In this document: piece after piece, positions 1 through 64,000 of the stretch
Layout: each line of letters opens with the position of its first letter
Numbering within the stretch: position 1 is the first letter of the stretch
DNA from: an uncultured SAR92 cluster bacterium
GTDB lineage: Bacteria > Pseudomonadota > Gammaproteobacteria > Pseudomonadales > Porticoccaceae
Direction of reading: 5' to 3'
Assembly: GCA_902596775.1 (NCBI GenBank)
Contig: CACJVE010000004.1
Coordinates: 24,587-88,586 of the forward strand
DNA: 64,000 nucleotides
Position numbers and translations under genes: made by a program
The notes under the pieces: generated by a model
The model's input: only the letters and a program-made list of their open reading frames with translations
Database searches by the model: none
What the model was told of the DNA's origin: nothing

Positions 1-1890
1 TTGATGATCTTGCATTGAAAAGCCAATCGAAGCTCTGCTCATCGCTTCGGCGCCTGCATTTGTAGTCATAATCAAGATGACATTGCGAAAATCTGCCTTT
101 CTTCCATTGTTATCAGTAAGTGTTCCGTGATCCATTACTTGAAGTAGCAAATTAAAAACATCAGGATGCGCTTTTTCGATTTCATCCAAAAGAACAACAC
201 TATGAGGATTTTTTGTCACTGCCTCGGTCAGTAGCCCTCCTTGGTCAAAACCAACATATCCCGGAGGAGCTCCGATTAATCTGGACACTGTATGTCTTTC
301 CATATATTCCGACATATCAAATCGCACCAATTCAACACCTAAAATTCGAGATAACTGCTTACATACTTCGGTTTTTCCAACCCCCGTAGGGCCCGCAAAC
401 AAAAAGTTCCCAATAGGCTTAGTGCCCTCTCTAAGTCCTGCTCTTGCTAATTTTATTGAAGTAGATAATGCATCGATGGCCGTGTCCTGACCAAATACCA
501 CCATCTTAAGGTTATTCGCTAAATCTGCTAATTGAGCTTTATCGGAACTGCTGACGCTCTTTTCTGGTATCCGTGCAATCCTAGCTATGATGTGCTCAAT
601 ATCATTTATACCAACAGTCTTCTTTTTCTTATAATCTGGCAATAGTCTCTGCGATGCACCTGCTTCATCGAGAATATCAATAGCCTTATCGGGGAGAAAC
701 CGATCTGTAATATGTTTATCTGACAAAACTGCCGCGCCTCTCAATGCTCTCGACGTGTACTTCAACTGGTGATGATCCTCAAATTTAGACTTAAGACCTT
801 TAAGAATTTCATAGGTCTGGTCTACTGAGGGCTCCAAAACATCCACCTTTTGAAACCTTCTCGCCAAGGCATGATCTCGCTCAAAAATACCTCTAAATTC
901 TTGGAATGTGGTTGACCCAATACAGCGAATTTGTCCAGATGATAAAAGCGGTTTTAATAAGTTTGCCGCATCCATAACGCTACCAGATGCAGAACCTGCT
1001 CCAATTATTGTATGAATCTCATCAATAAACAGAATTGCACTTTTCTGTTTCTTGAGCTCTGAAATAAGTGACTTTAGTCGTTTTTCGAAGTCGCCGCGAT
1101 ACTTGGTTCCAGCCACAAGAGACCCCATATCTAACGAGTAAACAGTGCTATTTGTTATGGGCTTCGGCGCCTTTTTTTCATGTATTAATTTAGCTAGTCC
1201 TTCTATAATTGCAGTCTTTCCTACTCCAGCTTCGCCAACCAACAATGGATTATTTTTTCTTCTCCTTATAAGGATTTGACTGATTCTTTCGATCTCATGT
1301 TCTCGACCAATTAATGGATCTATCTCACCTTTTCTCGCCCTATCGTTTAAGTTCGTCGTATATTGTTCAAGGCTTGTCTTTTGCTCTGGTTTGGCATTGG
1401 AAGCTTTATTAGATGTTTCTGTCGATGACTGAGTAGTGCCGTCAGCCCTTTCACTCGTCTTAGTAATTCCATGAGCTATAAAATTCACAACATCTATTCT
1501 TGCAACATCTTGAAGTCTTAAAAAATAGACTGCCTGACTCTCTTGCTCACTAAATATCGCAACAATCACATTTGCACCGACAACTTCGCTATGATTGGCA
1601 GAATTTACCTGAAAAACTGCTCTTTGAAGCACTCTCTGGAAACCATGCGTCGGTTGCGTATCCTGCTGCAGCTTTGTATCGGGTATTGTTGGCACTGTGG
1701 ACGTTATAAATTCACTCAAATCCTGTCTGAGCGCGTCCAAATCAACACCGCATGCTGTAAGGACGCTAGTAGCAGAGGCATCATCTAAAAGAGCCAGTAA
1801 CAGGTGCTCTACTGTCATAAACTCATGTTTTTTGTCCCGTGCGTTTTTGAATGCAAGATTTAACGTTACTTCGAGTTCTCTGCTAAGCAT
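1..1890 (-). CDS. clpA: ATP-dependent Clp protease ATP-binding subunit ClpA (3' end beyond window)
   Basis: This is the AAA+ unfoldase that feeds substrates to ClpP in the cytosol. The ORF track omits it because it is open at the left edge. I translated the minus strand from the ATG at 1890 and found 630 codons without a stop. The order is an N-terminal Clp repeat domain ([14 protein letters not shown], then [11 protein letters not shown]), a Ser/Thr-rich linker near 150-170, AAA domain 1 with Walker [10 protein letters not shown] near 218-226, and AAA domain 2 with Walker [10 protein letters not shown] near 499-507. Roughly the last 120 residues of the family's usual length of about 750 lie outside the window. 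The start is two bases after the clpS stop, so the two genes are almost certainly cotranscribed. ClpA rather than ClpB is supported by the clpS neighbour and the absence of a long middle coiled coil. Confidence 0.97.
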
Positions 1891-1892
1891 AT

Positions 1893-2255
1893 TTAATCCT
1901 CTTCATTATCCTCTACAGGCTCCACCTGGCACATCAATGGATGTTTTGAGTCTTGTGCATGTTGATTTACCAGCGCAGCCTTCGTTTCCGCAACATCTTG
2001 GGTGAAGACACCGCATATCCCCTTCCCTTCCGTATGCACCTTTAACATTATCCTTGTCGCTACATCACGTGTCTTATAGAAAAATTCTTCTATTATTTCA
2101 ACGACAAATTCCATTGGAGTATAGTCATCATTGAGAAGCACCACCTGATACATACTGGGCTTTTTAGGCCGGATTACTGGCTCGGTGATCGTTCCAAGCT
2201 CACTTTCGGAATCATCACTTTTTTGACCGGCAATTATCTCCAACATGTAAAACAT
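1893..2255 (-). CDS. clpS: ATP-dependent Clp protease adaptor ClpS
   Basis: This small cytosolic adaptor delivers N-end-rule substrates to ClpA. At 120 residues it has the family core: the [20 protein letters not shown] stretch near 33-52, where the NDD/TPMEFV residues form the N-degron pocket, and the [13 protein letters not shown] strand that contacts ClpA. The first 30 or so residues are an acidic, poorly conserved arm, as in other ClpS proteins. The acidic tail ends two bases before the clpA start. The order clpS-clpA is standard in gammaproteobacteria. The 234 bases upstream of clpS contain no other leftward gene, so the operon promoter should lie there. Confidence 0.96.
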
Positions 2256-2489
2256 ACGAAAACTCTATTTTTTATGATCACACCGATGTGTAAATTCAAA
2301 CATTTACATATTTCTATCATTTTTTCTTGCCTGAAGTATCTCTTGAAGAGATCTAAAGCTTTTAAGAATTAACCCATAAAACCCTCTCATTAGCATAGCA
2401 AAGCTTAAAAAGACAAAACATTACAATTGGATTAATTTTTTGTATTATTTACACACTCACCACTTTACCCAGATCAAAAAAAGGCCAAA

Positions 2490-2687
2490 ATGAAAATAAG
2501 CAAGAAAATACTTAATTATTTCAACAGAAAAGAAACTAAATCTACAGAAAAAAATCGTGTTAGATATAGAAACGATATTTGCAATCACTGGGATTTAGAT
2601 TATCTGAGCATGGACGACATAGAGAAGAAGTTGGAAACCGATGATCCAATAACAACAATTCCTAAAAAGAAAAAAGAGTCAGGATAG
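2490..2687 (+). CDS. hypothetical 65-residue basic/acidic small protein
   Basis: I do not recognise this protein. It begins with a Lys-rich amphipathic stretch (MKISKKILNYFNRKE), continues with an acidic middle (LSMDDIEKKLETDD) and ends in a Lys run. It has no signal peptide, membrane segment or Cys pair. An AAGG stretch five bases before the ATG can serve as a ribosome binding site. The gene sits alone between the divergent clpS and the convergent patatin gene, ending five bases before that gene's stop. The composition resembles real AT-rich genes here and no coding gene overlaps it on the other strand, so I lean towards it being real, but nothing else supports it. Confidence 0.5.
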   Translation: MKISKKILNYFNRKETKSTEKNRVRYRNDICNHWDLDYLSMDDIEKKLETDDPITTIPKKKKESG

Positions 2688-2692
2688 GTGCT

Positions 2693-3520
2693 CTATTCGA
2701 AAATACCTTTTACTGCCCTTGTAACTGTTCCGAAAAGCGTGGTATCAGATTCCTTGAGGCCCTCGAGAGCACGGATGGTACTTTCGTAACCAATTGCTAC
2801 TAGTTCATCGAATCTATCAGTATTATCATTCAAGCTAAAGTCTCCTAGTTCCATGCTTATTAGCAAATCACAGATTTCAATTTGACTGTAGTCTTTATAA
2901 TAAACCATGATTCCGAAGGAGTTTCGAATAACATCAACAATATTTGTGACTTTCGAAAATCTGTAGCTACTACTCAAATCACTTCCTATGCAAAAATTAG
3001 CTCCCATCTCCCTCAACACATCAACTGGAAGGTTTTGTACTAACCCTCCGTCAACTAGAGGTATCCCGGAAATCTCAACAGGAGCAAAAATGCCAGGTAT
3101 GGCCGATGATGCACAAACCGCATCACAAACGTCACCGGAATTTAAAACTACTTTCGCTCCCGAATTAATATCAGTCGCAATAATAGAAAGCGGTAATATT
3201 GCATCTTCTATTTGCGAATACCCTAAAAATTCCCTTAAAAGACCGCGAAGATTATCATTATTAAAAATTCCTGATCTTGAAGGCTTAAATTTTGATATTT
3301 TTGATATACTGAGTGATTTCGCAAATCTGCCGATCTCATCAAGCTCTACTTCGAATGAGAATAGAGACGCAATTATTGCTCCAACTGACGTGCCAGAAAT
3401 ATAACTAATTTTTAAATTTCGATCCTTTAAAGCTTGAAGAACTCCAATATGGGCAATACCTTTTGCAGCGCCCCCGCTTAAAGCCAAGCCTAGCTTTTTC
3501 TTTCTAAGAATATCAACCAA
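2693..3520 (-). CDS. patatin-like phospholipase (RssA family)
   Basis: This is a predicted cytosolic or membrane-associated lipid acyl hydrolase. The patatin fold is visible from residue 9: the oxyanion-hole loop LALSGGAAKG near 12-21, the nucleophile elbow GTSVG with Ser45, and the catalytic Asp157 in the VDGG motif. At 275 residues it matches the short RssA/YchK-type bacterial family, which has no transmembrane anchor. It lies 24 bases downstream of the beta-lactamase-like gene on the same strand, and a secreted esterase precedes that, so three hydrolases may be cotranscribed. The physiological substrate cannot be read from the sequence. Confidence 0.9.
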   Translation of the reverse strand: MVDILRKKKLGLALSGGAAKGIAHIGVLQALKDRNLKISYISGTSVGAIIASLFSFEVELDEIGRFAKSLSISKISKFKPSRSGIFNNDNLRGLLREFLGYSQIEDAILPLSIIATDINSGAKVVLNSGDVCDAVCASSAIPGIFAPVEISGIPLVDGGLVQNLPVDVLREMGANFCIGSDLSSSYRFSKVTNIVDVIRNSFGIMVYYKDYSQIEICDLLISMELGDFSLNDNTDRFDELVAIGYESTIRALEGLKESDTTLFGTVTRAVKGIFE

Positions 3521-3544
3521 AACGACAATCTCGACAATAGAAAC

Positions 3545-4885
3545 TCATGAATCTGGAAACACTTTATTGAGCATCTCCCTTAATATTGGGAGAAAATTCG
3601 GTTGAGACTCAATCGGATCCTTTGCGTAACCGGTGTACACCGCAACAATATCTTTTTCTGGGTTGACAAGAAAGCCCTGGCCTGCCCATCCGCCTTTAAA
3701 AAAATCGCCATTGGCAAAAATACTATCCCAATGATAAGCAGAGTGAGATTGTTTTTCACTTACTTGAATATATGGTGCTCCTGTCTGACTTAAATGTAAC
3801 TTAGAGTTTTTTATATTTGAAATAAATCTATCAGAAATCACTCTTTTTTCATTTACCTTTTTATAACTCGGCGTAAATAAAAGGCCAACCCTTGCTGCAT
3901 CTCTAGGTCGAGCAATCAAGCCACCGTGCATAATTGGCACACCAAACCTTGGAGCAAGCATCAAACCATCAGACTCAGCACCAATTTTCATCCATATTTC
4001 CTTTGTAATCGCATCCTGAAGCGGCATATCAAGTATTTGCTCTACAACCCATCCTAAAATAAATGTATTTACACCAGAATACTGGTAGCTCTTTCCTTGC
4101 TTAGCAATTCTCTCGACTTTCAACTTTGAAACAAAATCATAAGGGTCTGTGGGCGAAGAATCCGTCCAATAGCCATCTCCAATAGCAACCGAGTACCTGT
4201 AATAGCAGGAGTTTTTATCAAAATAGTCGTCTCCACAATCAAGCCCATCAGCCATGTTCATTAGATTCTCAATTGAAACATTTGCATATGGAGAATCTTT
4301 CAATTCTTCGATGTAAAAACCAACTGGTGTTTTGAGATTCAGCAAATTTCTATCTTCAAGTATCCCAATCAAAGTAGAAACGATAATCTTTGTTACTGAC
4401 CAATATATAGCTTTCTCATATGGCTCCTGATTTTTATAATATTCATAGACAATGTCTCCACTATGTAAGATCACCAAACTCATCGTCAGTGACTGATCAT
4501 CATCTAAAAATTGCTCTAAGCTCATTCTGCCAATTGGAGTTTCAACTTTTGACAAAGGTATTGCCGGCATCTTTCGGTTTACCAACTCAGACACCGGTCC
4601 ATCACGATGAATCAATACAGTAGGATGAAAGCGAAATACATTTTTAAAATTCCATGCTTGGTCCTCTCCATAAACATTCCACCAAATGTCATCTTTTGGA
4701 AGTTTGCCGATTTGAGTTTTTGTCCTTTCGACAGACGAACCACTCACAAATTGCACTTTATCTTGATTAGAAGAGTGGGAACTCGCTGAAAACAAGGCGA
4801 GAACTGCGCAAATTAAAAAAATAAAAAGACTATTAATACTAATCTTTAACTTCTGAGCTCTATGTGGTTTCGGCATCAACAACAA
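3545..4885 (-). CDS. secreted class C beta-lactamase-family serine hydrolase
   Basis: The N-terminus carries a basic stretch and a hydrophobic segment (SLFIFLICAVLALFSAS, about 18-35), which predicts export to the periplasm. The beta-lactamase/penicillin-binding-protein core follows: SxxK is SVTK with Ser163 and Lys166, the second-motif tyrosine is Tyr269 in YQYSG, and a GGWAGQGF loop near the C-terminus stands where KTG would be. At 446 residues it resembles the broad 6-aminohexanoate-dimer-hydrolase/EstB group (COG1680). These are mostly esterases or amidases rather than antibiotic lactamases, so I do not predict resistance. Its start is nine bases after the stop of the upstream esterase gene, implying one transcript. 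Confidence 0.85.
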   Translation of the reverse strand: MLLMPKPHRAQKLKISINSLFIFLICAVLALFSASSHSSNQDKVQFVSGSSVERTKTQIGKLPKDDIWWNVYGEDQAWNFKNVFRFHPTVLIHRDGPVSELVNRKMPAIPLSKVETPIGRMSLEQFLDDDQSLTMSLVILHSGDIVYEYYKNQEPYEKAIYWSVTKIIVSTLIGILEDRNLLNLKTPVGFYIEELKDSPYANVSIENLMNMADGLDCGDDYFDKNSCYYRYSVAIGDGYWTDSSPTDPYDFVSKLKVERIAKQGKSYQYSGVNTFILGWVVEQILDMPLQDAITKEIWMKIGAESDGLMLAPRFGVPIMHGGLIARPRDAARVGLLFTPSYKKVNEKRVISDRFISNIKNSKLHLSQTGAPYIQVSEKQSHSAYHWDSIFANGDFFKGGWAGQGFLVNPEKDIVAVYTGYAKDPIESQPNFLPILREMLNKVFPDS

Positions 4886-4894
4886 GTTCCTCCA

Positions 4895-5959
4895 TTATTC
4901 GTAAATACTAAGGAGATGTTTAACTAAAAAATCCGCACCCCAAGGATCTATATTTAAATTTTCTCTACATTTTTCATTTTTCAATTCAGGTTGCAGATCT
5001 GTAGCACAATAACCATACGGAACCCATTTGCTTTTTTTCGTTAAGTCATCAAATCCAGTTTCAGGCCAAACATGATAACCCTCTAGATTGAGAATAGAGG
5101 TTATTACAACTTCATCCGCACATTCGGTATATTGCATTTTCACAAATGTTTCATTATTTTTCACAGTCTCGTTGTAAAATTTTTTGCATTTAAATTTGTC
5201 CACAAAATTTTGAATTACTCTACTCATTGGCTCATATAAGTAACCATCAGAGGCTTCAACATTTATCGGTGGTACGGCAGTGTCTTTTTCCGAACTATAT
5301 ATTGTAAGACTGACCGGCAAACTTGGAATGCATCCGTATCCAAAAATCTGAGTAGCCGAAACATTTAATATCCCCTTAATCAATTCTGGATGCGAGCATC
5401 CAAATCTTTGAGCAAAAAGACCACCGGTGCTGTTTCCAAAAACATAGATATTTTGTATTTTGTAATCTTTTTTGATGTCTGTGATTAACTGCCTTACAAA
5501 TCCAATATCATCGGTGCAAGGTTGATAAGAACATCGACTTGGATATTTACAATTAGAAAATTTTGGATACTTGTAAGCATCTAAAGTGCATATCTCCAAT
5601 AATTGACTACCAGATTTAGATCCTGTCAAATCATTGAAAGTGGAGTAATAATCACCTTCTTCAAACAGATAAAGAGATTGAGGATAAACCGCAATGAAAT
5701 TGTACTTATCTGCAAACTGGTTAAATCCCCCCGTCACCTCTAGCTCAAAACCTGAGGCAGTACCGGCATAGCCATGAAAACCAATAACTAGATCAATTGG
5801 AGATTCTGCTGAACTATCCTTGGGCAAATAAATAAGGTAGTGCCTGTCTTCATTGTCAAACTGCATATCTACTCTTTTCATCTCTGCGAGCAGACTGGGT
5901 GATATTAGAATCAGCAAAGGTAGGAAGATTAATCTCTCTAATTTAAGTAATTTAGCCAT
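4895..5959 (-). CDS. secreted PHB-depolymerase/feruloyl-esterase-like alpha/beta hydrolase
   Basis: This is a predicted exported esterase of the family that includes LpqC-type PHB depolymerases and CE1-like feruloyl and acetyl esterases. A signal peptide is clear (LIFLPLLILISPSLLA, residues 10-25). The fold shows an HG oxyanion motif (IGFHGYAG, near 59-66), the nucleophile Ser177 in GNSTGG, a likely catalytic Asp226 in SSEKDTAVPP, and His296 in EGYHVWPE. About ten Cys residues suggest disulfides in the periplasm. Substrate is unknown. Polymer esters, including those on plant or algal xylans, are possible and would connect with the locus 15 kb away, but that is inference. Confidence 0.8.
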   Translation of the reverse strand: MAKLLKLERLIFLPLLILISPSLLAEMKRVDMQFDNEDRHYLIYLPKDSSAESPIDLVIGFHGYAGTASGFELEVTGGFNQFADKYNFIAVYPQSLYLFEEGDYYSTFNDLTGSKSGSQLLEICTLDAYKYPKFSNCKYPSRCSYQPCTDDIGFVRQLITDIKKDYKIQNIYVFGNSTGGLFAQRFGCSHPELIKGILNVSATQIFGYGCIPSLPVSLTIYSSEKDTAVPPINVEASDGYLYEPMSRVIQNFVDKFKCKKFYNETVKNNETFVKMQYTECADEVVITSILNLEGYHVWPETGFDDLTKKSKWVPYGYCATDLQPELKNEKCRENLNIDPWGADFLVKHLLSIYE

Positions 5960-6050
5960 AGTAATATGATAATATCATTTTAGTTGTTATAGATTGAGTG
6001 TTTTAGGATCAAATACACACTATTTCATCATTAACTTTCCCGTAAATATT

Positions 6051-7412
6051 ATGAATGAAGCCAGATTTGTCACAGGCAAGTTATCCACACATATTTTGAA
6101 GATGGCAACCACCAGTTCAATTGGATTGATGGCCGTATTTTTCGTCGACTTGTTGGATTTATTTTTTATTGGTCTTCTCGGAAATATTGATAATGTTTCA
6201 GGAGTTGGCATAGCAGGCTCTCTTATATTTTTATTAACATCAATCTCGATTGGTGCATCAGTGTCCGCTGGTGCTCTAGTATCAAAATCAATTGGTAAAA
6301 AAAACATCGAAAAAGCACGGCACTATGCTGTTAATTGTACTCTTATATCTGCGGGTCTGACCCTATTTATAGCGCTATTAGCAATGATTTACATGAGGGA
6401 AATTGTCTACTTACTAGGAGCAAGTGATGATGTGGCAGTTGTAGCTGTAGATTACTTAATTATTATAATGCCCTCGGCAGTCATTTTATCGCTCGCTTTG
6501 AGCTCAATTGCTGTGTTGCGTGCACTTGGAGACGCAAAGGGTGCGATGCTTTCAACACTGTCTGGCGCATTCACTCACCTCACACTCGATCCAATTCTTA
6601 TTTTTACCCTAAACCTCGGCGTTGAAGGCGCCGCAACGGCCTCCGTCTTTGCGAGATTCGTGATCTTAATAGTTGCCATGTCGAGAATACATGTTAAACA
6701 CAAGTTGCTTATTAAACCAGAATTCATAATTTTAAAGAAAAATGCACCAGCAATATTAAATATATCCGTTCCAGCAATTCTTACTAATTGTGCCACACCA
6801 CTTGGAAACGCCTTTGTTCTCTACTCTATCGCCATTTATGGGAGCAACTACGTAGCTGGGTATGCTGTAATATCAAGGATCATTCCCATGTGTTTTGCCT
6901 TTATTTTTTCTCTTTCAGGCGCTGTTGGGCCAATACTTGGACAGAATTATGGAGCAAATCAATATCAAAGAATAAAACGGGCAATGCTCGATGCACAGTT
7001 GGTGAATTTATTGTTTTGTATCATCATGTCCTTTATCTTATTTCTATGTGCTCCTCTACTAATAAATTCATTTAATTTATCTGGACAAGCTGCTGATATT
7101 ATTAATCTTTTTTGCAAATATTTGGCAATCACTTTCGTGTTTAATGGAATGCTCTTCTTATCTAACGCTGCGTTGAATAACCTTGGTTCTCCAAAGTTAT
7201 CAAGCGCTCTCAATATTGGTAAAGCAACACTTGGAACGATACCATTTGTGCTAATTGGAGGATCAATTTATGGAGCGAGCGGTGTCTTAATTGGTCAGGC
7301 TGTAGGTGCAGCTTTATTTGGAGTAATCGGACTCATTTTCGCAAAGAAACTTATATATGGCCTTTTAGCTGAAGAGAAGCTTCAGCCTGCAATAAAAATT
7401 GATAATCCTTAA
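6051..7412 (+). CDS. MATE family multidrug/Na+ antiporter
   Basis: This is an inner-membrane exporter of the multi-antimicrobial extrusion family, with about twelve hydrophobic segments over some 450 residues in two similar halves. Typical motifs include the first-helix region followed by DLLDLFFIG, the GASVSAGALVSKSIGKKN loop and, in the second half, GAVGPILGQNYGA. The ORF track starts at a TTG at 5994, but the next ATG at 6051 gives the usual 453-residue length and a normal N-terminus, so I prefer it. Neither start has a strong Shine-Dalgarno sequence. The gene is divergent from the esterase gene. Substrate cannot be predicted. Confidence 0.88.
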   Translation: MNEARFVTGKLSTHILKMATTSSIGLMAVFFVDLLDLFFIGLLGNIDNVSGVGIAGSLIFLLTSISIGASVSAGALVSKSIGKKNIEKARHYAVNCTLISAGLTLFIALLAMIYMREIVYLLGASDDVAVVAVDYLIIIMPSAVILSLALSSIAVLRALGDAKGAMLSTLSGAFTHLTLDPILIFTLNLGVEGAATASVFARFVILIVAMSRIHVKHKLLIKPEFIILKKNAPAILNISVPAILTNCATPLGNAFVLYSIAIYGSNYVAGYAVISRIIPMCFAFIFSLSGAVGPILGQNYGANQYQRIKRAMLDAQLVNLLFCIIMSFILFLCAPLLINSFNLSGQAADIINLFCKYLAITFVFNGMLFLSNAALNNLGSPKLSSALNIGKATLGTIPFVLIGGSIYGASGVLIGQAVGAALFGVIGLIFAKKLIYGLLAEEKLQPAIKIDNP

Positions 7413-7547
7413 GCTTTTTTAAATAAATCAATCGCAACGCCCGCGAGTTCAATTGCCGCATCATCATCGATTTCTAGGTAATTTGGTGAAAAAGGAAAGT
7501 CAACAAGATCTATAAATCTCTCGTTTGGAGTACGAACTACTCTCATT
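7409..7547 (-). pseudogene. probable remnant of a haloalkane dehalogenase-like gene (frameshifted, internally deleted)
   Basis: The only sizeable gap here holds a short minus-strand reading frame starting MRVVRTPNERFIDLV, which resembles the N-terminus of haloalkane dehalogenases (RTPxxRF, then a P-x-F-x-P-x-Y-x-x pattern). The frame breaks after about 15 residues. Shifting by one base continues it as DFPFSPNYLEIDDDAAIELA and then a hydrophobic helix ending IDLFKKA before a stop. That looks like the first ~27 residues joined to the last ~20 of an alpha/beta hydrolase of roughly 300 residues. The whole stretch is 139 bases, one more than a multiple of three. I read it as a decayed gene with a large internal deletion. 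The family assignment comes from pattern memory, not a search. Confidence 0.45.
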
Positions 7548-7612
7548 GGTTATCCTAATTTAAGACATAATCTCATGTAAAAATTACAGACACTTATCAA
7601 TTCATCAATTAA

Positions 7613-8866
7613 CTACATATTTTCGATAATAGCGTCACCAAACTGAGAGCAGGACATTAGCGTCGCATTATCCATAAGGCGATCGAAATCATAAGTCACC
7701 TTCTTCTCTGCAATTGCTCCCTCTATTCCCTTAACTACAAGATCCGCTGCATTATTCCATCCCAAATGTCGCAACATCATTTCGGCAGATAGAATTAGTG
7801 ATCCAGGATTCACTTTGTCTTGCCCAGCGTATTTCGGTGCTGTTCCATGTGTTGCTTCAAAAATAGCCACCTCATCAGAGAGGTTGGCTCCAGGAGCGAT
7901 ACCAATGCCACCAACTTGAGCTGCTAGAGCGTCAGAAATATAATCACCATTAAGATTAAGAGTGGCAATGACATCATACTCGGATGGCCGAAGGATAATT
8001 TGTTGAAGCATTGCATCCGCAATTACATCCTTAATGACTATTTCTTTATTGGTATTCGGATTTGTAAATACATGCCAAGGGCCTCCATCTAAAGGTTTTG
8101 CACCGAATGTTTCCTTGGCAACTTCATAACCCCAATCACAAAAGGCTCCCTCAGTAAATTTCATAATATTACCTTTGTGAACCAACGTAACAGATGATTT
8201 GTCTTGATCAACTGCATATTGAATGGCTTTAGTTACCAAACGCTTTGTGCCTTGCTCAGATACCGGCTTTATCCCAATGCCACAATTTGAATCAAATCTT
8301 ATTTTTTTAACACTCATCTCATCCTGAAGGAATTTAATTACTTGATTTGCGCCTTCTGTGCCAGCTTTCCATTCAATTCCAGCATAGATATCTTCAGAGT
8401 TCTCTCTGAAAATACACATATCAACTTTGTGCGGCTCCTTTACAGGGGATGGGACCCCAGAAAACCATCTAACTGGTCGTTGGCATACAAATAAATCTAG
8501 CTCTTGCCTAAGTGCAACGTTCAGAGATCGAAAACCTCCACCGACTGGTGTTGTGAGGGGTCCTTTAATAGACACAGCAAATTCTTTTACCGCGTCGAGC
8601 GTTTCTGATGGGAACCAATCACCCTCATACAATTCGGCCGCTTTCTCACCGCAATATACCTCCATCCAGGATATTTTCTTATTTTGGGAATATGCTTTCT
8701 CAACAGCAGCATCGATTACTTTTATCATTACTGGAGATATATCAACGCCAATCCCATCTCCTTCAATAAAGGGTATGATAGGATCGTCCGGAACGGTCAG
8801 CGATAAGTCTTGATTTACCGTTATTTTTGATCCGACTTCTGGAATTTTTATATGCTTATAGCTCAT
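7613..8866 (-). CDS. icd: NADP-dependent isocitrate dehydrogenase
   Basis: This TCA-cycle enzyme converts isocitrate to 2-oxoglutarate and CO2 with NADP+. The protein is 417 residues, full length for the E. coli-type homodimeric family. The substrate/phosphorylation loop [15 protein letters not shown] places Ser114 at the position AceK phosphorylates in E. coli. [20 protein letters not shown] and the [16 protein letters not shown] nucleotide-binding segment are intact. It is divergent from rluE, as in E. coli. Isocitrate lyase lies 8 kb away, so the two competing enzymes of the isocitrate branch point are close neighbours. No aceK gene is in the window. Confidence 0.98.
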
Positions 8867-8971
8867 AGATTGCTCCGATTTGAAAATATTGAGGTAGAGG
8901 TTTTGAGAGACTTTGCTCGATCAAAGAATATAATTTTATCACATTTAACATAAATTTATGACAGAAAATAC

Positions 8972-9544
8972 ATGCGAAAATTCAATTTAATAGCGCTAAA
9001 TAAACCCTTTCGGGTCTTAAGTCAGTTCACAGACAAAGATAACCGTCCTACACTGAGTGAATATGTTGAAGAAAAATACTTTTATCCCACTGGGCGCTTA
9101 GACTACGACAGTGAAGGTTTGCTTCTTTTAACCTGTGATGGACATATTCAGTCAGCGTTTAGTCATCCCGAAAATAAAATTAATAAATATTATTGGGTTC
9201 AAGTTGAAGGAGATATAACTGAAGAAAATTGTGAAAGATTAATGAGTGGTGTCAATCTAAGTGATGGTTTTGCATCTGCTGTTAAATGTTGCAGAATTGA
9301 AGACCCTGATATTTGGCAAAGAAATCCATCAGTTCGAACTCGAAAAAATATTCCAACCTCTTGGATTGAGATTATCATTAGCGAAGGCAGAAATAGACAA
9401 GTTAGAAGAATGACTGCAAATTTAGGTTTTCCGACATTACGATTAATTCGATATCGAATAGGTCCCATTTCGCTTTTGACCCTACAGCCTGGCGAATCAA
9501 GACGTGGAATAATAACGAAAAAGGAAGTTAGAAATGCATCTTAG
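8972..9544 (+). CDS. rluE: 23S rRNA pseudouridine synthase RluE
   Basis: RluE isomerises a uridine in domain V of 23S rRNA (U2457 in E. coli). The 190-residue protein is of the RsuA/RluB/E/F family without an S4 domain, as expected for RluE. The catalytic aspartate is Asp44 in PTGRLDYDSEGLLLLT. The later GRNRQVRRMTANLGFPTLRL motif near 154-173 is characteristic. Position also supports the name: it is divergent from icd and overlaps nudJ by 11 bases, matching the E. coli order icd/rluE-nudJ-mnmA. About 105 bases between icd and rluE must hold both promoters. Confidence 0.94.
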   Translation: MRKFNLIALNKPFRVLSQFTDKDNRPTLSEYVEEKYFYPTGRLDYDSEGLLLLTCDGHIQSAFSHPENKINKYYWVQVEGDITEENCERLMSGVNLSDGFASAVKCCRIEDPDIWQRNPSVRTRKNIPTSWIEIIISEGRNRQVRRMTANLGFPTLRLIRYRIGPISLLTLQPGESRRGIITKKEVRNAS

Positions 9545-9977
9545 AAACCATCTGACGGTAGCAACAATTGTAGAGCGCGGTGGGAAATTCTTATGTGTTT
9601 GGGAAAAACCTTCGAATAAATTAGTATTTAATCAACCTGCAGGGCATGTAGAACCCGGTGAAAATGTTATTGACGCTGCCGTGAGAGAAACTCTCGAGGA
9701 GACAGGGGTTGCTGTCAAACTTGATAGCTTTCTTGGTTTTTATAAAAGTATTTCTGATACATCTCAAGTTGCTTATTATAGGCTAGTGTTTGTTGGAAAA
9801 TTCATCAAAACGATACCAAACTTTGAAATTGATCCTGATATAAAAAAAGTTGAATGGCTTACCCTCCCAGAAATTAATGATCCTAAAAATACTCCAAGAA
9901 GCCAGATTACGAGAAAATCGTTCAATGACTACCAGATGAAACCTAATTATCCATTAACAATGTTTACAGATGAATGA
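9534..9977 (+). CDS. nudJ: Nudix hydrolase NudJ (phosphatase, thiamin pyrimidine pyrophosphate/nucleotide hydrolase)
   Basis: This small cytosolic Nudix pyrophosphohydrolase has a complete Nudix box from Gly37: GHVEPGENVIDAAVRETLEE, then TGV, with the metal-binding REUxEE glutamates present. At 147 residues it matches NudJ, which in E. coli cleaves nucleoside di/triphosphates and thiamin pyrimidine pyrophosphate. The start overlaps the rluE stop by 11 bases, with a good AAGGAAG ribosome site inside rluE, so translation is probably coupled. The conserved place between rluE and mnmA supports NudJ over other Nudix members. Confidence 0.92.
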   Translation: MHLRNHLTVATIVERGGKFLCVWEKPSNKLVFNQPAGHVEPGENVIDAAVRETLEETGVAVKLDSFLGFYKSISDTSQVAYYRLVFVGKFIKTIPNFEIDPDIKKVEWLTLPEINDPKNTPRSQITRKSFNDYQMKPNYPLTMFTDE

Positions 9978-9980
9978 ACA

Positions 9981-11072
9981 ATGAAAAATAAACGAAAAGT
10001 CATCGTTGGTATGTCCGGCGGAGTGGACTCATCGGTAGCAGCTCTAATTCTTAAAAATCAAGGTTACGCAGTGGAAGGACTGTTCATGAAAAACTGGGAT
10101 GAAGATGATGACACAGACTATTGCACAGCAAAAGAGGATTTAAAAGATGCAAAAAATGTATGTGATAAAATTGGAATCAAACTAAATACGGCAAATTTTG
10201 CTCCTGAATATTGGGATAATGTGTTCGAGGAGTTTCTCTCTGAGTTTGATCGTGGTCGAACACCAAATCCTGATATTCTTTGTAATAGAGAAATCAAGTT
10301 CAAAGTATTTAGAGATTATGCTCAATCATTAGGAGCCGAGTTAGTAGCCACGGGACATTACGCACAATTGTCTAACGAACGAGGCACACCAAAATTATTG
10401 AAGGGTCTTGATGAAAATAAAGATCAATCTTACTTTCTGAATGCCGTGCCTAGTAAAGCATTTGAAAATGTTTTGTTTCCCCTTGGCAAGTTAATGAAAT
10501 CAGAGGTGAGAGAAATTGCAGAAAAAAATGATCTCAAAACATTTAACAAAAAAGATAGCACAGGTATCTGCTTCATTGGAGAGCGGCGTTTTGCCGATTT
10601 TCTAGGTCAATATAAAAGCAAAAAACCAGGTAATATCACCGATGAAAACGGTAGGATTTTAGGGGTACATCAGGGACTCATGTTTTTTACTATTGGACAA
10701 AGGCAAGGCATAAAAATTGGAGGCATTAAAGATTCTGATGAATCTCCATGGTATGTCCTTGATAAAAACCTTGATACAAACGAACTGATTATCGGCCAAG
10801 GGAATAGCAATCCAAAGTTATATACAAAACTACTTTTTGCTACAGACATTAATTGGATAAACGAGAGTCTACGATCGATTGATGAATTTAAATGTCATGC
10901 AAAAATTCGTTATCGGCAAAATGATCAAAAATGCACTATTCAAAAAGTAGATAATGAGTACGAGGTATTGTTTGAAGTCCCGCAAAGGGCAGTTGCGCCT
11001 GGACAGTCAGTGGTTTTTTATAGTGGTGATGAATGTCTTGGCGGCGGTGTCATTGATAGAGTTGCAAAGTAA
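9981..11072 (+). CDS. mnmA: tRNA-specific 2-thiouridylase MnmA
   Basis: MnmA installs the 2-thio group on wobble uridine 34 of Lys, Glu and Gln tRNAs, taking sulfur from the Tus relay. The 363-residue protein has the ATP-binding PP-loop [12 protein letters not shown] at 10-21, catalytic Cys101 ([11 protein letters not shown]) and the persulfide-forming Cys197 ([12 protein letters not shown]), both essential in the family. It begins three bases after nudJ. The TusE gene found near 50.6 kb encodes the protein that hands sulfur to MnmA. Cysteine-desulfurase and TusBCD partners are not visible here. Confidence 0.97.
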
Positions 11073-11098
11073 TTAAGCACAAAATACACCTTGATAAT

Positions 11099-11127
11099 CT
11101 GAATTTTCTTTTCTTATAAGATATAAT
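11099..11127 (+). promoter_or_regulatory. candidate promoter of purB
   Basis: The 82-base gap between mnmA and purB contains a perfect -10 hexamer TATAAT at 11122-11127, about 28 bases before the purB ATG. The best-spaced -35 is a poor CTGAAT at 11099-11104. A better TTGATA lies too far upstream (25-base spacer). The gap itself suggests purB can be transcribed independently of the rluE-nudJ-mnmA unit. Confidence 0.35.
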
Positions 11128-11154
11128 AGCGGTTTAAAACAGCGCGCTAATAAT

Positions 11155-12540
11155 ATGAGTGATAAGTCGTTTTCAAAACTGTCCGCTATCTCTCCAATTG
11201 ATGGGAGATACAGCAAGAAAACTCAACTATATAAGAATATTTTCAGTGAATATGGACTCATCAGGTATAGGGTTCTAATTGAAATCAAATGGTTAAAAAG
11301 CTTATGTGGAAATCCCTCTATAACGGAAGCTGAATCTCTATCAACTAGAGCGAATTTAGCGTTAGAGAAAATTATAGATTCGTTTTCTTTAGAGGATGCG
11401 CAAGAAATAAAAAGCATTGAGGAAACCACCAACCACGATGTTAAAGCAGTTGAATACTTCCTTCACAAGATATTTAAAAATGATACTGAACTATCTAAGC
11501 TAATTCCATTTATCCACTTTTGCTGCACCTCGGAAGACATAAATAATCTTGCTCATGGCTTAATGCTTCATGACGCTCGAGAGGACATTTTACGAGCTGA
11601 AATCGAAACAGTAATTTCAGATCTAAAATCAATTAGTAGTCAATATGCAAATATTCCGATGCTCTCAAGAACCCATGGTCAAGCCGCTACTCCCACTACT
11701 CTTGGTAAAGAAATGGCAAATTTTGCTTTCAGAGTATCACAACAATATGAACGACTCGGGTCCATCAAAATTTTAGGCAAAATAAATGGTGCGGTAGGTA
11801 ATTATAATGCTCACTTAATCTCATATCCTGATGTCGATTGGCCTGACCACTGTCACAAATTTGTTTCACACCTTGGGCTCAATACTAATCCTTATACGAC
11901 TCAAATCGAGCCACACGACTATATGGCCGAGTATTTTAATGCTTTGTCTCTGCTGAATACTATTCTAATCGATTTATGCAGAGACATTTGGGGCTACATC
12001 TCTATCGGTTATTTCAAGCAAAAAATGGTAAAGGGAGAGATTGGTTCATCGACTATGCCACATAAAGTGAATCCGATTGATTTTGAAAATGCAGAAGGAA
12101 ATTTTGGGCTTTCAAATAGCTTACTAATTCACTTTGCAACCAAATTACCAATTTCCAGATGGCAACGAGATCTCACTGACTCGACCGTATTGAGAAATAT
12201 GGGTGCCGCACTGGCCTACTCTTCAATTGGTTATCAATCGCTAACTAAGGGTCTTAGCAAACTAGAGATTGATGCCACCAAGTTAGAGGATGACTTGAAT
12301 TGCAGCTATGAAGTACTCGCAGAAGCTATACAGACTGTGATGCGGAAATATAAAATCGATAATCCATATGAAAAACTCAAAGAGTTAACCCGAGGGACCA
12401 AATTGACCAAGAACTCGATGACTAATTTTATTGAAAATCTTAATATACCCTCGCATGAAAAACATAACTTGAAAAAACTTACACCGAATTCTTATCTTGG
12501 AAATGCTGGAAAAAAAGCAACTGATATTACAAATTTATAA
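11155..12540 (+). CDS. purB: adenylosuccinate lyase
   Basis: PurB catalyses two fumarate-releasing steps of purine synthesis: SAICAR to AICAR, and adenylosuccinate to AMP. The 461-residue sequence is full length and of the E. coli type. It begins with LSAISPIDGRY, has the TSEDINN and SRTHGQAATPTTLG segments of the active site, and carries the fumarase/aspartase signature GSSTMPHKVNPIDFENAEGN with its catalytic serine loop. In E. coli hflD lies between mnmA and purB; here it is missing and the two are 82 bases apart. Confidence 0.97.
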   Translation: MSDKSFSKLSAISPIDGRYSKKTQLYKNIFSEYGLIRYRVLIEIKWLKSLCGNPSITEAESLSTRANLALEKIIDSFSLEDAQEIKSIEETTNHDVKAVEYFLHKIFKNDTELSKLIPFIHFCCTSEDINNLAHGLMLHDAREDILRAEIETVISDLKSISSQYANIPMLSRTHGQAATPTTLGKEMANFAFRVSQQYERLGSIKILGKINGAVGNYNAHLISYPDVDWPDHCHKFVSHLGLNTNPYTTQIEPHDYMAEYFNALSLLNTILIDLCRDIWGYISIGYFKQKMVKGEIGSSTMPHKVNPIDFENAEGNFGLSNSLLIHFATKLPISRWQRDLTDSTVLRNMGAALAYSSIGYQSLTKGLSKLEIDATKLEDDLNCSYEVLAEAIQTVMRKYKIDNPYEKLKELTRGTKLTKNSMTNFIENLNIPSHEKHNLKKLTPNSYLGNAGKKATDITNL

Positions 12541-12565
12541 ATATAGTCATCGGAAGGCCTTGTTA

Positions 12566-13009
12566 ATGATATACATTAGATATGCTAACTGGCTCCAAGA
12601 TATGAAGATGATCAAACATATCCGGAGGACTGTATTCGTCAATGAACAGAGAGTTCCTGAAGAAATCGATTTTGATGGATTGGATGGCTCATCAACGCAC
12701 TGGCTTGCATTCGATGATTCTAATATTCCAATCGGAACAGCAAGGATGCAAAAAGATGGTCATTTCGGTCGGATGGCTGTTTTAAAACATTACAGAAATA
12801 ATGGCGTTGGAAAAAAAATTTTTGAATCTGCTTTGACTTACGCTGTTGAGAAAAAATTTCCGAAAGTGTGGCTACACTCCCAAATAACTGCAGTTGGTTT
12901 TTATAAAAAGTTTGGATTTACTGAAGTCGGCGACATGTTTCTTGATGCCGGGATTGAACACATGTTAATGACTAAAGAACTTTTTAAGTTACAAAAGCTG
13001 AGAACTTGA
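12566..13009 (+). CDS. GNAT family N-acetyltransferase
   Basis: This is a cytosolic acetyl-CoA-dependent acyltransferase of unknown substrate. The GNAT fold shows strand 4 and motif A as FGRMAVLKHYRNNGVGKKIF, with the acetyl-CoA pyrophosphate loop R/Q-x-x-G-x-G/A present as RNNGVGK, followed by the C-terminal AVGFYKKFGFTEVG. The protein resembles the ElaA/YjcF-like group (opening VFVNEQRVPEEIDFDG). The ORF track starts at 12497 inside purB. I chose the ATG at 12566 because GGAAGG lies about nine bases upstream and the product is then a normal 147 residues. The 3' end overlaps the convergent RraA-like gene by 21 bases. Confidence 0.85.
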   Translation: MIYIRYANWLQDMKMIKHIRRTVFVNEQRVPEEIDFDGLDGSSTHWLAFDDSNIPIGTARMQKDGHFGRMAVLKHYRNNGVGKKIFESALTYAVEKKFPKVWLHSQITAVGFYKKFGFTEVGDMFLDAGIEHMLMTKELFKLQKLRT

Positions 13010-13465
13010 GACAATTACACCGTTATTATCAGAATACACAAATGCTCCTGATTGGAATTTCACACCTCCAAACTCAATATCATGGCCAAACTCCCCCAAA
13101 CCTCTTTTTTCCGATTTTTTTGGATATGCTCCTAACGCCTTGATGCCAATTTGCATCTTCGCGAGCTCATCAACATCTCTCACCATTCCATTAATCAAAA
13201 TTCCTGCCCAATTATTCTGACACGCCAGTAACGCTAAATTATCTCCAAGATATGCACAAGCACTGCTTGCACCGCCATTAACAACCAAAACTTTCCCAGT
13301 ACCATCGTCTCCAAGCAGCCGCCTTAGCAATGAATTATCTTCTGGGCACTCAACCGTTACAATTTCGCCGGAAAATTTATCTACTGCTCCAAAGTTTTTA
13401 AAATCAAACTGAAGGATCTGGATCTTGTCTGAATACTCATCACAAAAATCTGGCACAGACTTCAT
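12989..13465 (-). CDS. RraA-like protein (RNase E inhibitor / HMG-aldolase superfamily)
   Basis: The 158-residue protein has the RraA fold signature: GKVLVVNGGASSACAYLGDNLALLA near 67-91, then a GILINGMVRDVDELAKMQIGIKALG block near 97-121. The R-D pair of that last block lines oxaloacetate-decarboxylase/HMG-aldolase active sites in relatives. In E. coli RraA binds RNase E; other members are aldolases or decarboxylases. Its ATG overlaps the malate synthase stop by four bases (ATGA), so it is translated with glcB. The metabolic neighbourhood makes an organic-acid aldolase/decarboxylase role as plausible as RNase regulation. I cannot decide between them. Confidence 0.85.
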   Translation of the reverse strand: MKSVPDFCDEYSDKIQILQFDFKNFGAVDKFSGEIVTVECPEDNSLLRRLLGDDGTGKVLVVNGGASSACAYLGDNLALLACQNNWAGILINGMVRDVDELAKMQIGIKALGAYPKKSEKRGLGEFGHDIEFGGVKFQSGAFVYSDNNGVIVSSSQLL

Positions 13466-15636
13466 TCTGATGCTTCCTTTGCTTTAACTTCTTGTCTAAA
13501 TGAATGGAGAAGAGGTTCTGTGTATCCATTGGGCTGTGTAATGCCATCAAAAATAAGGGACGCTGCAGCTCTGAAAGCACTATTTGTCAAAAAATCATCA
13601 CTCAGCAATCGATACTTAGGATCTCCTGCATTTTGCTCATCTACAATCCTCGCCATTCTCTCCATAGATTCTTGAATTGATTTTTCTGAGCAAACACCAT
13701 GTGCAATCCAATTCGCAAGAATTTGACTTGATATTCGTAGAGTTGCCCTGTCCTCCATAAGCCCAATATTATTTATATCAGGAACCTTAGAACAACCAAT
13801 TCCTTGATCAATCCACTTCACAACATAACCTAGTATTCCCTGAATATTATTATCAACCTCGCGTTGTATCTCTATTTTTGTTAGTGTTTTTGGATCAAAC
13901 AAAGGAAGCATTAGCATATCGTCTATATAATCCTCATCTTTCTTCATTAACTTTTTTTGTTGATCGCAAACAGAAACTTCATGGTAGTGAAGCGCATGCA
14001 ACGAGGCTGCTGTGGGCGAGGGAACCCATGCGCATGAAGCTCCAGACTCAGGGTGGTTGATCTTCTCACGCATCATATCAGCCATTAAATCAGGTTTGGC
14101 CCACATCCCCTTCCCTATCTGTGCTTTTTTATGGAATCCGGTCTTTAATCCTACATTAACGTTATTTTTTTCATAGGCATGAAGCCAAAGCATTTCCTTA
14201 AATTGATCCTTTGGAGGCACTGGTCCCTTCGACATATTGGTATGAATTTCATCACCGGTTCTATCTAAAAAACCGGTATTAATGAAAACGATACGATTTT
14301 GAACCGCTCTCACACATTCATATAAATTAACAGAGGTCCGCTTTTCTTCATCCATCAAACCTACTTTTATTGTGCCTAACTTTAAGCCCAATAAACGCTC
14401 ACATTCACTGAATAATTCATCTGTAAATTTGACCTCTTCGGGCCCGTGCATTTTTGGTTTTACAATATAAATACTGCCTGTTTTTGAGTTGCGTTGGTAA
14501 ACTTTCAGATCATGAAGGGATATTAATGACGTTATTACCGCATCCATTATTCCTTCGTAGATTTCAGAGCCATCAGGTAACAGAATTGACTCATTAGTCA
14601 TCAAATGACCTACGTTACGAATAAACATTAAACTTCGTGAGGGAACGACCAATACTGATCCATCCAATGTCCTGAATTCTCTATCTGAGTTGAGTTTCCT
14701 TTTAAAGGATGAATCATTACGAATAATTTCAGATGTCAAAGATCCAGTAATTAAACCAAACCAATTTTTATAAGACAGCAACTTATCTTCTGCATCCACT
14801 GCGGAAACTGAATCCTCACAGTCAAGAATTGTTGATATAGCTGATTCAAGCATTATGTCCTTTACGCCCGCTAAATCCGTGCTACCAACATTAGACTTAA
14901 AATCTACTTTAATTTCTATCTTTAAATTATTGTTTTCTAATAGAATTGAAGTTGGATTTTCTTTGTCTCCGAGATAACCTAAAAGCTTTCCCGGCTGCTT
15001 TAGCTTATAAGACTTATTATTTTTATCGATACACAATAAGCCCTCAGACAATGAAATTTGATACTGAAAGACCTTGTTATGAGATATACCGTCAATTGGG
15101 ACACTTTTATCTAAAAAATCTCTCCCATAATTAACGACATATTCACCTCGTTTTGCGTTATAACCAGGACCTTTCTCCAAGCCAGGTGATTCTGGGATCA
15201 CATCATTACCATAGAGTGCATCATAAAGGCTCCCCCATCTCGCGTTCACTGCATTTATCGCAAACCGAGCATTCATGATAGGCACCACTAATTGAGGGCC
15301 TGCCTTCTTACTGACTTCATCGTCAACATTTTCAGAACTTATTGTAAAATCTGGCCCAACAGCCTTCAAATATCCTATTTCCTCCAAAAAAGCTCTGTAT
15401 TCAAAAAAATCACCATTTGCTTTATTATTTTCATGCCAATCATCCAGCAAACCTTGAATCCGATCTCGCTCAACAAGTAAATCTTTATTTTTTGGAGTTA
15501 GCTTGTAAATAAGATCACTAAAGCCTCTCCAAAATTCTAAATTATTAAATTTAAGCGGCGGTAAAACTTCTGTATTTATAAACTCAAATAGTGTGGCATC
15601 CACTTTCAGATTAGCAATTTCAATTCTACTATTCAT
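13462..15636 (-). CDS. glcB: malate synthase G
   Basis: This enzyme condenses glyoxylate with acetyl-CoA to malate, the second step of the glyoxylate shunt and the route for glycolate-derived glyoxylate. The 724-residue length and the architecture are of the monomeric G isoform, not the ~530-residue A isoform. Visible family blocks are AINAVNARWGSLYDALYG, CEDSVSAVDAEDK at the start of the TIM barrel, IYIVKPKMHGPEEVKF, and the GMWAKPDLMADMM stretch. It is followed without a gap by the RraA-like gene. Convergent neighbours and the isocitrate lyase about 1 kb away make a glyoxylate-cycle block. Confidence 0.97.
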   Translation of the reverse strand: MNSRIEIANLKVDATLFEFINTEVLPPLKFNNLEFWRGFSDLIYKLTPKNKDLLVERDRIQGLLDDWHENNKANGDFFEYRAFLEEIGYLKAVGPDFTISSENVDDEVSKKAGPQLVVPIMNARFAINAVNARWGSLYDALYGNDVIPESPGLEKGPGYNAKRGEYVVNYGRDFLDKSVPIDGISHNKVFQYQISLSEGLLCIDKNNKSYKLKQPGKLLGYLGDKENPTSILLENNNLKIEIKVDFKSNVGSTDLAGVKDIMLESAISTILDCEDSVSAVDAEDKLLSYKNWFGLITGSLTSEIIRNDSSFKRKLNSDREFRTLDGSVLVVPSRSLMFIRNVGHLMTNESILLPDGSEIYEGIMDAVITSLISLHDLKVYQRNSKTGSIYIVKPKMHGPEEVKFTDELFSECERLLGLKLGTIKVGLMDEEKRTSVNLYECVRAVQNRIVFINTGFLDRTGDEIHTNMSKGPVPPKDQFKEMLWLHAYEKNNVNVGLKTGFHKKAQIGKGMWAKPDLMADMMREKINHPESGASCAWVPSPTAASLHALHYHEVSVCDQQKKLMKKDEDYIDDMLMLPLFDPKTLTKIEIQREVDNNIQGILGYVVKWIDQGIGCSKVPDINNIGLMEDRATLRISSQILANWIAHGVCSEKSIQESMERMARIVDEQNAGDPKYRLLSDDFLTNSAFRAAASLIFDGITQPNGYTEPLLHSFRQEVKAKEASE

Positions 15637-15662
15637 TTACCGGTACTCCGTCAGTAATAAAT

Positions 15663-16604
15663 TTATTCAACATTATCATCAGAAATACTTTTGATTAATT
15701 GGCGCATCCACTTATGACCCGGATCGTTTTGAAGAAGCGGACTCCAAAGCATTTTTAACTGCATTTTAGGGATATGAAAGGGAGGCTCTAATATAGAAAA
15801 GCTTTTATTATCCTGGACCTGCATTGCAGCTTTTGAAGGAAGCGTGACAATTAAATTTTCCTGTCCGCCCAATATTAAAGCTGCTTGATAATGTCGAGTA
15901 AATATGGAAATGTTTCTTTTCTTCCCAATTTTTTCAAGTGCATCATCTACCCATCCAAGTTTTTGAAATGTATCGGGACTAACACCAACTCCAACACCCA
16001 TTCCTGTTTTACTGACCCATACATGTTTAGCCTTTAAATATGTATCAAGATTCCATAGTTTCCGAATAGGATTTTTTGAATTTACAACACACGAAAAACC
16101 ATCATTCCAAAGCAAAGATTGATGAAATGATAGTGGTAGATTATCAAAACGGTTTATAACGAGATCAACTTTTCCTCTTTCAACATCTGGAAAGCTAACA
16201 TCACTGGGTGTCATTATGTCTAACCTTATTGATGGTGCTCTTTTCGAAAGCTCAGTCAATAACACCGGTATCAGCGTAGTTTCACCATAATCGCTTGCCA
16301 TAATACGAAATATCCTATTTGAACTCTTCGGATCAAAGCTTGACTTGGGTAATATCACCTGCTCAGAGGCATTTATCACAGATCTGATGAGCGGCTGTAA
16401 TTCTTTCGCTCTCTCTGTCGGAGTCATACCATCACTAGTTCTGACTAAAATTGGGTCTGAAAAAAGTTCTCTGATTCGTTTAAGACCATTGGACATGGCC
16501 GGTTGACTAATGCCGAGTTCCTCTGCAGCACGTGTTACATTTTTTTCTCGAAGAAGCACATCAAGATACACAAGAAGGTTTAAATCGACATTAGCAATAT
16601 TCAT
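15663..16604 (-). CDS. LysR-type transcriptional regulator, probable glyoxylate-shunt regulator
   Basis: The 313-residue protein has the LysR winged helix-turn-helix in residues 8-65 (DVLLREKNVTRAAEELGISQ, then PAMSNGLKRIRELFSDPILVR) and a periplasmic-binding-protein-like effector domain from about 90. The helix-turn-helix is of the NodD/LeuO-like subgroup. It is divergently arranged with isocitrate lyase over a 92-base intergenic region, and lies 26 bases upstream of glcB on the same strand. The placement suggests it controls aceA and possibly itself and glcB. The effector is unknown; isocitrate, glyoxylate or acetate-derived metabolites are plausible guesses. Confidence 0.92.
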   Translation of the reverse strand: MNIANVDLNLLVYLDVLLREKNVTRAAEELGISQPAMSNGLKRIRELFSDPILVRTSDGMTPTERAKELQPLIRSVINASEQVILPKSSFDPKSSNRIFRIMASDYGETTLIPVLLTELSKRAPSIRLDIMTPSDVSFPDVERGKVDLVINRFDNLPLSFHQSLLWNDGFSCVVNSKNPIRKLWNLDTYLKAKHVWVSKTGMGVGVGVSPDTFQKLGWVDDALEKIGKKRNISIFTRHYQAALILGGQENLIVTLPSKAAMQVQDNKSFSILEPPFHIPKMQLKMLWSPLLQNDPGHKWMRQLIKSISDDNVE

Positions 16605-16629
16605 ATAATAAATACCCGAGATATAAATT

Positions 16630-16644
16630 ATAATCTGGAATTAT
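16630..16644. promoter_or_regulatory. candidate LysR-type operator between lysR and aceA
   Basis: The 92-base divergent intergenic region contains the interrupted palindrome ATAAT-N5-ATTAT. It fits the LysR pattern of a short AT-rich dyad with a T-N11-A core. It sits about 26 bases from the regulator start and 52 bases upstream of aceA, where a LysR recognition site is expected. The AT-rich background makes chance occurrence possible. Confidence 0.4.
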
Positions 16645-16696
16645 GACTAGATCATACATAAACTTCGCAACTTTGCAAAATATGAGAGGGTAGAAG

Positions 16697-18274
16697 ATGC
16701 TGGAACAAGAGGAATTAAATTCGATTCAAAATAATATTAACAAACATGGTTCATCATGGAACTCTATCAATCCAGAGTCAGTTCGGAGGTTAAGATTACA
16801 AAACAGATTCCAAACAGGTATCGAAATCGCAAAGTACACCTCTGAAATCATGAGGAGGGACATGAGCGCATACGATAATGACCCATCACTTTTTACACAA
16901 TCCCTCGGTTGCTGGCATGGGTTCATTGGCCAACAGAAAATGATTTCAGTAAAAAAACATTTTGGCGATACGTCTGGGAAGTACTTATACCTCTCGGGTT
17001 GGATGATAGCAGCTATGAGATCAGAGTTCGGCCCTTTACCTGATCAATCGATGCACGAGAAGACATCCGTGCCAGCCCTAATAGAGGAGCTCTATACTTT
17101 TTTAAGACAAGCGGACGCAAGAGAACTCGGAGATTTGTTCACAAAATTAGATAATGCGAATGATAACGATAGATCCCGGATTCAAAAGGAAATTGAAAAT
17201 TTCAAAACTCATGTGGTCCCAATAATCGCAGATATTGATGCTGGGTTTGGAAATGCAGAAGCAACATATTTGCTGGCAAAAAGAATGATAGAGGCTGGAG
17301 CATGCTGCATTCAGATTGAAAATCAAGTTTCCGACGAAAAGCAATGCGGACACCAAGATGGAAAAGTAACTGTACCTCATGCTGATTTTCTCGCAAAAAT
17401 AAATGCCATAAGATATGCATTTTTAGAACTTGGGGTAGAGGAAGGTATCATTGTTGCAAGAACAGACTCGCTCGGAGCGGGTTTAACAAAACAGCTTGCT
17501 GTTAGTAATGAGCCTGGTGATTTAGGTGATCTATATAATTCATTTCTCGATTGCGATGAGGTCGACTTGTCAACGATTCAGAGCAATGATGTGGTTATCT
17601 ATCAGAACGGACGTCTTGTGAAGCCTAAGAGATTACCAAGTAATCTGTTTCAATTTAAGAAAGGTTCGGGCGAAGACAGATGCGTTCTTGACTGCATAAC
17701 TAGTCTACAAAACGGTGCAGATTTAATATGGATCGAAACAGAGAAACCTCATATTAATCAAATAGGATCGATGGTGAAGAAGATTAGGGAGGTAGTTCCA
17801 GATGCAAAAGTTGTTTACAACAATAGCCCGTCCTTTAACTGGACACTCAACTTCAGACAACAAGTTTTTGACTCATGGGACTCTGAAGGGAAAGATCTTT
17901 CAAACTACAATCGTGAGGATTTAATGGAGGCAAAGTTCGATGAATCTGAACTTGCAATTGAGGCAGATGAGCGAATAAGAACATTTCAATTAGATGCGTC
18001 GAGAGAGGCTGGAATCTTTCATCATCTCATTACTTTGCCAACATACCATACTGCCGCATTGTCAACTGATAATCTTGCAAAGCTGTATTTTGGCGATCAA
18101 GGCATGCTTGGATATGTGGGTCAGGTTCAGAGAAATGAGATAAGACAAGGTATTGCCTGCGTAAAGCATCAAAATATGGCAGGATCGGATATGGGTGATG
18201 AACACAAAGAATATTTCTCAGGATCTGCTGCTTTAAAGGCTTCAGGTAAAGACAATACAATGAACCAATTTTAG
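16697..18274 (+). CDS. aceA: isocitrate lyase
   Basis: AceA cleaves isocitrate to succinate and glyoxylate, allowing growth on acetate or fatty acids. The 525-residue protein belongs to the longer subfamily seen in Pseudomonas and relatives rather than the ~430-residue E. coli form. The catalytic cysteine is in DEKQCGHQDGK near residue 220. The Mg2+-binding stretch PIIADIDAGFGNAEATYLLA and the later TEKPHINQI and NNSPSFNW substrate-binding segments are present. A GAGAGGG ribosome site precedes the ATG. It is divergent from the LysR gene and close to glcB, so both glyoxylate-shunt enzymes are clustered. Confidence 0.97.
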   Translation: MLEQEELNSIQNNINKHGSSWNSINPESVRRLRLQNRFQTGIEIAKYTSEIMRRDMSAYDNDPSLFTQSLGCWHGFIGQQKMISVKKHFGDTSGKYLYLSGWMIAAMRSEFGPLPDQSMHEKTSVPALIEELYTFLRQADARELGDLFTKLDNANDNDRSRIQKEIENFKTHVVPIIADIDAGFGNAEATYLLAKRMIEAGACCIQIENQVSDEKQCGHQDGKVTVPHADFLAKINAIRYAFLELGVEEGIIVARTDSLGAGLTKQLAVSNEPGDLGDLYNSFLDCDEVDLSTIQSNDVVIYQNGRLVKPKRLPSNLFQFKKGSGEDRCVLDCITSLQNGADLIWIETEKPHINQIGSMVKKIREVVPDAKVVYNNSPSFNWTLNFRQQVFDSWDSEGKDLSNYNREDLMEAKFDESELAIEADERIRTFQLDASREAGIFHHLITLPTYHTAALSTDNLAKLYFGDQGMLGYVGQVQRNEIRQGIACVKHQNMAGSDMGDEHKEYFSGSAALKASGKDNTMNQF

Positions 18275-18319
18275 TGATATGCAGATGGTTGTAAGGTCAC
18301 AGGTATGTCTTGTTATTCA

Positions 18320-18348
18320 TTGACGTTAATCTCCTCGCCCAGTATGAT
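18320..18348 (+). promoter_or_regulatory. promoter of the Pro-Arg-His tRNA operon
   Basis: TTGACG at 18320-18325 and TATGAT at 18343-18348 are separated by exactly 17 bases, each one base from the sigma70 consensus. A GC-rich stretch (GCG) follows the -10 where transcription should start. That discriminator is typical of stringently controlled stable-RNA promoters. The first tRNA begins 36 bases downstream. Confidence 0.72.
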
Positions 18349-18384
18349 TCGCGATCTCATATATGAGCGTTTGAGTTGATAAAT

Positions 18385-18461
18385 CGGGGATTAGCGCAGT
18401 CTGGTAGCGCGCCTGCTTTGGGAGCAGGATGTCGGGGGTTCAAATCCCTCATCCCCGACCA
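18385..18461 (+). tRNA. tRNA-Pro (anticodon TGG)
   Basis: A 77-base cloverleaf can be folded. The acceptor stem CGGGGAT pairs with ATCCCCG, the D arm is AGCGCAGTCTGGTAGCGC, and the anticodon stem CCTGC/GCAGG encloses loop TTTGGGA with anticodon TGG. The T arm is GGGGGTTCAAATCCCTC, and the 3' CCA is encoded. It is the first of three tandem tRNAs. Confidence 0.97.
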
Positions 18462-18481
18462 ATTTTAGGTTTCATTAAGTT

Positions 18482-18558
18482 GCGCCCGTAGCTCAGTTGG
18501 ATAGAGCATCTGCCTTCTAAGCAGAGGGTCGCAGGTTCGAATCCTGCCGGGCGCGCCA
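18482..18558 (+). tRNA. tRNA-Arg (anticodon TCT)
   Basis: The acceptor stem GCGCCCG pairs with CGGGCGC. The anticodon stem TCTGC/GCAGA encloses loop CTTCTAA, giving anticodon TCT. The T arm GCAGGTTCGAATCCTGC is perfect and CCA is encoded. It starts 20 bases after the proline tRNA, clearly in the same transcript. Confidence 0.97.
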
Positions 18559-18579
18559 TATCGAGATTTGCTTTGAAAT

Positions 18580-18656
18580 GGTGGACGTAGCTCAGTTGGT
18601 AGAGCCCCGGATTGTGATTCCGGTGGTCGCGGGTTCAATCCCCGTCGTCCACCCCA
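18580..18656 (+). tRNA. tRNA-His (anticodon GTG)
   Basis: The acceptor GTGGACG pairs with CGTCCAC, with the extra G-1 at 18580 opposite C73, the identity feature of histidine tRNA. The anticodon loop TTGTGAT carries GTG between CCGGA/TCCGG. CCA is encoded. E. coli has an Arg-His-Leu-Pro tRNA operon; here the order is Pro-Arg-His and no Leu tRNA follows. Confidence 0.97.
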
Positions 18657-18734
18657 TTCATTTACCAACTACTTAGACTTTTTTATACGTAATCATTTTT
18701 GATAAGATAAAGATCCTAGATTCAGGAGTTTAAA

Positions 18735-19964
18735 ATGTCTCCCTCATTAGATTTAAATTTTGTCAGAGATCAATTTCCCGCTTTCTCAGAGCCCTCATTA
18801 AATGATTTTGCGCACTTTGAAAATGCAGGAGGTTCGTTTCCCTGCAAACAGTGTGTTGACGCTCTAACAAAATTTTATCGGACAACAAAGGTTCAGCCCT
18901 ACTATGGATTTGCACCATCGTCAGAGGCTGGAGATTTAATGAGCTCTGCTCGAGTTCGATTATCTGAATGGCTAAACGTGACTCCAGATGAGGTTCACTT
19001 TAGTACATCTACGTCGCAAAATAGTTATGTAATATATAATGCTTTTCGCGAATATCTATCGTCCGGTGATGAAATAGTTGTTACAAATCAAGACCACGAA
19101 GCCAACATCGGAGTGTGGACTCGTCTTGAAACTGGTGGAATCATAGTAAAAACCTGGGAGGTTAATAAGGATACTGCAGAGCTAGAGATCGAGAATTTAG
19201 ATGCAGTTTTGACCGACAAAACAAAATTTGTAGCGTTTACGCATTGCTCTAATATTGTTGGGAGTATAAATCCTGTGAAGGAATGGATTAAGAGAATCCA
19301 TTCAGCCGGAGCACTTGCAATAGTTGATGGCGTCTCGTATGCAGGTCATGGTTTTCCAAATATTGGTGATATTGATGCGGATATATATTTCTTCTCAATG
19401 TATAAAGTTTATGGTCCACATCTGGGAATCATGTATATGAAGCAAGCGCTAAATGAAGAGCTGCCGTCTCAAGGTCACTTTTTTAATGCTAAAGTTCCAA
19501 CCAGTCGATTCACGCCATCTGGCCCTGATCATGCTCAGATAGCAGCAATAAATGGTGTCATAGATTATTTTGATTTAGTCCATGCTCATCATTTCGCACA
19601 ATTTAGTAAAACAGTTAAGACCAATGATATAAGCAAATTGTTTCAAGATGCGGAGAAAATAAATTTAGAACCTTTGTTAGATTTTCTCTCTCAGAGCACA
19701 TCGATTAAAATTATTGGTAAAAATAAAACATCAATGCGCGCCCCTACCGTGTCGTTCATCTCGTCAAAGATCACTCCCCACCATATATCTAAGGAGCTTG
19801 CTAAGAAGAAAATTGGAATTGCAAATGGCAATTGTTACGCATATAGACTAATGAAGGCTATTGGAATTGAGCCAGATAGTGGCGTCGCTCGAATTTCATT
19901 CGTACATTACACAAGTTCTGATGAAATTGAAAAATTAATAATCGCTTTAGATAAAATCATATAA
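18735..19964 (+). CDS. class V aminotransferase (cysteine-desulfurase-like PLP enzyme)
   Basis: This is a PLP-dependent enzyme of the aminotransferase class V superfamily. The Schiff-base lysine is Lys224 in FFSMYKVYGPHLG. The PLP-ring aspartate is in LAIVDGVSYAGHG near residue 198, and the phosphate-binding segment is STSTSQNSYVIYN near 90-102. The 409-residue length and the HFENAGGSFP opening are closer to SufS/isopenicillin-epimerase-like proteins than to kynureninase. I see no clear catalytic cysteine on the flexible loop where SufS has one, so a true desulfurase role is doubtful. A strong AGGAG site lies six bases before the ATG. Substrate unknown. Confidence 0.85.
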   Translation: MSPSLDLNFVRDQFPAFSEPSLNDFAHFENAGGSFPCKQCVDALTKFYRTTKVQPYYGFAPSSEAGDLMSSARVRLSEWLNVTPDEVHFSTSTSQNSYVIYNAFREYLSSGDEIVVTNQDHEANIGVWTRLETGGIIVKTWEVNKDTAELEIENLDAVLTDKTKFVAFTHCSNIVGSINPVKEWIKRIHSAGALAIVDGVSYAGHGFPNIGDIDADIYFFSMYKVYGPHLGIMYMKQALNEELPSQGHFFNAKVPTSRFTPSGPDHAQIAAINGVIDYFDLVHAHHFAQFSKTVKTNDISKLFQDAEKINLEPLLDFLSQSTSIKIIGKNKTSMRAPTVSFISSKITPHHISKELAKKKIGIANGNCYAYRLMKAIGIEPDSGVARISFVHYTSSDEIEKLIIALDKII

Positions 19965-20049
19965 AAGCCAAGATTAATTGTTTACTTGAAATTATCCTCG
20001 ATTAAAATAACGACCACTCACACACGCGCTCAAATTATAAGGAAATAAA

Positions 20050-20907
20050 ATGTCTGCAATAGTTCTTGATGGTAAAGCCCTGTCTAAAAAGTCAGAAAGT
20101 GACTTAGCGGAAAGAGTGAAGAAAATCAAAAGTATCAATAATGAAAGAGCGCCAATTCTAGCTACGATTCTTGTTGGAGACGACCCTGCATCAGCAACTT
20201 ATGTCAAAATGAAACAGAACGCATGCAAACGAATTGGAATGGAATCAATTGCAATTGAGATGCCTACGACCACCTCAACGAGAGAACTACTTACCAAGAT
20301 TGATGAGTTAAATACAAATAAGGATTGTCACGGCATTCTTCTTCAACATCCTGTGCCATCTCAAATAGACGAGCGCAGATGTTTTGATCATATCGCGATT
20401 GAAAAGGATGTAGATGGAGTGACTTGTCACGGTTTTGGAAGAATGGTAATGCAACTAGACGCATACGGTTCTGCCACACCACAAGGAATTATGCGAATGC
20501 TGGAGAATTATCAAATTGACCCAGCAGGAAAATATGCCGTAGTTGTAGGACGAAGTGCAATACTTGGAAAACCTATGTCGGCAATGCTTTTAAATGCAAA
20601 TGCGACTGTAACAATCTGCCACTCCAAGACCATTAATTTAGATAAAATTATAAAACAAGCAGATATCTTAGTAGGCGCAGTGGGACGCCCTGAGTTTATT
20701 AAATCTGACTGGATTAAATCGGGCGCAGTAGTTATTGATGCTGGATATCATCCAGGAGGCTATGGAGATATAGAAGCCAGTAATTTAAGTGATATTGCTT
20801 CAGCATTTACTCCAGTGCCAGGAGGAGTCGGACCAATGACCATCAATACTTTGATTCAACAAACAGTTATTTCTGCTGAAAAGAGCTTACTTCAGAACAA
20901 AAAGTAA
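20050..20907 (+). CDS. folD: bifunctional methylenetetrahydrofolate dehydrogenase/cyclohydrolase FolD
   Basis: FolD interconverts 5,10-methylene-, methenyl- and 10-formyl-tetrahydrofolate in one-carbon metabolism. The 285-residue protein shows both family signatures: the catalytic [14 protein letters not shown] region with its lysine near residue 55, and the C-terminal [18 protein letters not shown]. The NADP-binding loop is [13 protein letters not shown], and [14 protein letters not shown] is present. It ends one base before the stop of the convergent sulfatase gene, marking the boundary between housekeeping DNA and the polysaccharide locus. Confidence 0.97.
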
Positions 20908-20908
20908 G

Positions 20909-22339
20909 TTAAATGCCAAACTCTGAGACATGCTCAGATAAACGCTGATGGAGCGATTTCACTATCTCGGCGTACTCAGGCTCTCCAGACACATTGAAAG
21001 TTTCCTCTGGATCTAGGTTGTGATCGTAAAGCATCCGCTCTAAAACACCGCCGCGCTTATCTCTCCATTCCGTATATGAGTACTGATCAGTTTTAATAAT
21101 CTCAGCAATCGCCCATCTTGGAAAAACAGCACTTTTGCCCTGTGAAGATGGATTTTTAAGCTGTGCAGCAAAACTTTCTCCATCAAGTTGATCTAATTTT
21201 TTAAGTTTAGTCAGTTCAGTAATTGTTGGAAAGATATCAACAAATTCAACAAGACCATGAGATTTACCTGATTTAGATGTTCCACTTAAATGATCGGGCG
21301 TTCTGACTATAAGAGGGGTCCTTGTAGCAAGATCAAAAGGAGAATGTTTTGCCCATAAACCGTGCTCGCCAAGACTCCAACCATGGTCACCTAAGATAAA
21401 AACAATAGTGTTCTCAGTCAAATTTAAACTATCTAGCCTACTAAGAAGCATTCCAATCTGAGCATCTATGTAACTTACGCAAGCATAGTAGCCATGAATT
21501 AACTGTCTTGCTATATCGTCAGGCACAGGCAAAGGATTCTCAGGTATTCCATCAAACTTCCTTAATTCACCAAACGCATGCTTTGCTTTTGGTGGAGCTT
21601 TTGTTGGTTGCTCTGCGTTGTCTGGCAGGTGAATCTTCGAATGATCGTAAAGATCCCAATACTTTTTGGGGGCATTAAAGGGCAAATGTGGCTTTACAAA
21701 TCCTACCGCGAGAAAGAACGGATCTTGCTTTTTAGACAAGACACCAAGTCGATTCAGAGCCTCTACTGTTGTCTTGCCATCAAAGTAAGAATTATCGTTT
21801 ACTTCAGCTTTTTCAAAAGGTGGACCAGTTCTATTTTTCTTAAAAAAACTTATATTTTCATCCAGTAAATAGTTCCTATGCCCCATTCCATGTTCTACTT
21901 TTGGTTTCCATGGTGGGACACTCCAATCATCTGAAGAGTCGTCACTAAAATGCATTATCTTACCAATGCTGTGTGTTACATAATCATTTGATTTTAGCAT
22001 CCCGAAGATTGTTTCAGCGTCTGGAGCGTCTTTATCAGCCCTCGCTTGATAGGTTCTGAACCTCACCTGATTTGGCCTAATACCTGTCATCATACTTGCT
22101 CGTGACGCACCGCATACTGGGACATTAACGTAAGCGTTAGTAAAAATTGTTGCATTTTTAGAAAATTTATCAATATGAGGCGTTTTGACAACTGGGTGGT
22201 CGTAAATACCCAATTCAGGACGCAAGTCATCAACCATTATAAAAAGTATATTGGGAGGTTTTGAGTTGTCAGCTAGACATATATATGAAAGCAATATCAA
22301 ATTCAATGATATCGCTCCCATAGCTATCTTATTAAACAT
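20909..22339 (-). CDS. exported sulfatase, iduronate-2-sulfatase-like (CxAxR type)
   Basis: This is a type I formylglycine sulfatase, 476 residues, with a signal peptide (AISLNLILLSYICLA, about 9-23) predicting periplasmic or external action. The metal-binding start is NILFIMVDDLRPELG, and the modified cysteine is Cys76 in CGASRASMMTG. GKIMHF and FVKPHLPFNAPKKYWDLYD are further core motifs, as is ILGDHGWSLGEHG. The core reads C-G-A-S-R, with Ala where most sulfatases have Pro. It is closely related to the catalytic part of the 669-residue sulfatase at 33.2 kb. It is the last gene of the leftward operon, 12 bases after the previous sulfatase. The position cleaved on the sugar cannot be predicted. 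Confidence 0.93.
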   Translation of the reverse strand: MFNKIAMGAISLNLILLSYICLADNSKPPNILFIMVDDLRPELGIYDHPVVKTPHIDKFSKNATIFTNAYVNVPVCGASRASMMTGIRPNQVRFRTYQARADKDAPDAETIFGMLKSNDYVTHSIGKIMHFSDDSSDDWSVPPWKPKVEHGMGHRNYLLDENISFFKKNRTGPPFEKAEVNDNSYFDGKTTVEALNRLGVLSKKQDPFFLAVGFVKPHLPFNAPKKYWDLYDHSKIHLPDNAEQPTKAPPKAKHAFGELRKFDGIPENPLPVPDDIARQLIHGYYACVSYIDAQIGMLLSRLDSLNLTENTIVFILGDHGWSLGEHGLWAKHSPFDLATRTPLIVRTPDHLSGTSKSGKSHGLVEFVDIFPTITELTKLKKLDQLDGESFAAQLKNPSSQGKSAVFPRWAIAEIIKTDQYSYTEWRDKRGGVLERMLYDHNLDPEETFNVSGEPEYAEIVKSLHQRLSEHVSEFGI

Positions 22340-22351
22340 GGCGATATTTAA

Positions 22352-23989
22352 TTAGCGTAATTTTCCGGCCCTTTTTAACCTTGCAGCTCGCCGAATATCT
22401 CTTTGCATGAAGTTCCTTAAATCTGACTCAGTTCCATCTCGCAGCCACTCCTCAGGATACTCTGCGGCCTTTGATCGATTTTTTTCTCTAAAAACAGCTC
22501 CATGACTGAATTTCTCGGTATATGGAACTGAGAATCCCGATGTAGATTGAGATAACCTTGCAAATAATTTTTGCCGTAAATCAGCAACAACTCCAAGATA
22601 AGATGGATCGTGAATTAAATTATTCATCTCTTTGGGATCGTCCTTTATTGCATATAATTCTTCTGTATCCCAGAGACCATGATAAGTTATAAATTTGTAG
22701 TCATCAGTTCTCAGTGCAAACGTGGTAGGAGTGCTAGGATAATTAAATTCCCAATAGTACTCATACATGAGATCTTTTCGCCAATCACTCATCTGCTCTC
22801 CTTTACCTAAAGCATAAAAACTTGCTCCAGCGAAATGATCAGGTGACTCTAACCCTGCTATATCAAGCATTGTTGGTGCAATATCAATATTAGCCGTAAT
22901 CTCAGGGACAATATGATTTTTTCGCAAATCACCACCCCAAGCTAAAAGAGGTACCCGCATTGACTCTTCGTATGCATTTCTTTTGTCGATAAGACCGTGC
23001 TCACCAAACATAAAACCATTATCTCCCATCAACATAACAATAGTATCTTCAGCATGCCCATTTTCTTCTAGCCACTCAAAAATTCTTCCAATTCCGTCAT
23101 CAACAGCTGATAGTGCTCTGTGATACCTCATTTTATAAGCCTGGACGTCGAGGGAACTGTGATATGGAAAATCAACACCATGCCAGCTATTTCGCTGATT
23201 TTTAACCCACATTGGCTTACCCTTATAATTTTCTTCAGTATCGGCTTGACTGTCAGGTATTGGGATCGTTCTATCAGAGTATTGATCTCTATGACGTTCA
23301 GCCGGTGCAAAATTTGCGTGGACCGCTTTATGAGATAAATATACAAAGAAAGGCTTGTCACTGGAGGATTTATGTTCATCGAGCCAGGACAAAGTATAGT
23401 CAGTGAGTTCATCTGTGATGTAACCCGTTTGTGGAACAGATTCACCATTTACATTCAACATATGCGAATTACCGTCGGGTCTTGTTGGATAATAGTTCCC
23501 TTGGCCCGCAAAACTAACCCAATGATCAAAGCCTGGCTGAGGGTCGTCTAACTTTCTACCTGCCGATGCCGCCTCACCCATATGCCACTTACCAACAAAG
23601 GCGGTTTTATAACCTGACTCCTGAAGGTATTGCGGAAAGAAGATGGTTCCCTCTTTTGGCGGACTGTTATTATCAACCACTCCATGCTCGTGCATATATT
23701 GCCCGGTAAGTATAGTAGCTCTACTTGGCGAACATAATGCAGTCGTAACGAAGGCATTTTCAAAATGAACTCCCTCTTTTGCTAGTCGATCCATATGGGG
23801 AGTATCAATTACTGGATTCATAAATCCTAGTTCATCATACCTTTGATCATCTGTAAGAATGTAAATAACATTTAATCTATTATCGGGCTCCGAAACTATC
23901 TCTGTCTTTTGATTATCACAAGAAATCAAAAACGATAATAACGCTACCATGCTGATGTTTTTAATATGACGAACTGTTTTCCCTTCCAT
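22352..23989 (-). CDS. sulfatase, probable lipoprotein (CxPxR type)
   Basis: This 545-residue arylsulfatase-superfamily enzyme has a lipobox-like LISC with Cys24 after a hydrophobic stretch, so it is probably a membrane-anchored lipoprotein. The catalytic motif is CSPSRATILTG with Cys86 as the formylglycine precursor. VIYILTDDQRYDELG holds metal ligands, AFVGKWHMGE carries the Lys/His pair, and LMGDNGFMFGEHG is the second metal site. The overall pattern is nearest to N-acetylglucosamine-6-sulfatase-like proteins. The C-terminus is strikingly basic (QRDIRRAARLKRAGKLR) and shares QRD/RRAARL with the end of the 669-residue sulfatase. It lies 36 bases after the GH3 gene in the same operon. Confidence 0.92.
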   Translation of the reverse strand: MEGKTVRHIKNISMVALLSFLISCDNQKTEIVSEPDNRLNVIYILTDDQRYDELGFMNPVIDTPHMDRLAKEGVHFENAFVTTALCSPSRATILTGQYMHEHGVVDNNSPPKEGTIFFPQYLQESGYKTAFVGKWHMGEAASAGRKLDDPQPGFDHWVSFAGQGNYYPTRPDGNSHMLNVNGESVPQTGYITDELTDYTLSWLDEHKSSSDKPFFVYLSHKAVHANFAPAERHRDQYSDRTIPIPDSQADTEENYKGKPMWVKNQRNSWHGVDFPYHSSLDVQAYKMRYHRALSAVDDGIGRIFEWLEENGHAEDTIVMLMGDNGFMFGEHGLIDKRNAYEESMRVPLLAWGGDLRKNHIVPEITANIDIAPTMLDIAGLESPDHFAGASFYALGKGEQMSDWRKDLMYEYYWEFNYPSTPTTFALRTDDYKFITYHGLWDTEELYAIKDDPKEMNNLIHDPSYLGVVADLRQKLFARLSQSTSGFSVPYTEKFSHGAVFREKNRSKAAEYPEEWLRDGTESDLRNFMQRDIRRAARLKRAGKLR

Positions 23990-24025
23990 TTTTCTTCACC
24001 CTTTTGTTATTACTGCGGATATATC

Positions 24026-26359
24026 TCAATTTACGGTCAGTTTGGCAGATTTCAAATCAGATTGTCTCGAAGACGGTCCTATCATCAGGGTATAACTGCC
24101 CTGCTCCACCGTCCATTCCATATCACGATTGTAATACGCGAGCATATCTGGCTCCACCAAAAATTCAATAGTTGCTGACTCGCCAGATTCTAAATAAATC
24201 CTTTTAAAACCTTTTAGTTCCTTAACTGGTCTTGTTATTTGACTAAAATCATCTCTGATATATAACTGAATAATTTCGGCGCCACCATACTTGCCAGTAT
24301 TCGTAAGTTTCACCGAAATACTTGTGGACTCATCTGACTTTATTTGTTTTTTTGATAACTTTGGGGCTTCATATTCATAAGTGGAATAACTCAAGCCAAA
24401 ACCAAACTCAAACAGATTTTTTGTTGGTGTATCGACAAATTTATGTCTGTAAGCCGATGGCTTGTGATCATAAATTGCTTGAAGATGTCCTACACTATAT
24501 GGAATTGTTATTGGTAATTTTCCACTTGGATTTATTTGTCCCATTATGATGTCTGCCAGCGCCTCGCCACCTTTTGCTCCTGGCTCCCACGCCTCAATAA
24601 TCACATCTATGTTTTCAACCAACCACGGTTCGGCAATCGGACGGCCATTTACAAGAATCACCACAATAGGTTTACCCATCATTTTGGCCGCTTGAATCAT
24701 TTCTAACTGACGTCCAAATAATCCAAGAGAGGATCGAGCTACATTTTCTCCCGTTGTTTTCCCTTTCCTGTCATATCTCAAAGGATTTTCACCTACCGCT
24801 ATAACGATCACATCCTGATCAGAGATACTCTCAACTACCCTGTTTATCTTTTCAGTAGTAATATCATTGACCTGACTGCCTACATCGACAAAATCTAATT
24901 CAATTCCTTCTACGGCCTCAAGTCCTTCTCTAATCGTCGTGATATTCTCATCAGGCTGCCGCATAACCCAATCACCAAGTATCGAATGATTATCAGCGTT
25001 AGGGCCGGTAAGCATAATTTTAATTCCCGGCTTTAAAGGCAATACATCGCCCTTGTTTTTTAAAAGCACGATTGACTCACGTGCAATATCCAAGGAAGTT
25101 TGTTGATGCTCGGCCGTATGGATCGAATCTTTACTAACCTCTTTATCAACAATTGATTTCTCAAACAGTCCCAACCGAAACTTTGCTGTTAGGATTGGTC
25201 TTACTGAATCATCTATTCTTCTCTCGCTTAACCGACCTTCTTTAACTAACTCTAAAACATACGGAGCAAAATTTGGACCATGCATATTCATGTCCATTCC
25301 TGCATCCACTGTCTGATAAACTGCCTCCTTTGGATTCTCAGCAACTTTGTGAAATGTATGCAGTCGGCTAACATCCATCCAGTCACTCACAACGAATCCG
25401 TCAAAATTCCAGTCCTCTCTCAAAACTTCCGTTAAAAGAAATTTACTTCCATGCGCAGGCTCTCCGTTAATCTCATTATGAGCTGCCATAAATGTAAAAA
25501 CACCTGCTTCAATAGCTCTCTCAAATGGGGGGAAAAAATCTTCATACAAAGTTCTCATGGAGACATCCATTGGTGACAAATTTATCCCCGTTAACGGCTC
25601 ACCGCCAGCTGCCCAGTGTTTTGCGTTCGCTACTACAGTATTTTTAGATGTAAAATCACCCTGCTGAAGACCCTGAATCATTGCTACACCCATTTCACCC
25701 ACCAAATGCGTATCTTCTCCAAAGGTTTCGCCAACTCGGCCCCATCTTGGATCTCTCGCAAGATCAATATTTGGAGCAAAGGTCCAATGACTTCCAGTTG
25801 CTCTCATTTCAATTGCTGTTTGGATACTCGCTTTCTCGACAAGATCTATATTCCATGAGGACGCCATTGCAAGTGGTGCTGGATAGACTGTCGTACCGCG
25901 AACCATGGCATTTCCATGAATTGCGTCTATTCCAATAATCAAAGGTATTCCGAGACGACTTTCTTGAGCATGTTTTTGTAAGGTATTCGCTTCCTCGACG
26001 TCTAACACATGTAAAAAGGAGCCAACTAATCCAGATTTAATAGCATCTGGAATTTGAGACGAATGTAGATTGGGATAAAACCCGCTCGCATCGCTCTTCT
26101 TCAATTCCTCAATCGAGAGAAATTTCTCTGATCTTTTCAAATGGTTTATACCCACAAATTGAACCATTTGGCCGACTTTTTCTTCAATTGTCATTCTTCC
26201 CAATAAGTCCTCAACCCTCTCATCGATTCCAAGAGTCGAATTCTTATAACGCGGCAAAATATCTTTTTTTAGATCTGTATTTTGTTGATCACAAGAGCTG
26301 ATTAGAAAAGTTAAAAAAAAGAAAGGTATAGTTATTAAAACTTTTTTATTTATTCTCAT
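24026..26359 (-). CDS. glycoside hydrolase family 3 beta-glucosidase/beta-xylosidase, lipoprotein
   Basis: This 777-residue exo-acting glycosidase removes non-reducing-end sugars from oligosaccharides. The N-terminus has a basic stretch, a hydrophobic segment and the lipobox ISSC with Cys23, predicting a lipid anchor facing the periplasm or surface. GH3 domain 1 includes GIDAIHGNAM, the RDPRWGRVGETFGEDT motif and the nucleophile Asp326 in GFVVSDWMDV. Domain 2 and a C-terminal fibronectin-like domain (NTGKYGGAEIIQLYIRD) follow, the BglX-type architecture. In this operon a beta-xylosidase activity is more likely than glucosidase, but GH3 sequence alone does not tell. It lies 36-37 bases from both operon neighbours. 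Confidence 0.93.
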   Translation of the reverse strand: MRINKKVLITIPFFFLTFLISSCDQQNTDLKKDILPRYKNSTLGIDERVEDLLGRMTIEEKVGQMVQFVGINHLKRSEKFLSIEELKKSDASGFYPNLHSSQIPDAIKSGLVGSFLHVLDVEEANTLQKHAQESRLGIPLIIGIDAIHGNAMVRGTTVYPAPLAMASSWNIDLVEKASIQTAIEMRATGSHWTFAPNIDLARDPRWGRVGETFGEDTHLVGEMGVAMIQGLQQGDFTSKNTVVANAKHWAAGGEPLTGINLSPMDVSMRTLYEDFFPPFERAIEAGVFTFMAAHNEINGEPAHGSKFLLTEVLREDWNFDGFVVSDWMDVSRLHTFHKVAENPKEAVYQTVDAGMDMNMHGPNFAPYVLELVKEGRLSERRIDDSVRPILTAKFRLGLFEKSIVDKEVSKDSIHTAEHQQTSLDIARESIVLLKNKGDVLPLKPGIKIMLTGPNADNHSILGDWVMRQPDENITTIREGLEAVEGIELDFVDVGSQVNDITTEKINRVVESISDQDVIVIAVGENPLRYDRKGKTTGENVARSSLGLFGRQLEMIQAAKMMGKPIVVILVNGRPIAEPWLVENIDVIIEAWEPGAKGGEALADIIMGQINPSGKLPITIPYSVGHLQAIYDHKPSAYRHKFVDTPTKNLFEFGFGLSYSTYEYEAPKLSKKQIKSDESTSISVKLTNTGKYGGAEIIQLYIRDDFSQITRPVKELKGFKRIYLESGESATIEFLVEPDMLAYYNRDMEWTVEQGSYTLMIGPSSRQSDLKSAKLTVN

Positions 26360-26396
26360 GAAAAATCCTTCGTCATTCTAGATAAATGATAATTAT

Positions 26397-27677
26397 TCAG
26401 GTCAAGGCGACTACTAATTCATTACTTTCTGATAAATCAATATCAAGTATTTCTTTTTTGGAATGGGAGATCGAAGCCAAATATCGACCTTTGAAACCCC
26501 TAAATTTTAAATACCCGTTATCATCAGTAGATACAATTGTTTTAGTCATCCATCTTTTGTTTATAAGTTCATACCAAACCATTCCATTAGGCTTAAATTG
26601 TAGATCTTTGTCAATTAATGCTGCCTCAGGTTTTGGTACATTGTTTTTAGCGTATTCAAACGGTGTCCATGTAATCAAACCTGTCATTTTTGGTTGACTA
26701 AAAATTGCCGTCATAAAATCCTCCGTGTACTGCGCCTGAAGATCACGATTAGAGGTTTCAAAATCAAACTCAGTGACTTGAAGTTCGGGCCCGAGACCAG
26801 AAAAATCATTAGCAATGCGAATAATTTCTTCTGGTGGAGTTGGATTGAAACCTTTTGGAATGTGCGACTGAAAACCAATACCATCTATTGGAACGCCAGA
26901 ATCTAATAAACCCTTAATATATCGGAAGTATCTCTTGCGATGTCTTACGTTATTTTTTGTCAATATACTGTAATCATTAATATATCTTTTAACGTTAGGA
27001 TTCATATCTTTGACAAGCTGAAACCATTCTTTGACAACATCTTTGCCTAAAATTCTCATGTACTCATCATGATTTACAGCCTCATTTAAAACATCCCACT
27101 CTGTAACTGGATAGTTAAAACTATTGACCATAAATTTGATGTGCTCGCGGATCGCTGATCCAAGCCCCTCTTGATCAGAGCGAAATCTCTCAATTGACTT
27201 GGGAGCTCGTCTGAATTCTGGCCACACCAAACAGTGCCCCCTTACAGGAATTTTTTTTTGTTTGCACCACTCTAAAAAGGGTTCAGTAAATTTTGCATTA
27301 TTTTTGTAATGTTTCCATTTTAAAGAATTCTCAGGTGTTAATTTATGGAATAAAACTTCACAAAAATCATGATAAAGTCCTCGAATCTCCGCCGAAAACT
27401 TTTTGTCGTAAAGACGAGCAAGTTTAGGCGCAGCTCCAAATCCAAAATGATGCCTATACAGTGATAAATCAACCGTGATATTTTTGATTGGCTTTTTTGC
27501 AGAATCAATAATTCTTACTTTAAAATCGTCTTTACGATGTTTCTCGATCCGCTTATAAGCCTCTGTTCGCCAGACCGCACTGTCACTCATTCCTCTATAT
27601 GATTTTGGCTCTGCTGCCAAACCAACAGTTGGAACAACAGGTAAAATTTTCAAAAACTGACGTCTATCAAACTTCAT
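26397..27677 (-). CDS. GH10 endo-1,4-beta-xylanase with Tat signal
   Basis: This endo-xylanase cleaves the xylan backbone. The N-terminus MKFDRRQFLKILPVVPTVGL carries a twin-arginine motif (RRQFLK), so the enzyme is exported folded. About 100 residues precede the (beta/alpha)8 barrel, beginning with a small beta-rich segment (DFKVRIIDSAKKPIKNITVD) seen in a subset of GH10 enzymes. The acid/base is Glu199 in EWDVLNEAVNH and the nucleophile is Glu303 in LQVTEFDFE. RGHCLVWPE is the conserved substrate loop. Its ATG overlaps the galM stop by four bases, so translation is coupled. Short C-terminal residues after the barrel suggest a small extra beta domain. Confidence 0.94.
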   Translation of the reverse strand: MKFDRRQFLKILPVVPTVGLAAEPKSYRGMSDSAVWRTEAYKRIEKHRKDDFKVRIIDSAKKPIKNITVDLSLYRHHFGFGAAPKLARLYDKKFSAEIRGLYHDFCEVLFHKLTPENSLKWKHYKNNAKFTEPFLEWCKQKKIPVRGHCLVWPEFRRAPKSIERFRSDQEGLGSAIREHIKFMVNSFNYPVTEWDVLNEAVNHDEYMRILGKDVVKEWFQLVKDMNPNVKRYINDYSILTKNNVRHRKRYFRYIKGLLDSGVPIDGIGFQSHIPKGFNPTPPEEIIRIANDFSGLGPELQVTEFDFETSNRDLQAQYTEDFMTAIFSQPKMTGLITWTPFEYAKNNVPKPEAALIDKDLQFKPNGMVWYELINKRWMTKTIVSTDDNGYLKFRGFKGRYLASISHSKKEILDIDLSESNELVVALT

Positions 27678-28663
27678 AAAATATTAAACGTTTTAAATTT
27701 TAAATTGATGTACTTATTTAATGAATTTTCTGGCCCAATAAAACAATTCGGAAAGTGCGTATGATTTGGTGAACATGGATAGAATTGTGGCTCCATACAA
27801 ATCGCCCGATAACTTTTAAACGGCCCGCCCAGATGTTGGCCAGTATATAACTGAAGCCCCGGGTAATTTGTTTCTAATCGCAACATCAAGTCACGCGCAC
27901 TGTTTTGAAGTATCACAACAGATTCGTTGTTTAAAACATAATTGAAATCAGCACCACCCACCAGTTTTATTCTAGCATCATCACTCGAAACAAGTTCCGA
28001 AACCAATTTTTCCTGCCGCAGATCTAGAGATGTATTTATAATAGACGCAAAAGTCCCATCAGTAGTAAAGTCAGGATTAAATCTCGTAATTTCTTCCGAA
28101 CCAATTTGAATAAAGTGCCCATAGATATCATTAACAGACTGTTCAAGGTTAAAGTAACTATGATTAGTTACACTAACCGGTGTTTCTTTAGTAGATTCGG
28201 CAGTGTAACTTACTCGTAGACTTCGATCCGCTTCCCAACTATACGTTACGGTTATGAGTAGGTCCCCGGGAAATCCTTGATCTCCATCGGGTGAGAGGTA
28301 CTCTAGGCAAATATGCTCCTTGCTTTTATGCTTCTCGTTCCAATAAACTTTATCAAAACCTCTTGGGCCACCATGTAATTGATTCTCCCCCTCATTGCTA
28401 GACAAAATATATTCAGTGTTCTGAGTTGAGTATCTGCTTTTCTCGATTCTATTTGAATATCTCCCAATCGTTGCTCCAATGTAATAGGGATCATTAATAT
28501 AATCTTTATTATCTTGATATCCGAGCACGATATTTCTTTTTTCTGCCCCAAGGTTAATTTCGAGGGACTTTATTCTGGCACCATAATTCAGAAGCGTCGC
28601 CGTATCACCAAATTCATTATGAATACTCGTCTCCAAAAGTTTTGAATTCATATTTTTGATCAC
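27674..28663 (-). CDS. aldose 1-epimerase (GalM family)
   Basis: This cytosolic mutarotase interconverts the alpha and beta anomers of released sugar, here most likely D-xylose for XylA. The 329-residue sequence shows IGRYSNRI near 66-73, NQLHGGPRGFD near 94-104, catalytic His168 in SVTNHSYFNL and catalytic base Glu291 in ICMEPQFYP. It has no signal peptide. It is the first gene of the leftward operon and faces xylB across 95 bases. Start could be Met1 or Met5 (MIKNMNSKLL); I keep the first. Confidence 0.93.
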   Translation of the reverse strand: MIKNMNSKLLETSIHNEFGDTATLLNYGARIKSLEINLGAEKRNIVLGYQDNKDYINDPYYIGATIGRYSNRIEKSRYSTQNTEYILSSNEGENQLHGGPRGFDKVYWNEKHKSKEHICLEYLSPDGDQGFPGDLLITVTYSWEADRSLRVSYTAESTKETPVSVTNHSYFNLEQSVNDIYGHFIQIGSEEITRFNPDFTTDGTFASIINTSLDLRQEKLVSELVSSDDARIKLVGGADFNYVLNNESVVILQNSARDLMLRLETNYPGLQLYTGQHLGGPFKSYRAICMEPQFYPCSPNHTHFPNCFIGPENSLNKYINLKFKTFNIL

Positions 28664-28686
28664 TGTTTACTCGATGAGATTATGTG

Positions 28687-28729
28687 TTGCAACGCTTTAA
28701 CTAAAGGTTTACATTTTGTGACGCTTTAA
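28687..28729. promoter_or_regulatory. direct-repeat operator candidate in the divergent galM/xylB control region
   Basis: Two copies of TTGYRACGCTTTAA occur: TTGCAACGCTTTAA at 28687-28700 and TTGTGACGCTTTAA at 28716-28729. They are 12/14 identical and 29 bases apart, close to three helical turns. Each has a central CG with weakly palindromic flanks, which is reminiscent of LacI-family operators. They are the only conspicuous repeat in the 95 bases that must hold promoters for both xylan operons. A possible -35 TTTACA lies between them. No regulator gene is in the locus, so a trans-encoded xylose repressor is inferred. Confidence 0.5.
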
Positions 28730-28758
28730 AAAATTATATCAATAAAGAGCTCATTATC

Positions 28759-30252
28759 GTGAAAATAGTACTAGGAATCGATCTTGGAACGCAAAGTTTA
28801 AAAACTGTGTGCTATGACTATGATTCAAAATCACTTATTCATGTGCATGCGTCGCCACTTGAAGTTGACCGAGATGAAAACGGGAAGGCGGAGCAGAGTG
28901 CTAAAGATTGGCTTATGGCTTTGAGAGAATGCACAAGAAATATACCGATAGAAATAAAAAATAACATTGAAGCCATTGGAGTTTCAGGTCAACAGCATGG
29001 ATTTGTTGCGTTAGATGAAAATGACGAGGTTCTGGTACCGGTTAAATTATGGTGTGACACCGCGACTCAAATGGAGGCAGACAGCTTAAATAATGAACTC
29101 GGTGGCATTGATAGAGTCATTTCAATAGCGGGCAATGCAATAATGACTGGTTACACTTGCCCAAAAATACTTTGGCTCAAAAATAATCGACCTGAAGAAT
29201 ATAACAAGCTGAATACAATTCTCCTTCCTCATGATTATATTAATTTTATAATGACGGGTGTGAAGTGCATGGAGCACGGCGATGCATCTGGAACTGGTTT
29301 TTTAAATATTAAAAAAAGAAGCTGGTCTATGGAGATCTTAAGCGCTTTAGATCCAGATAGAGATCTTTCAGTTTGTCTACCTCCCTTGGTAAGGCACGAT
29401 CATTTTATTGGAAGAACATCAAAACAATTTTCGATTGATTTTGATCTGCCAGAAGGAATACCCGTCTCTTGCGGTGGTGGAGATAACATGATGGGAGCAA
29501 TTGGAACTGGAAATTTAACAGATGGCAAATTAACTATGAGTTTAGGTACCTCAGGGACTCTCTACGCATACTCTAGTAAACCCATTATCGATCCAAAAGG
29601 CGCCATAGCTGGATTTTGCAGTTCCACAGATGGTTGGCTACCACTTTTATGTACCATGAATTGTACCGTTGCAACCGAGCTAATGCGCGATTTGGTTGGG
29701 AGATCGTTAGATGAATTTAATAATGATCTCAATTCGATCCCACCTGGCAGTGGTGGTTTATTAACAATTCCATTTTTTAATGGAGAGCGAACTCCGAACT
29801 TACCGAAAGGCAAAGCATCATTGATTGGATTAACATCTCAAAATTGTACGCCTGCATATGTTTTGAGATCAGCAGTTGAAGGCGCTACTTATGCACTTCG
29901 ATATGGATTAGATGAGCTAACTGCACTTGGATTAAGGGTAGACAAAATTATATTGACAGGCGGAGGCGCAAAAAGTCCTCAATGGCGCCAAATAGTGGCA
30001 GATATTTTTCACCTACCTATTCAAATACTGAAAATCGAAGAAGGAGCCTCATTTGGGGCCGCACTTCAGGCGCTGTGGGTATTAATTCGGGAAAAAGACA
30101 AAAACATAAAATTGGATAAAATTATAACTGACCACTTGGCAGTTGATGAGGAAAAATCAACTCTTCCGAATTTAGAGTGCAAAAACATCTACAAAAAGGG
30201 ATATAGTGATTATCAAAATGCAGTAAATCAAATTATACCGCTATTCAAATAA
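28759..30252 (+). CDS. xylB: xylulokinase
   Basis: XylB phosphorylates D-xylulose to xylulose-5-phosphate for the pentose phosphate pathway. The 497-residue FGGY kinase begins with a GTG and has the N-terminal phosphate loop [11 protein letters not shown]. The substrate motif is [12 protein letters not shown] near 74-85, the catalytic base is Asp242 in [12 protein letters not shown], and the adenosine motif is [14 protein letters not shown]. The immediate neighbour xylA fixes the pentulose identity. It is the first gene of the rightward operon, 11 bases upstream of xylA, and has only a weak GAG ribosome site. Confidence 0.96.
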
Positions 30253-30263
30253 GGAAAAAGTAT

Positions 30264-31607
30264 ATGAGCAGTGACTATTTTGTTGGAAATCGTGAATATT
30301 TTCCGAATGTTAAAAAAGTAATTTTTGAGGGCAAAGATTCTGATAATCCTTTTGCATTCAAAGCATACAATGAGAGTAAAGTTATCGCTGGAAAAACGAT
30401 GCGAGAGCATCTTCGATTTGCAATATGCTACTGGCATTCGTTTTGTGCTGATGGAACAGATCCCTTTGGACCAGGAACACGAGTAAAACCATGGGATTCT
30501 AATCCAAAAGCTTTGAAAGCTGCAGAAGACAAAATGGATGCTGCTTTTGAATTATTCACTAAACTGAGTGTTCCCTACTACTGCTTCCATGATGTTGATA
30601 TGGCGCCCGAGGGAAACAGCTTCAGTGAGAGAGAGAAAAATCTCAATCATATGGTCAAACTTGCAAGTGATCATCAAAAGGCAACAGGTGTAAAATTGTT
30701 ATGGGGGACAGCCAACGTTTTTTCTAATCCAAGATATATGAATGGCGCATCAACAAATCCAAACTTTGATGTAGTTGCTCATGCAGGGGCACAAGTAAAA
30801 GCCGCTTTAGATGCAACTGTAGAGCTAGGCGGTGAAAATTATGTGTTTTGGGGTGGTAGAGAGGGATACGTCTACCAGTTCAACACCAATACAGCAAGAG
30901 AACTAGATCATTTAGCTCAATTTTTAAGAATGGCGCGAGATTATGGTCGATCAATTGGCTTCGAGGGAACTTACCTTATCGAACCAAAACCAATGGAACC
31001 AATGTATCACCAATATGATGTTGATGCACAGACGGTAATTGGGTTTTTGAGACATCATGAACTAGATAAGGATTTCAAAATAAATGTTGAGGCAAATCAT
31101 GCAACGCTTGCTGGTCACTCATTTGCGCATGAACTTCAAATGTGCACAGATGCGGGATTACTGGGTTCCATTGATGCGAATAGAGGAAATGCACAAAATG
31201 GTTGGGACACAGATCAATTCCCAACCGACCTAAATGATGCTGTTCAAGCAATGATGGTTGTCCTCGCTGATGGTGGATTTAAAAGTGGTGGACTTAACTT
31301 TGATGCGAAAGTGAGACGTGAGTCAACTACAGTGGATGACCTAGTTATGGCCCACATTGGAGGTATGGATACTTTCGCACGAGCATTGATAATTGCAGAC
31401 AATATACTAAGTAACTCGAGCATTCCCTCCAATAAAATACAACGATATAAAAGTTTTGACTCAGGAATGGGTGCTTCTTTTGAGAAGGGTGAACTCACAT
31501 TACAGCAGCTGAGAGATTATGCTGCGGAAGTGGGTGAACCGGATCAAATAAGTGGTAATCAAGAGCATCTAGAAAACATCATCAATGATTATATGTTTAG
31601 GAGCTAG
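30264..31607 (+). CDS. xylA: xylose isomerase
   Basis: XylA interconverts D-xylose and D-xylulose using two divalent metals. The 447-residue length matches the class II (E. coli/Thermotoga-like) family. The catalytic His109 and Asp112 lie in [12 protein letters not shown]. Metal ligands appear in [35 protein letters not shown] and [28 protein letters not shown] ribosome site precedes the ATG. It is cytosolic, between xylB and a sulfatase gene whose ribosome site overlaps the xylA 3' end. Confidence 0.97.
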
Positions 31608-31609
31608 AC

Positions 31610-33145
31610 TTGTTTGCTAGCAATTCTGACGCAATTCCTACTTTTAAAGTCTTTTCTTTACTAATTTCTTTATTGATCTCATATCCCGCTTTCACGGGAC
31701 AGGATCAAAACAAGACTTATTCTGATGAGGATATCGTTTCAGGAATAAGGGCATCTCTAAAAAGCGTCATAGATAGTAAAAAAGATCATTATGATAGCCC
31801 ACCGAACGTAATTCTATTTTTAGCAGACGACACAAATTGGTTTGATATTGGTCCTTATGACAGACTCTATAAGTATACGCCAAAGAATGCGATTACTCCA
31901 AATATTGATAAACTTGCACGGGAGGGAATGATATTTACTTCTGCATTTACCTCGACTGCAATGTGCTCACCAACAAGACAGCAACTATATACTGGTATAT
32001 ATCCTGTCAAAAACGGCGCTTATCCCAACCATGGTGATGCGTATGCAGGAACAAAGAGCTTGGTCCATTACTTTAAAGACAGCGGTTATCAAGTCGCGTT
32101 AGCAGGAAAAGGACATATTGCGCCTCAATCAGTCTACCCGTTCAAAAAAATTGGCAAGGAGGCAAAAGATAATTCAGGAGAGTCCACATTTGGCATTGAA
32201 GCAGTCTCTGAATTTATCAGCGATAGTCATAACAAACCATATTTCCTTGTCATCGCAAGCCATAATACTCATGGTCCTTGGTCGAGAGGTGATAGGTCTA
32301 AATACAGTGCAAAAAATATCAATGTGCCCTCTTTTATGATTGATACACCGCAGTTTAGAAATGATCTTGTCAGGTATTATGCCGAGGTATCTGATTTGGA
32401 TAGAGAGGTTGGATTGGTTGAAAACGCCCTGGCGGCAAATGGTCAGAAAGATAATACCATTTTCATATTCACTAGTGAGCACGGCGCTGGTATGCCGTTT
32501 GCAAAGTTCACTACATATGACGCTGGGCTCAAAGTCGCTTTCATCATGCGATGGCCAAATAAAATAAACGCCGACACAAAAAGTGATGCTCTTATTCAGT
32601 ATGTGGATGTTGTGCCAACACTTTTGGAACTTGCAAACAAGCAAGCTCCTGAAAATATTGATGGTAAGAGCTTTAAAAAAGTAATCTTCAATCCAGATTT
32701 ACCTCATCGTGATTTAGTATATGGTGTGCACACAACCAGAAATATAAGAGGAGGATCGAACTATCCTATCCGATCCATTAGAGATAAAACTCACAAGCTA
32801 ATATTAAATCTTTTGCATGAAAGTAAATTTGAGAATTCAGGAACTAAAGGCATCAAATTAGGTAGAGGAATGCTTGGAGATTGGTACAAGGCTGGACAAG
32901 CAGGTAACGAGAGAGCACTTGAAAAAGTAGCAAGAGTAACAAAACGCCCAAAAATGGAGCTATACAACATTCAAAACGATCCCTTCGAGGAGTATAATCT
33001 CATTGATGAACCTGGGTCCGAGACAATTGTAGAGGCACTACTGCCAAGCTTAATTGCTTGGATGGACGATCAAGGAGATCTTGGGGTACAAACTGAATTG
33101 GAAGCATGTGATCATACTACTGCGAGCTATAAAACATGCCCCTGA
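31610..33145 (+). CDS. exported sulfatase (CxPxR type), TTG start
   Basis: This 511-residue formylglycine sulfatase has a signal peptide in residues 10-30 (VFSLLISLLISYPAFTG). The modified cysteine is Cys119 in MCSPTRQQLYTG. The first metal site is ILFLADDTNWFDIG, GKGHIAP holds the Lys/His pair, and FTSEHGAGMPFAKFTTYDAG is the C-terminal metal/substrate region. The pattern is nearest to heparan N-sulfatase-like enzymes. The TTG start at 31610 is supported by a perfect AGGAG six bases upstream and by the intact signal peptide, since no ATG occurs before residue 107. It follows xylA by two bases, so it is cotranscribed with the sugar-catabolic genes. Confidence 0.92.
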   Translation: MFASNSDAIPTFKVFSLLISLLISYPAFTGQDQNKTYSDEDIVSGIRASLKSVIDSKKDHYDSPPNVILFLADDTNWFDIGPYDRLYKYTPKNAITPNIDKLAREGMIFTSAFTSTAMCSPTRQQLYTGIYPVKNGAYPNHGDAYAGTKSLVHYFKDSGYQVALAGKGHIAPQSVYPFKKIGKEAKDNSGESTFGIEAVSEFISDSHNKPYFLVIASHNTHGPWSRGDRSKYSAKNINVPSFMIDTPQFRNDLVRYYAEVSDLDREVGLVENALAANGQKDNTIFIFTSEHGAGMPFAKFTTYDAGLKVAFIMRWPNKINADTKSDALIQYVDVVPTLLELANKQAPENIDGKSFKKVIFNPDLPHRDLVYGVHTTRNIRGGSNYPIRSIRDKTHKLILNLLHESKFENSGTKGIKLGRGMLGDWYKAGQAGNERALEKVARVTKRPKMELYNIQNDPFEEYNLIDEPGSETIVEALLPSLIAWMDDQGDLGVQTELEACDHTTASYKTCP

Positions 33146-33182
33146 GTAGGGATTACTATTAGTAACTAAACGGAATTCTTTT

Positions 33183-35192
33183 ATGAAAATCAAATGTCAT
33201 CTCGCTACATCAAGATGGGTAGCAAATTCATTTCTAACATGCATTTTACTCGCTGCTAGCGCAGCTCATGGTCAGACCTCCTGGAATTTTAATGGAACAA
33301 ATCATGACTGGGAGGCCTCTAACCACTCCACAGCAAAAGCTGGAGAATCGTTTGTAACTTATGAAATAGCTGGAAAATCACCCTATCCAAACTTTGGTAC
33401 GATTGGGGCTAGTATTAATGCTGATGACTTTAAATACATATCTATAAAAATTCAAAATTTATCGCCAAATGAGCGTCTCCAACTTGTATTAAATCGCAAT
33501 AGTGATCTGAAAACTCAGTACATACCATTTAACGGCCTATCCGGGAATGATACTGAGTTTAAAACCTATAAAATAAACCTAGGTAAGAATCGAGCATGGA
33601 AAGGTATAGTTGAGGACATTACTCTTCGATTTAGAAAAAATGCTGCCGATGGTGAAGGTGTCACGGCGGGCACTGTATTAATTGACCACATTGAATTTCT
33701 CCGTGAGGGGGAGAAAAGTTCAGAATCATCAAAAAATGCGCCAATAAGAGGTATCACTCAAGTTAGCGACAAGAAAAAACAGTTAAATTTCATTCATATA
33801 ATTATGGATGATTTGAGAACTGAGGGCTTGAAAGCCTATGACGATGATGAGGCAATTACACCAAATATCGATAGACTTGCAAGAGAAGGAGTGGTCTATA
33901 AAAAAGCTTTCGCTAACTTTCCTTCTTGTGGGGCTTCAAGAGCTAGTTTCCTAACAGGTTTAAGGCCAACTCCAACTCGTTTTACACGCTATGATGCTCG
34001 AATTGATGAGGATGCACCTGGAATTAGCACACTACCCCATTATCTCAAGGAGAATGGTTACATCACCGTATCTTTGGGCAAGATTATTCATAGAAGAGGC
34101 GATACTGATGATGCCTGGAGCATACCTCCCTGGGATGCGAAATATATGGAGGGCAACAGAAGCAGCTATATGAATTATTCAAAAGAAGAAAATGTAGAGG
34201 CGTATATTACAAGTTGCAAAAAACGAAACATATGCTCTCCAAGCGGAAGTGGTAAAGGTCCTGCTTATGAGTGGAATGACGTGCCCGACAATCAGTATAT
34301 AGATGGCAAAACCGCTATTGCTGCGATAGAAACTCTTGAACAGCTAAAGGCGGCAGATATGCCGTTTTATATTGCAGTCGGCTTCGTAAAGCCACATCTT
34401 CCTTTTGCCGCACCTCAAAAATATTGGGATCTATATGACCGAGATAAAATTGAATTCTCTCCAATTCCAGATAAGCCTAAAGATGCGCCAAATCAAGCAT
34501 GGCATCAATCTGGGGAATTGAGGGAGTGGTATGATGGTATTCCTGATGTCCCAAGCAGATGGGTAGATAATGTGCCTCCAGAGACAGCTAGAATCTTACG
34601 CCATGGTTATTATGCATCAACATCATATGCTGATGCTCAAATGGGGAAAGTCTTGGACGCTCTTGATAGGCTTGGTCTTAGCGATAATACCGTCGTTATT
34701 TTTACGGGTGATCATGGTTTTAGTTTAGGAGACCATACTCTTTGGAATAAACACTCGCTATTTACGCTTGCGACTCAATCGCCGTTGATCATCCGAAAGC
34801 CCGGTGGCGAGAAAAATAAATCTGTTCCTGGCGTTGTTGAGTATCTTGATATCTATCCAACAGTAACAGAACTCGCAAACCTTCCAACTCCAGATCATTT
34901 GGAGGGTGAATCTCTCGTTGAAACGCTTGAGGATGCAGATTCACTCACAAAACCCGCAGTATATACAAGATATCATGCTGGCGAGAACATCCATACCGAC
35001 AGATATTCTTACTCTGCTTGGTTTAGTGGAGGTCGAATCACTGAGCATATGCTTTATGATCATGAGAATGATCCACTAGAGACTGTAAATTTAGTCAGTG
35101 ATCCAGAATATAAGAGTGTAATGAGAGATTTGCAGAAAAGGCTAAAGGCGCATATTAAGCAAAGAGATAGAAGAGCTGCAAGGCTTCTCTAG
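33183..35192 (+). CDS. two-domain exported sulfatase: N-terminal beta-rich (CBM-like) module plus iduronate-2-sulfatase-like domain
   Basis: The 669-residue protein has a signal peptide ending in SAAHGQ (about 15-30). Residues ~31-175 form a beta-rich module resembling a galactose-binding-like/CBM fold (opening TSWNFNGTNHDWEASNH, closing GTVLIDHIEFL). A short Ser/Lys linker follows. The sulfatase domain starts at LNFIHIIMDDLRTEG near 201, with the modified Cys249 in CGASRASFLTG and FTGDHGFSLGDH as the second metal site. It is the paralogue of the 476-residue sulfatase at 20.9 kb (shared FVKPHLPF and KYWDLYD), which lacks the module. The basic C-terminus QRDRRAARLL recalls the 545-residue sulfatase. 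The module may hold the enzyme on the polymer. Confidence 0.9.
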   Translation: MKIKCHLATSRWVANSFLTCILLAASAAHGQTSWNFNGTNHDWEASNHSTAKAGESFVTYEIAGKSPYPNFGTIGASINADDFKYISIKIQNLSPNERLQLVLNRNSDLKTQYIPFNGLSGNDTEFKTYKINLGKNRAWKGIVEDITLRFRKNAADGEGVTAGTVLIDHIEFLREGEKSSESSKNAPIRGITQVSDKKKQLNFIHIIMDDLRTEGLKAYDDDEAITPNIDRLAREGVVYKKAFANFPSCGASRASFLTGLRPTPTRFTRYDARIDEDAPGISTLPHYLKENGYITVSLGKIIHRRGDTDDAWSIPPWDAKYMEGNRSSYMNYSKEENVEAYITSCKKRNICSPSGSGKGPAYEWNDVPDNQYIDGKTAIAAIETLEQLKAADMPFYIAVGFVKPHLPFAAPQKYWDLYDRDKIEFSPIPDKPKDAPNQAWHQSGELREWYDGIPDVPSRWVDNVPPETARILRHGYYASTSYADAQMGKVLDALDRLGLSDNTVVIFTGDHGFSLGDHTLWNKHSLFTLATQSPLIIRKPGGEKNKSVPGVVEYLDIYPTVTELANLPTPDHLEGESLVETLEDADSLTKPAVYTRYHAGENIHTDRYSYSAWFSGGRITEHMLYDHENDPLETVNLVSDPEYKSVMRDLQKRLKAHIKQRDRRAARLL

Positions 35193-35214
35193 GCCCAGAT
35201 AATAATTAGCTAAA

Positions 35215-36474
35215 GTGGAATTTCGTCTATATGTCTACATAATTGCCATATTTATCACTCTATCGGGTTTATCCTCGCAATCCTTTAGCGAAAAACGATT
35301 CTATCTTGATATGGATAACAATGAATCAGTAACGAATGAGATTGATGACTATCTAGAATTAGTCGATCAAGTAATTCCGCCCGCGAATAATTATAATCGA
35401 GCTTTGAGTTGGAATTACGCCGAATACATAATGGGCCTCGGACTAATTCACCTTCAGAGAGCAGATTCGCGCCTTATTGATGCGATGTTAATAGGATCTG
35501 ACCACCTTTTAAGCAAGAGAAATGATCATCTTGATGATCTAGAGCTTTTTATTGATGAAAAATCCTTGCCAGTATGGCCTGCACTTGAGAGACGATGGTC
35601 TCTCAACAACGAGCCTGTAGCTTTTACAAATCACTTAATGACCGCAAATATTTTACAACCAATTGCACTTACCGCACTTGTTCTGGCTAACTCTGAAAAC
35701 TCCGCATATCGAAAGAAATCAAGCTATTATCTTGAACAAGTAGAAAAAGTTTTGAATGAATATTCTTTTTCCAATTTATGGTTCGATGAGATTAACAAGT
35801 TGTTTATTCATGCGAACAGTTCTCGCATTTCTCAAATCAATGAGATTTCAGAGGAAAAAATTGGAAAACCGACCTCCTATAATAGAAATTTCATGATGGC
35901 CACCGTTCTCTATTTGGTTCTGGAAACTAAGAAAATCCACAAGGAAACTGATAATAATATTATTATTGATAGATACAAAAACACGATTTCTTCAATAATA
36001 AATAACTTTAAAAAAGATATTCAAATAATTGATTACGATAATAATAATAAATACTTATTATGGAATTTTGATAATAGCAAGACTTCGGATCAGGCTCAAA
36101 CAGAAGATATCTTTCATGGTGGTTTAGTCGCATTATCACTCATGATTCTTTTTGACGACAAGAACGATTACTTCAATATAAATCAATCATTCCTACATTC
36201 TCTAAGCAACACATATTTACTCGCATTACAAAAATCGCCGCCTGCTAAATTAGAATTTTTTGAATATATTGATGGAACTGGAGATAATCTATCTGAGCAA
36301 CGCCGAGTATCAAACTTATTTTGGTGTGAGCTCTCACTGGTTAATAAAGCAATTTGGGAAGAATCGTGTGGTGTGCAACTTGAAAATGAGGGAGTCTCTG
36401 TGAGAGATGGGTTCTTTTTAGCATCCGGTATTGCATTAAAAATTAAACTCGCGAGAATGATCAGTGACAATTGA
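35215..36474 (+). CDS. exported protein of unknown function in the xylan operon (possible alpha/alpha-toroid)
   Basis: I do not recognise the family. The 419-residue protein starts with GTG and a signal peptide (YVYIIAIFITLSGLSSQSFS, about 6-25), so it is exported. The mature part is predicted to be largely helical with repeated long amphipathic helices, and has aromatic patches such as SWNYAEYIMGLGLIHL and SLPVWPALERRWSLN. There is a motif TEDIFHGGLVALSLMILF in which E, D and H cluster. Such features recall (alpha/alpha)n-toroid glycosidases and polysaccharide lyases, but I see no known catalytic signature. The middle is Asn-rich (DYDNNNKYLLWNFDN). It lies between two sulfatase genes in one operon, 22 bases after the first, which ties it to sulfated-xylan breakdown. 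Confidence 0.72.
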   Translation: MEFRLYVYIIAIFITLSGLSSQSFSEKRFYLDMDNNESVTNEIDDYLELVDQVIPPANNYNRALSWNYAEYIMGLGLIHLQRADSRLIDAMLIGSDHLLSKRNDHLDDLELFIDEKSLPVWPALERRWSLNNEPVAFTNHLMTANILQPIALTALVLANSENSAYRKKSSYYLEQVEKVLNEYSFSNLWFDEINKLFIHANSSRISQINEISEEKIGKPTSYNRNFMMATVLYLVLETKKIHKETDNNIIIDRYKNTISSIINNFKKDIQIIDYDNNNKYLLWNFDNSKTSDQAQTEDIFHGGLVALSLMILFDDKNDYFNINQSFLHSLSNTYLLALQKSPPAKLEFFEYIDGTGDNLSEQRRVSNLFWCELSLVNKAIWEESCGVQLENEGVSVRDGFFLASGIALKIKLARMISDN

Positions 36475-36490
36475 TCTAGTACACAAGAAT

Positions 36491-38131
36491 ATGCAAAACA
36501 AAAGTATTCTAGCGCGTGCGCTCCTCCTCACTTGTATTTGCTCCGCCTTTGTTGCGTCTCAATCTTATTCCGAGCAACCTCGGCCTAATATATTATTAAT
36601 AATGGCTGAGGACATGAGCTCGAGAGTCGGTGTTTTCGGCGACGAAGTCGCCCAAACTCCTAATATCGATGCCCTAGCAAGAAAAGGCACAAAATATACT
36701 AATGTATATACGACTGCTGGTGTTTGCTCTCCCAGCCGTGCAGCTCAAATCCTTGGTGTTCATCAAATATCCACTGGAGCGCAGCATATGCGTACCAGAG
36801 CCTTTAAAGAATCATCGTATCGGTCTGTGCCTCCGTCTAATATAAAGGCTTATCCAGAAATTTTAAGAGCTAATGGGTACTTTACCTTTGTGGTGAATAA
36901 ATTGGACTATCAATTCAGTGATGTCTCTGTCAGATCGGGTCCTTTCACAATTTGGGACCACGAGAGCTCAAAAGTTGCTTGGGGAAAGCGTAGTAAAAAT
37001 CAGCCATTCTTTGGGTTTGTTACATTCTATGAAACACATGAGAGCAAACTGTTTCCTCGTTATGTGGAAAGAATCAAAACAAAAATGGAAAATTACTCAA
37101 AAACGAATACTGAGGACGTCATTGTTCCTCCTTATTACCCTGATAATGAAGTTATAAGAAATGACATTGCAAACCACTATAACAATATCTCTATTATGGA
37201 TGGCATGGTTGGTGATCTGTTGACACAACTGGAAGATGATGGCCTTGAGGAAAATACAATTGTTATATGGACTACTGATCATGGTGATGGTCTTCCGCGA
37301 GGTAAAAGAGAGCTTTATGATAGCGGAATTAAGGTACCATTAGTTGTTTACTGGCCGGAGAAATTTCGTGATCAATCGATGATTGAATCCACGGTAGACA
37401 AGCTTATCAGCTTTGTAGATATTGGGCCTAGTATCCTATCAATAGCTGGCATTGACATTCCCGACTATATGCATGGATCTCCTCAACTTGATGGCGATAA
37501 AGCGGATGAGAGAAATTTTATTTATGCATCAAAAGATCGCTTAGATGAGTTCGAGTTTAGAGAAAGAGCGATTCGAGATAAAAATTATAAGTACATTAAA
37601 AACTACATGCCGGGCCGGCCAGGAGCTACGCATCTCGCATACAGAGATCAAATGCTTCTAATGCAAAACCTTTGGGAAAATTATGAGTCTGGAAAATTAG
37701 ATGTGGCTCAAAGGCAATGGTTCAATAATCGTCCAGAGCACGAGCTTTACAACATCATAGAAGATCCTTATGAGACAAAAAACTTAGCTTATCTAGAAGA
37801 ATATAAAGAGCAATTAATTGAAATGCGAAGCGCTTTAGATAAACGGCTTGGTGAACTTGAAGATATGAGCGATGAATCAGAGATTCAAATGGCAAAAAGG
37901 TTTTGGCCAGGTGGAAAGCGCCCACTCACGTCACCTCCAAGTTTTAGTTTTGGTGAGCATGGAGAGGTAATTCTAGTGCCCTCCTCCCCAAATGACTCAA
38001 TTGGTTATCAATTGAATAAGGATCCTTGGCAGTTGTACCATGAGCCGCTATTAATAAGCTCAGGCGATAAGCTTAGAATTAAAGCAGTCAAGTACGGATG
38101 GGCAGAAAGTAGTGTCATTGAAGTGCCGTGA
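36491..38131 (+). CDS. exported sulfatase (CxPxR type) with C-terminal chitobiase-like/Fn3-like domain
   Basis: A signal peptide (ILARALLLTCICSAFVAS) supports the ATG at 36491, giving 546 residues. The ORF track starts 27 bases earlier at a GTG inside the previous gene, which is also possible. The modified cysteine is in VCSPSRAAQILGVHQ near residue 79. NILLIMAEDMSSRVG carries the first metal site, and TTDHGDGLPRGKRELYDSG the second. It is nearest to heparan N-sulfatase-like members. After the sulfatase fold, a ~75-residue C-terminal segment (SIGYQLNKDPWQLY, then RIKAVKYGWAESSVIEV) looks like the CHB_HEX_C/Fn3-type domain found at the ends of glycan enzymes. It is followed after 30 bases by a GH10 gene. 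Confidence 0.9.
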   Translation: MQNKSILARALLLTCICSAFVASQSYSEQPRPNILLIMAEDMSSRVGVFGDEVAQTPNIDALARKGTKYTNVYTTAGVCSPSRAAQILGVHQISTGAQHMRTRAFKESSYRSVPPSNIKAYPEILRANGYFTFVVNKLDYQFSDVSVRSGPFTIWDHESSKVAWGKRSKNQPFFGFVTFYETHESKLFPRYVERIKTKMENYSKTNTEDVIVPPYYPDNEVIRNDIANHYNNISIMDGMVGDLLTQLEDDGLEENTIVIWTTDHGDGLPRGKRELYDSGIKVPLVVYWPEKFRDQSMIESTVDKLISFVDIGPSILSIAGIDIPDYMHGSPQLDGDKADERNFIYASKDRLDEFEFRERAIRDKNYKYIKNYMPGRPGATHLAYRDQMLLMQNLWENYESGKLDVAQRQWFNNRPEHELYNIIEDPYETKNLAYLEEYKEQLIEMRSALDKRLGELEDMSDESEIQMAKRFWPGGKRPLTSPPSFSFGEHGEVILVPSSPNDSIGYQLNKDPWQLYHEPLLISSGDKLRIKAVKYGWAESSVIEVP

Positions 38132-38161
38132 ATTAAAATCATTTAGAATTGTCAAAATAGT

Positions 38162-39301
38162 ATGAAAGAGATTAACAGGCGAAAATTTATTACTTATGGA
38201 AGTGCCTCAATACTTCCTTTGGTATTCAATTCTGCGGCGATTGCAAAAACAAAAGCGATTACGGAGTCCGGTCTAGCAGATACCTTTAAAGACAAATTTC
38301 ATATTGGAACTGCAATCTCTACAAATACATTAGAAAACAATAACTCACGCTTACTAAAGTTGATCGCCAGAGAATTCAATACGATCACAGCTGAAAATGA
38401 CATGAAATGGGGGATGATAAGACCCTCTCTTGATAAATGGGATTGGAAACTTGCAGACAAATTTGTTGATTTTGGTCGTAAAAATCAAATGCTGATGGTT
38501 GGGCATGCACTTGTTTGGCATGCGCAAATTCCGAATGACGTATTCTTTGAAAATAGTCGCCCAAGATCAAAAAAAGACCTATTAAAAATAATGAAAGATC
38601 ATATTGTAACTATGGTAGATCGATACAGGAATTCGATCGCGGTTTGGGATGTTGTTAATGAAGCTGTAGATAATGATAAGTGGCGTCGAACTAACTGGTT
38701 TAAATATATTGGAAGTGAGTATTTCGAAAAAGCGTTCCAATATGCAAGAGAGGCTGATCCAAGTGCTCACTTAATCTATAACGACTACGGCATGGATAGT
38801 CCCTCTAAACAAGACTTTCTTCTCGATGCCATCAGAAGGTTGAAAAGTAAGGGAATAAGAATTGATGGAGTAGGAATGCAATTGCATGCTGCATTAGACG
38901 GGCCAAGCGCTAGACAGATTGAGGATGCGATAGTTAAGTTCGCCAAAGCTGGCTTACAAGTTCATATCACTGAAATGGATCTAGATGTACTACCGAAGGT
39001 TGATGACTACAGTGGTGCAGAAATCAGTACGAATTATTCCTACAACGAAAAATTAAATCCTTACGTTTCAGGACTACCGGAGGAAATATCTAAATTGCAT
39101 ACAAAGAGATATACCGAACTATTTGAAGTCTTCATCAAGCATAGCGATAAAGTTGCAAGGGTGTCCACCTGGGGCACAATTGATAGTGAATCTTGGAAAA
39201 ATGGATGGCCAGTGAATGGAAGAACTAACTACCCTCTTCTCTTCGACAGAAATTATCAGCCGAAAGAAGCTTATCACTCGATTAAAAGTCTCGTTCAATA
39301 A
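38162..39301 (+). CDS. GH10 endo-1,4-beta-xylanase with Tat signal
   Basis: This 379-residue xylanase is almost only signal plus catalytic barrel. The N-terminus MKEINRRKFITYGSASILPL has a twin-arginine motif followed by a hydrophobic stretch. The barrel includes FNTITAENDMKWGMIRP, GHALVWHAQIPND, acid/base Glu167 in VWDVVNEAVD and nucleophile Glu271 in VHITEMDLDV. The C-terminal WNG-like segment is NGWPVNGRTNYPLLFD. It is a more conventional GH10 than the one at 26.4 kb, so the two probably differ in product or substrate preference. It is the last gene of the rightward operon, followed by a strong terminator. Confidence 0.96.
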   Translation: MKEINRRKFITYGSASILPLVFNSAAIAKTKAITESGLADTFKDKFHIGTAISTNTLENNNSRLLKLIAREFNTITAENDMKWGMIRPSLDKWDWKLADKFVDFGRKNQMLMVGHALVWHAQIPNDVFFENSRPRSKKDLLKIMKDHIVTMVDRYRNSIAVWDVVNEAVDNDKWRRTNWFKYIGSEYFEKAFQYAREADPSAHLIYNDYGMDSPSKQDFLLDAIRRLKSKGIRIDGVGMQLHAALDGPSARQIEDAIVKFAKAGLQVHITEMDLDVLPKVDDYSGAEISTNYSYNEKLNPYVSGLPEEISKLHTKRYTELFEVFIKHSDKVARVSTWGTIDSESWKNGWPVNGRTNYPLLFDRNYQPKEAYHSIKSLVQ

Positions 39302-39328
39302 AAAAAGGGGCTATTCGCCCCTTTTTTT
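39301..39328. terminator. bidirectional rho-independent terminator
   Basis: AAAAAAGGGGC, a five-base loop TATTC, and GCCCCTTTTTT form an 11-pair hairpin with a T run on one side and an A run on the other. It lies exactly between the convergent GH10 and TonB-receptor genes, so it can end transcription from both directions. Confidence 0.92.
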
Positions 39329-39347
39329 CTAACAACTATTTATCCTT

Positions 39348-42242
39348 TTAGAGTTTTCCCTGAAGAGTGAAACGAATCATTGTATCGTTTAACGTATAAT
39401 CAGTTAATCTCTCTTCGATCTCTTGATACATTTCTGTCGCTTCATTTGTTATATTTTGTGCTTGAAGTGAAATGTCCCATTTTTTATTTATTTTGTATGT
39501 TACTTTTCCATCAAGTGATGCATATGGCTTCTGGAACTGCGCAGCATTCGCTTGAGTTAAGTTATCATAATAATCGTCTCTATAGTTGTAAGCCAAACGA
39601 GCAGAAAATTTATCGTCTTCATAATAAACAATAGAGTTATAACTATTCTCAGAGAAGTCCTGTAACCCAACTGGATAGCCAGTTCTTGTTAATTGTAAGA
39701 GGCTGCTATCTGTATAAGTATAGTTGAGTTGCACACCCATGTTACTAAGCGGATATGGCAAGAAATCTAATGGTCTGTCATAAGCTAACTCAAAGCCCTT
39801 AAGTCTCGAGTTACCTGCATTCACTTTCGTTGCAAGATTATAATAAATATGACTTCCTACTCCAAAATCAGGTGCGGTCTCATCACCAATTATCGTAAAG
39901 TTGTCCTCGTCAGAACAGAATAACCCATCATCACGAACCTCAACGCCCTCTGAAGGATCTCTCGCTGGAATACATCTCTGTATGAATCCGTCTTCAATTG
40001 CATCTTTATAGCTTTTCGTGAAAAACGCAGCCGAGATTAAACCTCCATCTGGTATGTAATATTCTAAAGAAATATCGAATTGAGTTACTTTCTCGGGAAC
40101 TAAATCTTTGTTACCAATATTTCCTGACTGAGTAAAAAAGAATAGTGTCGTCATTGGAGCTATATCTCTCATCGCCGCTCTCGCCATAGCTTTTCCAGCC
40201 GCAACTCGAAGCAAAACATCATCACTTAATGCCAAAGCAACATTTACGCTTGGCAGAAAATTGTTATAACTAGCCTCTTCCTCCACTAGTTTAAAAGAAC
40301 CATCTGGCTGCAATTCATATGCTTGTGCCCATTGGTCTGTTCTTACATACCGTGCGCCAAAGTTACCTGAGTATGATAGACCATCGAAAATTCCACCGCT
40401 TCCAACTCCTTCGAAGTTAGCCATTGCATAAACAGCCTGAGTATCCTCGTCAGTCTCAAAGCCCCAAACGTTGTCTCGAGCTTTCGTTGTCCCGCCTATG
40501 GTTTGCATCTCATCACCCATAGTCATCATCCAGCCAGCATCAATAGCCACATAATCACGAAGAAAATCGCCGGAAGCACCGTCAAACATATCTTCCCCAT
40601 AAGGCATCACGATCATTCTTCCACCGATATACTCTTCAAGCGCTGGAAATTTAAGACCAGCGAGGATACCATCCGCTGGGACATTTTGATTATCCTTTCC
40701 TCGATTTCTATAGCGCTCACCAGTCCGGTTAGCAATCCGCGCCCCAAACTCAACCTGATTTATGTTTCCGATTTCAACATCAAGGTCAAAATCCAGTTTG
40801 AAGGATTTGGCTACATTCTGCTCATGCTGGTCCTGATACAAAATTCCATTTAATTTCATATGTGTTGGATCTAGTAGGTCTTGTCTTGTGTCATCAGATA
40901 AATCTTGAGATCTAGAGTGACCGACAACATTTGGTAAGTCCGTTCCAGCTCCAAAATCATATTGAATAAAGGGCAGTGTATTAAACTGGCCCCAAACTAC
41001 TGTCGCATAAATTTGATCATTCATCTGATCACCTTTGCCGTAAGCAGCTTGAGCAGTCATCAGTAATCGATCATTTAATGTCCGCTCATTGGTCAAAGCA
41101 AACGTTGTTGTATTACCCTCGTAAGGCGCCCTACTCGCCTGGATGTTCAATCCTGTCCCGCGATCAGGCGTGCCGTTTGCTCTCATATTACCTACGGTGG
41201 CAGCTATCGCAGTTTGATCTGCGGTGTAGGTAACATCTCTAAAGTCTCTCGCAATTGTCCTAGCATTAATAGCTGTTGTATGTTGATATCTTTGATCTTC
41301 TCTAACAGCCTTCGCACGGCTCGTGTCAAGCGTCCAGACAGATCCTCCGTCACTTTGATATTGAAGAGTCGTTCTTATCGCTTCATTTGTTCTGTCTTGC
41401 AGTTGAGCAGCAAATGCAGTCTGCAACGGAGTAAACGCAGCATCATTCAGTGCTACTATTTGGCCAGAATCCGAATCCTCTACCATATTCTCTACAGCTC
41501 CATTACCATCAAGATCAATTCCAGTGTTTTGAGGAGCCCATCCTTTCAATCTCATAAAGTCCTGTCTGGCCTTTCTCTCACTTCGAGTTACATTAACTAT
41601 CGCACCAAATCTTGCTCCTGAATCTAAGGTCCATGCGTTTTTGGCATAAATCGATCCACCAGGTGCATCTTCCCCTGAGCGATCCGAATAAAGCGTCTCA
41701 AGCTTTCCAGAGACGTAGGGTTTATCGCCACCTTCGAGTGGTCCTCGTGTATTTAATCGTATGATAGCACCCAAACCACCCTCGACCTCATCTGCCGTGG
41801 GTGTTTTGATAACCTCTAAGCTTGAGAACATTTCAGCAGGAAGGCTTGAGAAAGTTGTAATAGATCGAGAGGCGCCCGTTCCTACTTGAGTCTGACCATT
41901 TAATTCAATTCTATTTGCGGCAATTCCTCTTACAGAAACCTCTGATCCTTCACCAAAGGAACGTCCAATCTGGACACCCGTAATTCGTTGTAGTGCTTCC
42001 GCAACATTCGAGTCAGGAAGCTTTCCAACATCTTCCGCATTAATTACATCTCGAATATCATCTGCATTTCGTTTTTTAGCAATCGCATCCTGCAACGAAG
42101 CTCTGATGCCAGTGACAATAACTTCCTCGATCGCCTCATCTGAAGTTTGTGCGTTAGTGACTGAAATGCCACCTACCAAAAGAGATCCGACAACGAATCT
42201 CGAAATGACAGCGTGCAATGGTGTGTGAATAAATTTCCGCAT
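39348..42242 (-). CDS. TonB-dependent outer-membrane receptor, probable xylo-oligosaccharide uptake
   Basis: This is a 964-residue outer-membrane beta-barrel with a plug. A signal peptide ends at VTNAQ. It is followed by a TonB box-like EEVIVTGIRASLQ near 39-51 and the plug domain (DVGKLPDSNVAEALQRITGV, then GSEVSVRGIAANRIELNGQ). The barrel ends in the aromatic-rich strand DTMIRFTLQGKL. The sequence is of the large Caulobacter/Xanthomonas-type TonB receptors that take up carbohydrates without SusD. As the only outer-membrane importer in the locus it should carry sulfated or desulfated xylo-oligosaccharides. It is convergent with the rightward operon and divergent from the GPH transporter. Confidence 0.94.
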   Translation of the reverse strand: MRKFIHTPLHAVISRFVVGSLLVGGISVTNAQTSDEAIEEVIVTGIRASLQDAIAKKRNADDIRDVINAEDVGKLPDSNVAEALQRITGVQIGRSFGEGSEVSVRGIAANRIELNGQTQVGTGASRSITTFSSLPAEMFSSLEVIKTPTADEVEGGLGAIIRLNTRGPLEGGDKPYVSGKLETLYSDRSGEDAPGGSIYAKNAWTLDSGARFGAIVNVTRSERKARQDFMRLKGWAPQNTGIDLDGNGAVENMVEDSDSGQIVALNDAAFTPLQTAFAAQLQDRTNEAIRTTLQYQSDGGSVWTLDTSRAKAVREDQRYQHTTAINARTIARDFRDVTYTADQTAIAATVGNMRANGTPDRGTGLNIQASRAPYEGNTTTFALTNERTLNDRLLMTAQAAYGKGDQMNDQIYATVVWGQFNTLPFIQYDFGAGTDLPNVVGHSRSQDLSDDTRQDLLDPTHMKLNGILYQDQHEQNVAKSFKLDFDLDVEIGNINQVEFGARIANRTGERYRNRGKDNQNVPADGILAGLKFPALEEYIGGRMIVMPYGEDMFDGASGDFLRDYVAIDAGWMMTMGDEMQTIGGTTKARDNVWGFETDEDTQAVYAMANFEGVGSGGIFDGLSYSGNFGARYVRTDQWAQAYELQPDGSFKLVEEEASYNNFLPSVNVALALSDDVLLRVAAGKAMARAAMRDIAPMTTLFFFTQSGNIGNKDLVPEKVTQFDISLEYYIPDGGLISAAFFTKSYKDAIEDGFIQRCIPARDPSEGVEVRDDGLFCSDEDNFTIIGDETAPDFGVGSHIYYNLATKVNAGNSRLKGFELAYDRPLDFLPYPLSNMGVQLNYTYTDSSLLQLTRTGYPVGLQDFSENSYNSIVYYEDDKFSARLAYNYRDDYYDNLTQANAAQFQKPYASLDGKVTYKINKKWDISLQAQNITNEATEMYQEIEERLTDYTLNDTMIRFTLQGKL

Positions 42243-42408
42243 TAGCTACTCCCCTTTTTATTAGCTATTGAGTTACTTTTCTAGTTATAACGTGAGTCTA
42301 ACATCCACAAGTAGTTTGTCAATTTAACTGAATCCTCCAAAAGTGTTTGGATACACGGCTTCCACGGTGTTAAAGTCATCAAAATAATAATATTTGCAAA
42401 GGTTTCTA
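42243..42408. promoter_or_regulatory. divergent control region of the TonB receptor and GPH transporter genes
   Basis: These 166 bases carry no gene and must drive both directions. On the minus strand TTGTGG (42305-42310) and TATAAC (42284-42289) stand 15 bases apart, and a consensus TTGACA occurs at 42317-42322 without a good -10. On the plus strand AAAGG six bases before the ATG at 42409 is the transporter's ribosome site. The direct repeat CACGG-N4-CACGG is the only short repeat seen. The TTGYRACGCTTTAA repeat of the main operons is not present, so regulation may differ. Confidence 0.4.
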
Positions 42409-43755
42409 ATGGGCACATCGGCAATAAGCATAAAAGAGAAGATTGGCTATGGTCTGGGAGACACAGCATGTAATATAGTATTTCAGATAGTTATAAACTT
42501 TCTTTTGATATTTTATACCGATGTTTTCGGCATTGGTGCAGCGGCAGCCGGGACTCTTCTTCTTGTAGTAAGGCTATTTGATGGGATCACCGATCCAATT
42601 ATGGGTGGTATTGCTGACCGGACTAGCACTAAGTACGGGAAATATCGTCCTTATCTTTTATGGATGGCCCTGCCCTATGCAGTTTTAGGGGTGCTTGCCT
42701 TTAATACTCCAGATGCTGGCGTGACACTTAAATTAGTTTATGCCTATGTTACATACACGCTGTTAATGACTGTTTATACCGCGATAAATATTCCTTATTC
42801 TGCTTTAGGCGGAGTAATGTCAAAAGATTCTTCAGAGCGCGCGTCAATTCAATCTTATCGTTTTGCCTTGGCCATGCTTGGAGGAGCTTTGACTGTTTAT
42901 TTATTGCCAAAGCTAGTTAATTATTTTGGCAATGGTGATGAATCTGTGGGATATCCACTCGCGATGATGGTGTTTGGAATTGCGGCAATCATTTGCTTCG
43001 CACTTAGTTTTGTGTACACAAAAGAGAGAGTTATCGAATCTAATACAGAGTCGCAACCAATGAAATTAAGAAGTATTTTCAAAGATGGAGCTGATCTTCG
43101 AAAAAATTCGCAATGGGTAATTATTGCAGCAATAACATTCTTTTTGCTAACCGCCGTTGCAATGAGGGGTTCTGTGACAGGTTACTACATCGAATATTTT
43201 TTTGATGAGAAAGAGAGATTTGGTCAGTTTTTAAGTCTTGGTATGTTATCTGGGGTTGCAGGTGCTTTATCTGCTAATTTCTTACGGAAATTATTTTGTA
43301 AGGTGGCGATTTTTAAGTGGGCAATAATCGTAACTATTTTTCTCCACTTGGGTTTTCTCCCTCTATCAAAAGACGATTATTCAATCGCCCTGTTCCTGTC
43401 TATGGCCGCAAACTTCGCTCATATGCTTGTCACGGCTATTTTGTTTTCCATGGTTCCCGATACTGTAGAATATGGGAAGTCCGCCCTTAAAACTGTTGGA
43501 AATAGAATGGCTATGAGTTTTGCTGGGCATTTATTGGCATTAAAATTTGGTATTGCATTGGGAGGCGCCGCTGCTGGTTGGTCGTTAGCTTATATTGGTT
43601 ATGTTGCAAATGCTCAACAAACTGAATCAACACTTAACGGGATAGTTTGGATCTACTCGGGTGGACCTATATTTTTTGGTATCGTAATCGTCTTGTTACT
43701 TAGATCCTATTTTCTTACTAACTCAGAGATGACAAAATACTCGACAGATAAATAA
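42409..43755 (+). CDS. GPH-family glycoside/pentoside:cation symporter
   Basis: This inner-membrane secondary carrier has about twelve membrane segments over 448 residues. The family signature is present early: KEKIGYGLGDTACNIVF and RLFDGITDPIMGGIADRTST near 60-79, the conserved loop of the MelB/XylP/XynB group, with GKYRPYLLW after it. MelB-type cation-binding aspartates in helix 2 are retained (DGITDP). The ORF track begins at a TTG at 42394; the ATG at 42409 has an AAAGG six bases upstream and a normal N-terminus. It is followed by a cytosolic GH43 gene 27 bases on, so imported xylosides or xylobiose are the expected cargo. Confidence 0.93.
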   Translation: MGTSAISIKEKIGYGLGDTACNIVFQIVINFLLIFYTDVFGIGAAAAGTLLLVVRLFDGITDPIMGGIADRTSTKYGKYRPYLLWMALPYAVLGVLAFNTPDAGVTLKLVYAYVTYTLLMTVYTAINIPYSALGGVMSKDSSERASIQSYRFALAMLGGALTVYLLPKLVNYFGNGDESVGYPLAMMVFGIAAIICFALSFVYTKERVIESNTESQPMKLRSIFKDGADLRKNSQWVIIAAITFFLLTAVAMRGSVTGYYIEYFFDEKERFGQFLSLGMLSGVAGALSANFLRKLFCKVAIFKWAIIVTIFLHLGFLPLSKDDYSIALFLSMAANFAHMLVTAILFSMVPDTVEYGKSALKTVGNRMAMSFAGHLLALKFGIALGGAAAGWSLAYIGYVANAQQTESTLNGIVWIYSGGPIFFGIVIVLLLRSYFLTNSEMTKYSTDK

Positions 43756-43782
43756 ATCACTATCGATATATAGGCATCAACA

Positions 43783-45384
43783 ATGATAAATAATCCCATA
43801 TTAAAAGGATTCAATCCCGATCCTTCAATTGTGCGCGTTGGTGATGATTATTATATTGCTACGTCAACGTTCGAATGGTATCCGGGTGTTCAGATTCATC
43901 ATTCGAAAGACCTAGTAAACTGGCGCTTGATTGCGCAGCCCCTTAATCGAAAAGAACTTTTGGATATGAGAGGAAACGCCGACTCATGTGGTATTTGGGC
44001 TCCCTGCCTAAGTTATGATAGTGATCGTTTCTATCTTATATATACAGATGTGAAAAGACATGATGGCAGTTTTAAAGACTCACATAACTATCTGACAACT
44101 TGCGAAACAGTCGATGGAGTCTGGTCTGATCCGATCTATTTAAACAGTAGTGGTTTTGATCCATCCCTATTCCATGACGAGGATCGAAAGTGGTTTCTCA
44201 ATATGGTTTGGGACTACCGACCTGGAAATAATCCTTTTGGAGGAATCTTACTGCAGGAATACTGTGAAGAGGCAAAAAAGCTTGTGGGGCCAGTCCATAA
44301 TATTTTTAAAGGAACAAAAATAGGTTTCACAGAAGCTCCGCATTTGTATCGTCACAATGATTACTACTATCTCCTGACAGCTGAGGGCGGCACTGAGTAT
44401 GATCATTGTATGACTTTTGCAAGATCAAAAAATATAGAGGGTCCATACGAAGCTGATCCTAATGGCTACTTTCTAACCTCAAAGGATAATCCTAGCTTAA
44501 AACTTCAACGAGCGGGGCATGGAGATATTGTTGAAACTCAAAATGATGAAATTTATGCAGTCCATTTATGCAGTAGGCCATTATTAGGACTTAAGAGGAG
44601 TCCCATGGGTCGAGAGACTGGCATACAAAAAGCATACTGGGATGACGATGGTTGGCTAAAATTAGTCGATGGTGGCAATGAGCCATTTGAACAAGTTGCT
44701 GACGTAAATCTTAAATTGCATCCATGGCCAGAAGTGCCGAGTAAATATAACTTCAATGAAAGTTTCCTTCCTAATTACTTTCAATGGCTCAGAACACCTT
44801 TTCCAGAAAAATTTTATTCTCTCTCTGAGAAAGAAGGTTATTTAAGACTCTATGGCAAACAATCGCTAGGCAATCAATTTGAGCAGGCGCTTATTGCCAG
44901 ACGACAACAAAGCCCAGTATTTCAAACAACGACAAAAATAGATTTTAATCCCTTCACTTTTCAACAGATGGCGGGATTGGTTTGCTACTATAATTCACAT
45001 AAATATCACTACCTCTTCATTTCATGTGACGATGAAAAACAAAAATACATCTCTATTATGAGTTGTGAAGGTGATCCGACTACTTTTTCTACTTTTCCTT
45101 TATATGATTCAAACAATCACATAAATCAAATCGAAATACCTGCCAATCAAAGTATTTTTCTGAGGGCCTCAGTAAATCATCAAGATCTTATCTTTTCTTG
45201 GTCTCTCGACAATAAAGCATGGAATATTATAGATTTAATACTTGATTACAGCCTGATATCAGACGAGGCTGGGAAAGGCGCTGGAAATAGCTTTACAGGT
45301 GCGTTTGTCGGAATGTGTTGCCAGGATTTATCTGGCCAATCAAATTTTGCTGATTTTGAATTTTTTGAATATATCGAAGAGTAA
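43783..45384 (+). CDS. glycoside hydrolase family 43 beta-xylosidase, cytosolic
   Basis: This enzyme releases xylose from short xylo-oligosaccharides. The five-bladed propeller opens with ILKGFNPDPSIVRVGDDYY, whose Asp13 is the general base. Asp126 in SGFDPSLF modulates pKa and Glu184 in GFTEAPHLYR is the general acid. A C-terminal beta-sandwich of ~200 residues (from about 320) is typical of GH43 xylosidases of the XynB3 type. It has no signal peptide, so it acts after import by the preceding symporter. The length, 533 residues, is normal. A glycerophosphodiesterase gene follows after 24 bases. Confidence 0.95.
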   Translation: MINNPILKGFNPDPSIVRVGDDYYIATSTFEWYPGVQIHHSKDLVNWRLIAQPLNRKELLDMRGNADSCGIWAPCLSYDSDRFYLIYTDVKRHDGSFKDSHNYLTTCETVDGVWSDPIYLNSSGFDPSLFHDEDRKWFLNMVWDYRPGNNPFGGILLQEYCEEAKKLVGPVHNIFKGTKIGFTEAPHLYRHNDYYYLLTAEGGTEYDHCMTFARSKNIEGPYEADPNGYFLTSKDNPSLKLQRAGHGDIVETQNDEIYAVHLCSRPLLGLKRSPMGRETGIQKAYWDDDGWLKLVDGGNEPFEQVADVNLKLHPWPEVPSKYNFNESFLPNYFQWLRTPFPEKFYSLSEKEGYLRLYGKQSLGNQFEQALIARRQQSPVFQTTTKIDFNPFTFQQMAGLVCYYNSHKYHYLFISCDDEKQKYISIMSCEGDPTTFSTFPLYDSNNHINQIEIPANQSIFLRASVNHQDLIFSWSLDNKAWNIIDLILDYSLISDEAGKGAGNSFTGAFVGMCCQDLSGQSNFADFEFFEYIEE

Positions 45385-45408
45385 GCAGAATCAAGCCGCC
45401 TCAGAAAA

Positions 45409-46149
45409 ATGATTAATCCTCTTCAACTAGTGGCCCATAGAGGGCTTCAAAGTGACTATCCAGAAAACACGCTTATTGCGATAACGAAAGCTATTGAGGC
45501 AGGTGCGCGTTTTATAGAGATAGATCTTCAATATTCTAAAGATAGACTGCCTGTTATCTCTCATGATGATAATTTAAATCGCGTGGGGGAAAATGCAAAC
45601 TTTCACTTTCATAATCGCAATAGAAAAGAAATTATCAATCAGCCAGCACATGAACCGGAAAGATTTGAGGATAAATTTATAGAAGAGAAAATTCCGAAAC
45701 TTGAAGATATTTTGCCTCTCTTAAATAATAATCCTGAAGTCACTTTCTTTCTAGAACTAAAACAAGAAACACTGCATCAAAAAGATTTTCAAGATTCACT
45801 TAATACACTGTCAAAGATTCTTAAAAACGTGATTGAGAACGTTGTCGTTATCAGCTTCGATCTCGAGCTAATTCATTTTATCTCAAGAGACTATAATTTC
45901 AGAGCAGGGTTTGTCTTGACGCATTTCAGTGATCTTGACCATGATAGAATTGAGCTTATCAAGCCAGAGTTCGTATTCTTGGATTTTAACTTAATACCAA
46001 GTAACTTTATCCTTTCAAAGCATCCTATCGCTAACACGACGAAGTTTGTCTGCTATGAAGTAAATAACTGCGAACTGGCGACTAATCTCCTAAATCGAGG
46101 CGTGAACATGATTGAGACTTTTAACTTTAAAAAGTTACGTGGATCGTAA
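45409..46149 (+). CDS. glycerophosphodiester phosphodiesterase family protein, cytosolic
   Basis: This 246-residue TIM-barrel phosphodiesterase has the GDPD catalytic set: His10-Arg11 in VAHRGLQSDYPENT, Glu37 and Asp39 in ARFIEIDLQ, and His52 in VISHDDNLNRV, with a later FFLELKQE metal/substrate segment. It lacks a signal peptide, so it is of the UgpQ-like cytosolic type hydrolysing glycerophosphodiesters. It lies 24 bases after GH43 and directly abuts the stop of the convergent cysS gene. Its link with xylan metabolism is only positional; it may simply be the end of that transcript. Confidence 0.88.
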   Translation: MINPLQLVAHRGLQSDYPENTLIAITKAIEAGARFIEIDLQYSKDRLPVISHDDNLNRVGENANFHFHNRNRKEIINQPAHEPERFEDKFIEEKIPKLEDILPLLNNNPEVTFFLELKQETLHQKDFQDSLNTLSKILKNVIENVVVISFDLELIHFISRDYNFRAGFVLTHFSDLDHDRIELIKPEFVFLDFNLIPSNFILSKHPIANTTKFVCYEVNNCELATNLLNRGVNMIETFNFKKLRGS

Positions 46150-47532
46150 TTATTGTCGTCTCCAAATAGTTCCTTCTCTGGAATCCTCGAGGACTATACC
46201 GCTACTGAGAAGCTCTTTTCTTATCTGATCTGCAAGATCAAAATCTCTATTTTTCTTGGCATCAACTCTTTGTTTGATTAAATCGTTAATTTTATCTTCA
46301 TTAATATCATGAATTGATTTAGTTTTCTTGAACCATTCCTCCGGATCGGATTCAAGTAGACCAACAATCTGCGCAAGACCCATTAACTCTGATTGAGCGG
46401 AAGCTTTGCTGTTACCGTCTGTCTTGTTTATCTGTTTGCCCAGTCGATGTAATTCGCTTAAGACTATCGGCGTGTTCAAATCATCAAGTAATGCTTTATA
46501 TCCCAGACCAGATTTGTTGAGCCGCTCGCGCACATCTTTAGATCCCCTGAGGCAACCATACAGAAAGTCGAGCGCAGCTTTAGCACTATCTAGCAGCTCT
46601 TTATGAAAATTCTGTTCAGATCTATAATGAGAGGACAGAAGAGCATATCGCAAAACCTCACCTTCATAATTTTCAAGAAGATCTTTGACAAGTCGAAAGT
46701 TTCCAAGTGACTTGGACATCTTCTCACCATCCAAATTAATAAAACCATTATGAAGCCAGTAATTTGCCATTGTCTTTCCATCATGCGCACATTGGCTTTG
46801 AGCAATTTCATTTTCATGATGCGGGAAAATTAGATCTTGGCCTCCAGCATGAATATCAATGGTCTCTCCCAAATGCTTTTCACTCATTGCCGAGCACTCT
46901 ATATGCCAGCCTGGTCGGCCCCATCCCCAGGGACTATCCCATCCTGGTTCACCATTTTTTGACGGTTTCCAAAGAACAAAATCTGCTGGAGACATTTTGT
47001 AACTCGCAACTTCAACTCTTTTACCATGAATCAAATCGTCAATAGATTTACCTGAAAGTTTCCCGTAGCCGGGCATTGAAGCTACAGAAAACAAGACATG
47101 ATCGTCATTCATATAAGCATAACCCTTATCAATCAATATACTAATCATATCTATCATTTCTGCGATATGTTCCGTTGCTAAGGGTGTGATTGACGGATCT
47201 AAATTCTTTAGCGACTGCATATCCTGCATATACGCCTCAGTATATCTCGCTGATAAGATCTTTATATCTTCATTTCTTTTTGAAGCTTCTTTAATAATTT
47301 TGTCATCTATATCAGTAATATTTCTCGCATATGTAACTTTTGGAAAAATATCACTCAAGACTCTAAAGAGCGTATCGAATATGACCGCAGGTCTTGCATT
47401 ACCAATATGGACACGGTTATACACGGTTGGACCACACACATACATCGTTACATTCGATCCATCGATAGGCACAAATTTTCTTTTGCTCTTCGTTAGAGAA
47501 TCATGAAGCTTGAGCATTTTAGCATCACTCAC
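46150..47532 (-). CDS. cysS: cysteinyl-tRNA synthetase
   Basis: This class I aminoacyl-tRNA synthetase charges tRNA-Cys. The 460-residue protein has the zinc-ligand cysteine in VTMYVCGPTVYNRVHIGN, where HIGN is the HIGH motif. GWHIECSAM and HAGGQDLIFPHHENE carry the other zinc ligands, and KMSKS is intact in GEKMSKSLGNF. The C-terminal DALR and tRNA-binding extension ends GTIWRRQ. The start overlaps the glnS stop by four bases, so both synthetases are cotranscribed. Confidence 0.98.
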   Translation of the reverse strand: MSDAKMLKLHDSLTKSKRKFVPIDGSNVTMYVCGPTVYNRVHIGNARPAVIFDTLFRVLSDIFPKVTYARNITDIDDKIIKEASKRNEDIKILSARYTEAYMQDMQSLKNLDPSITPLATEHIAEMIDMISILIDKGYAYMNDDHVLFSVASMPGYGKLSGKSIDDLIHGKRVEVASYKMSPADFVLWKPSKNGEPGWDSPWGWGRPGWHIECSAMSEKHLGETIDIHAGGQDLIFPHHENEIAQSQCAHDGKTMANYWLHNGFINLDGEKMSKSLGNFRLVKDLLENYEGEVLRYALLSSHYRSEQNFHKELLDSAKAALDFLYGCLRGSKDVRERLNKSGLGYKALLDDLNTPIVLSELHRLGKQINKTDGNSKASAQSELMGLAQIVGLLESDPEEWFKKTKSIHDINEDKINDLIKQRVDAKKNRDFDLADQIRKELLSSGIVLEDSREGTIWRRQ

Positions 47533-49199
47533 AATTTACTTTCCCAAGAATCACGTAAACTGATGCTCCTATTAAAAGTAAGTGAATCAGATTCTGCTAA
47601 GTCACGAGTAAAATATCCCTGCCTCTCAAACTGGAAGACTTCACCCGGAGCCGCTTTTTGAAGCAAGCCTTCAGCTTTACATCCCGTTATAAATATCAGA
47701 GATTCGGTATTGAAGTGTTGCAAAAAATTATCCTGATCCGAGTCAGGACTTGGGACATTAAACAATCTGTCATAAAGATTTACTGAGCAATCTACAGAAG
47801 AATCCTGATCTACCCAATGTATTACTCCTCTTGGTCTGATGCCCTCAGGAGCATCTGCACCTATCGTATTTGGTATTATTCTAACTAGAACTTCAGTGAT
47901 AGATCCCTGCTCATCTTTGATGATTTTTTCAGCTTTTAAAATAAACGATCCTCTTAATCTCACATAATCATTGATCACAAGGCGTTTAAACTTTTTTCTA
48001 GATAAAGTTTCATCATCACTAAAGTCTGATTTTTCAATGAATAGAGTTTTCCCAAATCTTGTTTCCCTAGAGCCTAAGTCCGGTCTATTAGGATGATTTT
48101 GGATTTTAATTTGATCAAGCTTGGCATCATCATAATTGACTACTGTCAATCGTAAAGGATCAAAAACGCACATTGCTCTGGGAGAGTTATTATTCAAATC
48201 GTCCCTTACAAAGTATTCAAATTGAGCCATATCAACAATTCCATCCGTCTTAGCTACAGCCAAACTATTGCAAAAGTTTCTTATCGCTGCAGGTGATATT
48301 CCTCTTCTTCGCATCCCAGAGATTGTTGGCATTCTTGGGTCATCCCAACCATGAACATAATTTTCATCAACCAGCTGCTTCAACTTTCTTTTGCTCGTTA
48401 TCGTGTAGTTAAGATTCAATCTACCAAATTCATATTGTTTAGGCTCCGCATGCACTGGTAAATTTGATATAAACCAATCATACAGCGGTCTATTTGATGC
48501 AAATTCAAGTGTGCATATCGAATGGGTGATCTTCTCGATAGCATCCTCCTGACCATGAGCATAATCATAGGAGGGATATATACACCATTTGTCACCGGTT
48601 CTCTGATGACTAGACTTCTTGATTCGATACATCACAGGATCCCTGAGATTAATGTTTCCTGAAGTCATATCGATCTTCGCACGCAAAGTCATTGCGCCCT
48701 CGGGTATCTCGCCATTCTTCATTTTTTCAAAAAGAGATAGATTTTCTTCAACCAATCTTTCCCGATATGGACTATTCCTTCCAGGAAGTTTTAAGGTCCC
48801 CCTATATTCACGAATTTGCTCAGCATTTAATTCGCAGACATATGCTTTGCCCTCACTAATTAGAAATATCGCCCACTCATAAAGCTGATCAAAATAATCA
48901 GAAGCGTACTTCGGTCGGATATTTTGTTTGAATCCAAGCCATTCAACATCTTTTATTATTGCGTCTACAAATCTTTGATCTTCGGCCTCTGGATTTGTGT
49001 CGTCAAATCGCAAATTGCAGTCACCTCCATACTTGTCAGCAAGACCAAAATTCAAACAGATTGATTTAGCATGGCCTATATGAAGAAAACCATTTGGTTC
49101 TGGTGGGAACCTCGTGATTACGCGTTCGACAACCCCATTCTCAAGATCTGACTTGATTTTATTTTCGATAAAATTGATTGGCTTACTAGAATTTTTCAT
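47529..49199 (-). CDS. glnS: glutaminyl-tRNA synthetase
   Basis: This class Ib synthetase charges tRNA-Gln directly, so the organism need not use transamidation for glutamine tRNAs. The 556 residues include TRFPPEPNGFLHIGHAKSI with the HIGH motif near 37-40, and the KMSKS counterpart TSKRKL near 270. C-terminal anticodon-binding beta-barrels are present. The family markers YASDYFDQLYEWA and HGWDDPRMPTISGMRRRG distinguish it from GltX. It is the first gene of a glnS-cysS unit, with 161 bases to the divergent ppiB. Confidence 0.98.
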   Translation of the reverse strand: MKNSSKPINFIENKIKSDLENGVVERVITRFPPEPNGFLHIGHAKSICLNFGLADKYGGDCNLRFDDTNPEAEDQRFVDAIIKDVEWLGFKQNIRPKYASDYFDQLYEWAIFLISEGKAYVCELNAEQIREYRGTLKLPGRNSPYRERLVEENLSLFEKMKNGEIPEGAMTLRAKIDMTSGNINLRDPVMYRIKKSSHQRTGDKWCIYPSYDYAHGQEDAIEKITHSICTLEFASNRPLYDWFISNLPVHAEPKQYEFGRLNLNYTITSKRKLKQLVDENYVHGWDDPRMPTISGMRRRGISPAAIRNFCNSLAVAKTDGIVDMAQFEYFVRDDLNNNSPRAMCVFDPLRLTVVNYDDAKLDQIKIQNHPNRPDLGSRETRFGKTLFIEKSDFSDDETLSRKKFKRLVINDYVRLRGSFILKAEKIIKDEQGSITEVLVRIIPNTIGADAPEGIRPRGVIHWVDQDSSVDCSVNLYDRLFNVPSPDSDQDNFLQHFNTESLIFITGCKAEGLLQKAAPGEVFQFERQGYFTRDLAESDSLTFNRSISLRDSWESKL

Positions 49200-49360
49200 G
49201 TAGATCGCAATTATCAGTGATATTGAAGAATTATAACTGTGGATGAATTAAGGTTAAACGAAAAGATCTAATTATATAGCGACTCAATAAAACATATTCG
49301 TTAAAATAGAAAAGCTTAGTATTTAATATGATTAGAGATTCATTACCCTAAGGTGAAATT

Positions 49361-49870
49361 ATGATTACTTTTAAGACAAATGTAGGTGAGTTCAGTGTAA
49401 TACTGGATTTTGAAAAAGCTCCAGTGACCGCTAAAAATTTTTTGGCTTATGCAACCAAGGATTTCTATACGGGAACTATTTTCCACAGAGTCATTAATGA
49501 TTTTATGATCCAAGGTGGTGGCATGGATCAAGACATGATCGCAAAAGACGGTGATGAACCTATAGAAAATGAAGCTGACAATGGACTAAAAAATGACCTC
49601 GGAACGGTTGCGATGGCAAGAACAGGTGATCCTCATTCGGCCTCATCACAATTCTTTATAAACGTAGCTAATAATAATTTTTTGAATCACACCAGTAAAA
49701 CAATGCAAGGTTGGGGATATGCAGTTTTTGGAAAAGTATCATCAGGGATGGATACTATAAATCATATAAAGGAAGTTGCTACTGGCAGTAGCACGGGCCA
49801 TCAAGATGTTCCTCTAGATACCATTGAAATAATTGAAACAGTCATAAGTGACGATTACAAATCGATTTAA
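49361..49870 (+). CDS. ppiB: peptidyl-prolyl cis-trans isomerase B (cyclophilin)
   Basis: This is a cytosolic cyclophilin-type proline isomerase of 169 residues with no signal peptide. Family motifs are FHRVINDFMIQGGGMDQD, with the catalytic Arg in FHRV, SASSQFFINVANNNFLNH and GYAVFGKVSSGMDTI. AAGGTG lies about seven bases before the ATG. It is followed after eight bases by lpxH, the order ppiB-lpxH known from E. coli. Confidence 0.97.
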   Translation: MITFKTNVGEFSVILDFEKAPVTAKNFLAYATKDFYTGTIFHRVINDFMIQGGGMDQDMIAKDGDEPIENEADNGLKNDLGTVAMARTGDPHSASSQFFINVANNNFLNHTSKTMQGWGYAVFGKVSSGMDTINHIKEVATGSSTGHQDVPLDTIEIIETVISDDYKSI

Positions 49871-49878
49871 CTGTAATA

Positions 49879-50592
49879 ATGTCGATAGTATTCATTTCAG
49901 ATATCCATTTGTCATCTGATAGACCAAAGCTAACAGATACATTTAAAAAATTCATCGAGAGTCATTCTAGTAATGCAACGCATATTTATATTCTAGGAGA
50001 TCTTTTTGATTTATGGATAGGTGATGACGATAATACGGCCCTATCAACTGAAATAAAAAGTATTCTTAGAAAAGCTAGTAATGGTGGTACAAAATTATTT
50101 TTCCAACACGGAAATAAAGACTTCACTCTCGGTAAGCGATTTGCTCATCAAACAGGCATGCGGTTACTGCCAGATGAGTATCTTGCTCAGCATATGGGAC
50201 ACAAGGCTCTCTTAATGCATGGGGATTCGTTGTGCACAGATGATATTGATTATCAAAAGTTTAGGAGAAAATCGCGGAATCCGCTCTATCTTTGGTGCCT
50301 TTTAAAAATCCCTTTGTTAATTCGAAGAAAAATAGCCTCTAAATGGCGTGAGGATAGTACCCGAGCAAAACTTAACAAAAACAATGAGATTATGGATGTG
50401 ACACAAACTGCGGTAAGAGAAAAAATGCTTTCTCATAATATAAAATGTCTAATTCATGGTCATACACATAGGCCTAACATTCATGAATATAGCTTTGGCA
50501 AGAGAATCGTTCTTGGTGATTGGTCGAAGCTAGGTTGGTATTTGTTCCTGGATAAAGATGGTTTTGATTTGAGATCGTTTTCTTTAAATTAG
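49879..50592 (+). CDS. lpxH: UDP-2,3-diacylglucosamine diphosphatase LpxH
   Basis: LpxH hydrolyses UDP-2,3-diacylglucosamine to lipid X in lipid A synthesis, at the inner face of the cytoplasmic membrane. The 237-residue calcineurin-like phosphoesterase has Asp8/His10 in FISDIHLS, Asp41 in ILGDLFDLWIGDD, the GNKD loop (usually GNRD), LMHGDSLCTDD and the HGHTHRPNIH metal site. Lipid A synthesis confirms a Gram-negative host. It lies eight bases after ppiB and 24 before tusE. Confidence 0.96.
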   Translation: MSIVFISDIHLSSDRPKLTDTFKKFIESHSSNATHIYILGDLFDLWIGDDDNTALSTEIKSILRKASNGGTKLFFQHGNKDFTLGKRFAHQTGMRLLPDEYLAQHMGHKALLMHGDSLCTDDIDYQKFRRKSRNPLYLWCLLKIPLLIRRKIASKWREDSTRAKLNKNNEIMDVTQTAVREKMLSHNIKCLIHGHTHRPNIHEYSFGKRIVLGDWSKLGWYLFLDKDGFDLRSFSLN

Positions 50593-50616
50593 ATCCGAAA
50601 GTTATAACCAATTAGT

Positions 50617-50919
50617 ATGATGAATAGCAAAAATCATTTAGAAAAATTAGCATCATGGAACGAGACAATAGCTAAAAAAAATGCTCTTAAAGAGGATATA
50701 TATTTGACTAATGAGCATATCGAAATTTTAATGGAGGCAAGATTATTTTTTAATGATTATGGGTTTAGTCCTTCAATAAGACCATTGTGCAAATATATTG
50801 CGAGAGATCTGGGAAGTCACAAAGCATCTGGTATTTATTTAAATAAGTTATTTCCAGGCAGTCCCGCGAGGGAAATTTCATTTCTAGCAGGACTTCCAAA
50901 ACCTAAAAACTGTATATAA
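50617..50919 (+). CDS. tusE: sulfur relay protein TusE (DsrC family)
   Basis: TusE accepts persulfide sulfur from TusBCD and passes it to MnmA for 2-thiouridine synthesis. The 100-residue protein shows the DsrC/TusE core (FFNDYGFSPSIRPLCKYIARD) and the C-terminal AGLPKPKNCI, in which Cys99 is the sulfur-carrying penultimate residue. Only this one C-terminal cysteine is present, as in TusE, and not the second one found in DsrC of sulfur oxidisers. The mnmA gene is 40 kb upstream in this window; tusBCD is not seen. Confidence 0.93.
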   Translation: MMNSKNHLEKLASWNETIAKKNALKEDIYLTNEHIEILMEARLFFNDYGFSPSIRPLCKYIARDLGSHKASGIYLNKLFPGSPAREISFLAGLPKPKNCI

Positions 50920-50924
50920 AAATT

Positions 50925-51269
50925 ATGGACGATTTATTAAAGAAAAAAGTTAGTCATCTGACAGAAGACAAGAAGCTGTTAGATCAATCATCAGTCACTA
51001 TTTATCTTCAGTCTTTAGCAGGATGGAGTATACAAAAAATTGATGAGGAGCAAGCCTTATACAAAAGCTTCAAGTTAAAAGACTTCAGTTCCTCGGTCGA
51101 GTTTGCACAAAAAATATGTGATATCGCCAATTCAAATGATCACCACCCAAGACTAATTGTTAATTGGGGAAAATTGGAGATCTACTGGTGGAGCCATGAT
51201 ATGGGGGGTATAAATACAAATGATGTAATTATGGCAGCACAGACAGAAAATATTTATAACAAAACATGA
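50925..51269 (+). CDS. phhB: pterin-4a-carbinolamine dehydratase
   Basis: This enzyme dehydrates 4a-hydroxytetrahydropterin produced by aromatic amino-acid hydroxylases. The 114-residue protein has the signature [E/D]HHP as DHHPRLIVNWGKLEIYWWSH, with the His73-His74-Pro75 active-site triad and His91. No phenylalanine hydroxylase gene is in the window. PhhB homologues also occur without one and are thought to have other pterin- or molybdopterin-related roles. It starts five bases after tusE and its stop overlaps the trmA ATG by four bases. Confidence 0.93.
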   Translation: MDDLLKKKVSHLTEDKKLLDQSSVTIYLQSLAGWSIQKIDEEQALYKSFKLKDFSSSVEFAQKICDIANSNDHHPRLIVNWGKLEIYWWSHDMGGINTNDVIMAAQTENIYNKT

Positions 51270-52408
51270 GTGGCCTCTCTGATCGCAATGATATCAACGC
51301 TGTTAACTACAAATTACAACTCGATGAAAAACTGAAAAATCTTCAGTTGCTCCTATCAGGCTATAATTTACCAAAATTAAAAGTCTACAAATCTCCCATT
51401 CGAAATTTTCGGATGCGTGCCGAGTTCCGCATATGGCACGAGGATAATATTGCTCACTATGCCATGAATTATCCGGGTGAAAATAGAGTTTATCTCGTTG
51501 ACAATTATCCAATTGGAAGCATTCAAATAAAAAAAGTAATGAAGCCGCTTCTTAAAATGATAAATATGAATGATTTGCTGAAATATCGATTGTTTACTAT
51601 TGAGTTCCTATCGTCACAGCAAAATGAATTATTAGTAACACTTATCTATCACAAAGCACTTGATAGTAAGTGGATAAAAGCTGCGGAGAGTATTAGAGAA
51701 AAACTAAAAATAAATATCATTGGACGCAGTCGAAAACAAAAACTCGTCGTTGGAGAAAGTTACATTTCAGAGATACTCAGAGTAAATAACAAAACATACT
51801 ACTTCCAAATACCCGAAAACTGCTTCAGCCAGCCGAATACCTCCGTGAATAAAAAAATAATAAGCTGGATCGAGAATATTATTCCTAGCCATGTCAAAAG
51901 CAAGGATGCATTAGAACTATATTGTGGGATTGGTAATTTCACCATGATGCTATCTAAAAAATTCAGATGGATTCTTGCAACTGAGGTTTCAAAGTTATCA
52001 TTAGCAACAGCTAAGATTAATCAACTCAAAAATAAAGCGAGTAATATCCAGTTCGCTAGATTAGCATCAAACGAAACATACCAGGCAGTGACTGGATTTA
52101 AACAATTCAGGAGATTGAAAGATATAGATTTAAAAAAGTACGAGTTTGAGTATATTTTTGTCGACCCACCAAGGTCAGGCTTAGACGATCAAACGCTCAG
52201 CTTAGTAAAGCATTTCAATAATATTATTTATATTTCATGCAATCCAAAAACTCTAGAGAAAAATCTGAATTACCTTGTAAAAACTCATCAAATAAAATCA
52301 TTAGCGGCTTTTGATCAATTCCCGTGGACTAATCATCTAGAGACTGGCGTTTGGTTAAGTAAAAGTGATGATTTTAAAGGAGACGCAGCAGATCATCTGA
52401 AGGTTTAA
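51266..52408 (+). CDS. trmA: tRNA (uracil-5-)-methyltransferase TrmA
   Basis: TrmA makes 5-methyluridine at position 54 in the T loop of tRNAs using S-adenosylmethionine. The 380-residue length is right for TrmA, which lacks the TRAM domain of RlmC/RlmD. The SAM motif is ELYCGIGNFT at 217-226, DPPRSG is at 300-305, the catalytic nucleophile is Cys325 in YISCNPKTL, and the base Glu lies in HLETGV near the end. It overlaps phhB by an ATGA and its 3' end overlaps the convergent DUF2489-like gene by 35 bases. Confidence 0.95.
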   Translation: MSGLSDRNDINAVNYKLQLDEKLKNLQLLLSGYNLPKLKVYKSPIRNFRMRAEFRIWHEDNIAHYAMNYPGENRVYLVDNYPIGSIQIKKVMKPLLKMINMNDLLKYRLFTIEFLSSQQNELLVTLIYHKALDSKWIKAAESIREKLKINIIGRSRKQKLVVGESYISEILRVNNKTYYFQIPENCFSQPNTSVNKKIISWIENIIPSHVKSKDALELYCGIGNFTMMLSKKFRWILATEVSKLSLATAKINQLKNKASNIQFARLASNETYQAVTGFKQFRRLKDIDLKKYEFEYIFVDPPRSGLDDQTLSLVKHFNNIIYISCNPKTLEKNLNYLVKTHQIKSLAAFDQFPWTNHLETGVWLSKSDDFKGDAADHLKV

Positions 52409-52817
52409 GTAATTTTGATTTGTACTCTGATTCTAATCCTTTAATTTCCGCCTCAAATTCCACTTTTTTATCCTTCTTCAACCTATCCCAATGCTCCAGA
52501 ATAGGGATATGAGAACTCTTCATGGCAACCTCATCAAAGATTTTTATTACCTTCAAACCTTCTTCGCTAAACGAAGCCTTTTTTGCTAAAAAGCTCACTC
52601 GAATGCACGCCTCTACTGCAGATATACTATCCTGATTGAGTGCTAACAGTATCAATTTAATTGAGCGTCTTGAATCGTCAACAGCATTCTGCTCAAAAAA
52701 TTCAACATCATTAACATTTTCATTCTTATCCTTAAGTTTTTTTGTGAGATAAATATAATAAAGAACTAGCGGACAAAGAAAAATTGACCCAATAGAAAGA
52801 ACTAAAACCATGCTCAA
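52374..52817 (-). CDS. membrane-anchored hypothetical protein, DUF2489-like
   Basis: The 147-residue protein has one N-terminal membrane segment (VLVLSIGSIFLCPLVLYYIYL) and a helical, charged remainder. The stretch DDSRRSIKLILLALNQDSIS followed by AVEACIRVSFLAKK recalls the gammaproteobacterial DUF2489 family, whose function is unknown. That match is from memory of the pattern. It lies 39 bases after rmuC on the same strand and converges with trmA, overlapping it by 35 bases. Met1 and Met3 are both possible starts. Confidence 0.7.
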   Translation of the reverse strand: MSMVLVLSIGSIFLCPLVLYYIYLTKKLKDKNENVNDVEFFEQNAVDDSRRSIKLILLALNQDSISAVEACIRVSFLAKKASFSEEGLKVIKIFDEVAMKSSHIPILEHWDRLKKDKKVEFEAEIKGLESEYKSKLLKPSDDLLRLL

Positions 52818-52856
52818 CTCCCAAGCCTGTTAGTTTCAAATGTTTTTTGGTAAGCC

Positions 52857-54083
52857 TTAATCTTTTTCAATGTAGCGTTCATCAGAGAGGCTCTTTTTAG
52901 TCTTTGCTCCTAATTTTTTGATCTCCTCACTTCTTCGCACCAAATTACCTTTACCACTAGTAAGTCTTTTGTGAGCAGTCGTCCAGGAATCATAGCTCTT
53001 ACTTATGTGCCTACCGATATCCTCCATAGACTCAATATACAAAACAAATTGATCGTATAAGCCACCGGCTTTCTCAGCGATCACTTGAGAGTTTTTATTT
53101 TGATCCTCATATCGCCATAAGTTTTTTATTGTTCGTAAAGTTGCAAGCAATGTACTTGGGCTAACTAGAATAATTCCCTTATCGTACGCGTCCTTCATCA
53201 ATTCCGGAGCGCTATTAAGAGCCAACAAGAAGGCGGGTTCTATCGGGATAAAAATAATTACAAAGTCTAATGTTTTTACACCTATTAAGTTTTCATAATT
53301 TTTTTGACTCAACTGCTTTATATGGTTATTTAATGAAGTAATATGATCTGAAAGGCTTCTTTCTTTTACCGATTCTTCATTAGCATGAAAATACTTTTCA
53401 TATGCAACCAAGCTAACTTTGGAATCTATAATAATATCTCTCCCTTCGGGAAGATGAACGATGACATCTGGATTTCTCCTCTGGTCATTATCATTTTTTA
53501 GCGACGTTTGAACATCATATTCACGACCCTTTGTTAGGCCCGCATCCTCAAGCAATCTCTCTAAAACAAATTCTCCCCAATTACCTTGCGTTTTATTGTC
53601 TCCGCGAAGCGCATTCGCCAGACTAAGAGCATCCGCAGACACCTTCATTGTCTGCTTTTGTAATTCGCCAATTTGACCAACCAAAATATTTCTTTCTTTA
53701 CTCTCTTTATCATAGGAAGACTCAACTTGTTTTTTAAAATCGCTGATATCGCGTCTCAAAGGCGATAAGGAGGACTCAATAGTCTCCTTGCTTTGATGCT
53801 TAAAATTTTCCTGCTTTGATTCGAATATTTTGTTTGCTAAATTTTCGAACTCTTTCGTTAACTCCTTTTTATTATCCTCCAGCGATTCAAGATGAGCTTT
53901 ATTTCTGCCATCAACGAATGCCAACTTCTCCTCGAGTAGTTGTCTTTCCATTGCAACTTTGGAGTATTTTTCTAAATTAATCTTATTCATATATCGACGA
54001 GTAAAGAGAAACCCAATAAAAATGCCAAACAAGATGGAAAAAAAACCTACAATAAGCAGAGAGAATAACAACGATGAGTTCAT
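52857..54083 (-). CDS. rmuC: DNA recombination protein RmuC
   Basis: RmuC is a membrane-tethered predicted nuclease that limits DNA inversions at short inverted repeats in E. coli. The 408-residue protein starts with a transmembrane helix (LLFSLLIVGFFSILFGIFIGFLF), then a long coiled coil (about 30-150). The RmuC domain has the GNWGEFVLERLLEDAGL block near 170-186, the RRNPDVIVHLPEGRDIIIDSK nuclease-like motif and the FVIIFIPIEPAFLLAL stretch. It is divergent from the AddB-like gene, so DNA-repair genes cluster here. Confidence 0.95.
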   Translation of the reverse strand: MNSSLLFSLLIVGFFSILFGIFIGFLFTRRYMNKINLEKYSKVAMERQLLEEKLAFVDGRNKAHLESLEDNKKELTKEFENLANKIFESKQENFKHQSKETIESSLSPLRRDISDFKKQVESSYDKESKERNILVGQIGELQKQTMKVSADALSLANALRGDNKTQGNWGEFVLERLLEDAGLTKGREYDVQTSLKNDNDQRRNPDVIVHLPEGRDIIIDSKVSLVAYEKYFHANEESVKERSLSDHITSLNNHIKQLSQKNYENLIGVKTLDFVIIFIPIEPAFLLALNSAPELMKDAYDKGIILVSPSTLLATLRTIKNLWRYEDQNKNSQVIAEKAGGLYDQFVLYIESMEDIGRHISKSYDSWTTAHKRLTSGKGNLVRRSEEIKKLGAKTKKSLSDERYIEKD

Positions 54084-54127
54084 AATATGCTTTCAAATCT
54101 TTTAAGGTTTAAATTATATACCTGTCA

Positions 54128-56800
54128 ATGGGTAAATGTTTAAAAATGGATCAATCTCTTAAAACGCTTGCAGATATATCTAAATTATATGAATTAAATA
54201 CAGCTACTGATTTGGTGCTTACACCAAATAAGAGGCTAGCCTCGGCAGTGAGAGAATCTTGGTCGATAAAGAAATCAAAAACTTGCAAGACATGGCTCGC
54301 ATTGGAAGTAAAGACTATTGATGACTGGCTTACCGATCTATTTAATTTAATGTATTTGATATATGAGCCTATTAGGGACAAAAAGGTAATTTCTGCTGAA
54401 CAAGATCTATTTTTATGGGAAGAAATCATAAAAAACTCGAAGCAGAATTATCCGCTCCAAACAGCTCAAACGTTCTCCGAGACACTCGATCAACTTAATG
54501 ATTATGATTGTGATCTCACTGAAATTCCTTTGTATAAAGAAAGCACACGAAATTTTTACTTATTGTCTAAGAAGTACCTTAGTAAAATTAAAAAAAATAA
54601 ATTTATTTCACGAAAAAAAAGTTACGAATTAATCTTAGATTATTTTCAAAATCATCCATTGGCAAGAAAATATAATCATATTGTCTGCTATGGATTTGAA
54701 CATATTTTACCCATCCATAAAAAAATTGTTGGCTCTTCCTCAACCAAATTATCAAATATCAATCCTGGAACTAAAAATGCAAACGTTATGATTGCCACCT
54801 GCGAAAATCCTCAACATGAGTTATATGCCGCATCAAGATGGGCTGCCGACAAACTTGTTGAAAACTCAAACATTAGGATAGCTATTATTGTTCCAGATTT
54901 AGCAAGCTCCCTTGATACAACTTATAGAATCGTCAATGAGGCACTAACTGACAAAAACTTAAAAATTCCGGTTAATATATCTGCTGGCAAAAAGCTTTCA
55001 GATACCTCCGTTGGTGAGAGCTTTATCAACCTACTAAAATCATTTTTAGGTAAGCACTCGTATGAATCATGGATCAATTTGTTGTATGACCCATTTTCTA
55101 TATTCCGTAAAATCCCTCTGGAAATTCAGCACAAAATAGAAATTCTGATTAGAGAAAATAGCGAAGTTTCGTTTGATTTAAGGACATTCGTCAATTTTGT
55201 AATTAATGAGAAAAATTGGTCGAATACAGACTTATCCTTAGACCTAATAGAGCAAATAAAAAATTTTTGTACTTTTGATACTTCGAATAAAACAAGTTTC
55301 AGTAATTGGGCTAGGTTCTTTCGAACATCTTTTGAAGATCTAGTGCAATCTCAGTCTCACTCTTATGATGAACTGGAGCTTCAACAGTCCGATATGATCG
55401 CGAAATTACTCCATAAATTTGAAACGATGGATGCCATAGAGGTGGAAATAGGTTTTCAAGTAGCACTGATGTCACTGATAAATCACGCGCGAAAAACTAT
55501 TTTTCATCCAAGGACTGCAAACTCTCCTTTACAAATACTCGGCATACTTGAGGGAATTAATCTTGAATTTGATGCAACTTGGTTATGCTCGGTGACTGCT
55601 GATAAGTATCCACAAAAAGTAAAAAATCATCCAATTTTACCAATGGATTTTAGAAAAAAACATAATATGGAAAGAAGCAATCCGATAGCAGAGCTTGATT
55701 ATGCAAGAGTCCGGATTGAAAGTTTTAAGAAAAATTGCTCACATTTAGTTTTGAGCTACCCGAGGACATCATCATTTGGGGAGTTAACTCCCAGCCCAAT
55801 ATTGAAGACTTTATTAGAGAGTGAAGCTAACTTGATTACTCCTTATCCTTTTATATATTTAAAATCGTTCATTAATTTTGATGAAACCCTCACCTTTAAC
55901 GATCAAGCTCCCCCCTTAGATTCAACTATTGAAAACGTAAAAATAACATCTCAGACGATTGAAAATCAGGCAATTTGTCCTCTCAATGCTTTCGCTATAC
56001 ATAGGCTTAAAGCAACACCTTTAGCGGAACCAAAAATCGGACTAAATCCTCAACAAAAAGGAATTCTATTGCATGAAACGCTCCATATCCTTTGGAAAAA
56101 ACTTGGTGACTCAACAACTCTTAATACAAGTGAAGGTAAGAAATTATTAACTTTGTTGGAATCATCTATCAACGAATCATTATCAAAAAGCGCATCCTAC
56201 ATGAAGTGTTTGAGAGGTCCATCTTTCAGAGATTTGGAGTCTAAGAGACTAAAGGGTTTGATTATACCCTGGCTGGATCTGGAGAAGGATAGATCTGCTT
56301 TTGCAGTCAAGTCATTAGAATTTAAAAAGGAAGTCTTTTTCAATGATACTCCACTTAAATTGAGAGTAGATCGAATTGATGAAATTGATGGGAATTTTTT
56401 CATAATTGACTATAAATCAGGCATTTCATCTAAAAATGATTGGCAAAGAACTCCGCTGACCTCAATACAGTTGCCACTTTACTCCTTGGCTATGAATGAA
56501 GAAATTATCGGATTTGCAAATGCTCAAGTGAGGTCGAATCAGCATAAATTTGTCGGCTTATCAAAGGATAAAAGATTTCCAGGTGATGTAATTTCTGAGA
56601 AAAGCTGGTCAGTGCTCAGAGAATCCTGGCACACAGAAATTGCAAACCTAATAGATGCATTCAAAATAGGTGAATCTTCTTTGACTGTTAATTCAACAAA
56701 ACACTTCCATTATCAAGATTATCTTATCCCCTTAAACAGATTTTATGAGAGCCTGATGAATAGTGGGTATTCTGAGATAGGGACTGGTCATGATGAATAA
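54128..56800 (+). CDS. AddB-like/RecB-family nuclease subunit (probable DNA repair protein)
   Basis: This is the partner of the helicase-nuclease encoded next. The 890-residue protein resembles the beta/gammaproteobacterial 'probable DNA repair protein' family (TIGR03623-like). The N-terminal helicase-like half (LVLTPNKRLASAVRESW) lacks a Walker A lysine loop, as in AddB-type subunits. The C-terminal PD-(D/E)XK nuclease is intact: LHETLHILW, then LRVDRIDEIDGNFFIIDYKSG near 750-770, with the D...D-x-K residues. One Cys (ICPLNAFAIHRL) stands where the first Fe-S ligand would be, but the three C-terminal cysteines of Fe-S versions are absent. The 3' end overlaps the helicase gene by 11 bases. 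Confidence 0.85.
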   Translation: MGKCLKMDQSLKTLADISKLYELNTATDLVLTPNKRLASAVRESWSIKKSKTCKTWLALEVKTIDDWLTDLFNLMYLIYEPIRDKKVISAEQDLFLWEEIIKNSKQNYPLQTAQTFSETLDQLNDYDCDLTEIPLYKESTRNFYLLSKKYLSKIKKNKFISRKKSYELILDYFQNHPLARKYNHIVCYGFEHILPIHKKIVGSSSTKLSNINPGTKNANVMIATCENPQHELYAASRWAADKLVENSNIRIAIIVPDLASSLDTTYRIVNEALTDKNLKIPVNISAGKKLSDTSVGESFINLLKSFLGKHSYESWINLLYDPFSIFRKIPLEIQHKIEILIRENSEVSFDLRTFVNFVINEKNWSNTDLSLDLIEQIKNFCTFDTSNKTSFSNWARFFRTSFEDLVQSQSHSYDELELQQSDMIAKLLHKFETMDAIEVEIGFQVALMSLINHARKTIFHPRTANSPLQILGILEGINLEFDATWLCSVTADKYPQKVKNHPILPMDFRKKHNMERSNPIAELDYARVRIESFKKNCSHLVLSYPRTSSFGELTPSPILKTLLESEANLITPYPFIYLKSFINFDETLTFNDQAPPLDSTIENVKITSQTIENQAICPLNAFAIHRLKATPLAEPKIGLNPQQKGILLHETLHILWKKLGDSTTLNTSEGKKLLTLLESSINESLSKSASYMKCLRGPSFRDLESKRLKGLIIPWLDLEKDRSAFAVKSLEFKKEVFFNDTPLKLRVDRIDEIDGNFFIIDYKSGISSKNDWQRTPLTSIQLPLYSLAMNEEIIGFANAQVRSNQHKFVGLSKDKRFPGDVISEKSWSVLRESWHTEIANLIDAFKIGESSLTVNSTKHFHYQDYLIPLNRFYESLMNSGYSEIGTGHDE

Positions 56801-59800
56801 CCCTTCAGACGAGAAGGATAGGATAAAAGCATTAAATCCAGAAAAGAGCTTCATGGTTGTTGCTCCTGCGGGATCAGGAAAAACCCGATTGTTAGTAAAA
56901 AGAATTTTAGTCCTATTAGCCTTAGTGGACAATCCAGAGCAAGTTCTAGCAATTACATTTACCAGAAAAGCGGCTAGAGAAATGTCTGAAAGGGTTTTTG
57001 AGATACTTGAGATTGCGAGAGGAGATATATTAAATGAGACAACAGTTGATTCTGAACTTTTATTGCTCGCTTATCCTGTCGTAAAAAGGAATGAAGAAAA
57101 GAATTGGAATATTTTTGACAATCAGAACAGGCTAAGAATTCAAACAATAGATAGTTTTTGCCGGAATATAACTAATCAATATGCACTGGAGACAGAACTA
57201 TCTGCAGTTCTTGAGCCAGTTGATAATTCAGAGATTATGTACTCAGATGCGTCACTTGCATTGTTAAAAGGAATTGAAGAGAACTACCCACATAATCGAG
57301 CGCTCCGAATCTTATTAGAATATTTAGGCAATGATACAGAGCTTTGTATGAAACTCTTTACAACACTTTTATCAAAAAGAGAGCAATGGTTACCATTCAT
57401 TTTTGATATTTCAAAGAACGCAAATTATTTCAATGAAGTCATATCGGAGGCGATTAAAAATTCTATTCGAAATCTGAAAATAACTCTGCATGAAAAAGAT
57501 TCTACTTTATGCGATTTGATTAACTTTTCTGAAAATTCTCTAGCAACAGGTAGCGAACAAGATCAAAGAAAATTTCTGACCTTAAATTCGATTATCTGGA
57601 GTGACGAAGATGACATAGAAGGTTGGAAAATAATCGTTAATAAAATAATCACGTCACAGGGAAATTACCGAAAATCGCTCACAAAAACACAGGGATTCCC
57701 CGCTTCTGGAAAAGAAGAAAAATTATTAATGTTAAATTTTATTTCTTGGTGCGAAAAACAACAAAATCTACTAACGCAATTAAATGAAGTTCAAAATCTT
57801 CCTAACTTAAAAAGCATTCCCGACAACAATTTAATTCTTAACGCGCTTGCAACCGTCTTACCAAGGCTTGTGGCCGAATTGAATGTCATATTCACCGAAG
57901 CGGGAAAATGTGATCATACTCAAATACTAATCCAATCACTTCAAGCAACAGATACCTCAAATGATCATTTTTCTGAGACTATACTCAACCTAGATCAGCA
58001 AATAAAACATATTTTAATCGATGAATATCAAGACACATCGGCTTCTCAAATTCGATTAATCAAAAATTTAGTGGCTAATTGGGAGCCAAATGGAACCAAG
58101 ACCCTTTTTTGCGTTGGAGATGCCGCCCAATCAATTTATGGTTTTAGAAATCCTCCATCGGATAAATTAAAAATTGAAAAAAATATATTCTTCGGCCAAA
58201 TTGAATGCATCAAACTACATCTTCTAAAAAATTTTCGCTCTGATCCAAAATTAGTGGATTGGATAAACGAAGCTTTTAATTCAACTGATACATACAAAAA
58301 CAGAATTCTATCCGGACTCTCAAAAGAATATAGTTCTGTTCACACAAGAACCGATGACATGCAAGCCAAAGTAACATTTAGTCCTGTTGTTGGGAGCGAT
58401 ACCGAAAAAACTGAAGCTGATCGAATAGCAAGAGAGTGTAAACAAATTATTGAAAGCGGTTCGTCTGAAAGTATTGCTATTCTTGTCAGGAGCAGATCTC
58501 ATGTTACAAATATTATTTCATCTCTTGACCAGCTAAATATTCCTTGGGAGGGAAAAGATATAGTTCCTCTTAGAGAAAAAATGGTCGTTATTGATCTTAT
58601 ATCTCTAACGCTAGCTCTTACATCCCCAGCAAACAGAATTGCTTGGCTGTCAGTACTTCGTTCTCCAGTGATTGGTTTTTCTCTCGAGGAAATTTTAGTT
58701 CTCACATCTACAAATAATCACTGTGAAATGCCAGTTATCCAAGCTTTATCAAAACATTCTGAAACACCCCCTACCGAGTTATCAGAGTCTGGCAAGAAAA
58801 TTTTACTGAGGGTTACACCTATTCTTTTGGACGCATGGAGTAATAGAAGAAGATTTCCTATAAGAACATTAATCGAAGATACATGGATAAAGCTTGGTGG
58901 AGTATCGACACTCTGTTCCCAAAGCGATTTCGTTGATGTGGCAGATTATCTCAACTTACTCGAGCAATCCTCGGGTACATATTTAAAAAAATACTCTGAA
59001 TTCGAGTCTTCAATCAAGAAACTATACTCCTCCTCTGATCAAGCAGTAAATTGTGAAAATAATCACAATAAAATTTCAATAATGACTATTCATAAGTCAA
59101 AAGGTCTCGAATTTGATCATGTTTTTCTTCCTTATCTGTCAAAAACAACGATGAGTGACGATAAACCACTTTTTAGATGGAATGAAGTTGCTGTCGCAGA
59201 TGACAGCTATCGGTTTCTTCTTGCTCCAAGAGAAAATGTAAATTTTGATAAAAATGAAGTATTCGAGTTTTTAAAATATCTAAATTCAAAAGATCAATGC
59301 GCCGAAGATAAACGACTACTATATGTCGCTTGCACCAGGGCAATAAAAACACTTCATCTGAGTGCTGAAGTCAAAATTTCTAGTAATGAAAGATTATCAA
59401 GTCCACCAAAAAGAAGTTTACTTGCTAGTATTTGGCCTTTTTTGATGAGAAAAATAGAAACGGGAGAATACTCGATCACTGAGACCGAGAAAATAATGAC
59501 ACGCGGTAATAATAGGATTTTGGGGGGAAATGAGATAAGACGGTTGCCAGATGATTTTAGACATGTTCACAGAGAAGTTTTTGCGCTCAGAAATTTTAAG
59601 GATTCTACTCAAACTGATACAGAGAATTACAAGGTGGATAGCCAGTCCAAAAATCTAGGGATAGTTTTCCATAAGGTTATTGAGCAAATTTCATCAGTTT
59701 CTTTAGATTTCTCTGAGCTCGATAGGAAATCTAGAATAATTCCATTAATAGAAAGAATCTCCAAGAATATGACAATTGATCTTAAGATTGATGATACTGA

Positions 59801-60179
59801 AAAATTATGCGCAGCGTTATCGTCCATGTTAAACGACAAAAAGGGTCTTTGGATTTTAAACAACAAAATTCATGCGAATACTGAACAAACATTAGTTTAT
59901 ATTTCTGATGAGCCCAAAAGGATAAAATTTTCAGTTATAGATAGGAGTTTTATTTACGAAGACTGTAGATGGATTATTGACTACAAATTATCAGCTCCAA
60001 AAGATAATCAATCTATAGCAATATTTTTAGAGGACCAAATAGCACGATATTCGCATCAACTTGATCACTATGCGCGACTTTACTCCAATATAGAAGATCG
60101 GGACATAAGAGTGGCCTTATATTTTCCCTTGATCGCTAAATTTTTAGAATACAAATATTATTCCACTGTAAAAGATTAG
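56790..60179 (+). CDS. AddA-like/UvrD-family helicase-nuclease
   Basis: This 1129-residue SF1 DNA helicase probably processes double-strand breaks together with the preceding subunit. All helicase motifs are present: Walker A APAGSGKTRLLVKR (Lys31), ITFTRKAAREM, DEYQDT near 411, GDAAQSIYGF, NFRSDPKLV, TIHKSKGLEFDHVFLP and LLYVACTRA. At the C-terminus WIIDYKLSAP near residue 1068 looks like the D-x-K of a PD-(D/E)XK nuclease domain, giving the AddA-type helicase-nuclease architecture. The overlap with the upstream gene and their pairing make an AddAB-like enzyme likely. No recB, recC or recD is in the window. Confidence 0.9.
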   Translation: MMNNPSDEKDRIKALNPEKSFMVVAPAGSGKTRLLVKRILVLLALVDNPEQVLAITFTRKAAREMSERVFEILEIARGDILNETTVDSELLLLAYPVVKRNEEKNWNIFDNQNRLRIQTIDSFCRNITNQYALETELSAVLEPVDNSEIMYSDASLALLKGIEENYPHNRALRILLEYLGNDTELCMKLFTTLLSKREQWLPFIFDISKNANYFNEVISEAIKNSIRNLKITLHEKDSTLCDLINFSENSLATGSEQDQRKFLTLNSIIWSDEDDIEGWKIIVNKIITSQGNYRKSLTKTQGFPASGKEEKLLMLNFISWCEKQQNLLTQLNEVQNLPNLKSIPDNNLILNALATVLPRLVAELNVIFTEAGKCDHTQILIQSLQATDTSNDHFSETILNLDQQIKHILIDEYQDTSASQIRLIKNLVANWEPNGTKTLFCVGDAAQSIYGFRNPPSDKLKIEKNIFFGQIECIKLHLLKNFRSDPKLVDWINEAFNSTDTYKNRILSGLSKEYSSVHTRTDDMQAKVTFSPVVGSDTEKTEADRIARECKQIIESGSSESIAILVRSRSHVTNIISSLDQLNIPWEGKDIVPLREKMVVIDLISLTLALTSPANRIAWLSVLRSPVIGFSLEEILVLTSTNNHCEMPVIQALSKHSETPPTELSESGKKILLRVTPILLDAWSNRRRFPIRTLIEDTWIKLGGVSTLCSQSDFVDVADYLNLLEQSSGTYLKKYSEFESSIKKLYSSSDQAVNCENNHNKISIMTIHKSKGLEFDHVFLPYLSKTTMSDDKPLFRWNEVAVADDSYRFLLAPRENVNFDKNEVFEFLKYLNSKDQCAEDKRLLYVACTRAIKTLHLSAEVKISSNERLSSPPKRSLLASIWPFLMRKIETGEYSITETEKIMTRGNNRILGGNEIRRLPDDFRHVHREVFALRNFKDSTQTDTENYKVDSQSKNLGIVFHKVIEQISSVSLDFSELDRKSRIIPLIERISKNMTIDLKIDDTEKLCAALSSMLNDKKGLWILNNKIHANTEQTLVYISDEPKRIKFSVIDRSFIYEDCRWIIDYKLSAPKDNQSIAIFLEDQIARYSHQLDHYARLYSNIEDRDIRVALYFPLIAKFLEYKYYSTVKD

Positions 60180-60227
60180 CAAATAAAGTAAAATGCGGCT
60201 CTGACATTATTAGAGAAGAGATTTAAA

Positions 60228-61307
60228 GTGGAAAATGTAAGCGTAGAGAATATCAATATTGAGAATCCCCAGATACTAGTTACTCCAGCTGAGTTAAAGA
60301 AAGAGATTCCTATATCTGAAAAAGCTCGAAAAACTGTATTGAATGGTAGAACTGCAATAGAAAAGATTCTTAGCAAAGAGGACCATCGACTTTTTGTTGT
60401 AGTTGGTCCCTGCTCAATACATGATATTGATGCGGCTAGAGAGTATGCAAAAAAATTAAAAACCTTAGCGGACCAAGTTGGTGATTGCTTAGAAATCGTA
60501 ATGCGAGTCTATTTCGAAAAACCTAGAACAACTACTGGTTGGAAAGGTTTAATAAATGATCCGTTCATGAATGATTCTTTTAAAATAACTGAAGGACTTA
60601 AAATCGGACGCAAATTACTTCGTGAAATATTAGAGATAGGTCTTCCAACCGCGACAGAAGCGTTGGATCCAATATCACCTCAGTATATGCAAGATTTGAT
60701 CACGTGGTCAGCAATTGGGGCGAGAACTACAGAGTCCCAAACTCACCGGGAAATGGCATCTGGGCTATCCTCCTCTATTGGATTTAAAAATGGAACTGAT
60801 GGCAGTCTCACTGTTGCTATAAATGCTCTACAATCTGTAGCGAAGCCACACAGATTTCTTGGTATTAATTCGGATGGGAAGGTTTCTGTGATCAAAACTA
60901 AAGGCAATCCACATGCTCATGTTGTTCTTAGAGGTGGAAATGGAAAGCCAAATTATGACTCTGTTAGTGTTTCGATATGCGAACAGGAACTCTCAAAAGC
61001 TGGTATTGATAAAAATATAATGATTGATTGCAGTCATGCCAATTCAAATAAAGATCACAATCTTCAACCACTGGTCTTGGAAAATATCTGCAACCAAATA
61101 TTGGACGGTAATCAATCAATCGTGGGAGTTATGGTTGAGAGCAACTTGGAAGGAGGCAATCAGAAGCTCTCCAATGACCTCTCACTATTAAAGTATGGAG
61201 TCTCAGTAACTGACGCGTGCATCGACTGGGAAACTACAAAAGATGGGATCCTCTCGATGGCTGGAAAACTCCGTCCCATTATGGAGAAGAGAGCAAGTAT
61301 TAAATAA
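60228..61307 (+). CDS. aroG: 3-deoxy-7-phosphoheptulonate (DAHP) synthase, AroG type
   Basis: This enzyme condenses phosphoenolpyruvate and erythrose-4-phosphate, the first step of aromatic amino-acid synthesis. The 359-residue type I enzyme shows VVVGPCSIHDIDAAREYA, RVYFEKPRTTTGWKGLINDP, GARTTESQTHREMASGLS and IDCSHANSNKDH, which carry the PEP- and metal-binding residues. The N-terminal extension of about 45 residues is where the aromatic amino-acid feedback site lies; which amino acid inhibits it cannot be read. It begins with a GTG after a GAAGAG ribosome site. Confidence 0.95.
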   Translation: MENVSVENINIENPQILVTPAELKKEIPISEKARKTVLNGRTAIEKILSKEDHRLFVVVGPCSIHDIDAAREYAKKLKTLADQVGDCLEIVMRVYFEKPRTTTGWKGLINDPFMNDSFKITEGLKIGRKLLREILEIGLPTATEALDPISPQYMQDLITWSAIGARTTESQTHREMASGLSSSIGFKNGTDGSLTVAINALQSVAKPHRFLGINSDGKVSVIKTKGNPHAHVVLRGGNGKPNYDSVSVSICEQELSKAGIDKNIMIDCSHANSNKDHNLQPLVLENICNQILDGNQSIVGVMVESNLEGGNQKLSNDLSLLKYGVSVTDACIDWETTKDGILSMAGKLRPIMEKRASIK

Positions 61308-61343
61308 CACTAGGTAATTTGTTATTTAAGAATATCAAGACTT

Positions 61344-62033
61344 ATGTATATTATTCTCCTTCTTTCTCTTATTGTCGTTAGCTGGATCTGGATGAGACGT
61401 GTGAAGAGCCTTCCTGAAGAAGAAAGGAGGTCTTTTCTCTGGAAATCTGGCTTCATTGCTGTTCTTCTAACGACTATTTTATTGGCCGCTACAGGGAGAC
61501 TGCATTGGTTAGGTGCCGCAATTACAGCGGTGGTTCCGATCTTTACATTCTTATTTAGATGGGCAAGACGAGTATTGCCTCTGATGAGAATTTTCGGGGG
61601 TTTGAAACCACGTCCCTCCAAGTTTAAAACTAAAACACTAACTATGGATATCAACTTTTCGACGATGGAAATGAATGGTTATGTGAAAGATGGAGAGTAC
61701 TCTGGCAAATCACTCTCTGAGTTGACTGCTCAACAGTTAAGTGACTTGTCGGCCTATTGCAAAACTAATGATAAAGAATCTTATGCACTTCTATATGGTT
61801 ACATGGCAGTTAATAGTAAAACCAGCGATCATGCAGAGGAAAACATGTCATCTGCAAATATGAATGATCTATCAGAGGACGAGGCATATGCAATATTAGG
61901 ATTAGAAAAGCCTTCATCAAAAAGTGAGATATCCAAGGCACATAAAAGCTTAATCCAAAAACTACATCCTGATCGAGGCGGCAGCGATTATCTGGCAGCA
62001 AAAATTAATGCCGCTAAAGACAAAATTTCTTGA
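61344..62033 (+). CDS. membrane-anchored DnaJ-domain protein
   Basis: The 229-residue protein has two or three N-terminal membrane segments (1-17, about 35-49 and 54-72), a middle soluble region, and a C-terminal J domain (residues ~178-229: EDEAYAILGLEKPSSKSEIS). The HPD motif is intact at 208-210 in KLHPDRGGSDY, so it should stimulate an Hsp70 ATPase at the inner membrane. The arrangement, membrane anchor first and a short J domain last, recalls the mitochondrial Tim14/Pam18 type and related proteobacterial proteins, not DnaJ or DjlA. No dnaK is in the window. dapE follows after 25 bases. Confidence 0.85.
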   Translation: MYIILLLSLIVVSWIWMRRVKSLPEEERRSFLWKSGFIAVLLTTILLAATGRLHWLGAAITAVVPIFTFLFRWARRVLPLMRIFGGLKPRPSKFKTKTLTMDINFSTMEMNGYVKDGEYSGKSLSELTAQQLSDLSAYCKTNDKESYALLYGYMAVNSKTSDHAEENMSSANMNDLSEDEAYAILGLEKPSSKSEISKAHKSLIQKLHPDRGGSDYLAAKINAAKDKIS

Positions 62034-62058
62034 TAATAACGAAATACAGAACATCATC

Positions 62059-63216
62059 ATGACTAAACAAATGAAGTGGGAATCAATCGATTTATTGAAA
62101 GACTTAATCTCTTTTAGATCAATAACACCCGATGATAAAGGTTGCCAGAACTATTTGATAGAAAAGCTTAGGGAACTTGAATTTGAAATAAAAATATTAA
62201 AGTACGGAGATGTACCAAATTTTTTCGCTTTAAAGGGTACACAGGGACCGTTATTTGTCTTTGCAGGTCATACAGATGTCGTTCCCGCTGGTAATAAGTC
62301 CGAGTGGGACTCTGATCCTTTTGAGCCACAAATTCGTGACAACAAACTATTTGGCCGGGGTGCATCAGATATGAAAGGTTCCATTGCAGCCATGCTTGCA
62401 TCTGTTGGAACGTTCTTAACATTGTATCCAGAGTCTTCTATTAGAATAGGTCTGCTGATTACAGGTGACGAGGAGGGTAAGGCAGAAAATGGTACAAAAA
62501 AAGTGGTTGATTGGTTAATAGATTCTAATATTTTCCCAACATGGTGTCTTGTTGGTGAACCTACCTCCTCACTAATATTTGGCGATACCATCAAAAATGG
62601 AAGACGAGGGTCAATCACCGGCAAAGTAGTCCTAAAAGGTAAGCAAGGTCATGTAGCTTATCCAGATAATGCATCTAATCCAATTCACTCGTCTATACCC
62701 ATAATTAATAGACTGTTAAGAGAGAAATGGGATAATGGCGATAGCAATTTCCCTAAAACCTCGATTCAAATCGTTAACATCTCTTCAGATGCAGGCGCTG
62801 ACAATATAATTCCTGGAGATATTAGTTTCCAATTTAACTTAAGATTCTCTCCCGAGACATCGGCAGAGAAGATTAAAAATAAAGTAAAAAAAGAATTAGA
62901 AGGAAGTAAATTCAAATTTGAGATCTTCTGGACACATAGTGCTGATCCGTTTTACTCAGAGCCGGGCACACTAGCTGAAACTATTGAAAAAACGCTAATT
63001 GAGAAACTAAAAATTAGTCCAAAATTTTCAATGGGAGGCGGAACCTCCGATGGAAGATTTTTGAAAAAGTTAGAATGTGAGGTCATTGAATTCGGTCCCA
63101 CCAATCAGTCAATTCATAAGACAAATGAAAACATTAGCCTCAGTGAGCTATCCAACTTAGAAAAGATATATCTGCATACATTAATTGGGTTACATAATCA
63201 CGCAGCAAAAATTTAA
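62059..63216 (+). CDS. dapE: succinyl-diaminopimelate desuccinylase
   Basis: DapE removes succinate from N-succinyl-LL-diaminopimelate, giving LL-diaminopimelate for lysine and peptidoglycan. Metal ligands are visible: His71 in FAGHTDVVPAG, Asp104 in GRGASDMKG, catalytic Glu138 and ligand Glu139 in TGDEEGKAENGT, and a late His in NQSIHKTNE. The ORF track starts at 62008, inside the previous gene. The ATG at 62059 gives 385 residues, close to the usual ~375, so I prefer it. The 3' end overlaps the convergent rsmJ gene by four bases. Confidence 0.95.
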   Translation: MTKQMKWESIDLLKDLISFRSITPDDKGCQNYLIEKLRELEFEIKILKYGDVPNFFALKGTQGPLFVFAGHTDVVPAGNKSEWDSDPFEPQIRDNKLFGRGASDMKGSIAAMLASVGTFLTLYPESSIRIGLLITGDEEGKAENGTKKVVDWLIDSNIFPTWCLVGEPTSSLIFGDTIKNGRRGSITGKVVLKGKQGHVAYPDNASNPIHSSIPIINRLLREKWDNGDSNFPKTSIQIVNISSDAGADNIIPGDISFQFNLRFSPETSAEKIKNKVKKELEGSKFKFEIFWTHSADPFYSEPGTLAETIEKTLIEKLKISPKFSMGGGTSDGRFLKKLECEVIEFGPTNQSIHKTNENISLSELSNLEKIYLHTLIGLHNHAAKI

Positions 63217-63977
63217 CAAGTGTTAATGAAGACATCGTATCTTATAGATCTTGCTTTGATTGAAAAGCTTGGACTTATACCTGACAAGAAACCGCCTTTT
63301 ATCGGCCGTTTTATGACTATCCTTTTGACTCTGGACTCAAGCGCGCCAGATAGCAACTTATCATGGTCATCCTCAGAGTCTGCAATATTTTGAACCGCTT
63401 GCATTTCTTTCTTCGATTTTGCATTTTTTGACTTTGGCGGGAACATTGGATCCAGATAAATTGCATCAAAAAAGCTCTGATCACCACTTGACTGATTTAG
63501 GTAACAAATTGAATCACCGTATATGCAGGAAATATTTATACATTTTTTTAATTGTTCATCTAAACATATTGCCATTTTCATACGTTGGATGCCGTCATAT
63601 AAAAGCGCATAGATTAATGGATTCCGCTCAATAAGCTTTACCTCACAACCCAGACATGCGAGAGAAAATGCATCACTTCCAAAACCGGCTGTGCAGTCAA
63701 GAATTCTCGGTTTGTTTTTGCTTGAAATAGCAAATGCACGAGCGATATCGCTTCGATAACTTGTGCTATAAAGTCTTCTATGATTATTTTTACCCCGGAG
63801 GAAATCAACTTTTATATCTCCGTGTTTACTTTTATCAAACGGTTTAAGTGATAGTCCATCTTCAGAAAGATATAGATAATAGTCATGACTTAAATCAGAT
63901 GAATTTGCGAAATTATTTAAATCATTTATGTCAATAAACACTGGACAGTCATCAAGTCCTTCCATTGTCGAAACCAT
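63213..63977 (-). CDS. rsmJ: 16S rRNA (guanine-1516-N2)-methyltransferase RsmJ
   Basis: RsmJ methylates G1516 of 16S rRNA with S-adenosylmethionine. The 254-residue protein shows the SAM-binding motif I ILDCTAGFGSDAFSLACLG, the acidic loop VKLIERNPLIYALL, and the catalytic DPMFPPKSKNAKSKKEMQ, characteristic of RsmJ (YhiQ). An RRLYSTSYRSDIARAFAI segment precedes motif I, as in the family. The start at 63977 is complete within the window. The last 23 bases of the window hold nothing I can identify. Confidence 0.93.
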   Translation of the reverse strand: MVSTMEGLDDCPVFIDINDLNNFANSSDLSHDYYLYLSEDGLSLKPFDKSKHGDIKVDFLRGKNNHRRLYSTSYRSDIARAFAISSKNKPRILDCTAGFGSDAFSLACLGCEVKLIERNPLIYALLYDGIQRMKMAICLDEQLKKCINISCIYGDSICYLNQSSGDQSFFDAIYLDPMFPPKSKNAKSKKEMQAVQNIADSEDDHDKLLSGALESRVKRIVIKRPIKGGFLSGISPSFSIKARSIRYDVFINTC

Positions 63978-64000
63978 ATTAGTAAGGATAGGCTGAGATA

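Follow-up and report, generated by a model that had tools for sequence, protein, structure and literature searches.

The 419-aa protein encoded between two sulfatase genes of an uncultured SAR92 cluster bacterium is best read as a member of an undescribed, very rare family and as a candidate new family. The window, i.e., the whole stretch of 64,000 nucleotides that was analyzed, places its gene inside an operon that appears to be directed at sulfated xylan. The explanation that we prefer, with a probability just short of even, is that of an exported glycan enzyme of a rare family with an (alpha/alpha)6-toroid fold, horizontally gained and inserted into this operon. The parts of this reading differ in strength. 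The toroid fold is probable, activity on glycans is marginally favored, and a role in sulfated xylan is conceivable, the balance tilting slightly against it.

Table 1. Coordinates in the window of the gene, its conserved segments and its neighbors.
Feature	Position	Strand	Basis or remark
Co-directional run xylB, xylA, Sulf-C, Sulf-D, 419-aa gene, Sulf-E, GH10	28759..39301	+	
Sulf-D, upstream neighbor, sulfatase with extra N-terminal domain	33183..35192	+	PF00884, 2e-41
419-aa exported protein, unassigned family, predicted (alpha/alpha)6 toroid	35215..36474	+	GTG start 35215, stop 36472-36474
Putative signal peptide, residues 1-26	35215..35292	+	Hydropathy and inspection; N-terminus of homologue also hydrophobic ahead of conserved region
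Conserved motif 1, residues 59-76 (NY.R..SWNYAEY.MGLG), presumed inner helix 1	35389..35442	+	14/18 identical with homologue
Conserved motif 2, residues 102-154 (RND.LD...WP...FTN.LMTANILQPIA), presumed loop and inner helix 3	35518..35676	+	37/53 identical
Predicted beta-hairpin, residues 269-283, just ahead of ED..HG motif	36019..36063	+	DSSP on both AlphaFold2 models; low pLDDT
EDIFHGGLVA motif, residues 297-306, start of presumed inner helix 7	36103..36132	+	10/10 identical with homologue
Conserved motif 5, residues 348-390, with invariant Cys371 and Cys385	36256..36384	+	28/43 identical
Sulf-E, downstream neighbor, sulfatase	36464..38131 (probable start 36491)	+	PF00884, 1e-42

The ORF begins 22 bases after the end of Sulf-D, exactly as a preliminary description had placed it between the two sulfatases. 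No good Shine-Dalgarno sequence was seen before the GTG, although the preceding in-frame stop is just three codons away. It is a real gene, since a homologue aligns with it over nearly its full length and the differences between the two at the three codon positions (0.435, 0.322, and 0.614 over 370 codons) show protein-level constraint. Its G+C content is 0.348, against 0.385-0.41 in the rest of the operon, while GC3 is similar; the low value thus reflects the amino-acid make-up (the protein has 40 Asn and 37 Ile) and not a foreign codon pattern. The signal peptide proposed in the same description is supported by the hydrophobic N-terminus (maximum mean hydropathy of 2.25 over 15 residues, from residue 5) and by a plausible cleavage site between SFS and E, which was located by eye.

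Concerning the neighbors, Sulf-D carries about 195 additional N-terminal residues ahead of its sulfatase domain, for which no Pfam match was found. The listed GTG start of Sulf-E overlaps the 419-aa ORF by 11 bases; the ATG at the probable start given in Table 1, 16 bases past the stop of the ORF, was judged likelier by eye. No terminator-like site was detected in the two gaps flanking the 419-aa gene. On the minus strand the window also encodes two sulfatases, a GH3, a GH10 and galM, and 3′ of the operon a TonB-dependent receptor (minus strand) is followed by an MFS_2 sugar transporter and a GH43-like gene. The names xylA, xylB, galM, GH43 and TonB receptor were given from the sequence and not from a profile search, those of xylA and xylB also agreeing with homologous loci. 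Because five sulfatases stand together with GH10, GH3 and xylose catabolism, the substrate of the locus points to sulfated xylan. A xylan cluster with sulfatases has also been reported for the gammaproteobacterial clade UBA7434 (PMC8371827).

Among curated families, none from Pfam, NCBIfam or PHROGs passed the cut-off with the 419-aa protein; PADLOC yielded nothing better than E = 0.005 and the PDB no match by sequence, so that the early impression of a protein outside every recognized family holds across these five collections. Rfam gave no match, and nothing below E = 0.001 was retrieved from a viral structure library. The sulfatase profile (PF00884) is matched by the neighbors and not by the 419-aa protein. 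Two weak candidates were rejected: GH62 (PF03664) reached 16.9 bits against a cut-off of 22.1, over only 73 residues, and is missing in the homologue, while the PADLOC Cas7b match at E = 0.005 is partial and found in one member only.

Genome searches covered overlapping sets of 58 relatives and of 392 order, 369 class, 112 family, 12 UBA1969-family and 399 phylum genomes, and a degenerate-pattern scan was extended to 85,462 species genomes, which distant members may escape because it used just two short peptides. Together these led to one homologue, in the Cellvibrionales MAG UBA1969 (DDDX01000094.1, L004 3268-4599). Apart from the two carriers, the gene was absent from every genome searched, including 111 genomes of the same family, and plasmids, phages and viral contigs contained no homologue (tblastn being included for plasmids and phages). 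Weak matches of the phylum search were attributed to chance, as the three that were inspected correspond to a CpaF-type ATPase, an ABC-transporter permease and a winged-helix regulator (named by eye); likewise, the EDIFHGG DNA pattern in viral contigs fell in three unrelated frames. The homologue is 42-43% identical and shares the EDIFHGGLVA motif, both cysteines and a hydrophobic N-terminus. The E, D and H of EDIFHGG, to which attention had been drawn at the outset, are thus fully invariant; only two sequences exist, and motif invariance is for this reason weak evidence. The two invariant cysteines would fit an exported protein, and a Cys371-Cys385 disulfide is possible.

Synteny was informative for both copies. 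In one sister genus, four genomes (G035, G028, G011, and G846) keep Sulf-D, Sulf-E and GH10 with only 10-12 bases from Sulf-D to Sulf-E and no gene between them; a TonB receptor and Sulf-C lie upstream in three of the four, the contig of G846 ending inside Sulf-D. The 419-aa gene is also absent from the other Sulf-E loci examined (eight genomes). The UBA1969 homologue stands alone, flanked by VOC and SDR genes and outside any polysaccharide locus, and in G237 and G149 these two genes are adjacent with nothing between. Since the neighbors adjoin in relatives at each site, both copies look like single-gene insertions. No direct repeats marking an insertion were found. At least two genera of the family preserve the order Sulf-C/Sulf-D/Sulf-E/GH10 (L024 3820-13021, L025 2575-16136, L027 3526-12666, window 31610-39301), and Sulf-C, Sulf-D and GH10 have been duplicated in a lineage-specific manner. 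In two of these loci xylA and a galM-like gene are separated by a long ORF of 664-780 aa (L024 14286-16280, L027 13916-16258), with no match to the window operon proteins. Additionally, the sister-genus genomes G011, G035 and G028 (L055, L056, and L057), which have the sulfatase operon, encode a GH88/105-type protein, and in L055 and L056 its gene adjoins that of a TRAP-type solute-binding protein; the genome of the window, 78% complete, yielded no GH88/105-type protein.

On its other contigs, UBA1969 encodes a GH10 with a Sulf-E-like gene and homologues of xylB, xylA and galM, a GH3 with Sulf-B (69%), two Sulf-A-like genes, and Sulf-C (49%) adjoining a TonB receptor. As to the co-occurrence with sulfatases, named as a check in the preliminary description, both carriers encode related sulfatase/GH10/xylAB systems, but the homologue is not beside that of UBA1969. 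Moreover, G197 and G237, which belong to the genus of UBA1969 and lack the homologue, have the sulfatase/GH10 system too, as far as their fragments show; co-occurrence is consequently not discriminating, and the system was discarded as evidence of a link. The gene is dispensable for the sulfatase system, because relatives without it keep the same system. A dedicated role in the xylan locus, as first implied, is weakened by the same-family genomes that have the same sulfatase operon with the two neighbors adjacent, and also by the location of the homologue outside polysaccharide loci, which the preliminary description had itself named as refuting; this is a single case (n = 1) and is softened by the system elsewhere in UBA1969.

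On another reading of these results, the gene is a mobile orphan that landed in the operon in a compatible orientation and whose function lies outside xylan, e.g., in cell-envelope or exopolysaccharide glycans or as a niche or interaction protein. We consider this a distinctly less probable, though serious, account: it agrees with two lone insertions in otherwise conserved and unrelated neighborhoods, with the absence of the gene elsewhere among the searched genomes, with the relatives that keep the sulfatase system without it and with a KdkA-like kinase fusion two genes downstream of the UBA1969 homologue, whereas the tight co-directional packing (gaps of 22 and 16 bases), the export signal and the related systems of both carriers fit use within the operon. 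The fusion itself (UBA1969 L004 5527-7674) is a 715-aa protein with a KdkA-like N-terminal part (NCBIfam PRK01723, only at E = 0.0026) and a C-terminal part resembling a PslG/Asl1-type glycosidase by eye, with no Pfam match at 1e-4; a 62% identical copy is located at L050 1873-3951.

Structure prediction with AlphaFold2 from the two-sequence input was of low confidence (mean pLDDT 49.4 with pTM 0.57, and 48.5 with pTM 0.55). Both models, built from different leading sequences, share some 12 helices arranged as hairpins, with one beta-hairpin ahead of the EDIFHGG helix, also at low pLDDT. The best natural Foldseek matches were mainly (alpha/alpha)6 enzymes, namely PL5, GH116, linalool dehydratase-isomerase, GH105 and GH88 (4q88), none of them at E ≤ 0.001, and unrelated helical membrane proteins such as TehA were returned as well. 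Specifically, PL5 Smlt1473 (7fhv) headed the matches of the first model (probability 0.99, E = 0.04), and the GH105 ulvan glucuronyl hydrolase 4ce7 reached probability 0.97 (E = 0.17, low-confidence model). A helical protein with a possible toroid had been anticipated, and helix count and Foldseek matches of these low-confidence models agree with a toroid, which is probable. Of the five segments of loop plus presumed inner helix, four are 60-78% identical to the homologue and the fifth 47%, against 17-32% in outer segments, all drawn after seeing the data. By the helix limits of the model, conservation is 0.555 in inner and 0.336 in outer helices, a contrast reached by 22 of 384 circular shifts, and conservation peaks in the N-terminal halves of the inner helices (0.652, with 0.345 for outer ones). 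This contrast supports the toroid in a suggestive, not strong, manner.

Toroid folds can serve as binding scaffolds, and the position of the gene between operon sulfatases would suit a non-catalytic periplasmic protein that binds glycans or assists sulfatases, such as a chaperone or capture protein. We regard this as improbable: the best conserved motifs are presumed to face the cleft and contain acidic residues, which is more typical of an enzyme, related operons exist without the gene, and the Pfam search of the protein gave no carbohydrate-binding or SusD-like match.

According to the preferred reading of a horizontally gained enzyme, the gene would have been acquired singly and inserted into the short Sulf-D/Sulf-E gap of a pre-existing sulfated-xylan operon, with which it is presumably co-transcribed. 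The protein would act as a single domain in the periplasm or outside the cell, and a central cleft may bind an oligosaccharide. The cleft would be lined by the conserved motifs at the starts of inner helices (SWNYAEY, FTN.LMTANIL, NR, EDIFHGG, SNL.WCEL, and RDG). Homology singles out no catalytic residue, and an acidic residue of the ED pair, possibly together with the His, may take part in catalysis. Such an enzyme could remove or cleave a substituent that the sulfatases and the GH10, GH3 and GH43 enzymes do not handle. A further step, that of a new CAZyme family of (alpha/alpha)6 toroids with ED..HG acting on a sulfate-bearing or otherwise substituted xylo-oligosaccharide beyond the reach of the standard operon, is speculative and rather unlikely. 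If the protein is an enzyme, it would add a sequence family to the toroid CAZymes and illustrate how marine bacteria extend sulfated-xylan degradation via single genes added to a stable operon; it is an expressible target with clear residues to mutate. Should the gene instead be an unrelated passenger, it offers a clean case of a rare gene inserted in a tight operon gap with the operon unbroken.

Compared with known toroid enzymes, the protein resembles the GH105/GH88 unsaturated glucuronyl hydrolases (4ce7, 4q88) in its predicted single-domain (alpha/alpha)6 toroid and similar size, and these too belong to marine polysaccharide degraders; it differs from them in its motif set and in having no sequence or profile similarity. 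The PL5 lyases (Smlt1473) share the predicted alpha/alpha toroid and use an Asn-His pair. A possible counterpart is the TNH motif (138-140), the His of which is Leu in the UBA1969 homologue, so that the pair is not conserved. A very divergent GH88/GH105 hydrolase or PL5-type lyase, which the best Foldseek matches would suggest, is hence very unlikely, as there is no Pfam match to PF07470 or PF05426 and hhalign gave a probability of 0.2% over 12 columns for GH88/GH105 and at most 0.6% for individual proteins of toroid type (GH88/105, PF05426 hits, and a GH76-like protein), negatives of limited weight because the 419-aa profile consists of two sequences. Finally, in the excerpt of PMC6794258 considered here, marine Bacteroidetes loci predicted for sulfated xylans combine, like the window, GH10, GH3, GH43 and several sulfatases in one locus. 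The window has a TonB-dependent receptor with no SusD-like gene identified, and to the patterns in that excerpt, which include no such protein, it adds the 419-aa gene.
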